From Candidatus Gemmiger stercoripullorum (lineage in GTDB: Bacteria > Bacillota > Clostridia > Oscillospirales > Ruminococcaceae): a stretch of 40,142 bases of DNA. Below, piece after piece: positions 1 through 40,142 of this stretch. The stretch covers positions 1 through 40,142 of the forward strand of contig DWXD01000013.1 of the NCBI GenBank assembly GCA_019119365.1, given 5' to 3'. The translations under genes and the position numbers were made by a program. The notes beneath the pieces are model-generated. The model was not told where the DNA came from. It made no database searches and worked only from the letters and a program-made list of their open reading frames with translations. Within the stretch, counting starts at the first letter, position 1; the number at the start of each line of letters is the position of its first letter.

Positions 1-3000
1 GTCTTTATCAACGGGCGGGAAGCCGGGCAATGGAAAAACGGCTATACCTCTTTCTGGTTCGACATCACCGGCCTTTTGCAGCCGGGTGAAAACGAAGTTC
101 TTGTGCGCTGCGAACTGCGCCACCCCAATTCGCGCTGGTATTCCGGCGCGGGGCTGTTCCGCACCGTGCAGCTGTGGCGCATGCCGGCCGCGCACCTCAT
201 GCCGGACGGCCTCTACGTCGCCGCGCGGGAAGGGCAGGGAAATGTCTGGACCGTCCGCTGCACGGCCGAGATCGGCCTGTGCGCGGGCGCGGCCCTGCCG
301 GAAGCGCTGGACCTTGCGCTCTGCGGGCCGGAAGGGGAGTTGGCCGCCTGCCGTGTTCCGGCGGCTGTCTGGAAGCCGCTGGCCGCGCGCCCCTGGCGCA
401 CCGGGCAGGAACAGGCGATCTATCAGGCCGAAGCCGAATTCACCCTCCCGTCCCCGCGCCTGTGGGACCTGGGTGAACCCAACCTCTACCGCGTCGAAGC
501 CGCTCTCGGCGGCCCCGCGCCCGATACGCTGGAAACAAAGTTCGGCTGCCGCACCATCGAGCTCTCGCCCGACAAGGGCCTGCTGCTCAACCACCGCCAC
601 GTCTATCTGCGCGGCGTCTGCCTGCACCATGATTTCGGCTGCCTCGGCGCGGCCTTTGAGCCGGACGCCGCTGCGCGCCAGCTGCGCCTGCTGCAGCAGA
701 TGGGCGCCAACTCGATCCGTACCGGCCATGTCGTGCCCGATCCGCAGCTGATGGACCTGGCCGACGAGATGGGCTTCCTGATCAACGACGAGATCTTCGA
801 TTGCTGGCGCAGCGCCAAAAACCCCTACGATTACGCCCGCTTCTTTGACGCCTGGCAGGAGCGCGACGTCGCCGCCTGGGTGCGGCGCGACCGCAACCAC
901 CCGAGCCTTCTGTTCTGGAGCATCGGCAACGAGATCTACGACACCCACGCCGGGCCGGAGGGCGCCGACACGATGCGCCTGCTGATGGCCGAAGTGGCCG
1001 AGCACGACCCCGAACGCAACGGCGTGCCCACCTTCGGCTCCAACTATCTGCCCTGGCCCAACACCCAGGCCTGCGCCGACATCATCAAGGTCGCGGGCTA
1101 TAACTACGGCGAGCGCATGTACGCGCAGCACCACGCCGAACACCCGGACTGGATCATCTACGGCAGCGAGACCGCCTCGGTCGTCATGAGCCGCGGCGTT
1201 TACCACTTCCCGCTGTCCCAGCCGCTGCTGTCCGACGACGACGAGCAGTGTTCGAGCCTGGGCAACAGCCGCACAAGCTGGGGCGCGGAAAGCCTTGACA
1301 TCTGCCTGACCACCGAGCGCCACCACCCCTATACGCTGGGGCAGTACCTCTGGACCGGTTGGGACTACATCGGCGAACCCACGCCCTACCACACGCGCAA
1401 CAGCTACTTCGGCATGGTCGACACAGCGGGCTTCCCCAAGGATGCCTTCTATGTCGTGCAGGCTGCCTGGCTGGACCCGGCCGTGCAGCCGATGGTCCAC
1501 CTGTTCCCGTACTGGGACTGGAACCCCGGCCAGACCGTCGATGTCTGCGCCTGCACCAACGCCGCCAGCGTGGAACTGTTCCTGGACGGCGAAAGCCTTG
1601 GCCGCCGCGCGCCGGACCCCGACAAGGGGCGCACGGTGTCCTGGCAGGTGGCTTACCGCCCCGGCACGCTGCGCGCCGTCGCCTATGACGAACAGGGCGC
1701 GGCCGTGGCGCAGGACGAACGCCGCAGCTTTGGCGACAGCGCCGCGCTGTGCGTAAAGGCTGACCGCACCGCGCTTTCGGGCGACGGGCGGGAGCTCGCC
1801 TTCCTCACCATCACCGCCGCCGATGCCGACGGCAACCCCGTGGCAAACGCCAACGACCGCGTCACCGTGCAGGTGCGCGGCGCGGGCGTGCTGGTCGGGC
1901 TGGACAATGGAGACAGCACCGACCCCGACGAATACCAGACCACCAGCCGCCGCCTGTTCTCGGGCATGCTGCTGGCCGTGGTGGCCGGTAACGGCAGCGC
2001 AGGGGAGATCACGGTGGAGGTCAGCGCCCCCGGGCTGCGCTCCGCCGTGTTGGCGCTGACCGCCCGGCCGTTTGCGGGCCCCGCCCGCCATCGCCTGCCG
2101 CCGCTGCCGCCTGCGCAGGACCCGGTCCGCGTGCCGGTGCGCAAGCTGGAGCTGACGGCCGGGCACACCCACCTGACCCCCTTCCACAGCAAGACGACCG
2201 TGCGGGCTGTGCGCCTGCCCGCGGCCGCCGGGGCGGGGGAGGCCATTGAATGGAAGCTCACCGACGACCGCGGCGACCCCGCCGCCAACGCGGTGCTGCA
2301 TGCCGACGGCGACAGCGCCACGGTCGAAGCCAAAGGCGACGGCGCGCTGCGTGTGCGCGCGATGCTGCGCAACGGCCGCCGCACGCCGCAGTTTATCTCG
2401 CAGCTTGACCTGCAGGTCGAGGGCCTCGGCCAGCTTTACACAAACCCCTATGACTTTGTGCCCGCCGGCCGCTACGAAGCCTCTTACGGCGATATCGGCA
2501 ACGGCAACGAGCGCGGCATCTCCACCTCCCGCACCGGCCGCAGCTGGGTACTCTACCATAACATCGACTTCGGGCCCGACGGCTCCGATACCGTCGAACT
2601 GCCCATCTTCAGCCTGGACGGCGAACCCACCGCGATCCGCTTCTGGGACGGTGAGCCCTATGTGACCGGCAGCACGATGATCGGCGAGCGCATCTACCAC
2701 AAGCCCAAGATGTGGAACGTCTACCAGCCCGATACCTTCCGGCTGGACAAGCGCCTGACCGGCGTCGGCAGCTTTGCCGTTGAGCTCAACACCAAGGTGC
2801 ACATCAAGGGCTTCCAGTTCACGCCCCATTCCCGCGCCTTCGATACGCTGGCCGCCGGGCAGTGCGACGCCGTTAACGGCGACAGCTTCACCCGCGCGGG
2901 CACGCAGGTGCTGGGCATCGGCAACAACGTCTCGCTCACATTCCGCCGCATGGATTTCGGCAAAAACGGCTGCAGCGGCGTGCGCCTGCGCGGCCGCAGC

Positions 3001-3213
3001 GCCCTGCCCGCCAACACGGTCCACCTGCTGTTTGACAGCGAAGGCCCGGGCGGCAGCGAGCGCCGCATCGTCGAATTTGGTCCCCAGCCGGATTGGGGCG
3101 AACAGACCTTCCACTTTGCGCCGGTCAAGGGCAAGCGGCAGGTCACGTTCCTGTTCCTGCCCGGCACCCAGTTCGACTTTGACAGCTTTACTTTCCTGGG
3201 GGACCCCACATGA
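1..3213 (+). CDS. Glycoside hydrolase family 2 protein (beta-galactosidase-like), 5' end outside window
   Basis: The reading frame is open from base 1, so the N-terminus lies upstream; 1070 codons are visible. The order is the end of a GH2 sugar-binding domain, an immunoglobulin-like domain, the TIM-barrel core, then Ig-like and DUF4982-type modules and a C-terminal beta-sandwich resembling a carbohydrate-binding module (roughly the last 250 residues). Counting from the first codon in the window, the acid/base is probably Glu311 in the motif SIGNEIYD and the nucleophile Glu390 in IIYGSETAS, both standard for GH2 retaining enzymes. It overlaps the next gene by 4 bases (ATGA), so the two are translationally coupled. 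Its company with a GH67 alpha-glucuronidase suggests a role on hemicellulose side chains, but GH2 covers beta-galactosidase, beta-glucuronidase, beta-mannosidase and others, so the substrate is open. No signal peptide can be judged. Confidence 0.9.
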   Translation, partial: VFINGREAGQWKNGYTSFWFDITGLLQPGENEVLVRCELRHPNSRWYSGAGLFRTVQLWRMPAAHLMPDGLYVAAREGQGNVWTVRCTAEIGLCAGAALPEALDLALCGPEGELAACRVPAAVWKPLAARPWRTGQEQAIYQAEAEFTLPSPRLWDLGEPNLYRVEAALGGPAPDTLETKFGCRTIELSPDKGLLLNHRHVYLRGVCLHHDFGCLGAAFEPDAAARQLRLLQQMGANSIRTGHVVPDPQLMDLADEMGFLINDEIFDCWRSAKNPYDYARFFDAWQERDVAAWVRRDRNHPSLLFWSIGNEIYDTHAGPEGADTMRLLMAEVAEHDPERNGVPTFGSNYLPWPNTQACADIIKVAGYNYGERMYAQHHAEHPDWIIYGSETASVVMSRGVYHFPLSQPLLSDDDEQCSSLGNSRTSWGAESLDICLTTERHHPYTLGQYLWTGWDYIGEPTPYHTRNSYFGMVDTAGFPKDAFYVVQAAWLDPAVQPMVHLFPYWDWNPGQTVDVCACTNAASVELFLDGESLGRRAPDPDKGRTVSWQVAYRPGTLRAVAYDEQGAAVAQDERRSFGDSAALCVKADRTALSGDGRELAFLTITAADADGNPVANANDRVTVQVRGAGVLVGLDNGDSTDPDEYQTTSRRLFSGMLLAVVAGNGSAGEITVEVSAPGLRSAVLALTARPFAGPARHRLPPLPPAQDPVRVPVRKLELTAGHTHLTPFHSKTTVRAVRLPAAAGAGEAIEWKLTDDRGDPAANAVLHADGDSATVEAKGDGALRVRAMLRNGRRTPQFISQLDLQVEGLGQLYTNPYDFVPAGRYEASYGDIGNGNERGISTSRTGRSWVLYHNIDFGPDGSDTVELPIFSLDGEPTAIRFWDGEPYVTGSTMIGERIYHKPKMWNVYQPDTFRLDKRLTGVGSFAVELNTKVHIKGFQFTPHSRAFDTLAAGQCDAVNGDSFTRAGTQVLGIGNNVSLTFRRMDFGKNGCSGVRLRGRSALPANTVHLLFDSEGPGGSERRIVEFGPQPDWGEQTFHFAPVKGKRQVTFLFLPGTQFDFDSFTFLGDPT

Positions 3214-4367
3214 CCGAAACCACCGAACCCATCTACGCCGACCACGCCGCCACCACGCCGCTGGACCCCGAAGCCTTTGCGGCCATGCGCCCCTGGCTGA
3301 CCGATCAATACGCCAACCCGGCCGCGCTCTACCGCAGCGGCCTGGCCGCGCGCCGCGCCGTTGAGCAGGCCCGCCGCACGGTGGCCGCCTGCCTGGGCTG
3401 CGCGCCGCACCAGATCTTCTTTACCTCCGGCGGCAGCGAGGGCAACACCTGGGCCATCCTGAACGGCGCGGGCCGCCCCGGCCCCGGCAGCCGCCAGGTC
3501 GTCACCACCGGCATCGAGCACCACTCGGTCAGCGGCGCCTGCGCCTTCCTGCAAAAGCAGGGGGTCACGGTCTGCACCGTGCCGGTCGATGCGGCCGGGC
3601 AGGTCGTGCCCACCGCGCTGCAGGCCGCCCTGGCCCGCCGCCCGCGGCTGGTCAGCGTGCAGTACGCCAACAACGAGGTCGGCGTCATTCAGGACATCCC
3701 CGCCCTTGCGGCGCAGTGTGCGGCGGCCGGCGTGCCGCTGCACGTCGACGCCGTGCAGGCCGCCGGGCACCTGGAACTTTCGCTGGCCAACATCGACTAC
3801 CTCACCGCTTCGGCCCACAAATTCGGCGGGCCCAAAGGCATCGGTTTTCTGTATGCCCGCCAGCCTGCCGCGCTGCAGCCGCTGATCTTCGGCGGCAGCC
3901 AGCAGGGAGGGCTGCGCCCGGGCACCGAGCCGGTCGCCCAGATCGTCGGCCTTGCCCGCGCGCTGGAACTGACCTGCGCCCGCCGGGCCGAAAGCGCCGC
4001 CGCCAAGCGCGCGCTGGCGGCCGATTTCTGCCGCACGCTGCGCGCAGGCTGGCCGCAGGCCCGCTTCCACAGCACAGCGGCCGGTCTGCCCGGCCTGGTC
4101 AGCGTCGGCCTGCCCGGCTTTGACGGCCAGGCCCTGACCTACCGCCTCGACCTGGCGGGGGTCTGCGTTTCCCCCGGGGCCGCCTGTGACAACACGGGCC
4201 GGTCCCACCCGTCCCATGTGCTGCTGGCCCTTGGGGGCACGGCGGCCGAGGACGCCCTTTGTACCCTGCGCTTCAGCTTTGGCGCGGCCAACCGCCCCGG
4301 CCACGGGGCCGAAGCCGCCCGCCGCCTGCTGCAAGCTCTGCAAAACCCCACCATTCAACCACACTAA
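3210..4367 (+). CDS. Cysteine desulfurase / NifS-like class V aminotransferase
   Basis: A 385-residue PLP enzyme of the NifS/IscS family, which moves sulfur from cysteine onto an enzyme cysteine for Fe-S cluster or thio-cofactor assembly. The N-terminal motif DHAATTPLDP, the GGSEGN cofactor loop, the IEHHSV histidine pair, the PLP lysine K204 in SAHKFGGPKG and a candidate catalytic cysteine C326 in the loop SPGAACDNTG are all present, so it looks functional. Length is normal for the family. The start is fixed by the ATGA overlap with the GH2 gene, and the stop lies 15 bases before the GH67 start with a strong ribosome binding site between. Its place between two glycosidases is odd: no iscU, thiI, mnmA or nifU partner is visible. 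The related selenocysteine lyase and Csd-type enzymes cannot be fully excluded. Confidence 0.88.
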   Translation: MTETTEPIYADHAATTPLDPEAFAAMRPWLTDQYANPAALYRSGLAARRAVEQARRTVAACLGCAPHQIFFTSGGSEGNTWAILNGAGRPGPGSRQVVTTGIEHHSVSGACAFLQKQGVTVCTVPVDAAGQVVPTALQAALARRPRLVSVQYANNEVGVIQDIPALAAQCAAAGVPLHVDAVQAAGHLELSLANIDYLTASAHKFGGPKGIGFLYARQPAALQPLIFGGSQQGGLRPGTEPVAQIVGLARALELTCARRAESAAAKRALAADFCRTLRAGWPQARFHSTAAGLPGLVSVGLPGFDGQALTYRLDLAGVCVSPGAACDNTGRSHPSHVLLALGGTAAEDALCTLRFSFGAANRPGHGAEAARRLLQALQNPTIQPH

Positions 4368-4382
4368 AGGAGGTCACACACC

Positions 4383-6350
4383 ATGGCATTTACCAAATGC
4401 TGGCTCGCCTACCCGGCCATCCCCGGTGCGGCCTGTGAAAAACTGACCGTCTGCGTCCCGGCGGGGGACGACCCCGTCCTGGCCAGCGCCCGGGCGGAGC
4501 TCGCCACCGGCTTCAAGGGTCTGTACGGCGCGGAGCTGGCCGACGCCCCCGGCCAGGCGGACGTCCGCCTGGAGATCGACCCGGCGCTTGACGCCGAAGG
4601 CTACCGCATCGCCGCGGGCGAAGGCCGCTGCAGCGTTGCGGGCGGCAGCGCCACCGGCGTGCTGTACGGCGTCTTTGCGCTGCTGCGCGCGCTGCAGATG
4701 AACGGCTGCGCCCTCAAGGACCTGACCCTGCGGCAGCAGGCGGCCCCGGCCAACGTTCATCGCATGCTCAACCACTGGGACAACATGGACGGCAGCATCG
4801 AGCGCGGCTACTCCGGCGATTCCTTCTTCTTCAAGGACGACGTCGTGCTGGTGGATGAGGACCGTCTCAACGCCTACGGCCGCATGCTGGCTTCGGTGGG
4901 CATCAACGGCATCGTCATCAACAACGTCAACGTCAAGCAGGCGGCCAGCTGGCTCATCACCGACCGCTACTTCGCCCCGCTGCGCCGCTATCAGGAGATC
5001 CTCGGCGCTTACGGCGTCAAGCTGTATCTGAGCATCAACTTCGCCGCGCCCATCGAGCTCGGCGGCATGGACACCTGCGACCCCTGCGACCCGGCTGTTG
5101 CCGCCTGGTGGAAGGAAAAGGCCGCCGATGTGTGGGCCAACCTGCCCGGTCTGGGCGGCTTCCTCGTCAAGGCCGACAGCGAAGGCCGCCCCGGCCCCTT
5201 CACCTACAACCGCACCCAGGCCGACGGCGCCAACATGCTGGCCGACGCCGTGGCGCCGTTCGGCGGCCACATCGTCTGGCGCTGCTTCGTCTACAACTGC
5301 CAGCAGGACTGGCGCGACACCAAGATCGACCGCGCCTGCGCGGGCTACAACGCCTTCATGCCGCTGGACGGCCAGTTCCGCGACAACGTCACGCTGCAGA
5401 TCAAGAACGGCCCCATGGACTTCCAGGTGCGCGAGCCGGTCTCGCCGCTGATCGGCGGGCTCAAGCACACCCACATCATGGTCGAATTCCAGATCGCGCA
5501 GGAATACACCGGCCAGCAGCGCCATGTCTGCTATCTGATGCCGTGGTTCCGTCAGGTGCTCGACTTTGACCTGCGCACCCGCCCGGACAACAGCACGGTC
5601 GCCGCGCTCATCCGCGGTGCGGGCAACGGCATGGCCGCCGTCACCAACACCGGCAACGACGAAAACTGGACCGGCCACGATCTGGCCGCCGCCAACCTCT
5701 ACGGCTTCGGCCGCCTGAGCTTTGACCCGACCATGAGCCCCGAGACCATCGCGGACGAATGGCTGCGCCAGACCTTCGGCCAGAACCCGCCGGTCGAAAA
5801 GACGCTGCACGAGATCCTCATGCAGTCCTGGCCCACCTACGAAAAATACAACGCGCCGCTGGGCGTGGGCTGGATGTGCAACCCCAACTATCACTACGGC
5901 CCGAACGTCGACGGCTACGAGTATGACCGCTGGGGCTGCTACCACCGCGCCTCCTTCGACGGCATCGGCATCGACCGCACCCCCACCGGCAGCGACTACT
6001 GCCACCAGTATGCGCCGGAGCTGGCCGAGATGTACGCCAATGTCGACACCTGCCCGGACGAATTGATCCTGTTCTTCCACCATCTGCCGTACAGCCATGT
6101 GCTCAAGAGCGGCAAGACCGTGCTGCAGCACATCTACGACACTCACTTTGAAGGCGCCGAGGACGCGGCCCGCTTCTATGACGAAGTCGTCGCCCTCAAG
6201 CCGTATCTCGACCCCGCGGTCTATGCCCGCCTGGAGGCGCGCTTTGCCCACCAGAAGGCCCATGCCTGCGAATGGCGCGATGTCATCAACACCTACTTCT
6301 ACCGCAAGACCGGCATCCCCGACGCGCATGGCCGCAAGATCTATCCGTAA
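4383..6350 (+). CDS. aguA: GH67 alpha-glucuronidase
   Basis: A 655-residue enzyme that removes (4-O-methyl)-glucuronic acid from the non-reducing-end xylose of xylo-oligosaccharides; this is the only well-known activity of GH67. The family landmark NHWDNMDGSIERGYSG is present near residue 130. Catalytic candidates are Glu267 (in VKADSEG), Asp346 (in KNGPMDFQ) and Glu374 (in AQEYTG); their spacings of 79 and 28 residues match those I recall for the characterised Geobacillus and Cellvibrio enzymes (E285/D364/E392 type). There is no signal peptide, so it should act in the cytoplasm on imported aldouronic acids. A textbook site, AAAGGAGGT, lies 7 bases before the ATG. It is the last gene of the GH2-NifS-GH67 group and is followed by a strong hairpin terminator. 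No aldouronate transporter is visible in the window; the shared ATPase MsmX at 34589 could energise one. Confidence 0.95.
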   Translation: MAFTKCWLAYPAIPGAACEKLTVCVPAGDDPVLASARAELATGFKGLYGAELADAPGQADVRLEIDPALDAEGYRIAAGEGRCSVAGGSATGVLYGVFALLRALQMNGCALKDLTLRQQAAPANVHRMLNHWDNMDGSIERGYSGDSFFFKDDVVLVDEDRLNAYGRMLASVGINGIVINNVNVKQAASWLITDRYFAPLRRYQEILGAYGVKLYLSINFAAPIELGGMDTCDPCDPAVAAWWKEKAADVWANLPGLGGFLVKADSEGRPGPFTYNRTQADGANMLADAVAPFGGHIVWRCFVYNCQQDWRDTKIDRACAGYNAFMPLDGQFRDNVTLQIKNGPMDFQVREPVSPLIGGLKHTHIMVEFQIAQEYTGQQRHVCYLMPWFRQVLDFDLRTRPDNSTVAALIRGAGNGMAAVTNTGNDENWTGHDLAAANLYGFGRLSFDPTMSPETIADEWLRQTFGQNPPVEKTLHEILMQSWPTYEKYNAPLGVGWMCNPNYHYGPNVDGYEYDRWGCYHRASFDGIGIDRTPTGSDYCHQYAPELAEMYANVDTCPDELILFFHHLPYSHVLKSGKTVLQHIYDTHFEGAEDAARFYDEVVALKPYLDPAVYARLEARFAHQKAHACEWRDVINTYFYRKTGIPDAHGRKIYP

Positions 6351-6365
6351 GCCCATCATTCTGCA

Positions 6366-6414
6366 CAACAGGGAAGGGGCGCTGCGGCGCCGCAGCGTCC
6401 CTTCCTGCTGTTTT
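6366..6414 (+). terminator. Rho-independent terminator after aguA
   Basis: A 16-bp stem (6372-6387 with 6390-6405, one G-T wobble) with an almost closed centre is followed by CTGCTGTTTT. It sits 15 bases after the GH67 stop and ends the glycosidase transcript. Confidence 0.85.
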
Positions 6415-6444
6415 ATGAACCGTTTTGTACCTTTACAATCAGCC

Positions 6445-6473
6445 AATAAAAAAGCGCCCCCTTGCGGGGACGC
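6445..6473 (-). terminator. Rho-independent terminator for the AraC/ROK transcript
   Basis: Read on the minus strand, GCGTCCCC pairs with GGGGGCGC around a 4-base loop, followed by a T-rich tract (plus-strand AATAAAAAA). It lies 13 bases beyond the AraC stop, back to back with the aguA terminator. Confidence 0.85.
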
Positions 6474-6485
6474 CTGGTTTTGGCT

Positions 6486-7355
6486 TTAAGAGAGGCTGCT
6501 GTTTGAGCCGAGCTTGCGGAACTCGCTGGGCGTACAGCCGATCTGCGATTTGAAGATCCGGTTGAATGTGGCCAGAGAGTTGAACCCCGACCGCATCGCC
6601 ACTTCGGTGATGGGCAGGGTGAAATCCACCAGCAGGTTCTTGGCGTACAGGATGCGCCGCTCCAGCAGAAAGTTGTGGCAGGTCGTGCCGGTCATCGTCT
6701 TGAACAGGCGGGCAAAGTGATATTTGCTGAACCCGGCTTCGTTGGCCAGCTCGTCCAGCGAAAGGTTCTCGGTGCAGTGCGATGTGATGTAGTTGCACAG
6801 CTCGGTGAACCGCTCCTGCTGCTCCTGCTGCTTGGGCGTGTTCAGCTCCTCGCCGTGGATCTGGCGCGTGTAATGCCGCCCGATCGTCGCAAAGTAATGC
6901 AGCATCATCGAGGCGATCTCGCAGTCGCGGTAGGTGTCCGCCCCGCCGTATTCCGCTTCCATGCGCGTCAACTGCGCAAACAGGCTGTCGGCCAGGTCGG
7001 GGTCGTCGGCCCGGCGGAACAGCTTGTACGGGTGCAGCGTGGAGAAAAACAGCGAAAGCTCCTGGAACTGTTCGTAAAAGGAGTTGCTGAAGTTCACAAT
7101 GTACCGCTCGCCGGAAGGCGGCGCCGTGATGCTGTGCAGCTCGCCGGAAGCGATGATCAGCACATCGTGCGGCAGCAGCGTCAGCGCCTGCCCGGCGATC
7201 GTCACCTGGTAGGTGTTCTCAATCGGGCAGATGATCTCCCCGGGCACATGCCAGTGCAGCGGGAAGTCCTCCGCTGTGTGGTTGTGGTACAGCCGCGTGG
7301 TGGACGAGACCTTGAAATCGACTGTCTCGGTCGTACCGTTGAGTTTTTCGATCAT
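6486..7355 (-). CDS. AraC-family transcriptional regulator with N-terminal cupin
   Basis: A 289-residue protein. The N-terminal 170 residues look like an AraC-type ligand-binding cupin (metal or sugar-facing histidines in HNHTAEDFPLHWH, then a LLPHDVLIIASGELHSI strand pair). The C-terminal ~100 residues hold the two helix-turn-helix motifs, including LSLDELANEAGFSKYHFARLFK and the closing PSEFRKLG signature. The frame stays open upstream to 7505, but that part lies inside the ROK gene; the ATG at 7355 is chosen because GGGAGGAA precedes it by about 7 bases. It is co-directional with and 46 bases downstream of the ROK gene, so they are probably one transcript. It faces the glycosidase group and most likely activates those genes in response to a xylan-derived sugar; the inducer is not shown by sequence. 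Confidence 0.9.
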   Translation of the reverse strand: MIEKLNGTTETVDFKVSSTTRLYHNHTAEDFPLHWHVPGEIICPIENTYQVTIAGQALTLLPHDVLIIASGELHSITAPPSGERYIVNFSNSFYEQFQELSLFFSTLHPYKLFRRADDPDLADSLFAQLTRMEAEYGGADTYRDCEIASMMLHYFATIGRHYTRQIHGEELNTPKQQEQQERFTELCNYITSHCTENLSLDELANEAGFSKYHFARLFKTMTGTTCHNFLLERRILYAKNLLVDFTLPITEVAMRSGFNSLATFNRIFKSQIGCTPSEFRKLGSNSSLS

Positions 7356-7401
7356 GGTTGTTTCCTCCCGGGAACATGGCGGGCGCGGCGCGCAGCCGGC
7401 C

Positions 7402-8535
7402 TCACAAAGCCTCGATGAACTGGTTGATGAAGTGCAGCGCCACCCCCAGCGGCACCGCGTGCTTGGGGTAGTGGCACAGCCGCACATAGTCGGCCGTCTC
7501 GGCAAAGGGGTCGCGCGCGGCGGTCAGCCGCCGCAGCTCGGGCAGGTAGGGCGGCAGATACTGCGCCAGATACCCGCCCAGCACGATGTTGCAGTCCAGC
7601 GCCATGCGGATCGAGACCAGCCCCACCGCCAGGTGGCGCAGATAGTCCGACCACAGCGTGCGGTAAGCAAGGTTGCCGGCTTCAAGCCCGGCAAAGAACT
7701 GCTCCACCGTGACGCCCAGATCGGTCGAAAGCCGGGCCGAGGAGCAGTACGCCTCCAGGCACCCGTGCTGGCCGCACTGGCAGGGCAGCCCGCCGGGCTG
7801 CACGCAGATGTGGCCGAACTCGCCGCTGCGCCCGTTGGCGCCGGTGTAGGGCACGCCGTCGATCAGCACGGCTCCGCCCACGCCGCCTTCCAGCGAAAGA
7901 TAGGCAATGCTGCCCTTCTCCTGCTGGGCGAACCACTCGGCGTAACCGCCGCTGGTGGCGTCGTTGCTCAAAAGGACAGGGCAGGGGATGGCGTCGGCCA
8001 GCGGCTGCAGGTCCGCATCGTGCAGGTGCAGCGTCGGCGATGTCAGCACCCGCGTGCGCTCGGCGTTCAGGATGGCGGGCAGCGCAATGCCGGCGCCCAG
8101 CAGCTTTTCGCGGTTGAGCCCAAAGTCGTGCATGAACTGCGCCAGCTCCTCCGCCAGCAGGCGGCCCAGCTCGGCCAGGCTGCCGGTGCGCGGGTGGGAG
8201 CATTTGCGGTAAGCGATCTCCTCCAGCCGCAAATTGGCGGCCAGGATGCGGAAATGTTCACCCGAGACCGAGACCCCCAGCGCAAAGCGGGCGTTTTCGG
8301 CCACCGACAGCTGCACGGCCCGCCGCCCGCCGGTCGACTCCCGCATGCCGTTGGTCTGCACAAGCTCGGCGCGCAGCAGTTCGGCCAGGTTCTGGTGCAC
8401 GGTCGGCGTGCTCAGGCCCAGGTCGTCGGCGATCTCCTGCTTGGAGCGCCCCTGCGGTGCGCTATACAGGTAGCGGTAGATCCGGTTGCGGGTCAGCCGC
8501 CGCCGCTCGGTCGCGGTCTGGTTCAGCTTCTCCAT
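7402..8535 (-). CDS. ROK-family transcriptional repressor (XylR/NagC type)
   Basis: A 377-residue ROK regulator: an N-terminal winged helix (RSKQEIADDLGLSTPTVHQNL, residues ~31-51) fused to a sugar-kinase-like ROK domain. The zinc-binding ROK signature is intact (GLPCQCGQHGCLEAY) with the upstream GEFGHI motif. Members of this family act mainly as repressors released by a sugar; XylR is the example that controls xylose genes. It is transcribed divergently from the xylulokinase gene with 227 bases between the two starts, the classical layout for a local repressor. A weak GTGAGG site precedes the ATG. Whether xylose, xylulose or another pentose is the inducer is not visible. Confidence 0.9.
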   Translation of the reverse strand: MEKLNQTATERRRLTRNRIYRYLYSAPQGRSKQEIADDLGLSTPTVHQNLAELLRAELVQTNGMRESTGGRRAVQLSVAENARFALGVSVSGEHFRILAANLRLEEIAYRKCSHPRTGSLAELGRLLAEELAQFMHDFGLNREKLLGAGIALPAILNAERTRVLTSPTLHLHDADLQPLADAIPCPVLLSNDATSGGYAEWFAQQEKGSIAYLSLEGGVGGAVLIDGVPYTGANGRSGEFGHICVQPGGLPCQCGQHGCLEAYCSSARLSTDLGVTVEQFFAGLEAGNLAYRTLWSDYLRHLAVGLVSIRMALDCNIVLGGYLAQYLPPYLPELRRLTAARDPFAETADYVRLCHYPKHAVPLGVALHFINQFIEAL

Positions 8536-8585
8536 ACAAACCTCACATAACTTAACAAAAGGGTTTCCGATGGGTAGATACTACT

Positions 8586-8614
8586 ATACTAGCCAACGGC
8601 GGAAAAAATGTCAA
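8586..8614 (-). promoter_or_regulatory. Sigma-A promoter for the ROK-AraC transcript
   Basis: On the minus strand, TTGACA (8614-8609), a 17-base spacer and TAGTAT (8591-8586) give a near-consensus promoter about 50 bases before the ROK start codon. Transcription should begin near 8580. Confidence 0.8.
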
Positions 8615-8678
8615 TGAAAGCGCGAAACCTTGGCGATTATTGCTGATAAACGCGAACTCTTTTTGTGCATTTCGGACA

Positions 8679-8707
8679 TTGACACCGTGCCCTGCAAACA
8701 GTATCAT
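8679..8707 (+). promoter_or_regulatory. Sigma-A promoter for the xylulokinase module
   Basis: TTGACA (8679-8684), a 17-base spacer and TATCAT (8702-8707). Expected start of transcription is about 8714, inside the inverted repeat described next, so occupancy of that repeat would block initiation. Confidence 0.85.
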
Positions 8708-8711
8708 ATAA

Positions 8712-8742
8712 AAAGAACTTACATAAATGTTCTTTACAAAAG
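8712..8742 (+). promoter_or_regulatory. Candidate repressor operator at the xylB start site
   Basis: AAAGAAC (8712-8718) and GTTCTTT (8729-8735) form a 7-bp inverted repeat with a 10-base centre, directly after the -10 box. It is followed by CTTTACAAAAG (8732-8742), which matches CTTAACAAAAG (8551-8561) in the ROK leader at 10 of 11 positions. Paired similar sites on both sides of the divergent region fit control by the ROK protein; this assignment is inference. Confidence 0.55.
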
Positions 8743-8762
8743 AACATGGAAAGGCGGTACAT

Positions 8763-10247
8763 ATGCTGTACATCGGCGTTGACCTTGGCACTTCGGCCTG
8801 CAAGTTTTTGCTGGTGGATGAAGAAGGCAAGGTTTGCAATCAAGTCACCCGGGAATACCCCCTGAGCATGCCGCATACCGGCTGGAGCGAGCAGAGCCCC
8901 GCCGGCTGGTGGAAGGCCTGCCTGGAAGGCATCCCCATGCTGCTCGAAGGCTTTGACCCCGCCCAGGTGCAGGGCATCGGCATCGGCGGCCAGATGCACG
9001 GCCTTGTGGCGCTGGACAGCGACGACAACGTCCTGCGCCCGGCCATCCTCTGGAACGACGGCCGCACGGCCAAGGAGACCGATTACCTCAACAACGAGAT
9101 CGGCCGCGCCACCCTGAGCCGCTGCACCGGCAACATCGCGTTCGCCGGCTTTACCGCCCCCAAGATCCTGTGGATGAAGGCCAACGAGCCCGAACTCTAT
9201 GCCCGCATCGCCAAGATCATGCTGCCCAAGGACTACCTGGTCTACTGCATGACCGGCGTGCATGCGACCGATTACTCCGACGCTTCCGGCATGCTGCTGC
9301 TCGATGTCGAGCACAAGTGCTGGAGCAAGGAAATGTGCGAGATCTGCGGCGTTCAGCCCGAATGGCTGGCCACGCTGTACGAAAGCTGGGAGCAGGTCGG
9401 CACCCTCAAGCCCGAAGTCGCCAAAGCGCTGGGCCTGTCCGAGAACGTCAAGGTCTGCGCGGGCGCGGGCGACAACGCCGCCGCGGCCGTGGGCACTGGC
9501 ACCGTCGGCGACGGCCGCTGCAACATCTCGCTCGGCACCTCCGGCACCATCTTCATCTCCAGCAAGAAGTTCGGTGTCGACGATACCAACGGCCTGCACG
9601 CGTTCGCCCATGCGGACGGCGGCTGGCACCTGATGGGCTGCATGCTGTCTGCCGCTTCCTGCAACAAGTGGTGGATGGACGACATCCTCAAAGTCACCGA
9701 CAAGGATTACCCGGCCGAGCAGGCCCCCATCACCAACGACCACCTGGGCCGCAACAAGGTCTTCTTCCTGCCCTATCTGATGGGCGAGCGCAGCCCCATC
9801 AACGACACCGACTCCCGCGGTACGCTGATCGGCCTGAGCATGGACACCACCCGCGCCGACATCACCCAGGCCGTCATGGAAGGCGTCTCCTTCGCCATCC
9901 GTGACTGCTATGAGGTCGCCCGCAGCCTGGGTGTCGAGATCCCGCGCTCCAACATCTGCGGCGGCGGCGCCAAGAGCCCGCTGTGGTGCAACATCATGGC
10001 GAACGTCCTCGGCATTCCGCTGGACATCCTCGTCACCGAGCAGGGCCCCGGCTACGGCGGCGCGCTGCTGGCCATGGTCTGCTGCGGCCGTTACGCCACC
10101 GTGCAGGAGGCGACCGACGCGCTCGTGCATGTGTCCCGCACCATCGAGCCCGACCCCGAACTGACCGCCCGCTATGAGGAGCGCTACCAGAAGTTCAAGC
10201 AGATCTATCCGACCTGCAAACCTCTTTTCAAAAAGCTCGCGGAATGA
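8763..10247 (+). CDS. xylB: Xylulokinase (FGGY family)
   Basis: A 494-residue carbohydrate kinase that phosphorylates D-xylulose to xylulose 5-phosphate with ATP. Landmarks are the N-terminal phosphate loop GVDLGTSACK (residues 5-14), the xylulokinase-typical GGQMHGLV (75-82), LWNDGRT (97-102) and the catalytic Asp237 in GAGDNAAAAVGTG, then the C-terminal FGGY-like GGGAKSPLWCNIMAN segment. The frame is open 12 codons further upstream, but those would start inside the operator; the ATG at 8763 has AAAGGCGG before it and gives the family's usual N-terminus. It heads a group with DUF4867 and the isomerase-fold protein. The GQMHG motif favours xylulose over ribulose or fuculose, but related kinases are promiscuous and the isomerase partner is unusual. 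Confidence 0.93.
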   Translation: MLYIGVDLGTSACKFLLVDEEGKVCNQVTREYPLSMPHTGWSEQSPAGWWKACLEGIPMLLEGFDPAQVQGIGIGGQMHGLVALDSDDNVLRPAILWNDGRTAKETDYLNNEIGRATLSRCTGNIAFAGFTAPKILWMKANEPELYARIAKIMLPKDYLVYCMTGVHATDYSDASGMLLLDVEHKCWSKEMCEICGVQPEWLATLYESWEQVGTLKPEVAKALGLSENVKVCAGAGDNAAAAVGTGTVGDGRCNISLGTSGTIFISSKKFGVDDTNGLHAFAHADGGWHLMGCMLSAASCNKWWMDDILKVTDKDYPAEQAPITNDHLGRNKVFFLPYLMGERSPINDTDSRGTLIGLSMDTTRADITQAVMEGVSFAIRDCYEVARSLGVEIPRSNICGGGAKSPLWCNIMANVLGIPLDILVTEQGPGYGGALLAMVCCGRYATVQEATDALVHVSRTIEPDPELTARYEERYQKFKQIYPTCKPLFKKLAE

Positions 10248-10277
10248 TATACTTGTTTTAAAAAGGGGGTTTTTCTC

Positions 10278-10919
10278 ATGAAGATCTATCCTGTCTCCGC
10301 GCCTGAGTTTGCGCCCTACGGCCGTGTGATCACCGGCTACGAGGCGGAATGCAAGGCCATCACCGCGGCGCTGGCCGCCCACACCCCGCTGCCCGAAGCC
10401 ACCGACTATGTGCCGGAGGAACCGGCCCTGCAGTCTCTGCCCGAGGCGAAGACCCTCGGCGTGGCGCTGTACGGCGGCATGCCGGTCCAGTTCGGCTGGT
10501 GCAACGGCCACAACACCAAGCTCAACTGCCTGGAGTATCACCGTGACAGCGAGTTCAACCTCGGCACCGAGGACTTCGTCCTGCTGCTTGCCCGCGAGGA
10601 CGACATTGTCGGCGGCAAGCTGGACACCGCCAAGGTCAAGGCGTTCCGCGTGCCCGCCGGGGTCCTGGTGGAAGTGTACGCCACCTCGCTGCACTACGCG
10701 CCCTGCCACACCGACCCCGCCAAGGGCTTCCGCGTGATGGTGGCGCTGCCGCAGGGCACCAACACCGCCAAGCCGGAGCTGCCGGTGCGCGGCGGCGACG
10801 ATGCCTGCCTGTGGGCCTGCAATAAATGGCTGCTGGCCCACCCCGAATCTGCCGAAGCCGGACAGGGCGCCGTGGTTGCTCTGACCGGAGTGAATACCGA
10901 CATCGCAAACGACCTGTAA
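10278..10919 (+). CDS. DUF4867 family protein, cupin-like
   Basis: A 213-residue protein that I place in DUF4867. Its start, FAPYGRVITGYE, resembles ureidoglycolate-lyase/KduI-like cupins. Possible metal ligands are His88 and Glu92 in EYHRDSEF, Glu98, and His139/His144 in LHYAPCH; this HxxxE...H spacing is cupin-like, but the ligand role is inference. No signal peptide or membrane span, so cytoplasmic. It starts 30 bases after xylB with a purine-rich site (AAAAAGGGGG) and ends 26 bases before the isomerase-fold gene, so the three are one operon. From its place, it could be a sugar mutarotase, an isomerase partner or a lyase for a sugar intermediate; no function is established to my knowledge. 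Confidence 0.8.
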   Translation: MKIYPVSAPEFAPYGRVITGYEAECKAITAALAAHTPLPEATDYVPEEPALQSLPEAKTLGVALYGGMPVQFGWCNGHNTKLNCLEYHRDSEFNLGTEDFVLLLAREDDIVGGKLDTAKVKAFRVPAGVLVEVYATSLHYAPCHTDPAKGFRVMVALPQGTNTAKPELPVRGGDDACLWACNKWLLAHPESAEAGQGAVVALTGVNTDIANDL

Positions 10920-10945
10920 ACAAAACACGAACGGAGGAATTTTCT

Positions 10946-12436
10946 ATGAAATCCACTAACATCCCCGAAGTCAAGCTGGGTCTCATCGCCGTCAGCCGCG
11001 ACTGCTTCCCCATTGAGCTGAGCCAGAAGCGCCGCGCCGCCGTGGCCGCCGCCTGCGCCGCCAAGGGCGTCGACATCTACGAGGCCAAGACCACCGTCGA
11101 AAACGAGAAGGACATGCTCGCCGCCGTCAAGGAAGTCACCGAAGCCGGCTGCAACGCCCTGACCGTCTTCCTCGGCAACTTCGGCCCTGAGACCCCCGAG
11201 ACCCTGATCGCCAAGTACTTTGACGGCCCCTGCATGTTCGTGGCGGCTGCCGAAGGCGACGGCGACCTGATCAACGGCCGCGGCGACGCGTACTGCGGTA
11301 TGCTGAACTGCTCCTACAACCTCGGCATGCGCCACCTCAACGGCTATATCCCCGAGTATCCGATCGGCACCGCCGAGGAACTGGCCGACAAGATGGCCGA
11401 GTTCGTCCCGATGGCCCGCGCGATCATCGGCGTCAAGAACCTGAAGATCATCACCTTCGGCCCCCGCCCGCAGGACTTCTTCGCCTGCAACGCCCCCATC
11501 ATGGGCCTGTACAAGCTCGGCGTCGAGGTCGAAGAGAACTCTGAGCTCGACCTGCTCGTCGCCTACAAAGAGCATGCCAACGACCCCCGCATCGACGATG
11601 TCTGCAAGGACATGGCCGCCGAGATGGGCGAAGGCAAGTACTATCCCGACCTGCTGGCCCGCATGGCGCAGTTTGAGCTGACCCTGCTCGACTGGGCCGA
11701 GGCCCACAAGGGCAGCCGTCAGTATGTCGCTTTTGCCGACAAGTGCTGGCCCGCCTTCCCGTCTCAGTTCGGCTTTGAGCCCTGCTACGTCAACTCCCGC
11801 CTGGCTTCCCGCGGCATCCCCGTCTCCTGCGAAGTCGATATCTACGGCGCTCTGTCCGAGTACATCGGCATGTGCATCTCCGGCGATACCGTCACGCTGC
11901 TCGACATCAACAATAGCGTGCCGCAGTACCTGTATGACGAGGACATCAAGGGCAAGTTCGACTACACCCTCACCGATACCTTCATGGGCTTCCACTGCGG
12001 CAACACGCCTTCCTGCAAGATGTGCGCCGACCGCGCGGTCAAGTACCAGCTGATCCAGCACCGCCTGCTCGAGCCCGCCGGCAGCGAGCCCGATTTCACC
12101 CGCGGCACGCTGGAAGGCGACATCGCCGCTTCCGACATCACCTTCTACCGCCTGCAGTGCGACAGCGAAGGCGTCCTGCGCAGCTACATCGCCGAGGGCG
12201 AAGTCCTGCCGGTCGCGACCCGCTCCTTCGGCGGTATCGGTGTGTTCGCCATCCACGACATGGGCCGCTTCTACCGCCATGTCCTGGTCCAGAAGCACTA
12301 TCCGCACCATGGCGCCGTGGCCTTCGGCCATTACGGCAAGCTGATGTTCGAGGTCTTCAAGTTCCTCGGCGTCGCCGACATCGCCTGGAACCAGCCCAAG
12401 AGCCTGCCCTACGCCACCGAAAATCCCTGGGCTTGA
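10946..12436 (+). CDS. L-fucose/L-arabinose isomerase-fold protein
   Basis: A 496-residue protein of the FucI/AraA superfamily, metal-dependent aldose-ketose isomerases. Candidate metal and catalytic residues are Glu296 (SCEVDIYG), Asp320 (LLDINNS) and a C-terminal His454/His455 (YPHHGA), with His350 in MGFHCGN nearby. The Glu-Asp spacing of 24 residues equals that of E. coli FucI (E337/D361, from memory). It is shorter than FucI (~590) and close in size to AraA (~500). The start at 10946 is set by ACGGAGGAA 7 bases ahead; the frame extends upstream into DUF4867 but without a site. A cysteine cluster (FHCGNTPSCKMC) is unusual and could bind metal. Lying beside xylulokinase, it may supply the ketopentose for that kinase; the substrate could be D-xylose, D-arabinose, L-fucose or another sugar. 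Confidence 0.82.
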   Translation: MKSTNIPEVKLGLIAVSRDCFPIELSQKRRAAVAAACAAKGVDIYEAKTTVENEKDMLAAVKEVTEAGCNALTVFLGNFGPETPETLIAKYFDGPCMFVAAAEGDGDLINGRGDAYCGMLNCSYNLGMRHLNGYIPEYPIGTAEELADKMAEFVPMARAIIGVKNLKIITFGPRPQDFFACNAPIMGLYKLGVEVEENSELDLLVAYKEHANDPRIDDVCKDMAAEMGEGKYYPDLLARMAQFELTLLDWAEAHKGSRQYVAFADKCWPAFPSQFGFEPCYVNSRLASRGIPVSCEVDIYGALSEYIGMCISGDTVTLLDINNSVPQYLYDEDIKGKFDYTLTDTFMGFHCGNTPSCKMCADRAVKYQLIQHRLLEPAGSEPDFTRGTLEGDIAASDITFYRLQCDSEGVLRSYIAEGEVLPVATRSFGGIGVFAIHDMGRFYRHVLVQKHYPHHGAVAFGHYGKLMFEVFKFLGVADIAWNQPKSLPYATENPWA

Positions 12437-12445
12437 CGCCTGAGC

Positions 12446-12490
12446 GGCTATGCCGCGAAATTGCGCGCAGCGCAATGCGTCAACGGGCGG
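12446..12490 (+). repeat. 45-bp direct repeat, copy 1
   Basis: This 45-base unit begins GGCTATGCCGCG and ends CAACGGGCGG, and is identical to the copy at 12567-12611. It contains the hairpin ATTGCGCGCAGCGCAAT (6-bp arms, 5-base loop). It starts 10 bases after the isomerase stop. Confidence 0.9.
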
Positions 12491-12506
12491 CAGCCCGTTC
12501 CACTGT

Positions 12507-12533
12507 CACCGGCCGCCGAACAGGCGGCCAGTG
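12507..12533 (+). repeat. Hairpin between the two 45-bp repeats
   Basis: CAC-C-GGCCGCC pairs with GGCGGCC-A-GTG around GAACA: ten pairs with one mismatch. It gives the gap a repeat-hairpin-repeat layout like a BIME element. Confidence 0.6.
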
Positions 12534-12566
12534 CCGGGGCGCGAGCCGTTCCCGCCGGGAGCGGTA

Positions 12567-12611
12567 GGCTATGCCGCGAAATTGCGCGCAGCGCAATGCG
12601 TCAACGGGCGG
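12567..12611 (+). repeat. 45-bp direct repeat, copy 2
   Basis: Perfect copy of 12446-12490, offset by 121 bases. No open frame with a ribosome binding site covers either copy, so they are read as intergenic repeats. Confidence 0.9.
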
Positions 12612-12680
12612 AGCAACAGGCTTTGCCCAATATCCAATATCATCGCCGTTATCCGTTTTGAAACCGTAGAATAGAATTCT

Positions 12681-12756
12681 GCAGGGGCGGCCGCATGCCA
12701 AGCGAGGACCCAATGGTCCGCCCGTGCGCATGCGGTGCGCCCCTGCGGTTTTCTGT
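12681..12756 (+). repeat. Large intergenic palindrome, possibly the terminator of the xylB module
   Basis: GCAGGGGC...CCGCATGC (12681-12698) pairs with GCATGCGG...GCCCCTGC (12728-12746), giving two 8-bp blocks around a 29-base loop, followed by GGTTTTCTGTT. It could terminate the xylB transcript or be a dispersed palindromic repeat. The whole gap 12437-12804 holds only these repeats and the ribosome binding site of the next gene. Confidence 0.55.
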
Positions 12757-12804
12757 TACATAGGCACGCAGTCAACCAGAAACGAAAGAAAGGATGCAAA
12801 GACC

Positions 12805-13464
12805 ATGAGATTCTTCATTGATACCGCCAATGTGGACGAGATCCGCAAAGCCAACGACATGGGCGTCATCGCCGGCGTTACCACCAACCCCAGCCTGATC
12901 GCCAAGGAAGGCCGCGACTATGCCGAGACCCTGGCCGAGATCGCCACCTTCGTGGACGGCCCCATCTCCGGCGAGGTCAAGGCCACCACCACCGACGCCG
13001 AGACCATGGTCAAGGAAGGCGAGGCCATCTACGCGCTCGATCCCAAGCACATGGTCGTCAAGATCCCCATGACCGGCGAAGGCCTCAAGGCCATCAAGGC
13101 GCTGTCCGCCAAGGGCATCCCCACCAACTGCACCCTGATCTTCACCGCCAACCAGGCCCTGCTGGCCGCCCGCGCCGGCGCGACCTACGTCAGCCCGTTC
13201 CTCGGCCGTCTGGACGATATCTCCCAGCCCGGCATCGAGCTGATCGAGTCCATCCGCGGCATCTTCTGCAACTATCCCGAGATCAAGACCCAGATCATCG
13301 CCGCCAGCGTGCGCAACCCGATCCATGTCACCGACTGCGCTCTTGCCGGCGCCGACATCGCCACCGTGCCCTACAAGGTCATCGAGCAGATGCTGCATCA
13401 CCCGCTGACCGACTCCGGCATCGAGAAGTTCAAGGCCGACTACTGCAAGGTGTTTGGTGAATAA
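12805..13464 (+). CDS. tal: Transaldolase / fructose-6-phosphate aldolase family protein
   Basis: A 219-residue short transaldolase (the TalC/MipB group), which moves a three-carbon dihydroxyacetone unit between sugar phosphates through a Schiff base. The probable Schiff-base lysine is K86 in [12 protein letters not shown]; the start [13 protein letters not shown] and the VTTNPSLI strand are typical. The frame is open upstream to 12724 but the ATG at 12805 is the family start and has AGAAAGGA ahead of it. It is the first gene of the pentose phosphate run, with one base between its stop and the transketolase ATG. Some proteins of this group act as fructose-6-phosphate aldolases; with transketolase next door, transaldolase is the better reading. 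Confidence 0.93.
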
Positions 13465-13465
13465 T

Positions 13466-14317
13466 ATGACGAACGAAGAACGTAAAGCGCTGCAGATCGC
13501 AGCCTGCAAAGTCCGCATGGGTGTGATCGAATCCACCCACGGGGCCAAGGCCGGCCACCCCGGCGGCAGCCTCTCGGCGGCCGAAATGTTCGCGTACCTT
13601 TATAACAAAGAGATGCGCATCGACCCCGCCGATCCCAAATGGGACGACCGCGACCGCTTCGTGCTCTCCAAGGGCCACACGGCCCCCGGCCTGTACAGCG
13701 CACTGGCCTACCGCGGCTTCTTCCCGGTCGCGGACCTGCCCACGCTGCGCCACATCGACAGCTACCTGCAGGGCCACCCCAACATGAACACGGTCCCCGG
13801 CGTCGATATGTCCACCGGCTCGCTCGGCCAGGGCGTTTCCTGCGCCGCGGGCATGGCCAAGGCCGCCAAGTACCTCAAGAAAGACAACGTCCGCGTCTAC
13901 ACGCTGCTGGGCGACGGCGAGATCGAGGAGGGCGAAGTCTGGGAGGCGTTCATGTTCGCCGCCAAGTATGCTCTCGATAACTTCTGCGTCATCATCGACC
14001 TCAACGGCCTGCAGATCGACGGCCCCACAAAGGACGTCATGAACACCGAACCGGTCGACGCCAAGATGCGCGACTTCGGCTTTGAGGTCGTCACGATCAA
14101 CGGCCACGATGTGGACGAGATCGAGAAGGCGTTCGACGTCTTCCACGCGACGTCCGGCAAGCCCACCGCCATCCTCATGCACACCACCAAGGGCAAGGGC
14201 GTCAGCTTTATGGAAAACCAGGTCGGCTGGCACGGCAAGGCCCCCAATGACGAAGAGTACAAGACCGCCATGGACGAACTCAACGCCCAGATGGCAGAAC
14301 TGGAGGCGCAAGCATGA
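13466..14317 (+). CDS. Transketolase, N-terminal subunit
   Basis: A 283-residue protein carrying the thiamine-diphosphate-binding half of transketolase. Seen are GAKAGHPGGSLSAAE (around residues 26-40), LSKGHTAPGLYSAL, and the diphosphate/Mg motif GDGEIEEGEVWEA running on to ALDN. With the next gene it makes a complete enzyme, a split form common in Firmicutes and archaea. TTG (13454) and GTG (13457) codons in frame are possible starts, but they lie in the end of tal; the ATG at 13466 is preferred, one base after the tal stop, with AAGGTG upstream. Its last 4 bases overlap the start of the C-terminal subunit (ATGA), keeping the two subunits in equal supply. Confidence 0.94.
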   Translation: MTNEERKALQIAACKVRMGVIESTHGAKAGHPGGSLSAAEMFAYLYNKEMRIDPADPKWDDRDRFVLSKGHTAPGLYSALAYRGFFPVADLPTLRHIDSYLQGHPNMNTVPGVDMSTGSLGQGVSCAAGMAKAAKYLKKDNVRVYTLLGDGEIEEGEVWEAFMFAAKYALDNFCVIIDLNGLQIDGPTKDVMNTEPVDAKMRDFGFEVVTINGHDVDEIEKAFDVFHATSGKPTAILMHTTKGKGVSFMENQVGWHGKAPNDEEYKTAMDELNAQMAELEAQA

Positions 14318-15252
14318 GTGATGTCAAGAAGATCGCCACCCGCGACAGCTACGGCAACGCGCTGGTAGAACTGGCGAAAGATCATCCCGATGTCGTCGTG
14401 CTGGACGCCGACCTGGCCGCCGCCACCAAGACCGGCGTGCTCAAAAAAGCCTACCCCGACCGCCACTTTGACTGCGGCATTGCCGAGAGCAACATGGTGG
14501 CCGTGGCCGCCGGCATGGCGGCGATGGGCCTTGTGCCGTTCGCTTCCAGCTTTGCGATGTTTGCGGCCGGCCGCGCGTTCGAGCAGGTCCGCAACTCCAT
14601 CGGCTACCCGCACCTCAACGTCAAGATCGGCGCCACCCACGGCGGCATCTCGGTCGGCGAGGATGGCGCTTCGCACCAGTGCTGCGAGGATTTCGCGCTC
14701 ATGCGCTCGATCCCCGGCATGACCGTGCTCTGCCCGTCTGACGACGTCGAAGCCCGCGCCGCCGTCAAGGCCGCCTACGAACACGAAGGGCCCGTCTACC
14801 TGCGCTTCGGCCGCCTGGCGCTGCCCGTGTTCCATGACGAAGCCAACTTCAAGTTCGAGATCGGCAAGGGCGAGCAGCTCACCGAGGGCAACGATGTGGC
14901 CATCCTCGCCACCGGCCTCGAAGTGGGCGAAGCGCTGACCGCGGCCGAAACCCTCAAAAACGAGGGCATCCACGCCCGCGTCATCAACCTCTGCACGATC
15001 AAGCCGCTCGACGAGGAGATCGTCGTCAAGGCGGCGCGCGAGTGCGGCGCCGTCGTCACCTGCGAAGAGCACAGCGTCTTCGGCGGCCTCGGCGAAGCCG
15101 TCGCCGGTGTTCTGGCCGAGCAGTGCCCGACCAAAATGCGCCGTGTCGGCGTCAAGGACGTGTTCGGCCACTCCGGCCCCGCGTGGGACCTGCTCGAGCA
15201 GTTCGGCCTGCGTGCGGACGCCATCATCGCCGCTGTAAAGGAGCTGATCTAA
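14314..15252 (+). CDS. Transketolase, C-terminal subunit
   Basis: A 312-residue protein with the pyrimidine-binding and C-terminal domains of transketolase. The catalytic glutamate lies in DCGIAESNMVAVAAGMA, the Pyr-domain motif follows in VPFASSFAMFAAGRAFEQVRNS (read in two parts), and the C-terminal domain carries the GGLGEAVAGVLAE loop. It overlaps the N-terminal subunit by 4 bases and is followed after one base by rpiB. A pyruvate dehydrogenase E1-beta or DXP synthase-like role is unlikely given the paired N-terminal half and the pentose phosphate context. Confidence 0.94.
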   Translation: MSDVKKIATRDSYGNALVELAKDHPDVVVLDADLAAATKTGVLKKAYPDRHFDCGIAESNMVAVAAGMAAMGLVPFASSFAMFAAGRAFEQVRNSIGYPHLNVKIGATHGGISVGEDGASHQCCEDFALMRSIPGMTVLCPSDDVEARAAVKAAYEHEGPVYLRFGRLALPVFHDEANFKFEIGKGEQLTEGNDVAILATGLEVGEALTAAETLKNEGIHARVINLCTIKPLDEEIVVKAARECGAVVTCEEHSVFGGLGEAVAGVLAEQCPTKMRRVGVKDVFGHSGPAWDLLEQFGLRADAIIAAVKELI

Positions 15253-15253
15253 G

Positions 15254-15691
15254 ATGATCGCCATTGGCTGTGACCACGGTGGCTACGAGCTCAAGCAGAA
15301 GATCCTGGCCCACCTGACCGAGCGCGGTCTCGAATACCAGGATTTCGGCTGCGACTCGACCGCTTCGGTCGATTACCCTGTCTACGGCAAGGCCGTGGCC
15401 CACGCGGTGGCCGAAGGCCGCTGCGACCGCGGCATCGTCATCTGCTCCACCGGCATCGGCATCTCGATCGCCGCCAACAAGGTGCCCGGCATCCGCTGCG
15501 CCTTGTGCGGGGACTGCTTCTCCGCCCGGGCCACGCGCCAGCACAACGACGCCAACGTCCTGGCGCTCGGCGCGCTTGTGACCGGCCCCGGCCTGGCGCT
15601 GCAGATCGTGGACATTTTCCTGGACACTCCGTTTTCCGGCGAAGAGCGGCACAGCCGCCGCATCAGTCAGTTGGAGGAGACCCATGCTTGA
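15254..15691 (+). CDS. rpiB: Ribose-5-phosphate isomerase B
   Basis: A 145-residue RpiB/LacAB-family isomerase that interconverts ribose 5-phosphate and ribulose 5-phosphate. Visible are CDHGGYELK (residues 6-14), the base-donating Cys64 in VICSTGIGISIAANK and the RATRQHNDANVLALG segment. Size is typical (~145-150). The stop overlaps the rpe start by 8 bases. The same fold serves as allose-6-phosphate or galactose-6-phosphate isomerase, but the single gene between transketolase and rpe makes the pentose role the natural one. Confidence 0.93.
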   Translation: MIAIGCDHGGYELKQKILAHLTERGLEYQDFGCDSTASVDYPVYGKAVAHAVAEGRCDRGIVICSTGIGISIAANKVPGIRCALCGDCFSARATRQHNDANVLALGALVTGPGLALQIVDIFLDTPFSGEERHSRRISQLEETHA

Positions 15692-16340
15692 ATTCTGCGC
15701 CTCGATCCTGGCGGCGGACTTTGCCCGCCTTGGTCAGGATGTCGGCGCGGCCGAGGCCGCGGGCGTCGATGTGTTCCACATCGACGTGATGGACGGGCAT
15801 TTTGTGCCCACCATCTCCTTTGGCCCGCTGGTGGCCCGCGCGCTGCGCGGGGTGACGGCCAAACCGCTGGACGTACACCTGATGGTGGAAGTCCCGCAGC
15901 AGTTTGTGCCGGAGCTGGCCGCCATCGGCGTCGACCGTATCTCGGTCCACCGGGAGGTGCCCGGCGGGCCGGACGCGGCGCTGGCGGCCATCCATGCGGC
16001 GGGGCTCAAGGCGGGCCTGGTGCTCAACCCCGAGACCCCGGTCGAGGCCGCCGAACCTTACCTGCCCCTGTGCGACCAGATCCTGTTGATGACGGTGCAC
16101 CCGGGCCGCGGCGGCCAGGCGTATCTGCCCGGCAGCAGCGAGAAGATCGCCGCCATGCGGGCGCTGCTGCAAAAGGCGGGTTCCCCGGCCATCATCCAGG
16201 TCGATGGAGGGCTCAACGCCAAAACGCTGCCCGAAGCCCGGGCCGCGGGCGCGGATTCCTTCATCATGGGCAGCGCCGTCTTTGGCGGCGATATCCGCCG
16301 GAACCTGCAGCAGCTGCGGCAGGCGGCGGGCATGCCCTGA
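15684..16340 (+). CDS. rpe: Ribulose-phosphate 3-epimerase
   Basis: A 218-residue TIM-barrel epimerase that interconverts ribulose 5-phosphate and xylulose 5-phosphate, the step joining RpiB to the xylulokinase product. Metal-binding residues are His32 and Asp34 in FHIDVMDGHFVP, His65 in VHLMVE and the later aspartate in IQVDGGL; the phosphate loop MTVHPGRGGQ is intact. The ATG at 15684 lies inside the last codons of rpiB with GGAGGAG ahead. It closes the operon and is followed by a long terminator. Confidence 0.95.
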   Translation: MLEFCASILAADFARLGQDVGAAEAAGVDVFHIDVMDGHFVPTISFGPLVARALRGVTAKPLDVHLMVEVPQQFVPELAAIGVDRISVHREVPGGPDAALAAIHAAGLKAGLVLNPETPVEAAEPYLPLCDQILLMTVHPGRGGQAYLPGSSEKIAAMRALLQKAGSPAIIQVDGGLNAKTLPEARAAGADSFIMGSAVFGGDIRRNLQQLRQAAGMP

Positions 16341-16385
16341 CCATATCCTTTTGCGATTTCCTCAATTTCCCTTCCCATATTTCCC

Positions 16386-16436
16386 AAACACAGCAGGCGC
16401 TGTCCCTTTGCCGGGGCAGCGCCTGTTGTGTTTGTT
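16386..16436 (+). terminator. Rho-independent terminator after rpe
   Basis: CAGGCGCTG and CAGCGCCTG form the core stem, extended by AAACACA/TGTGTTT on the outside and CCC/GGG on the inside, followed by GTTTG. It ends the pentose phosphate operon. Confidence 0.88.
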
Positions 16437-16742
16437 TGGGCCTGCGGTACGCTTCACAGTTTGGTCAAACAATGTTTGGAGTTCTTTCAAACTTCTTTTA
16501 TACGTCTGCTACATTTCCGGCCTATCATAAAAAGCACAACAAAGGCAGGGCGGAAACATTCGCCCGCCGTTCACCGCACCCGGCCATGCGAGGGCAACCG
16601 CCCGGTCCGGGCAGCGGACAACCAACAAGGCCATTGCGCCATCACATAAATGCAAACCGCCGCACCGGCAGCTGCCTGCCCCGTGCGGCGGTTTGCTCGT
16701 AAAAATAAAAAGCGGACGCCGTACCATGGGCGCCCCGTGCGG
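16437..16742. other. Gene-free stretch between rpe terminator and tRNA-Val terminator
   Basis: About 300 bases with no convincing coding frame on either strand. It holds an AT-richer part with short TTTGG/CAAAC repeats (16458-16495) and one perfect 14-bp hairpin at 16652-16665/16683-16696. No promoter or ribosome binding site was recognised. Confidence 0.6.
16652..16696. repeat. 14-bp perfect hairpin of unclear role
   Basis: GCAAACCGCCGCAC pairs with GTGCGGCGGTTTGC around 17 bases. The flanks are A-rich on the plus strand and only weakly T-rich on the minus strand, so it is a poor terminator; on the minus strand it would be a second stop after tRNA-Val. Confidence 0.5.
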
Positions 16743-16777
16743 CAAACAAAAACGGCCGGTCATAAGACCGGCCGTTT
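16743..16777 (-). terminator. Terminator of tRNA-Val
   Basis: On the minus strand AACGGCCGGTC and GACCGGCCGTT pair around TTAT, followed by TTTGTTTG. It lies a few bases past the tRNA CCA end. Confidence 0.88.
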
Positions 16778-16781
16778 CGTG

Positions 16782-16857
16782 TGGTGCGCGGTACAGGACT
16801 CGAACCTGTGACCTCCTGCACGTCAAGCAGATGCTCTACCAGCTGAGCTAACCGCGC
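16782..16857 (-). tRNA. tRNA-Val (anticodon GAC)
   Basis: A 76-base cloverleaf on the minus strand with CCA encoded. The acceptor stem is GCGCGGT/ACCGCGC, the D arm GCTC...GAGC, the anticodon stem TCTGC/GCAGG (end mismatch) around TTGACGT, which gives anticodon GAC, and the T arm ACAGG-TTCGAGT-CCTGT. It reads GUC and GUU codons, matching the heavy use of GTC in the surrounding genes. It is a single tRNA with its own terminator. Confidence 0.96.
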
Positions 16858-17035
16858 ATTTGTCAGTTGCGACTTTTATACTATACCAAACCTTGCGCCA
16901 AAAATCAAGCCTTTTTTGAAAAAAATATTTGTTTTTGGGGGCGTTTTCCCGCTCCTTGGCGCGGCAGCGGGCGGCGGGCGGGTAAAATCACCGCCGCAGC
17001 GCGCAAAATATCCGGCGCGCCCGGCACGGCTGCTC

Positions 17036-17064
17036 TTGCTGTTTTGCTGAAAATATGGTATACT
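17036..17064 (+). promoter_or_regulatory. Promoter of ruvCAB
   Basis: TTGCTG (17036-17041), a 17-base spacer and TATACT (17059-17064), about 30 bases before the ruvC ATG. The -10 box is one base off consensus. No LexA-type box was recognised around it. Confidence 0.7.
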
Positions 17065-17094
17065 ACTTTGGTTAAAATGGCGAGGTGTAACGAA

Positions 17095-17592
17095 ATGCGC
17101 GTGATTGGCATCGACCCCGGCTATGCGATCGTCGGCTGGGGCGTGGTGGATTATGTGGGCAACCGCTTTGCCCCGGTGGGGTACGGCGCGGTGCTGACCG
17201 ATAAGGATACCCCTTTTGAGCAGCGCCTGGCCGAAATTTACGAAGGCGTGCAGGACATCCTGCGCCGCTACCAGCCGCAGGCGCTCTCGCTCGAAAAGCT
17301 GTTCTATCAGCACAACCAGACCACCGTCATCGGCGTGGCCGAAGCCCGCGGCGTCATCCTGCTTGCGGCGGCCCAGGCCGGGGTGCCGGTGTACGAGTAT
17401 ACGCCGATGCAGGTCAAGCAGGCCGTGACCGGGTACGGCAAGGCGGTCAAGCGCCAGATCCAGGAGATGACCCGCACGCTGCTCAAGCTGCCCGCCATCC
17501 CCAAACCGGACGATACCGCCGACGCGCTGGCCATGGCCGTGACCCACTGTCACTGCAGCCGCAGCCAGCTGCTGGGCACCGCGCCGCGCTGA
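17095..17592 (+). CDS. ruvC: Holliday junction endonuclease RuvC
   Basis: A 165-residue resolvase that cuts Holliday junctions symmetrically with Mg. The four acidic catalytic residues are in place: Asp7 (GIDPG), Glu67 (LSLEKLF), and Asp140 and Asp143 (PDDTADALA). The frame stays open for 76 codons upstream, but the ATG at 17095 matches the family start MRVIGIDPG and has GAGGTG before it. It leads the operon ruvC-ruvA-ruvB with a promoter directly upstream. Confidence 0.96.
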   Translation: MRVIGIDPGYAIVGWGVVDYVGNRFAPVGYGAVLTDKDTPFEQRLAEIYEGVQDILRRYQPQALSLEKLFYQHNQTTVIGVAEARGVILLAAAQAGVPVYEYTPMQVKQAVTGYGKAVKRQIQEMTRTLLKLPAIPKPDDTADALAMAVTHCHCSRSQLLGTAPR

Positions 17593-17624
17593 ACCGCGGC
17601 CCCGTATAGAAAGAGGAACAAGGC

Positions 17625-18233
17625 ATGATCTATTGTCTGACAGGCAAAATACTGAAAAAGACGCTGGACACTGTCGTTATCAGCTGCGCCGGGGTCGGCT
17701 ACGCGGCCCAGGTGCCCACCACCACGGCCGAGGCCCTGCCCGCCGCGGGCCACGAAGCCACGCTGTACACCGTGCTCTCGGTGAGCGAAAACGACGTCGC
17801 CCTCTACGGCTTTGCCAGCGAGGACCAGCGCGCCTGCTTCAAGCTGCTGACCTCGGTTTCGGGCGTCGGCCCCAAGGCCGGGCTGGCGATCCTGTCCATC
17901 CTCACGCCGGAAAAAGTCGCGCTGGCGGCTTCCTCCGGCGACCACAAGGCGTTCACCGCGGCGTCCGGCGTCGGCCCCAAGCTCGCGCAGCGCATCGCGC
18001 TCGAACTCAAGGACAAGGTCGGCAAGGGGCTGGCCGCCGGAACCGGCTTCGCCGCCGCAGGCACGGCCGCCCCGCCCCCGGCCAGCGCCTCCGCCCAGGC
18101 GGTGGCCGCGCTGGTCAGCCTCGGCTACACGGCGTCGGAGGCTTCGATGGCCGTCGCCCGTGTCGACGATACGCTGCCGGTGCAGGACATCATCAAGATC
18201 GCCCTGCGCGGGCTGTCCCGTGCCGGGCGCTGA
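17625..18233 (+). CDS. ruvA: Holliday junction branch migration protein RuvA
   Basis: A 202-residue DNA-binding subunit that holds the four-way junction and loads RuvB. It has the N-terminal OB fold (residues 1-62), two helix-hairpin-helix motifs (SGVGPKAGLAIL at 79-90 and SGVGPKLAQRIAL at 114-126), an alanine/proline-rich linker (about 136-155) and the C-terminal RuvB-binding helices (AVAALVSLGYTASEA). It starts 32 bases after ruvC with AAAGAGGAA ahead. Confidence 0.96.
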   Translation: MIYCLTGKILKKTLDTVVISCAGVGYAAQVPTTTAEALPAAGHEATLYTVLSVSENDVALYGFASEDQRACFKLLTSVSGVGPKAGLAILSILTPEKVALAASSGDHKAFTAASGVGPKLAQRIALELKDKVGKGLAAGTGFAAAGTAAPPPASASAQAVAALVSLGYTASEASMAVARVDDTLPVQDIIKIALRGLSRAGR

Positions 18234-18276
18234 ACCGCCCACCGCTCTGCATCCATAAAACATAGAAGGGAACACC

Positions 18277-19347
<1,071 letters not shown>

Positions 19348-19349
19348 TA

Positions 19350-19513
19350 TAAATTAGGAATGAGGAATGAGGAATTGATTCTGGGCGAGGCTGCAGGCCA
19401 TAAAGAATAAAGTGCCTGACAGCATATACATTGCGCCGCTACCTGATCACTTTTTTTGAGCGCGCCTTTGGCGCGCGATCCACCACAATTCCTAATTTCT
19501 AATTCCTCATTCT
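19350..19513. repeat. MITE-like palindromic insert
   Basis: Imperfect terminal inverted repeats of about 27 bases (22 matching), built from AGGAATGAGGAATTG-type units at 19352-19377 and their complements at 19487-19513, enclose about 110 bases with no coding frame. The ends are AT-rich in a GC-rich genome. An inner hairpin GCGCGCC-TTT-GGCGCGC lies at 19460-19476. Target-site duplication could not be settled by eye. Confidence 0.65.
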
Positions 19514-19564
19514 ATTGACCATATTGCTTTCTCCCCGCAGGGGAAAAGCCGGAAAGGAAACTGT

Positions 19565-20431
19565 ATGCGACCCGCAGATACCTGGCAGGACTATGAACTG
19601 ATCGACGCCACCAACCACAACCGGCTCGAACGCTGGGGCCAGACGCTGCTGATCCGCCCCGACCCGCAGATCATCTGGAAAAGCGAGCCGGTCAGCCCGC
19701 TGTGGAACCAGGCGGACGCCGTTTACCACCGCTCGGCCAAAGGCGGCGGCAGCTGGGAACAGCGCCGCAAGCTGCCCGCGCGCTGGCGCATCGGCTGGCA
19801 GGACCTCACCCTCATCGTCAGTCCCACCGGCTTCAAGCATACCGGCGTCTTTCCGGAGCAGGCCGTCAACTGGGCCTGGTACCGCGAAAAGATCGCGGCG
19901 GGCGGCCGCCCCGTCAAGGTGCTCAACCTGTTCGGCTACACCGGCGGGGCCACGCTGGCCTGCCTGGCGGCCGGGGCTTCGGTCACGCATGTCGACGCCT
20001 CCAAGGGCATGGTGGCCTGGGCGCGGGAAAACGCCGCGGCCAGCGGCCTTGCCGACCGCCCCTGCCGCTGGATCGTGGACGACTGCATGAAGTTCGTCGC
20101 CCGCGAGATCCGCCGCGGCAGCCGGTATGACGGCGTCATTATGGACCCGCCCAGCTACGGCCGCGGCCCCGGGGGCGAGGTGTGGAAGCTGGAGGACAGC
20201 GTCTTTGACCTCATCACGCTCACGGCGCAGGTCCTCACCGATACGCCGCTGTTCTTTGCCATCAACTCCTACACCGAGGGCCTCAGCCCGGCGGTCATGG
20301 AATACATTTTGAAAACCACGCTCTGCCCGCGCCTGGGCGGGCGCACCGCCTGCGACGAGATCGGCCTGCCGGTCTCGGCCACCGGCGGCGTCGTGCCCTG
20401 CGGCGCGACCGCGCTGTGGCAGCAAGACTGA
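19565..20431 (+). CDS. Class I SAM-dependent methyltransferase (RlmI/RlmK-like)
   Basis: A 288-residue methyltransferase. The SAM motif is VLNLFGYTGGAT (residues 119-130), the acidic motif II is HVDASKGM, and the catalytic DPPSYG (194-199) is the form found in rRNA cytosine-C5 and guanine-N2 methylases of the RlmI/RlmK(L) group. There is no N-terminal PUA domain as in RlmI. Target rRNA base is not visible. GGAAAGGAAA precedes the ATG. It overlaps the next gene's leader closely, suggesting co-transcription with ecfA1. Confidence 0.85.
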   Translation: MRPADTWQDYELIDATNHNRLERWGQTLLIRPDPQIIWKSEPVSPLWNQADAVYHRSAKGGGSWEQRRKLPARWRIGWQDLTLIVSPTGFKHTGVFPEQAVNWAWYREKIAAGGRPVKVLNLFGYTGGATLACLAAGASVTHVDASKGMVAWARENAAASGLADRPCRWIVDDCMKFVAREIRRGSRYDGVIMDPPSYGRGPGGEVWKLEDSVFDLITLTAQVLTDTPLFFAINSYTEGLSPAVMEYILKTTLCPRLGGRTACDEIGLPVSATGGVVPCGATALWQQD

Positions 20432-20448
20432 TGAAGGGGGATTCGCCC

Positions 20449-21282
20449 ATGGACCCGATGCTCCGCGCACAGGAGGTGCGCTTCCGCTATGACCCCGAGA
20501 CCCCGGACTACGCCGTGGACGGCGTGAGCCTTACGGTCGGCAAGGGCGAGTTCGTCGCTGTGCTCGGCGCCAACGGCTGCGGCAAAAGCACGCTCGCCAA
20601 ACATTTCAACGCCATTCTTCTGCCGGAATCCGGCGCCGTCTTTGTCGAAGATATCGACACGCGCGACGAAAGCCGCCTGTACGATGTGCGCCAGAAGGCG
20701 GGCATGGTGTTCCAGAACCCGGACAACCAGATCGTCGCCACCATTGTCGAGGAGGACGTCGCCTTCGCGCTTGAAAACCTCGGCGTGCCCACGGACGAAA
20801 TGCGCACCCGCGTCGACGACGCGATGAAGATGACCGGCATCTACGACTATCGCGAAAAAGCCCCGCACAAGCTCTCGGGCGGGCAGAAGCAGCGCGTCGC
20901 CATCGCGGGCGTCATCGCGATGCGGCCGGACTGCCTGATTTTGGACGAAGCCACCGCCATGCTGGACCCGCGCGGCCGCAAGGCGGTCATGGATACGATC
21001 CGCCAGCTGCGCGCGGCGGGCATCTCGATCGTCTCGATCACCCATTATATGGAGGAGGCCGCCCAGGCCGACCGCGTGCTGGTCATGAGCCACGGCCGCA
21101 TTGTGATGGAGGGCACGCCCGAGCAGGTGTTCAGCCAGACCCGGCGCCTGCAGAGCTATCACCTCGACGTGCCCCAGGCCGCCGAACTGCGCGACGAGCT
21201 GGCCGCCGCCGGCCTGCCGCTGCCGGAGGAAGTCATCACGCCGGAAGCCTGCGCGCAGGCACTGTACGATCTGCTCAAGTAA
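20449..21282 (+). CDS. ecfA1: Energy-coupling factor transporter ATPase EcfA1
   Basis: A 277-residue ABC ATPase of the ECF vitamin/micronutrient importer. Walker A is GANGCGKST (residues 40-48), the Q-loop is VFQNPDNQIVATIVEED, the signature LSGGQKQR, and Walker B is CLILDEATAMLD. In-frame starts exist at 20416 (GTG) and 20431, but only the ATG at 20449 has a good site, AAGGGGG, 8 bases ahead. It works with EcfA2, EcfT and separate substrate-binding S components, none of which is seen here, so it is probably the shared module of the cell. Confidence 0.94.
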   Translation: MDPMLRAQEVRFRYDPETPDYAVDGVSLTVGKGEFVAVLGANGCGKSTLAKHFNAILLPESGAVFVEDIDTRDESRLYDVRQKAGMVFQNPDNQIVATIVEEDVAFALENLGVPTDEMRTRVDDAMKMTGIYDYREKAPHKLSGGQKQRVAIAGVIAMRPDCLILDEATAMLDPRGRKAVMDTIRQLRAAGISIVSITHYMEEAAQADRVLVMSHGRIVMEGTPEQVFSQTRRLQSYHLDVPQAAELRDELAAAGLPLPEEVITPEACAQALYDLLK

Positions 21283-21363
21283 AACCATTCCAACGCCAAA
21301 AAGGGCGCAGCTTCACCGGCCGGAACACAGGGGCCGGGCGGCATGCGCAGGGAAGGAACCGTT

Positions 21364-22269
21364 ATGTCAGAGATCATCCGCTGTGAACATCTGCGCTACG
21401 TCTACAACCCCGGTCTGCCGGACGAGACCGTCGCGCTCGACGATGTGAATTTCTCGATGGAAGAGGGGGACTTTGTCGGCATCATCGGCTCGACCGGCAG
21501 CGGCAAGTCTACCCTTATCAGCCACTTCAACGGCCTGGACCGCCCCACGGCGGGCCGCATCCTCATTGACGGGCAGGACATGTGGGCCCCCGGCGCGGAC
21601 CTGCGCAGCTTCCGCTTTCTGGTCGGGCTGGTGTTCCAGTACCCAGAATACCAGCTGTTCGAGGAGACCTGCGCCCGTGATATCGCCTACGGTCCGCGCA
21701 ACATGGGCCTGGACGAAGCTGAGATCGCCCGCCGTGTCGAGGAAGCCGCCGCTTTCACCGGGCTGGACAGGGCCCTGCTCGAGCGCAGCCCGTTCGAGCT
21801 TTCGGGCGGGCAGAAGCGCCGCGTCGCCATCGCCGGCGTCATGGCGATGGAACCGCGCATCCTGGTGCTGGATGAACCCGCCGCGGGCCTTGACCCCGAG
21901 GGCCGCGATACCATCCTGACCCAGATCAAAGAATACCACCGCAAGACCGGCGTCACCGTTGTGCTGGTCAGCCACTCGATGGAGGACATCGCCAAATATG
22001 CCGACAAAGTGCTGGTCATGCACCGCGCGCATGTGGCGATGTACGACACGGTCGAAAAGGTCTTTGCCCGCGCGCCGGAGCTGCTCGAGCTCGGCCTCTC
22101 GGTGCCGCAGGTCACGCAGATCTTCCTGCGCCTCAAAGAGATGGGCCTTGATATAAAGACCGACGTCTACACGATGCCCTATGCGGTCAAGACGGTGCTC
22201 AAGGCCTGGAACGCCCGCCACCCGGACAAGGCCCTGCCCATCGAAAGGGGGGACAGCCATGCTTCGTGA
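21364..22269 (+). CDS. ecfA2: Energy-coupling factor transporter ATPase EcfA2
   Basis: A 301-residue second ATPase of the ECF module. It has Walker A GSTGSGKST, the Q-loop VFQYPEYQLFEETCARD, signature LSGGQKRR and Walker B ILVLDEPAAGLDP. The ATG at 21364 is preferred to the upstream in-frame codon because GGGAAGGAA precedes it. It overlaps ecfT by 11 bases. The gap to ecfA1 (81 bases) holds no recognised signal. Confidence 0.94.
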   Translation: MSEIIRCEHLRYVYNPGLPDETVALDDVNFSMEEGDFVGIIGSTGSGKSTLISHFNGLDRPTAGRILIDGQDMWAPGADLRSFRFLVGLVFQYPEYQLFEETCARDIAYGPRNMGLDEAEIARRVEEAAAFTGLDRALLERSPFELSGGQKRRVAIAGVMAMEPRILVLDEPAAGLDPEGRDTILTQIKEYHRKTGVTVVLVSHSMEDIAKYADKVLVMHRAHVAMYDTVEKVFARAPELLELGLSVPQVTQIFLRLKEMGLDIKTDVYTMPYAVKTVLKAWNARHPDKALPIERGDSHAS

Positions 22270-23065
22270 TATTACGATCGGCCAGCATTTCCCCGGCCAT
22301 TCGGTGCTGCACCGCTGCGACCCGCGCCTCAAGCTGATCGGCGTCATCGCCTACATCATCGTGCTGTTTGTCGCCTCCAACCCGCTGGGCATCACGCTGT
22401 CGCTGGCCATGCTCGTGCTGCTTTACCGCGTCGCGCAGATCCCGCTCAAGCTGATCCTCAAAAGCCTCAAGCCCATCGTGCCGCTGATCGTGTTCACGGC
22501 CGTGCTCAACCTGTTCTTTGTCTCGGGCGAAGGCGAACCGCTGTGGCAGTTCTGGGTGCTGCGCGTCTACCGCGAAGGCGTCAACTACGCCGTGCTCATG
22601 GCTACCCGCGTCATCGCGCTCATCGCGGGAACCAGCCTTTTGACCTACACGACCAGCCCCATCGTGCTGACCGATGCGATCGAATCGCTGCTGCGCCCGC
22701 TGCAGAAACTGCACTTCCCGGTGCATGAGCTCGCGATGATGATGACCATTGCGCTGCGCTTTATCCCGACGCTGATCGACGAGACCGAAAAGATCATGAA
22801 CGCCCAGAAAGCCCGCGGCGCCAAGCTCGATAACGGCAAATTCACCGAGCGCATCCGCGCGCTGATCCCCATCCTGATCCCGCTGTTCATCTCGGCCTTC
22901 CGCCGCGCCGACGAACTGGCGATGGCGATGGAATGCCGCTGCTACCACGGCGGCGAAGGCCGCACCCGCTTGAAGGTGCTGCGCTTCGGCCGCCTGGACA
23001 TCCTCTGCGCCGCCGCTCTCACGGCGATGCTGGCGGTGATCCTTGCGACGAAGTTTTTCTTCTGA
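22259..23065 (+). CDS. ecfT: Energy-coupling factor transporter membrane subunit EcfT
   Basis: A 268-residue membrane protein with about five to six hydrophobic spans, the T component that couples the two ATPases to the S component. Coupling helices are seen in KARGAKLDNG, which has the usual Ala-Arg-Gly, and in AMAMECRCYHGG, where Cys-Arg-Cys stands in for the second Ala-Arg-Gly, a variant seen in some EcfT. AAAGGGGGG precedes the ATG, which lies inside ecfA2. truA follows 77 bases on. Confidence 0.93.
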   Translation: MLRDITIGQHFPGHSVLHRCDPRLKLIGVIAYIIVLFVASNPLGITLSLAMLVLLYRVAQIPLKLILKSLKPIVPLIVFTAVLNLFFVSGEGEPLWQFWVLRVYREGVNYAVLMATRVIALIAGTSLLTYTTSPIVLTDAIESLLRPLQKLHFPVHELAMMMTIALRFIPTLIDETEKIMNAQKARGAKLDNGKFTERIRALIPILIPLFISAFRRADELAMAMECRCYHGGEGRTRLKVLRFGRLDILCAAALTAMLAVILATKFFF

Positions 23066-23142
23066 TTTTAGTGACTTCGGGGGGGCTCCGGCGCGGCGCG
23101 CCGCCCGCCCCAAAATCCAAACGCTCAAACAGGGAATACAAC

Positions 23143-23886
23143 ATGAACGTCCTTCTCTGGCTTGCCTACAAGGGTACAAACTATGCGGGCTTCCAGGTGC
23201 AGCCCAACGCGCCGACCGTCTGCAGCACGCTGCAGGACGCGATGCAGGCCGTGCTTGGCTGCCGCCCCGACGTCAAGGGCTGTTCGCGCACCGATGCAGG
23301 CGTGCATGCGCGCCGTTTCGCGCTCAATTTCCACTATGATGGAAAGGTGCCGCTGCGGCAGCTGCCGCTGGCCTTCAACGCCCACCTGCCGCCCGATATC
23401 CGCGTGCTGGAAGCCCTGTCGGTCCCGGAAGATTTCCACGCCCGCTATGCGGCCCACGCCAAGACCTACGCCTACCGCATCCGCAGCGGCGCGGTCGACG
23501 ATCCGTTCGACAGCGATTTTACCTACCGCGTCGCCGCGCCGCTTGACCTGGCCGCCATGCAGCGCGCCGCCGCCGGTTTTGTCGGCACGCACGATTTTCT
23601 GGCGCTCTGCGCGTCCGGGTCCAGCGTGGCCGCCCGCGGCGATACCGTGCGCACGGTGTCGGCCTGCACGGTCACGGCGGCGGACGGCGTCTACACGCTG
23701 ACCGTCACGGCGGACGGCTATCTCTACAATATGGTGCGCATCCTGGCCGGTACGGTGCTGCAGGCCGGGCGCGGCAAGCTGGACCCCGCCGCGGTGCCCA
23801 CCATCCTGCAAAGCCGGGACCGCAGCCGTGCGGGCCCGACGCTGCCCGCCTGCGGGCTTTGCCTGCTGCGCGTCGACTACGACTGA
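23143..23886 (+). CDS. truA: tRNA pseudouridine(38-40) synthase TruA
   Basis: A 247-residue enzyme that makes pseudouridine at positions 38-40 of the tRNA anticodon stem. The catalytic aspartate is Asp51 in CSRTDAGVHA; other family features are the start LLWLAYKGTNYAGFQVQ, the DFHARYAAHAKTYAYRI strand and the YLYNMVRILAGT segment. A long upstream open extension (from 22933) overlaps ecfT and is discarded in favour of the ATG at 23143, after AGGGAA. The order ecfA1-ecfA2-ecfT-truA is widely kept in Firmicutes. Confidence 0.95.
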   Translation: MNVLLWLAYKGTNYAGFQVQPNAPTVCSTLQDAMQAVLGCRPDVKGCSRTDAGVHARRFALNFHYDGKVPLRQLPLAFNAHLPPDIRVLEALSVPEDFHARYAAHAKTYAYRIRSGAVDDPFDSDFTYRVAAPLDLAAMQRAAAGFVGTHDFLALCASGSSVAARGDTVRTVSACTVTAADGVYTLTVTADGYLYNMVRILAGTVLQAGRGKLDPAAVPTILQSRDRSRAGPTLPACGLCLLRVDYD

Positions 23887-23928
23887 AACAAGTTGGGGTA
23901 TATCTGAAAAAAGAGAGGAGGGGAGCGC

Positions 23929-25311
23929 ATGCGCGCCGAAGATAAGGAACGCCTGGCCCGCCGCCAGCGCATGCTGGCGCGCGAGCGCGGGGAGCCGCTG
24001 CCGCAGCCGCCGGCCCAGGCGGCGGACAAACCGCCCGCCGCCCCGCCGCCCGCCGCGCCCCCGGCTGGCGCGGCGCAGAAAAAGCCGCCCGCCCGCCCGG
24101 CGGCCACGGCGGCCGCGCAGCCGCCGCAGGCGGCGGAACCCGCGCCCGCCGCGGCGCGCCTGCGCCCTTTAAGCCCCATCCTGCGCCGCCGCAAACGCCG
24201 CCGCCGTCTGGCGGCCGCCGCGCTGGCGCTGGCGGCGCTGCTCGTGCTGGCCGGGCTCAGCGGCGCGCTGGGCGCGCTGGGGGCGCTCGCCGGGGACGCC
24301 GTCGACTCGGCCTACCTCTACCTGCACCGCGGCAGCGGCTGGCCTGCCGAGACCGGCATCGAATCGCCCTCCCGCGTGGAGCCGCTGGCCGGCGGTTTCG
24401 TCGTGCTGGACGCCGAGGACACGGCCGTCTATTCGGCCTACGGCAGCTGCATCCGCACCATCCAGCCCGGCTACGCCCGCCCGGCCCTGGCCGCGGGCAA
24501 CACGCGCTTTGTGCTGTACGACCGCACGGGGACCAGCGTGCGGGTGGAAAGCCGTACCCGCACGCTCAAAACGCTGACCATGCCGCAGGCGGTCATGCTG
24601 TGCGCCATCTCCTCCAACGGCACGCTGGGCGTCGTCACCCAGGCCGAGCGCTATGTGGCGCAGCTGCAGCTGCTGGACGCCGCCACCTATGAACCGCTCT
24701 TTACCTGGAAGATGACCCGCGAGGACGGCACGCCGGTGGCGCTGGCTTTCGCGCCGGACAACCGCCGCTTTGCCGTCGGCACCGTCGCAGCGCGCGACGG
24801 CCGCCTGGTCTCCAAGGTAAGTTTGAGCCGCATTGCCGGCAAGGACGCCCCGCTGACCTATACGGCGGACGCGGGCAGCATGATCCTGCAGCTGCAGTGG
24901 CTGCCCGGCGGCCGCCTGCTGGCGGTGCTGGATACCTGCGCCGTGCTGCTTGACCCCGACACCGGGACCGAGCTCGCGCGCTATGATTTTGCCGGGCGCG
25001 AGCTGCTCGGCGTCTCGGTCAGCGGGCGCACGGCGGCGCTGCTGCTGGGCAGCCACAGCGGCAGCAGCCTGGTGCTGCTGGACGCCGCGCTCACGCTGCT
25101 GGCCGAAGCCGACGCGGCCCAGGCCACCGCCGTGACCTGCACCGATACCGCCGCCTATCTCATCGAAAACAACACCGTCGCCTGCTATACGCTGGACGGC
25201 AGCCTGCGCTGGGTGCATGCCTACGAGAGCCGCCCGCAGCTGGTGCTGGACGCCGCCCAGACGCTGCTGTTCACCGCAGGCCGCGCCGAGGTCCTCTCGG
25301 CGCCGGAATAA
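23929..25311 (+). CDS. Membrane-anchored beta-propeller protein, DUF5711-like
   Basis: A 460-residue protein. Residues 1-25 are charged, residues 26-78 are a proline/alanine-rich low-complexity stretch, residues 83-93 are a basic cluster (RRRKRRRRL), and residues 93-122 form one transmembrane span. The remaining ~335 residues are outside and show repeated beta-propeller-like blades (for example FVVLDAEDTAVYSAYG, RFVLYDRTGTSVRVES, LLAVLDTCAVLLDPDTGTELARYD). I place it with DUF5711 proteins of Clostridia, found near CvpA-like genes; function unknown. The start has GAGAGGAGGGGA ahead. It precedes cvpA by 60 bases. Confidence 0.75.
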   Translation: MRAEDKERLARRQRMLARERGEPLPQPPAQAADKPPAAPPPAAPPAGAAQKKPPARPAATAAAQPPQAAEPAPAAARLRPLSPILRRRKRRRRLAAAALALAALLVLAGLSGALGALGALAGDAVDSAYLYLHRGSGWPAETGIESPSRVEPLAGGFVVLDAEDTAVYSAYGSCIRTIQPGYARPALAAGNTRFVLYDRTGTSVRVESRTRTLKTLTMPQAVMLCAISSNGTLGVVTQAERYVAQLQLLDAATYEPLFTWKMTREDGTPVALAFAPDNRRFAVGTVAARDGRLVSKVSLSRIAGKDAPLTYTADAGSMILQLQWLPGGRLLAVLDTCAVLLDPDTGTELARYDFAGRELLGVSVSGRTAALLLGSHSGSSLVLLDAALTLLAEADAAQATAVTCTDTAAYLIENNTVACYTLDGSLRWVHAYESRPQLVLDAAQTLLFTAGRAEVLSAPE

Positions 25312-25371
25312 ACCCGGCGCTGTCATTTGGGCCATCCGGGTCATTTGGGAAAGTAAAGGGAATATACAATT

Positions 25372-26046
25372 ATGAACACTGCTTTTTATGCTCTGATCTA
25401 TGACGTCATCTTCCTTGCGCTGCTCATCGCCGCGGCGCTGTTGGGCCGCCGCCGCGGCTTTGTGGCTTCGCTCGTGCTGCTGGTCGGCAGCGTGGCGGCC
25501 ATCCTGGGCGCGGCGTGGGCCGCGCGCACCTTCGCGCCTGCGTTATACGATTCCGCGTTCGCCCCGCTCATCAGCGAGCAGGTCGCCGCGATCCTGGCCG
25601 AAGCGGGCGGCGACGCCGCAGAACTGCTGGCCCGCCTCGACTTCCTGCCGCAGAGCATCGCCGCAGCGCTGGCGAACGTCCTCTCCCGTGTCGAGGGCAC
25701 GGCCGGGCCGCAGGCCGCCGAAGCGCTGACCCCGGTCATCCTGCCGCTGGTGCAGGCGCTTTTGTTCCTCGTCGTCTATCTCGTCCTGCGCGCGCTTGTG
25801 CGGCTGGTCGCGTCGCTGCTGCGCCACCTCAACGCCGTGCCGGTCGTCGGTTCGCTCAACCGCGTGCTGGGGCTTGTGCTGGGTCTCGGCATCGGCGCGG
25901 TCAACTGCTGGGTCTGCGCCATGGTGCTGTGGCTGGCCTCCGTCTTTGCCGCCGGGCGCGTGCCGCTGCTCGGCGCGGGCACGCTGTCCGCCAGCGCGCT
26001 GTACCGCTTCTTCGCCGCGCTCAACCCGTTTTTGACCCACTATTGA
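25372..26046 (+). CDS. CvpA family membrane protein
   Basis: A 224-residue protein with four hydrophobic spans (near 8-25, 28-50, 115-145 and 160-190) and the CvpA-like start FYALIYDVIFLALLIAAALLGRRRGF (shown here only in part by its key run of aromatic and small residues). CvpA proteins were named for colicin V production in E. coli, and elsewhere are linked to cell envelope functions. It follows the DUF5711-like gene with AAAGGGAA before the ATG, and a cell-envelope role is inference. Confidence 0.8.
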   Translation: MNTAFYALIYDVIFLALLIAAALLGRRRGFVASLVLLVGSVAAILGAAWAARTFAPALYDSAFAPLISEQVAAILAEAGGDAAELLARLDFLPQSIAAALANVLSRVEGTAGPQAAEALTPVILPLVQALLFLVVYLVLRALVRLVASLLRHLNAVPVVGSLNRVLGLVLGLGIGAVNCWVCAMVLWLASVFAAGRVPLLGAGTLSASALYRFFAALNPFLTHY

Positions 26047-26149
26047 GCCCGGCGCGCGCGGCGGCAGCCGTGCGGGTGATTTCTGAATTTTATCTGAATA
26101 TTCCGCCCCCGCCCTTGCAAAAGCAGCGGCGGGGGTAGATAATAATAAC

Positions 26150-26184
26150 GCAGGCGCGTGTGGGCCGGTTCTGCGCGCGCCTGC
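26150..26184 (+). promoter_or_regulatory. Hairpin just before the clpE ribosome binding site
   Basis: GCAGGCGCG (26150-26158) pairs with CGCGCCTGC (26176-26184), then GCTTTC. It ends about 10 bases before GAAGAGGTG. A second stem, CCCCCGCC/GGCGGGGG, lies at 26106-26135. They could be terminators of cvpA or a regulated leader; no CtsR heptad repeat was found. Confidence 0.45.
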
Positions 26185-26212
26185 GCTTTCAATGGAAGAG
26201 GTGAATTTCTGT

Positions 26213-28495
26213 ATGCTTTGTTCCCGCTGCAAAAAACGTACCGCAGTGGTCTTTATACAACGCTTTGAGGACGGCAAACCCATTCAGGAAGGGTACTGCC
26301 TGACCTGCGCCCGCGAACTGCACATCAAACCGGTCGACGACTTGATGCAGCGTTTCGGCATGAGCGACCAGGACCTCGAAAACATGGAGGAGCGCATGGC
26401 CAGCTTCCTGGAGGAAGCCGGTCAGTCCGGCGCGATGATGCCCGCCGACGCCGAAGGCGAGGAGGAATTCATCCCCGGCGGCAGCCCGGCGTTCCCGTTC
26501 GGCCTGCGCGCCGACGCCCAGGACGCCGACCGGAAAAAGCCCGGCAAAAAGGACAAGGCCCCGCGCCGCAAGTTCCTGGACACCTACTGTGAAAACCTGA
26601 CCCAAAAGGCCAAAGACGGCCGCATCGACCGCATTGTCGGCCGCGACCGTGAAATTTACCGCACGCTGCAGATCCTCTGCCGCCGCCAGAAAAACAACCC
26701 CTGCCTGATCGGCGAAGCCGGCGTCGGCAAGACCGCCATCGCCGAGGGCATCGCCCAGCGCATTGCCGAAGGCAAGGTGCCCGCCCGCCTGCAGGACAAG
26801 GAAATCTATCTGCTTGACCTCACCGCCCTTGTCGCCGGGACCCAGTTCCGCGGCCAGTTTGAGCAGCGCGTCAAGGGCCTGCTCAGCGAGATCAAGGCGG
26901 CGGGCAATGTAATTCTGTTCATTGACGAGATCCACAACCTCGTCGGCGCGGGCGATTCCGACGGCGCGATGAACGCCGCCAACATCATGAAACCGGCGCT
27001 GTCCCGCGGGCAGGTGCAGGTCATCGGCGCGACCACCTTCAGCGAATACCGCAAGTATATCGAGAAAGACTCCGCGCTCGAGCGCCGCTTCCAGCCCGTC
27101 AAGGTCGAGGAACCCTCGATCAACGACAGCATCGAAGTGCTGCGCGGCGTCAAGGTCTATTACGAAAAGCACCACTGCGTGCGCGTGCCGGACCCCATCG
27201 TCGCCAGCGTTGTGCAGCTGTCGGAGCGCTATATCACCGACCGTTACCTGCCCGACAAGGCCATCGACCTGCTGGACGAAGCCTGCGCGAGCTGCAACCT
27301 GCGCCACCCCGAGATCACCGAGTTCTTCCGGCTGCAGCGCCGCATCGCCGAACTGGAGGAACAGGAGCACACGCTCGAAAACCCCGACCCAGAAAACGCC
27401 GATGCCGCCATCGACTATGAGGAGCTCGCCAAAGTCAAGACCGAACTGGCCCGCGAGCGGGAAAAGCTGCCCGCGCTCGAGCTGCGCGTCGCCGATATCC
27501 AGGTCACGCTGGACGACGTCGCCCAGGTCGTCGAACTCTGGACCGGCATCCCCGCCGTCAAGATCAAGGAGAGCGAGTACGGCCGCCTGCAGGGGCTGGA
27601 GGACGCGCTCAAGGCGCACATCATCGGCCAGGACGAGGCGGTGCACAGCGTCGCCATGGCCATCAAGCGCGCCCGGGCCGACCTTTCCGGCCGCCACCGC
27701 CCGGCCAGCTTCATCTTTGTCGGGCCCACCGGCGTCGGCAAGACCGAGCTGGTCAAGCAGCTGGCGAGCCAGCTGTTCGACACCGTCGACCCGCTGATCT
27801 CGATCGATATGAGCGAGTATATGGAAAAGTACGCGGTCTCCCGCCTGATCGGCTCGCCGCCGGGCTATGTCGGCTACGACGAAGCCGGGCAGCTGACCGA
27901 GAAGGTCCGCCGCCACCCCTACAGCGTCGTGCTGTTCGACGAGATCGAAAAAGCGCACCCCGATGTGATGAACATCCTGCTGCAGATCCTCGACGAAGGC
28001 AAGATCAACGACGCGCAGGGCCGCACGGTCGATTTCTCCAACACGGTCATCTGCATGACCTCCAACGCCGGTTCCACCGACCGCTCCGGCCTCACCGGCT
28101 TCAACCGCACGGCGGAGCAGGCCACGCGGGACAAGAGCATGAAGGCTTTGCAGGAGTTCCTGCGGCCGGAATTCCTCGGCCGTGTCGACGAGGTCATCAC
28201 CTTCCGCCCGCTTGCGCAGGCGGACCTTGAAAAGATCGCCGCCCTGATGCTGGAAGAATACCGCCCCGGCCTGCAGGCCCGCGGTCTCGAACTTTCCTAC
28301 GGCCCGGCGGCGCTGGCGGCCATCGTCAACGCCACCTCCACCCGGTTCGGCGCGCGCGAGCTGCGCCGCACCATCCGCAAAACGCTGGAGGACCCGGTGG
28401 CCGAAGCGCTCATCAGCGGCAAGCTCAGCGGCGGCCAGACCGTCGCGCTCGAAGCGGACGCCGAGGGCAAACCGCGCCTTGTGCTGCCCGAATAA
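26213..28495 (+). CDS. ClpE-like Clp/Hsp100 ATPase with N-terminal zinc finger
   Basis: A 760-residue unfoldase that would feed ClpP. It begins with a four-cysteine finger (C3-x2-C6 and C29-x2-C32), as in ClpE, instead of the double Clp_N repeat of ClpC. D1 has Walker [10 protein letters not shown] (167-175) and Walker B FIDEIHN (Asp238-Glu239); a short coiled-coil middle region follows ([14 protein letters not shown]...), then D2 with Walker [10 protein letters not shown] (504-512), [12 protein letters not shown] and [15 protein letters not shown]. An ATG at 26192 is in frame, but the one at 26213 has GAAGAGGTG ahead and starts directly at the finger. No clpP, ctsR or mcsB is nearby. Confidence 0.9.
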
Positions 28496-28521
28496 ACCCG
28501 GGAACGCCGGGAGGACCCGCC

Positions 28522-29565
28522 ATGAAAAACACCCCCCTGCGCCTGCTGGCGCTGGCCGCCGCGGCGGCGCTGGCGCTTTCGGCCTGCATGCCGCGGGCCC
28601 AGAGCCTGGCCGCGCGCGAACCCGAGATCCAGACCATCGCCACGCCCGCGCCCAGCCCCACCCCGGCCCCCACGCCGGGGCAGGGGCTTGGCGGCTGGAC
28701 GTTTGAACGCACGCCCGAACAGCAGAAATACGGCAGCGCCGGGCTGTTGGCCTGGCCCTGCGTGCTGTACAGCCTTTACCTGGACGAACCCGAGGGCGGC
28801 GCGGTGTGGAGCGAGGAAGACATCGCCCGCAGCCAGCAGAACCTTGCGCTGGCCGTGGACTGGATCACCGAACAGGCCGCGGGCTACGGCGCGCGCGCCC
28901 GGCTTTACTATGGCAGCGACGATCTGGTCGCCCACCTGCGGTACAGCGCCCCGTTTGCGGGCGGCGAGGCCGCCGACGAAGGCCAGACCTTCTATGCCGA
29001 TATGGATAAGCTCTGCGCCCGGCTGGATACGGCCGAACTGGCCGAAAGCTACGGCACGACCAACATCGGCTTCCTTGTCTTTCTGCCGGTGGCGGGCTGC
29101 TCGTTCACGATGGTGCACTACCTGGAGGACGGCAGCAGCTTTTACTACGAATATTCCTGCCTTTACAAAGACAACGTCTTTTTCCCCGCCGGCACCTTTG
29201 AGATGCCCGCCGTCTATGCGCATGAGATCCTGCACCTGTTCGGCGCACCCGACCTCTATGAGGGCAGCGGCGATCTGTATGTGACGCCGGAGCTGATCGA
29301 CTATGTCACGGCCAACTGGCCCGACGCGATCATGTACGATACCTATAACGCCGACGGCACGCCCGAATATGATTCGATCCCCAAATCCATCTGCCCGCTG
29401 ACAGCCTTCCGCCTCGGCCTGTGCGCCGGTTTCCCGGGCGCCGAACAGTTCCCAGAAGTCACCCGGGACCCGCCCGGCACCTACCGCCTGGACCCCGAAA
29501 CCGACGCCGCGCCGTTTGCGGAGATCGGCGGCGGCACGGCGGCCGCGCCGGTGCCCGCCGCGTGA
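28522..29565 (+). CDS. Lipoprotein with HExxH metallopeptidase motif
   Basis: A 347-residue secreted lipoprotein. The signal is MKNTPLRLLALAAAAALALSAC with the lipobox LSAC, so the cysteine at residue 22 becomes the lipid anchor. A Pro/Thr/Ala linker follows (PAPSPTPAPTPG, residues ~42-54). The zinc site is HEILHLFGAPDLY with His234, Glu235, His238 and, by analogy with M6-like enzymes (HExxHxxGxxD), Asp244 as a possible third ligand. No close family was recognised. GGGAGGA precedes the ATG, 26 bases after clpE, and the AraC gene follows by 16 bases. It probably cleaves an extracellular protein or acts in envelope turnover; this is inference. Confidence 0.8.
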   Translation: MKNTPLRLLALAAAAALALSACMPRAQSLAAREPEIQTIATPAPSPTPAPTPGQGLGGWTFERTPEQQKYGSAGLLAWPCVLYSLYLDEPEGGAVWSEEDIARSQQNLALAVDWITEQAAGYGARARLYYGSDDLVAHLRYSAPFAGGEAADEGQTFYADMDKLCARLDTAELAESYGTTNIGFLVFLPVAGCSFTMVHYLEDGSSFYYEYSCLYKDNVFFPAGTFEMPAVYAHEILHLFGAPDLYEGSGDLYVTPELIDYVTANWPDAIMYDTYNADGTPEYDSIPKSICPLTAFRLGLCAGFPGAEQFPEVTRDPPGTYRLDPETDAAPFAEIGGGTAAAPVPAA

Positions 29566-29581
29566 GAAAGGAGACTGCGTT

Positions 29582-30466
29582 ATGCCGCATGTCCGCCAGG
29601 CCCCCCAGCTGCACACCGGCATCATCCTGCGCGCCTCCGCCTCGGAGTGGCGCATCGGCGAACGCCTGCCCGCGCACACCTGCGAACAATGGCAGCTTGT
29701 CTTTGTGCTGGACGGCATGGTGGAGGAGACGACCGACGGCCGCCCGCTCCGCCTGCGTGCCGGGCGCGTGCTGTTCCACCAGCCTTCCGAAAGCTACACG
29801 ATGCAGGCGGTGGGCGATGTCCCGCCCGAAGTTTTGCGCGTCGAATTCGAGGCCGCGGGCAATATCCTGGACGCTTTCCGCGGCTGCATGACCCGCGCGG
29901 CCCCGCCCGAAAGCGCCGCCCTGCGCCAGCTGGCCGCCGCCGTGCGCGAAGGCTGGCAGGTCGAAGCGGACGGCGTGCGCCTGCCCGAACCGGCCCCCCG
30001 GCCGGAACCGCCGCTGGGCTGCGTGCGGCTGCAGCAGCTCTATCTGGAGCAGGCGCTCTGGCTCATGGCGCGGCGGCTGCTGCGCGGCGGGCGCAGGCCG
30101 TCGCCCCGTGTGCGGGCCGAGCAGAACCAGAACGCGCTGGTCGAGGCCGCGCGCCTCTATATGGCCGAACACATCGAGACGACCGTTCCCCTCGGCGAGC
30201 TCTGCCGTGCCGCCGGCTGCGGCCGTGCGGCGCTGCAGGCGGCGTTCCAGGCCCGCACCGGCCACACCCCGCGCGAATACAACGCCCGCCTGCGGGCGGA
30301 GCACGCCGGGGCGCTGCTGGCCCAGGGCTATACCCCCGGCGAGGTGGCCCGCATGCTGGGCTATTCCTCCCCGGCGTATTTCTCGCAGCGGTTCCGCGCC
30401 CTCACCGGCCGCACCCCCACCGCCTACCGGCGGGACCCGACCCCGCTGCACCTGTGCAACAAATAA
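29582..30466 (+). CDS. AraC-family transcriptional regulator
   Basis: A 294-residue regulator: an N-terminal cupin-like part (LPAHTCEQWQLVFVLDGMVEE, then GRVLFHQPSESYTMQ) and a C-terminal AraC DNA-binding domain with VPLGELCRAAGCGRAALQAAFQ as the first helix-turn-helix and GEVARMLGYSSPAYFSQRFR as the second (both read by their key positions). The upstream in-frame extension to 29516 lies inside the lipoprotein gene; the ATG at 29582 has AAAGGAGA ahead. It shares direction and tight spacing with the HExxH lipoprotein gene. No target can be named; galE follows after 120 bases with its own possible -10 box (TACAAT, 30515-30520). Confidence 0.88.
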   Translation: MPHVRQAPQLHTGIILRASASEWRIGERLPAHTCEQWQLVFVLDGMVEETTDGRPLRLRAGRVLFHQPSESYTMQAVGDVPPEVLRVEFEAAGNILDAFRGCMTRAAPPESAALRQLAAAVREGWQVEADGVRLPEPAPRPEPPLGCVRLQQLYLEQALWLMARRLLRGGRRPSPRVRAEQNQNALVEAARLYMAEHIETTVPLGELCRAAGCGRAALQAAFQARTGHTPREYNARLRAEHAGALLAQGYTPGEVARMLGYSSPAYFSQRFRALTGRTPTAYRRDPTPLHLCNK

Positions 30467-30586
30467 ACATGCCGCCGGGTGGAAGCGTCTATGTTCTGCC
30501 CGGCGGGGAAGTGTTACAATAAAGACGGGCCAAAGCCAAACGGCCCGGCATCCCCCTCGAAATCAAACAGTAAAGGAGCGTTCGTT

Positions 30587-31618
30587 ATGTCCATCCTGGT
30601 CAGCGGCGGCGCCGGTTACATCGGCAGCCACACCTGCGTCGAACTTCTCAATGCCGGTTACGACATTGTCGTGGCGGACAACTTCTACAACTCCTGCCCC
30701 GAAGCCCTCAAGCGCGTGCGGCAGATCACCGGCCGGGACTTCCGCTTCGTGCAGGCGGATATGACCGACCCGGCCGCGGTCGAAGCCATCTTTGCCGCCA
30801 ACCCGGACATCGACTGCGTCATCCAGTTCGCCGCCTACAAAGCGGTGGGGGAGAGCGTCTCCAAGCCGATCGAATACTACACGAACAACCTCAACTGCAC
30901 GCTGACCATCCTGGATGTGATGCGCCGCCACAACTGCCACAACATCATCTTCTCCTCCTCGGCCACCGTCTACGGCGACCCTGCCAGCGTGCCCATCCGC
31001 GAGGATTTCCCCACCGGGGCGACCACCAACCCCTACGGCACTACCAAGGCGTTCACCGAGCGCATCCTGACCGACTGCTGCAAGGCCGACCCGGAACTCA
31101 ACGTCGCGCTGCTGCGTTACTTCAACCCCATCGGCGCGCACCCGTCCGGCCTCATTGGCGAAGACCCCAACGGCATCCCCAACAACCTCGTGCCCTACAT
31201 CGCCAAGGTCGCGGTCGGCAAGCTGGAGAAGGTCCACGTTTACGGCAACGACTACCCGACGCCCGACGGCACCGGCGTGCGCGATTACATCCACGTCGTT
31301 GACCTTGCCCGCGGCCATGTGGCGGCCATCCGCAAGCTCGCCAAAAAGCCCGGCCTGTTCATCTGCAACCTCGGCACCGGCCACGGCTACAGCGTGCTGG
31401 ATGTCATCCATGCGTTCAGCAAGGCCTGCGGCCGCGACCTGCCCTATGTCATCGACCCGCGCCGCCCCGGCGATATCGCCGAATGCTGGTGCGACCCCGC
31501 CAAGGCCAAACAGGAGCTTGGCTGGCAGGCCGAATACGGCATCGAGGACATGTGCCGCGACAGCTGGAACTGGCAGAGCCGGAACCCGGACGGCTACAAG
31601 ACCGCCCAGGCGCAGTAA
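30587..31618 (+). CDS. galE: UDP-glucose 4-epimerase
   Basis: A 343-residue short-chain dehydrogenase-type epimerase that interconverts UDP-glucose and UDP-galactose using bound NAD. The NAD loop is GGAGYIG (residues 7-13), the catalytic pair is Tyr150 and Lys154 in NPYGTTK, with the SSSATVYG strand at 123-130. The family's PRRPGDIAECW region near the C-terminus is present. A strong AAAGGAG lies ahead of the ATG; the long upstream extension is rejected. No galK or galT is nearby, so it may serve envelope polysaccharide as much as galactose use. Confidence 0.95.
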   Translation: MSILVSGGAGYIGSHTCVELLNAGYDIVVADNFYNSCPEALKRVRQITGRDFRFVQADMTDPAAVEAIFAANPDIDCVIQFAAYKAVGESVSKPIEYYTNNLNCTLTILDVMRRHNCHNIIFSSSATVYGDPASVPIREDFPTGATTNPYGTTKAFTERILTDCCKADPELNVALLRYFNPIGAHPSGLIGEDPNGIPNNLVPYIAKVAVGKLEKVHVYGNDYPTPDGTGVRDYIHVVDLARGHVAAIRKLAKKPGLFICNLGTGHGYSVLDVIHAFSKACGRDLPYVIDPRRPGDIAECWCDPAKAKQELGWQAEYGIEDMCRDSWNWQSRNPDGYKTAQAQ

Positions 31619-31682
31619 CCCCTTTATCTATAAGCATATAAGCCCGGGGCGGCGGCGAACAACTGCCGCCTGGCGCGCGTGA

Positions 31683-31823
31683 CATAAGAAAAAAGGTTTT
31701 ACAAAAACTGCAAAGCGGCGGATGCAAGGCAGAGGGCCGCGGCACTCCTTGGTGGAATGCAAGACCCGATAACGCAGCAGACGCCGCTTTGCAGATAGAG
31801 TTTTGCGGCTTTGTTTTCTTATG
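31683..31823. repeat. MITE-like 141-bp palindromic element
   Basis: The outer ends CATAAGAAAA (31683-31692) and TTTTCTTATG (31814-31823) are perfect inverted copies, and inner arms CTGCAAAGCGGCG (31708-31720) and CGCCGCTTTGCAG (31782-31794) form a further perfect 13-bp inverted repeat. The 61-base centre has no open frame of note. It lies between galE and the membrane protein gene, whose start is close to its right end. Confidence 0.75.
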
Positions 31824-31849
31824 GAACCGCGCAGTTCCTGTTTTTGCAA

Positions 31850-33592
31850 ATGGATATGAAACAGATCGTACAAAACAAACGCCTGCGCCGCTGCGCGGTG
31901 GCGTGCGCTTTGCTGGCCGCGGCGCTGCTGGCCTGCGGGCCGTTTCTCTCCGGCGGCGTCTGGCACGGCTCGGACCTCGGCTACCACCTGCGCCGCATTG
32001 AAAACATCGCCATGGGCCTGGCCGACGGCCGTTTTCCGGTGCGCATCCAGTCGGACTGGCTGCTCGGCAACGGCTATGCGGTCGGCGTGTTTTACGGCGA
32101 TATCCTGCTGTATTTTCCGGCGGCGCTGCGGCTGCTCGGCGTGCCGGTCACGGCCGCCTACGACCTTTACCTGTTCGCCGTGACGCTGTTCACGGCCGCA
32201 GCCGCGTACTATGCGGTGCGCCGCCTGGCCTGGCCGCGCATGTCGGCGCTGGCGGCCGCCGTGCTCTATACGCTGTCGGCCTACCGCCTGTGCGATGTCA
32301 CCGACCGCGCCGCCCTGGGCGAGTATACGGCGCTGGCCTTTCTGCCGCTGGCGGCGGCCGGGCTGTGGCGCACGCTCTGCCCGGACAGTTCCCGCCTGCC
32401 GGGCTGGCTGCTGCTTGTGCTTGGGTTGTCCGGCGTGCTGCAAAGCCACCTGCTCAGCTTTGAGCTCACGGTGCTGTGCCTGGCGCTGGCCGCGCTCGTG
32501 CTGGCGCGCCGCACCTTTGCGCGGGCGGCGCTCGTCCGCCTTGCCGGGGCTGCGGGGGCGTTCTGCGCGCTCAACGCCGGTTTCCTTGTGCCGCTGCTGG
32601 ACTACTACTTTACCGGCAAGTTCCAGATCAATCAGCCCGGCGGCGTCGAACCGATCCAGCAAAACGGCGCGGCGCTCGGCCAGCTGCTCGGCGTCGGCTA
32701 CGCGCTGGATGCGGGCCAGCAGCAGGACCTTGTCAAAGGGATGGCGCTCACGCCCGGCCCGGCGCTGCTGCTCGGCGCTCTGTGCGCGGCGGGGCTGGCC
32801 GTCCGGGCGCTTTTGCGCCGCCGCCCGGCGGGGGCCGCCGCCTGCCTGGGGCTGGGGGCGGCCGGGGCGCTCGGGCTCGCGCTCTCGTCCAACCTCTTCC
32901 CGTGGGACGCCCTCTACGCGCTCGGCGGCGCGGCCGAACGCCTGATCGGAAGCCTGCAATTTCCGTGGCGCTTCCTCGGCCCCGCCTGCCTGCTGCTGGC
33001 GCTGGCCGCCGCCGGCGGTCTGGCGCTGCTGCGCCCGCGGGCGCGGGCTGCGCTGGCGGCCGTGCTCTGCCTGCTGGCGGCGGGGAGCGCGGCGGCGCAG
33101 CTGCAGGCGTACACAGCCACGGCGGCGCCCGAAAGCTATGTCTGCGGCACCGAGGAACCCTTCTGGCCGATGAGCTGCGGCCACTATCTGCCCGCCGAAA
33201 ACGGCCCCACCGATATCAACCGGCTGCAGACCGAAGCGGTCTGGGCGGACGGCATCGAGCTGCGCGACTTCCAAAAACAGGGGCTTACGGTGCAGGTCAC
33301 GGCCGAAAATGTCAGCGATGTCGATGCCTGGGTCCAGCTGCCGATGCTGTGGTATCGGGGCTACACCGCGCGCGATACCGCCACCGGCGCCGCGCTGCCG
33401 GTTTTCTGCGGCGAGAACAACGCGGTCGGCGTTTGGCTGGCCCCGGGGTATAGCGGCAGCTTCACCGTCGCTTTCCGCGAACCGTGGCACTGGCGCGCCG
33501 CCGAGGTCCTCAGCCTGGCCGTCTGCGCAGCGCTCGGCCTGTGCGGGGCGCGGCGCTGCCTGCGCAAACGGATGGACCAAAAGAACGGATAA
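31850..33592 (+). CDS. Multi-pass membrane protein (PTPS-related / YfhO-like)
   Basis: A 580-residue protein with roughly 10-12 hydrophobic spans. The first loop, GSDLGYHLRRIENIAMGLADGRFPVRI (key residues Asp, His, Arg), and the GYAVGVFYGDILLYFPAALRLLG run resemble the 6-pyruvoyl-tetrahydropterin-synthase-related membrane family and YfhO-type proteins, which have a glycosyltransferase-C-like layout. A soluble ~130-residue part near residues 440-560 lies outside. Function is unknown; lipid-linked sugar transfer is a guess from fold. The start is uncertain: ATG codons at 31850 and 31856 lack a clear site and upstream sequence is the repeat element. It is followed by a bidirectional terminator. 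Confidence 0.75.
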   Translation: MDMKQIVQNKRLRRCAVACALLAAALLACGPFLSGGVWHGSDLGYHLRRIENIAMGLADGRFPVRIQSDWLLGNGYAVGVFYGDILLYFPAALRLLGVPVTAAYDLYLFAVTLFTAAAAYYAVRRLAWPRMSALAAAVLYTLSAYRLCDVTDRAALGEYTALAFLPLAAAGLWRTLCPDSSRLPGWLLLVLGLSGVLQSHLLSFELTVLCLALAALVLARRTFARAALVRLAGAAGAFCALNAGFLVPLLDYYFTGKFQINQPGGVEPIQQNGAALGQLLGVGYALDAGQQQDLVKGMALTPGPALLLGALCAAGLAVRALLRRRPAGAAACLGLGAAGALGLALSSNLFPWDALYALGGAAERLIGSLQFPWRFLGPACLLLALAAAGGLALLRPRARAALAAVLCLLAAGSAAAQLQAYTATAAPESYVCGTEEPFWPMSCGHYLPAENGPTDINRLQTEAVWADGIELRDFQKQGLTVQVTAENVSDVDAWVQLPMLWYRGYTARDTATGAALPVFCGENNAVGVWLAPGYSGSFTVAFREPWHWRAAEVLSLAVCAALGLCGARRCLRKRMDQKNG

Positions 33593-33606
33593 AGAATAGA
33601 TAAAAG

Positions 33607-33636
33607 AAAAAAGAGACCGGGGCCCCGGTCTCTTTT
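33607..33636. terminator. Bidirectional terminator
   Basis: GAGACCGGGG directly abuts CCCCGGTCTC with A6 before and T4 after, so it serves the membrane protein gene on the plus strand and the AraC gene on the minus strand. Confidence 0.88.
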
Positions 33637-33650
33637 GCTTTTGTACCGCC

Positions 33651-34466
33651 TTACACATACGCCTCGTTGTTGCGCGGCGGCAGGTGCTTGGGTGCGGCGT
33701 GCGGCGCGGCGGTGTCGCGCCACACGGCGGGGGAGACCCCCTCCTCGCGCCGGAACACCCGGCACAGGTAATTCGCCCCCGAAAACCCGCACAGGTTGGC
33801 GATCATCTCCAGGTTGTACTCCCGCTCCAGCAACAGCAGCTTGGCGGCCTCCAGCCGCGTGCGGGTCAGATACTTGCCGGGGGAGGTGCCCATCTCGGCC
33901 GAGAAGGTCCGCACCAGATGGCATTTGCTCACGCCCAGCGCATCGGCCAGGTCGTCGACGCCGTACAGCGCCATGTAGTTGTTTCGGATGGTCTCCACCG
34001 CTTCGGCCACCAGCGGTGAAAGCCGGCGCGCCTGCTCGTCGGCGTGGGCCAGCATGCACAGCAGCGCATACGGTCCAACGCCGCGGGCCGGGTCGGGCGC
34101 GGCGGCGGGGTCCGGCGGCGCGGCGGCGCACAGGCGGGCCAGCTGCTCGGCTACATTGGGGCAGGCGGCGCTGTCCACAAACCGCGGGGCGGGCAGGCCG
34201 CGCAGGAATCCTTCCACAGCCGAACCGGTCAGCCGCAGGCACAAAAGGTGGCAGGGCGTGGCAGGCAGCAGCGCCACCCCGCCGCAGCCCAGCAGGATAT
34301 CGCCCGAAGCGCCGCTGCCCGCCGCCGCGCCGCGCAGCTGCAGCAGGCACCGCCCGCTGGAAAGCACGCCGACCCACAGCCCTTCGCCGTCCAGCGTCAG
34401 CGGCGTTTCCCCCTGCAGCTCGCGCGTTTCGCGCACGGCGCAGCACTCTTCCCAGTCAAATATCAA
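33651..34466 (-). CDS. AraC-family transcriptional regulator with TTG start
   Basis: A 271-residue regulator with an N-terminal sensing part and a C-terminal AraC domain (VDDLADALGVSKCHLVRTFS as first helix-turn-helix, LEMIANLCGFSGANYLCRVFR as second). The start is TTG at 34466, set by the consensus AGGAGG seven bases ahead. It is divergent from msmX, 122 bases away, suggesting control of that ATPase or of the sugar uptake it serves. It is richer in G and C than msmX. Confidence 0.87.
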   Translation of the reverse strand: MIFDWEECCAVRETRELQGETPLTLDGEGLWVGVLSSGRCLLQLRGAAAGSGASGDILLGCGGVALLPATPCHLLCLRLTGSAVEGFLRGLPAPRFVDSAACPNVAEQLARLCAAAPPDPAAAPDPARGVGPYALLCMLAHADEQARRLSPLVAEAVETIRNNYMALYGVDDLADALGVSKCHLVRTFSAEMGTSPGKYLTRTRLEAAKLLLLEREYNLEMIANLCGFSGANYLCRVFRREEGVSPAVWRDTAAPHAAPKHLPPRNNEAYV

Positions 34467-34496
34467 TTTTAGACCTCCTGCATCAATAAAATGCTA

Positions 34497-34525
34497 TTTC
34501 AATTCTCATTCTAAGCTGGTATTAT
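34497..34525 (+). promoter_or_regulatory. Possible promoter of msmX
   Basis: TTTCAA (34497-34502), 17 bases, TATTAT (34520-34525). The -35 box is weak, which would fit activation by the divergent AraC protein. The site is a proposal. Confidence 0.4.
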
Positions 34526-34588
34526 AGATTTGTCAAGAAAAACAGGCGCCCAACGGCGTCAATAAAAAACTATCGGAGGGATTTCACC

Positions 34589-35701
34589 ATGGCAAGTATC
34601 AGCTGCCGCCACATCTACAAGATCTACCCCGGCAATGTCACCGCCGTCAAGGACTTCAACCTTGAGATCGCCGACAAGGAATTCATCGTTTTCGTCGGTC
34701 CTTCCGGCTGCGGCAAGTCCACCACCCTGCGTATGATCGCCGGCCTGGAAGAGATCTCCAAGGGCGAAATGTACATTGGTGATCGCCTGATCAACGACGT
34801 CCCGCCGAAAGACCGCGACATCGCCATGGTGTTCCAGAACTACGCTCTGTACCCGCACATGACCGTGTACAAGAACATGGCGTTCGGCCTGGAGCTGCGC
34901 AAGATGCCCAAGGACGAGATCGACAAGCGCGTGCGTGAAGCCGCCAAGATCCTCGAGATCGAGCACCTGCTCGACCGTAAGCCGAAGGCTCTGTCCGGTG
35001 GTCAGCGTCAGCGTGTCGCCCTGGGCCGCGCGATGGTCCGTAACCCGGCCGTCTTCCTGCTCGACGAACCTCTGTCCAACCTCGACGCCAAGCTGCGTAC
35101 CAGCATGCGTACCGAGATCATCAAGCTGCACAAGCGCCTGGCGACCACCTTCATCTACGTTACCCATGACCAGACCGAGGCCATGACCATGGGCGACCGC
35201 ATTGTCGTTATGCGTGACGGCGTCATCCAGCAGGTTGACACCCCGCAGAACCTGTACGATTATCCCTGCAACCTGTTCGTCGCCGGCTTCATTGGCAGCC
35301 CGCAGATGAACTTCCTGGACGGCATCCTGAAGAAGAACGGCGACCAGTACTCTGTCGATCTGGCCGGCGCCATCATCCCGCTGCCGAAGGAAAAGACCGC
35401 TGACGGCAAGCTCGACGCCTATGTCGGCAAGAGCCTGAAGGTCGGCATCCGTCCCGAAGACATGAAGGACGACGAAGAGTTCCTCGAGAAGCATCCCGAG
35501 AGCCACCTGACCGCTGAGGTCGAAGTTTCCGAGCTGATGGGCGCTGAGATCTATCTGTACCTGACCTACGAAGGCCAGAACATGATGGCTCGCGTCGCCC
35601 CCACCTCCAAGGCTCGCCGCGGCAGCAAGGTCACGGTCGCGATGGACCCGCACAAGATCCACCTGTTCGATCCCGACAGCGAGCTGACCATCCTCAACTG
35701 A
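34589..35701 (+). CDS. msmX: Carbohydrate ABC transporter ATPase, MsmX/UgpC type
   Basis: A 370-residue ABC ATPase with the C-terminal TOBE/regulatory domain of the MalK/UgpC/MsmX group. Walker A is GPSGCGKST (37-45), signature LSGGQRQR (from 135), Walker [16 protein letters not shown]-loop [10 protein letters not shown]. In Firmicutes such a protein is shared by several sugar importers, and no permease or binding protein is next to it here, which fits a shared subunit. Its codon use departs from neighbours: many CGT, GGT, GCT and GTT codons, a mark of high expression. A strong CGGAGGGA site lies ahead of the ATG. Confidence 0.93.
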
Positions 35702-35740
35702 TCAGACCCAAAGTCGATCATTTCCGATCGTTCCCACAAT

Positions 35741-35774
35741 GGCGGCCCTGCCTTCGCGGCAGGACCGCCTTTTT
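35741..35774 (+). terminator. Terminator of msmX
   Basis: GGCGGCCCTGCC pairs with GGCAGGACCGCC (one mismatch) around TTCGC, followed by TTTTT. It lies 40 bases past the msmX stop. Confidence 0.88.
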
Positions 35775-35835
35775 ACAAAGGCGCCCGGCGTATCTGTGAA
35801 AAAGGGAACGGTCTTCATTGTGAAGGACGTGCATT

Positions 35836-37815
35836 ATGCGCATCACAGATCTGCTGGGGCCGCGGCGTATCCTGCTGGGTACGCAGGCCGCCGGCAAACA
35901 GGAAGCGCTGCAGGCGCTGCTGGACGCCCTGGCGGCGGACGGCTGCCTGAAAGATAAGGAGACTTTCCGCCAGGAGGTCTTTGCGCGGGAGGAAAAGGGC
36001 GGCACCGCCGTGGGCGGCGGCGTCGCCATCCCGCATGCCAAAAGCCGCGGCGTGGCCCGGCCTGCCCTGGCCGCCATGACGCTGGCCGAAGGCATCGACT
36101 GGCAGGCGCCGGACGGCGCGCCGGTGCGGCTCGTGTTCGTGATCGCCGCCCCGGCCGACGCGGCCAACCTGCATGTAGAGGTGCTGGCCGGGTTGGCGCG
36201 CTGCCTGATGCAGCCGGAATGCAGCCGGGAGCTCATCGCTGCGGCCGACCCGCAGGCGTTCATGCAGACGCTGGACCGCTGGGGCGAGGAAAAGCCTGCC
36301 GAAGACAGCGGCGGCGGCCCGTATGAGGTGCTGGCCGTCACGGCCTGCCCGCTGGGCGTCGCCCACACCTTCATGGCGGCCGAAGCGCTCGAGCGCAGCG
36401 CCGCCGAAATGGGCATCCGCATCAAGGTGGAGACCAACGGCGCCGACGGCCCGCAGAACGTGCTGACCGAACAGGAGATCGACCAGGCGCGCTGCATCAT
36501 CGTGGCGGCCAACCGCACGGTGGAAAGCGAGCGCTTCATCGGCCACCCGGTTCTGTTCGTGCCGGTGGCCGAGGCCGTGCGCCAGCCCGAGCGCCTTTTG
36601 CGCCGCGCGCTGACCGCGGACCTGCCGCCGATGGCCGCCCCGCTGGACCCGCCGAACGAGCAGCCGGTCCCTGCGCCCAAACTCGCCGACCCGGAAGGGG
36701 AGGAGGAGGGGGGCGCAGGCGCAGCCGTGCGCGAACACGGCCGCCACGCCTACAACCACCTGATGAGCGGCATCAACCACATGCTGCCCTTCGTCACGGG
36801 CGGCGGCATCCTTGTGGCGCTCAGCTATTTTTTGGACCGCGGCAACGTCAGGGACATCACCTTCGGCAGCGGCACGTCGCTGTCCTGGCTGCTGAGCCAG
36901 GTCGGCGAGCTGGCGTTCGATATGATGTACCCGATCCTGTCGGGCTTCCTGGCGGTGGCCATGGCCGGGCAGCCTGCTTTCCTGCCTGGGGCCGTGGGCG
37001 GCTATCTGGCCTGGTCCGGCATGGCGGGCGGCCCGCAGTCGACCTGGGTCTCCTCCGGTTTCTGGGGGGCGATCCTGGCCGGGGCTGTGGCCGGGTATCT
37101 GATCCGCGGCCTGCGCAAGCTCTGTTCGCGCCTGCCTGCCGGGCTGGATACGCTCAAGACCACGCTGATCTACCCGGTCGTGGGCCTGGCGGTCATGGCG
37201 TTTTTGATGATCGTCTTCATCAACCCGCCGCTCGGCCATTTCAACGCCTGGCTCTACGACGGCCTGGAGAGCATGCGCGGCGGCAGCCGCATCGCCCTGG
37301 GGGCGGTGCTCGGCGGCATGATGGCGACCGACTTCGGCGGCCCGTTCAACAAGGCGGCCTACCTGTTCGGCACCGTCGCGCTCAGCGGCGGGCAGCAGGG
37401 CTTTATGGCGGCCGTCATGCTGGGCGGCATGGTGCCGCCGCTGGGCGTGGCGCTGGCCTGTACCTTCTTCCCCGAATGTTTCACCAAGGCGGAGCGCCAC
37501 TCCGCGCTGATGAACTACCTGATGGGCTTCTCCTTCATCACCGAAGGCGCGCTGCCCTTTGCCCTCAAGGACCCGCTGCGCGTGATCCCCAGCTGCGTGG
37601 CCGGGTCCGCCCTGGCCGGGGCGCTCTCGATGGCCTGGAACTGCAGCGTTCCGGCCCCGCACGGCGGGCTGTATGTGCTGCCGCTGGCCGAAAACGCCCC
37701 CGGCATGCTGCTGGCGCTGGCGCTCGGCTCGGTGCTGACCGCCGGGCTGCTCGGCCTGCTCAAGCGCCCGCGCACCCGCGCCCACACCGCGCCCGGCCCC
37801 GTAAAAGAGCCGTAA
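35836..37815 (+). CDS. Fructose-type PTS permease, fused EIIABC
   Basis: A 659-residue fused phosphotransferase permease. The EIIA domain (1-150) has its phosphorylated His67 in AIPHAKS; the EIIB domain (~165-265) has Cys171 in VTACPLGVAHTFMAAEAL, the family form with Leu-Gly in place of the usual Thr-Gly; the EIIC domain (~310-640) has the start HLMSGINHMLPFVTGGGILVALSYFLD and eight to ten spans. Together it imports and phosphorylates fructose or a related hexose. AAGGACG lies ahead of the ATG. Unlike most fru loci, no fruK or DeoR-type fruR is adjacent. Mannitol or mannose analogues are possible substrates. Confidence 0.92.
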   Translation: MRITDLLGPRRILLGTQAAGKQEALQALLDALAADGCLKDKETFRQEVFAREEKGGTAVGGGVAIPHAKSRGVARPALAAMTLAEGIDWQAPDGAPVRLVFVIAAPADAANLHVEVLAGLARCLMQPECSRELIAAADPQAFMQTLDRWGEEKPAEDSGGGPYEVLAVTACPLGVAHTFMAAEALERSAAEMGIRIKVETNGADGPQNVLTEQEIDQARCIIVAANRTVESERFIGHPVLFVPVAEAVRQPERLLRRALTADLPPMAAPLDPPNEQPVPAPKLADPEGEEEGGAGAAVREHGRHAYNHLMSGINHMLPFVTGGGILVALSYFLDRGNVRDITFGSGTSLSWLLSQVGELAFDMMYPILSGFLAVAMAGQPAFLPGAVGGYLAWSGMAGGPQSTWVSSGFWGAILAGAVAGYLIRGLRKLCSRLPAGLDTLKTTLIYPVVGLAVMAFLMIVFINPPLGHFNAWLYDGLESMRGGSRIALGAVLGGMMATDFGGPFNKAAYLFGTVALSGGQQGFMAAVMLGGMVPPLGVALACTFFPECFTKAERHSALMNYLMGFSFITEGALPFALKDPLRVIPSCVAGSALAGALSMAWNCSVPAPHGGLYVLPLAENAPGMLLALALGSVLTAGLLGLLKRPRTRAHTAPGPVKEP

Positions 37816-37832
37816 AACCTGCCTGCCCCGCC

Positions 37833-37866
37833 TTGACTTTGCGCAGGCGGTGTGGTATCGTATACT
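37833..37866 (+). promoter_or_regulatory. Promoter of the MATE leader
   Basis: TTGACT (37833-37838) with 17 bases to TATCGT (37856-37861), or TTGCGC (37839-37844) with 16 bases to TATACT (37861-37866). Either would start a transcript near 37870, about 50 bases before the hairpin described next. Confidence 0.6.
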
Positions 37867-37920
37867 GTGCGCGGAGGGCAAGTCATACGGTCCTGCACAA
37901 AACGCAGACCGATACGATAC

Positions 37921-37970
37921 GCCGGATAAGGGCCCAGGCTGAAATGCCTGGTTCTTATCCGGCTTTTTTA
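37921..37970 (+). terminator. Strong hairpin terminator within the MATE leader
   Basis: GCCGGATAAG (37921-37930) pairs with CTTATCCGGC (37954-37963), with an inner CCAGGC/GCCTGG, then TTTTTT. As it lies between a good promoter and the MATE gene, it may be an attenuator; it could equally end the PTS transcript. Confidence 0.8.
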
Positions 37971-38020
37971 TGTGCCCGCCGCGCGGAATACGCAGTCATA
38001 AATATGGAGGGAAAGGGAAG

Positions 38021-39361
38021 ATGACGCAAAAAGAACTGTTCCTCAACACCAGCCCGACCCGCCTGTTTTTTAAGGCGGCGCTGCCCGGTTCGGTCGGCAT
38101 GCTGGCGTCCTCGCTGTACCAGCTGCTGGACGGCATGTTCGTCGGGCAGCTGCTCGGCGGCGAAGCCTTTGCCGCGCTCAACCTGGCCATGCCGCTGGTC
38201 ATCATCAACTTCGCGATCTCGGACCTCATCGGCGTCGGTTCGGCCGTGCCCATTTCGGTGCGCCTGGGCGAAAAAAAGCCGGAGGAGGCCAACAACATCT
38301 TTACCTGCGCCTGCCTGATGGTCGTTCTGCAGGGCCTGATCGTGGGCAGTTTCCTGTTCTTCGCCTCGCCCGTCCTGCTGGGTTGGATGGGCGCCGAGGG
38401 CAGCCTGCTGCGCCTGGCCACCCAGTACGTCCGCGTCTACGCGGTCAGCTCGCCCATCACCGGCATGCTCTATGCGGTCGATAACTACCTGCGCATCTGC
38501 GGGCGTATCAAGACCAGCATGTGCCTCAACGTCGCCATGTCGGCGCTGTGCGCGGTGGGCGAATTCATCATGCTGGGCGTGCTGCGCGTCGGCGTGTGGG
38601 GCGCGGCTTTCGGCTCCTGCATGGGCATGGTCCTCTGTGTCTGCGTGGCCATGTGGCCGTTCTTCCGCGGCTACCTGCAGCTGCAGTTCCGCCGCCCGCG
38701 TTTTACCAAGGCCATCATCCGCCAGATCGTCTTCTGCGGCACGCCCACCTTCTTCAACAACATTGCGGGCCGTATCACCTCGATCCTGATGAACACGGTG
38801 CTGCTGCGCGTCGGCGGCGCGCCGGCCATCTCGGTCTACGGCATCCTCATGTATGCGGACGGCATCGTCATGCAGTTTTTGTACGGCATGTGCGATTCGC
38901 TGCAGCCCGCGGTCGGCTACAACTGGGGCGCCGGGCGGCGCGACCGCGTGCTGGCCATCGAGAAGCGTTGCTTCTCGGCCGCGGCCTTCCTCTCGCTGGC
39001 GGCCACGGCGCTGCTGTACGCCTTCCCCGGGCAGGTCGCTTCGGTCTTTGTCTCGGATTCCGAACCCGGCGTCCTTGCCATGGCGGTCCCGGCGCTGCGC
39101 CTGTTCTGCCTGGCCTACCTGACCCGCTGGATCGGCTTTGCCACCCAGAGCTTCATGTCGGCGGTCGAAAAAGCCGTACAGGCGTCCATCCTCTCGCTGT
39201 CCACGGCGCTCGTGTTCCCGGTGCTGCTCATCGCGGCGCTGTGGCCGTTTGGGCTGAACGGGCTGTGGTTCAACATGACCGGCACCGCCATCCTGGCCGC
39301 CGTCACGGCGGTCATCGTGCTGCTGGATTTCAAGCGCCGCTACTGGAAGAAACCCGCCTGA
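38021..39361 (+). CDS. MATE-family multidrug/cation exporter
   Basis: A 446-residue protein with about twelve membrane spans, an exporter driven by a sodium or proton gradient. The start MTQKELFLNTSPTRLFFKAALPGSVGMLASSLYQLLDGMFVG (key pieces: ALPGSVGML, LYQLLDGMFVGQLLG) and the midpoint GTPTFFNNIAGRITSILMNTVL, followed by PAVGYNWGAGRRDRV, are MATE marks. The ATG at 38021 has GGAGGGAAAGGGAAG ahead; in-frame codons upstream overlap the terminator hairpin. Substrates cannot be told from sequence. The leader before it suggests condition-dependent expression. Confidence 0.93.
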   Translation: MTQKELFLNTSPTRLFFKAALPGSVGMLASSLYQLLDGMFVGQLLGGEAFAALNLAMPLVIINFAISDLIGVGSAVPISVRLGEKKPEEANNIFTCACLMVVLQGLIVGSFLFFASPVLLGWMGAEGSLLRLATQYVRVYAVSSPITGMLYAVDNYLRICGRIKTSMCLNVAMSALCAVGEFIMLGVLRVGVWGAAFGSCMGMVLCVCVAMWPFFRGYLQLQFRRPRFTKAIIRQIVFCGTPTFFNNIAGRITSILMNTVLLRVGGAPAISVYGILMYADGIVMQFLYGMCDSLQPAVGYNWGAGRRDRVLAIEKRCFSAAAFLSLAATALLYAFPGQVASVFVSDSEPGVLAMAVPALRLFCLAYLTRWIGFATQSFMSAVEKAVQASILSLSTALVFPVLLIAALWPFGLNGLWFNMTGTAILAAVTAVIVLLDFKRRYWKKPA

Positions 39362-39375
39362 GCCCCGCATCTTCC

Positions 39376-39415
39376 CCGCGCCGTGCCTGTACAAACCGGA
39401 CGGCGCGGCTTTTTT
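39376..39415 (+). terminator. Terminator of the MATE gene
   Basis: CCGCGCCGT (39376-39384) pairs with ACGGCGCGG (39400-39408) across 15 bases, then CTTTTTT. Confidence 0.88.
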
Positions 39416-39465
39416 ATGAGAAAAATACAATACAAAACGTATACTTGTGATAAATATATTAAATT

Positions 39466-39506
39466 TAGCACTTAAGACTTGACATTGCTAAAATGTGTGC
39501 TATACT
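39466..39506 (+). promoter_or_regulatory. hsp20 promoter with overlapping inverted repeat
   Basis: TTGACA (39479-39484), 16 bases, TATACT (39501-39506). TAGCAC (39466-39471) and GTGCTA (39497-39502) form an inverted repeat that brackets the -35 box and enters the -10 box. The arms recall the HrcA/CIRCE half site TTAGCACTC, but the 25-base spacing is far longer than the usual 9, so any HrcA binding is doubtful. Expected transcript start is about 39513. Confidence 0.75.
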
Positions 39507-39637
39507 AAAATCAGATCGAGAGGGAAAGGCGAAAAGCCAGCCCCCCAAAGATCCACAAACAAAAATGCCCGCTTTGTGAGCGGACCGGTAACGCAGGACG
39601 GGCCGCATGGCCCTGTATATGAATGGAGGTATGACCT

Positions 39638-40078
39638 ATGTTGCCCAGCATTTTTGGTGAAAGTTTGTTTGACGATATGTTTGACGAGGCGTTCGCGCCT
39701 TTCTTTGGCGGCCACAACCCGCTGTACGGCAAGCGCGCCCGCAACCTGATGAAAGCCGATGTCCGCGAGACCGACGGCGCGTATGAGCTGGACATTGACC
39801 TGCCCGGCTTCAAGAAAGAAGAGGTCACGCTCAAGCTCGACCAGGGCTACCTGACCATCGAGGCCGCCAAGGGGCTCGATAAGGACGACAAGGACAAGGA
39901 AGGCCGCTATATCCGCCGTGAGCGCTACAGCGGCGCTTGCAGCCGCAGCTTCTATGTGGGCGACAGCGTCACCCAGAAGGATATCAGCGCCAAATTTGAG
40001 GACGGTATCCTCAAGATCCACCTGCCCAAGGCCGCCCCGCAGCTGCCGGAGCAGCCCAACCGCATCCTGATCGAATGA
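39638..40078 (+). CDS. hsp20: Hsp20 / alpha-crystallin small heat-shock protein
   Basis: A 146-residue small chaperone that holds unfolding proteins. The alpha-crystallin domain spans residues ~35-130 and carries AYELDIDLPGFKKEEVTLKL and the closing DGILKIHLPK motif; the C-terminal RILIE gives the I-x-I-type tail contact. Phe and Asp residues dominate the N-terminal arm. The ATG at 39638 has GGAGG ahead. The 5' leader is about 125 bases with a GGGCC-GCAT-GGCCC stem (39600-39613), long enough for a temperature-responsive fold, though none was proved. The gene is alone, with its own promoter and terminator. Confidence 0.94.
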   Translation: MLPSIFGESLFDDMFDEAFAPFFGGHNPLYGKRARNLMKADVRETDGAYELDIDLPGFKKEEVTLKLDQGYLTIEAAKGLDKDDKDKEGRYIRRERYSGACSRSFYVGDSVTQKDISAKFEDGILKIHLPKAAPQLPEQPNRILIE

Positions 40079-40119
40079 CCTTCTCTTTCATTCACAGCCA
40101 GACATAACAAAGGGCCCGG

Positions 40120-40142
40120 CCCCCGCGCAAAACGCGCGGGGG
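40120..40142 (+). terminator. Terminator hairpin of hsp20, cut by window end
   Basis: CCCCCGCGC (40120-40128) pairs with GCGCGGGGG (40134-40142) around AAAAC. A T run would be expected just past the window. Confidence 0.75.

Follow-up and report, generated by a model that had tools for sequence, protein, structure and literature searches.

Candidatus Gemmiger stercoripullorum carries, in the 40,142-nucleotide stretch of DNA analysed here (the window), a small gene of the DUF4867 family between a xylulokinase gene and a gene for an isomerase of the FucI/AraA fold. Which sugar is processed by such a set, and what could the DUF4867 protein contribute to it? Gene identities, layout, metal-site residues, conservation and co-occurrence were read from sequence; D-xylose as substrate builds on characterised relatives, and the DUF4867 reaction and ROK binding are proposals.

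Organization of the xylB locus

The three genes form a tight row with intergenic gaps of 30 and 26 bases. A palindrome and a single near-consensus promoter precede them, and a ROK gene lies in divergent orientation (Table 1). The original prediction had described three closely spaced genes under one promoter and a ROK repressor, a kinase with xylulokinase motifs, an isomerase with the FucI Glu-Asp spacing of 24, and no xylA in the window, and all of this was borne out. The promoter was recovered by a consensus scan and the ROK gene by its PF00480 match, while the kinase exceeds the equivalog cut-off of TIGR01312. The spacing lies between E296 and D320 and is shared by all 27 sequences of the alignment. 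Searching the genome (about 90% complete) with TIGR02630, the model for classical XylA, gave no match, the window and the isomerase included; as a control, the same model matches in 6 of 14 genomes.

The promoter scan, covering positions 8300-13000, returned three sites against a shuffle mean of 1.0 (sd 1.0); a second promoter-like site is divergent, at 8614-8586. The palindrome is likely the operator of the ROK protein, which itself appears to be XylR-like. An exact-match search of the genome revealed no second copy of the palindrome, and palindromes upstream of related operons differ from one another. The pentose phosphate set begins about 368 bases past the isomerase gene (probable FSA start at 12805), a duplicated 45-base stretch lies in between, and these genes may be a unit separate from the xylB row. 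Both RpiB (TIGR01120) and Rpe (TIGR01163) exceed their model cut-offs. The closest solved structure to XylB is the xylulose kinase 2ITM, and XylB is below the cut-off of a second xylulokinase model, NF011601 (397.7 vs 912). The GH67 gene upstream in the window favours a D-xylose operon.

Table 1. Features of the locus, with positions in the window
Feature	Position	Strand	Evidence
GH67 alpha-glucuronidase (xylan side-chain removal), upstream context	4383..6350	+	PF07488 466 bits, PF07477 306 bits
ROK-family repressor, divergent	7402..8535	-	PF00480 117.6 bits, winged-helix matches
Promoter-like site of xylB operon, TTGACA-17-TATCAT	8679..8707	+	consensus scan, 11/12
Perfect palindrome, 9-base arms, 3-base loop, just downstream of promoter	8727..8747	.	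inverted-repeat search
xylB, xylulokinase	8763..10247	+	TIGR01312 559.3 bits (cut-off 380.25)
DUF4867 cupin, predicted metalloprotein (SqvB/SftX family)	10278..10919	+	PF16161 255.1 bits
Probable XylA-II-type aldose isomerase, FucI/AraA fold	10946..12436	+	PF02952 85.4 bits
FSA/transaldolase, split transketolase, rpiB, rpe (non-oxidative pentose phosphate steps)	12805..16340	+	Pfam, NCBIfam matches

A probable D-xylose isomerase of the XylA-II type

The AF2 model of the isomerase superimposes on AraA (TM 0.76) and on FucI 1FUI (TM 0.71), a fold that structure comparison finds in a D-arabinose isomerase as well, and E296, D320 and H455 are predicted from alignment to form a FucI-like metal site. 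The L-fucose isomerase models TIGR01089 and NF008220 were not among its matches at E 0.001, and an hhalign comparison of XylA-II with a single FucI covered 31 columns at low probability. It is the sole PF02952 gene found in the genome.

We take CAC2611 of Clostridium acetobutylicum to be a DUF4867 gene. In that organism, XylA-II was proven in 2010 to be a FucI-family D-xylose isomerase (PMC2873477), and xylB, CAC2611 and the XylA-II gene are reported, as unpublished data, to be a single operon (PMC2873477, PMC3507653). The likeness to the window comprises the FucI-family isomerase, the xylulokinase, the small gene between them and their order; orthology to CAC2610 and CAC2611 is judged by gene family, the order within the operon and the annotation in print. 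In contrast to the window, where the ROK gene is adjacent and divergent, XylR of C. acetobutylicum (CAC3673) is non-adjacent by locus number, CAC2611-xylA-II is described as having its own XylR-bound upstream region (PMC2873477), and the pentose phosphate genes that follow the isomerase are a feature of the window. An operon of C. saccharobutylicum (CLSA_RS15825-15800) shares xylB, ROK, FSA, transketolase, DUF4867 and fucose-isomerase-like genes with the window, but in another order and with rpiB and rpe absent from the six genes named; its xylB deletion mutant does not grow on D-xylose and grows on L-arabinose (PMC6158908).

On the strength of C. acetobutylicum XylA-II, this deletion phenotype and the sugar symporter and GH43 neighbours described below for a distant group, D-xylose is very probably the substrate of the operon, and the isomerase is probably a D-xylose isomerase of the XylA-II type. 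The original suggestion of a non-canonical aldopentose isomerase very probably stands, but the kind is already in print (PMC2873477), and the system is mostly known. A search of the open-access literature found no paper joining fucose isomerase, xylose, Faecalibacterium and xylulokinase.

The DUF4867 protein is a cupin with a conserved predicted metal site

The PF16161 match (gathering threshold 28.7 bits) spans profile positions 1-200 of 201 and is the only Pfam match at E 0.001, with none to the GalM, FucU or RhaM families. The protein matches a solved relative, 9GYY (E 9e-35), onto which its AF2 model (pLDDT 94) superimposes with a TM of 0.92. The predicted metal site, E86, H88, E92 and H139, aligns with the 2Glu-2His motif of 9GYY, reads E-x-H-xxx-E in its first part and is invariant in 23 of 23 sequences. 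Of the ligands originally listed, H88, E92 and H139 are retained; H144 is not conserved (Lys in 9GYY) and has to be dropped, and E86 had been overlooked. Beyond its own family, Foldseek ranked the AllA-like 2BDR highest (4.8e-6), and AllA (7.2e-5), L-ribose isomerase 3WW1 (8.6e-5) and phosphoglucose isomerase 1J3P (1.2e-4) were also matched; matches in a viral structure library were to generic cupin and oxygenase folds.

A DUF4867 cupin with the same metal-ligand residues accompanies a FucI-family isomerase in the SqvB/SftX and SqvD/SftI systems (PMC9594981, PMC11968277; 9GYY, 9GYZ). As published, those act on sulfosugars, whereas the isomerase of the window is far below the SftI cut-off and has a xylulokinase as third partner. 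A ring-opening or mutarotase role for DUF4867 was already proposed in 2022 and 2025 (PMC9594981, PMC11968277). In the experiments described in the main text of PMC11968277, in which the words xylose and acetobutylicum do not occur, SftX did not accelerate mutarotation of SQ or SF (the NMR being limited to non-paramagnetic metals) and had no kinase activity, and a DUF4867 protein of B. megaterium showed no thermal shift with SQ or SF. The original statement that DUF4867 has no known function was therefore correct, as the published tests found were negative. Its further idea of a mutarotase or other accessory enzyme for the same sugar holds in so far as a metal cupin tied to the isomerase is concerned; a mutarotase it is possibly, and this idea is not new.

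DUF4867 accompanies XylA-II across genomes

The present analysis adds that DUF4867 accompanies XylA-II even when the genes are unlinked, that it does not so accompany true FucI, and that XylA-II often occurs without DUF4867. In the order sample, XylA-II was detected in 23 of 27 DUF4867-containing genomes versus 36 of 170 lacking it (Fisher 1.7e-10), and with the genes unlinked in 14 of 18 versus 36 of 170 (2.5e-6); the phylum sample gave 12 of 13 versus 18 of 385, and all co-occurrence counts and p values ignore the relatedness of genomes. True FucI, in the order sample, was found in 8 of 27 versus 56 of 170 genomes (0.83). XylA-II was without DUF4867 in 36 of 59 genomes of the order sample and 18 of 30 of the phylum sample. 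An exclusion between DUF4867 and classical XylA (1/27 vs 36/170 genomes, p 0.03) is not claimed, because the effect vanishes when XylA-II genera are compared instead of genomes (p 1.0). Nor do XylA-I and XylA-II exclude each other, as 13 genomes of the order sample carry both (p 0.43).

A locus of an uncultured Gemmiger (L070) has xylB, DUF4867, xylA-II, FSA, split transketolase and rpe ordered as in the window. In a distant family group, xylA-II is divergent to xylB and DUF4867 in all six loci read (six of the eight genomes with linked genes besides our own); where genes were scanned, a PF00083 sugar symporter was present in 4/4 (L266, L267, L268, L270) and a GH43 beta-xylosidase in 2/2 (L265, L269). 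Elsewhere DUF4867 adjoins an SftI-like isomerase (L051) and, once, true FucI (L055). Of the 59 named loci that extend 2 kb to either side of DUF4867, 26 have neither operon partner next to it. Mapped onto the tree, the xylose-operon label has to change at least seven times across well-supported branches. The original prediction had turned on xylA and on gene neighbours: the genome yielded no classical xylA, and conservation of the DUF4867 neighbourhood is strong but far from universal.

Among 68 XylA-II loci, surveyed for up to about 6 kb on each side and some ended by contig edges, replacement of DUF4867 by GalM, FucU or RhaM was encountered in a single case, G071, where galM directly follows xylB and xylA-II and DUF4867 has no match. 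Because a GalM-family gene in L052 escaped the search with one E. coli GalM sequence, a profile was used as well, and it gave the same 1/68. Four order-sample genomes have xylB beside xylA-II and no DUF4867 there (G071, G194, G013, G145), galM being found in G071 only. Since GalM-family genes also stand beside DUF4867 in five loci (divergent in L038, L039, L042 and L044, same strand in L052), the two are not simple substitutes. An RbsD/FucU-family gene occurs in 15 of 36 chosen genomes, including G132, in which DUF4867 adjoins fucI and the RbsD/FucU-family gene is elsewhere in the genome.

Proposed function and alternatives

We propose a catabolic operon for the plant sugar D-xylose in a gut bacterium, with DUF4867 as an accessory metal cupin for a ring step, an explanation that, taken as a whole, could equally well prove right or wrong. 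XylA-II would convert D-xylose to D-xylulose, XylB would phosphorylate the latter, and the downstream pentose phosphate enzymes would consume xylulose 5-phosphate; the ROK protein would bind the palindrome and repress the operon, an effect that a xylose-type inducer would lift. DUF4867 would accelerate the ring step ahead of the isomerase: through an AllA-like metal-assisted elimination it would open the D-xylose pyranose or interconvert the anomers, supplying the isomerase with the open-chain or the right anomeric form. This reaction is a serious possibility that falls somewhat short of probable. Still more tentatively, DUF4867 may be a metal-dependent ring-opener or anomerase on a ureidoglycolate-lyase-like cupin, a type of mutarotase with no kinship to GalM, FucU or RhaM. 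It would act for FucI-fold isomerases generally, with D-xylose as substrate here.

Several observations touch on the ring step. In its favour are galM in G071, the reported ability of YihR, a GalM relative, to replace SqvB in sulfoglycolysis (PMC9594981), and XylM, a xylose mutarotase of Geobacillus stearothermophilus that is part of the XylR regulon there (PMC12285236). So are two gene rows of E. coli, fucI-fucK-fucU and rhaB-rhaA-rhaD-rhaM (gene tables), which likewise combine isomerase, FGGY kinase and mutarotase but for other sugars and with mutarotases of families that DUF4867 does not match. Against it are the negative SftX tests, the many XylA-II genomes without DUF4867 and the rarity of galM beside XylA-II.

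As to the sugar, DUF4867, a PF02952 isomerase, split transketolase and PF02502 resemble the published sulfo-transketolase neighbourhood (PMC11968277), but a sulfoquinovose pathway was rejected as extremely improbable: XylB, RpiB and Rpe are above their cut-offs, the isomerase reaches 50.6 bits with the SftI model NF048012 (cut-off 700), no second PF02952 gene was found in the genome, and PF00465 had no match among the 30 window proteins scanned. That the enzyme isomerizes D-arabinose, L-fucose or L-arabinose, as the fold common to AraA, FucI and D-arabinose isomerase would permit, is very unlikely, given a partner kinase that is a xylulokinase by curated model, the symporter or GH43 in relatives' loci, the activity of C. 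acetobutylicum XylA-II on D-xylose (PMC2873477) and the xylose-specific phenotype of the xylB deletion in a similar operon (PMC6158908).

Within a D-xylose operon, DUF4867 could instead be a maintenance protein that removes an off-pathway epimer or damaged sugar, or one that delivers or guards the metal of the isomerase. Its accessory distribution, a set of partners that spans three branches of the isomerase fold and the negative mutarotase tests of SftX (PMC11968277) fit such a role, which we nevertheless consider unlikely, as full conservation of the metal-site residues suggests a catalyst; so does ligand density at the metal of an SF-soaked SqvB crystal, in which SF and HEPES are reported to be indistinguishable (PMC11968277). 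Less likely again is a cupin aldose isomerase or epimerase feeding another sugar, e.g. D-lyxose, into D-xylulose. D-xylulose made from D-lyxose would be acceptable to XylB, and the cupin sugar isomerases 3WW1 and 1J3P match barely more weakly than AllA. However, the top match outside the family is AllA-like, the E-x-H-xxx-E motif differs from the H-x-H typical of isomerase cupins, and DUF4867 also occurs in sulfosugar loci and once beside fucI, where no such sugar is expected.

DUF4867 is a common family in gut clostridia with a solved structure. The published trials found used sulfosugars, whereas the genomic evidence points to D-xylose, which is cheap, as a better substrate and to XylA-II, a proven isomerase type, as coupling partner for DUF4867 assays. 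With this substrate and this isomerase, the role of DUF4867 can be put to a direct test in clostridia that are easy to work with. If DUF4867 is indeed a general ring-opener, the xylose branch would be the place to catch an activity that was missed with sulfosugars.

Operon layout and regulatory region

The three genes lie in one row as originally predicted, separated by 30 and 26 bases. Searches with Pfam and NCBIfam profiles identified XylB (559 bits, cut-off 380), and Pfam profiles identified DUF4867 (255 bits) and the isomerase as a PF02952 member (85 bits). Upstream, a near-consensus promoter is followed by a perfect palindrome. Opposite the operon promoter lies the divergent ROK gene with its own promoter-like site. 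In a whole-genome search no exact copy of the palindrome was found elsewhere, and at up to three mismatches the matches were near background (8 versus 6 for a control). The genome assembly (70 contigs totalling 2.2 Mb, 90% complete; one of the contigs, entire, is the window) gave no match to classical xylA and a single gene each for PF02952 and DUF4867.

Features of the operon and its surroundings in the window
Feature	Positions	Strand	Remark
AraC-type regulator frame	6486-7505	-	right behind the ROK gene
ROK gene	7402-8535	-	divergent to the operon
Promoter	8679-8707		near-consensus
Palindrome	8727-8747		perfect
xylB	8763-10247	+	
DUF4867	10278-10919	+	
FucI-family isomerase	10946-12436	+	XylA-II type
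45-base copy	12446-12490		isomerase-FSA gap
45-base copy	12567-12611		identical, 121 bases apart
Downstream set	from 12805		FSA/transaldolase, split transketolase, rpiB, rpe

The long start of the AraC-type frame, possibly a second sugar regulator, overlaps the ROK end, which a later start would avoid. The 45-base copies are perhaps part of a repeat element dividing two transcription units.

The isomerase and its substrate

By sequence search the isomerase matched no solved structure; its AlphaFold model (pLDDT 81.5) resembled AraA (TM 0.76) and FucI (TM 0.71). The FucI-like spacing of 24 was borne out, as E296-D320 of the isomerase are spaced like E337-D361 of E. coli FucI, and H455 lay opposite FucI H528 in an hhalign match that was short and of low probability. 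E337, D361 and H528 are the metal ligands of E. coli FucI. The orthologues form a sharp group, since matches were either at least 56% or at most 44% identical with nothing between, and the latter reached about 30% at most where long.

CAC2610 (XylA-II), a FucI-family protein, was established as the D-xylose isomerase of C. acetobutylicum through knock-out, complementation and assay, with an activity of 1.90 µmol per mg per min (Gu et al. 2010, PMC2873477), and xylB, CAC2611 and xylA of this species are mentioned as a single operon, as unpublished data (PMC3507653). The C. butyricum chromid carries XylA-II and XylB, and two strains that had lost it reportedly did not grow on D-xylose, according to a study cited there (PMC12342839). 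For C. saccharobutylicum an operon with xylB, ROK, FSA, transketolase, DUF4867 and fucose-isomerase-like genes is described, a set nearly the same as that of the window, and its xylB deletion mutant is stated to grow on L-arabinose and not on D-xylose (PMC6158908). The order of the window recurs in an uncultured Gemmiger (L070: xylB, DUF4867, xylA-II, FSA, transketolase halves, rpe). In a distant family group (f60, f90), xylA-II is divergent to xylB and DUF4867 in 6/6 loci (L265-L270, six of the eight linked genomes besides our own), and the genes scanned there were assigned to a PF00083 symporter in 4/4 and to a GH43 beta-xylosidase in 2/2 cases. A GH3 gene lies upstream of xylB-DUF4867 in genome G151, a GH39 gene downstream of DUF4867 in genome G163, and a GH67 alpha-glucuronidase gene upstream of the operon in the window. 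Because of the C. saccharobutylicum phenotype and gene set, the L070 order and this symporter and glycoside hydrolase company, D-xylose is the likely substrate; we regard D-xylose together with the assignment as XylA-II as highly probable.

Association of DUF4867 with XylA-II

Conservation of DUF4867 with xylB and the isomerase, expected in the original prediction, was found in part: among the best 80 of 592 confirmed DUF4867 loci, XylA-II and XylB both lay within 2.5 kb on the same strand in 39 and XylA-II alone in 6, but neither in 35. Of these loci, 59 were flanked by 2 kb or more in each direction; XylA-II was present in 33 of them and neither gene in 26. Eight Butyrivibrio/Pseudobutyrivibrio loci had neither gene beside DUF4867 (L074, L079, L098, L101, L106, L113, L125, L138); lone copies from these genera group near the xylose-operon copies in the tree.

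In an order sample of 197 genomes, full or near-full DUF4867 was found in 27, XylA-II in 59 and classical XylA in 37. With relatedness ignored, XylA-II occurred in 23/27 DUF4867 genomes versus 36/170 others, and still in 14/18 genomes where DUF4867 did not adjoin it, and true FucI was not associated with DUF4867 (8/27 versus 56/170). A phylum sample of 398 genomes, likewise with relatedness ignored, gave XylA-II in 12/13 genomes with DUF4867 versus 18/385 without; in 9/13 the two starts were at most 9 kb apart. DUF4867 was frequently missing from XylA-II genomes (36/59 and 18/30 in the two samples) and is therefore accessory. A tree of 65 DUF4867 rows placed the window in a supported set of 31, each either from a xylose operon or a lone copy; rows linked to SftI or FucI fell outside this set. 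Across the tree the xylose-operon label is scattered and requires seven or more changes over well-supported branches.

Structure and possible role of DUF4867

The only solved relatives found by sequence were 9GYY and 9GYZ (E 9e-35; TM 0.92 and 0.90), followed in fold matching by 2BDR, a putative ureidoglycolate hydrolase (4.8e-6), and then, near one another, by AllA, kanamycin B dioxygenase and L-ribose isomerase structures. The metal ligands described for the solved structures, E97, H99, E103 and H150 (PMC11968277), correspond to E86, H88, E92 and H139, invariant in 23/23 aligned sequences; of the ligands proposed originally, H88, E92 and H139 thus stand, whereas H144 is not conserved. Short weak PF16161 matches in open frames of about 163-182 residues (G016, G093, G106, G134, G141, G160) perhaps represent a distant AllA/DUF4867-like subfamily.

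In one proposal the role of the family is to open the ring of sulfoquinovose ahead of SqvD, which is FucI-like, and some sulfoglycolysis clusters are described with YihR in place of this family (PMC9594981). A mutarotase or ring isomerase has also been proposed, and 434/557 members of the largest DUF4867 cluster were assigned to aldose/ketose neighbourhoods, in which genes for fucose isomerases and FGGY kinases occur; the relatives tested in that study showed neither mutarotation nor a thermal shift nor kinase activity (PMC11968277). A xylB-xylA-II-galM row, found in G071, in whose genome DUF4867 gave no match, speaks for such a role; that it is the only one of 68 XylA-II loci with galM beside XylA-II counts against it. 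Simple substitution of galM for DUF4867 is opposed by five loci in which a GalM-family gene adjoins DUF4867 itself: it is divergent in L038, L039, L042 and L044, all of one family, and in L052 (7943-9519) on the same strand a few bases away, next to a weaker xylulokinase-like kinase. Against the ring-opening link, G132 has DUF4867 beside fucI and an RbsD/FucU-family gene elsewhere. In L055 (3219-5789), DUF4867 stands directly behind a true L-fucose isomerase gene (972.6 bits with TIGR01089, cut-off 850); no other among the loci read shows this arrangement.

FucI is described as acting on the open-chain sugar (PMC9594981). With its FucI fold, XylA-II would need D-xylose as the open chain or as one particular anomer, but what xylosidases and transporters supply is the pyranose. 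The metal of DUF4867 would bind the hemiacetal oxygens and assist the departure of the ring oxygen, in the way AllA releases urea; a role as rate helper only would explain why DUF4867 can be absent. XylM, a xylose mutarotase described in the G. stearothermophilus XylR regulon (PMC12285236), is a precedent for a need of xylose mutarotation. Ring opening or anomerisation by DUF4867 is proposed tentatively, and a D-xylose operon with XylA-II and DUF4867 as ring-step helper has, taken as a whole, about even chances.

The operon is largely of a documented kind. Added here are the specific link of DUF4867 to XylA-II, which holds for unlinked copies too, the D-xylose genes found around it and the galM row of G071. 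The function of DUF4867 is better tested in the xylose branch.
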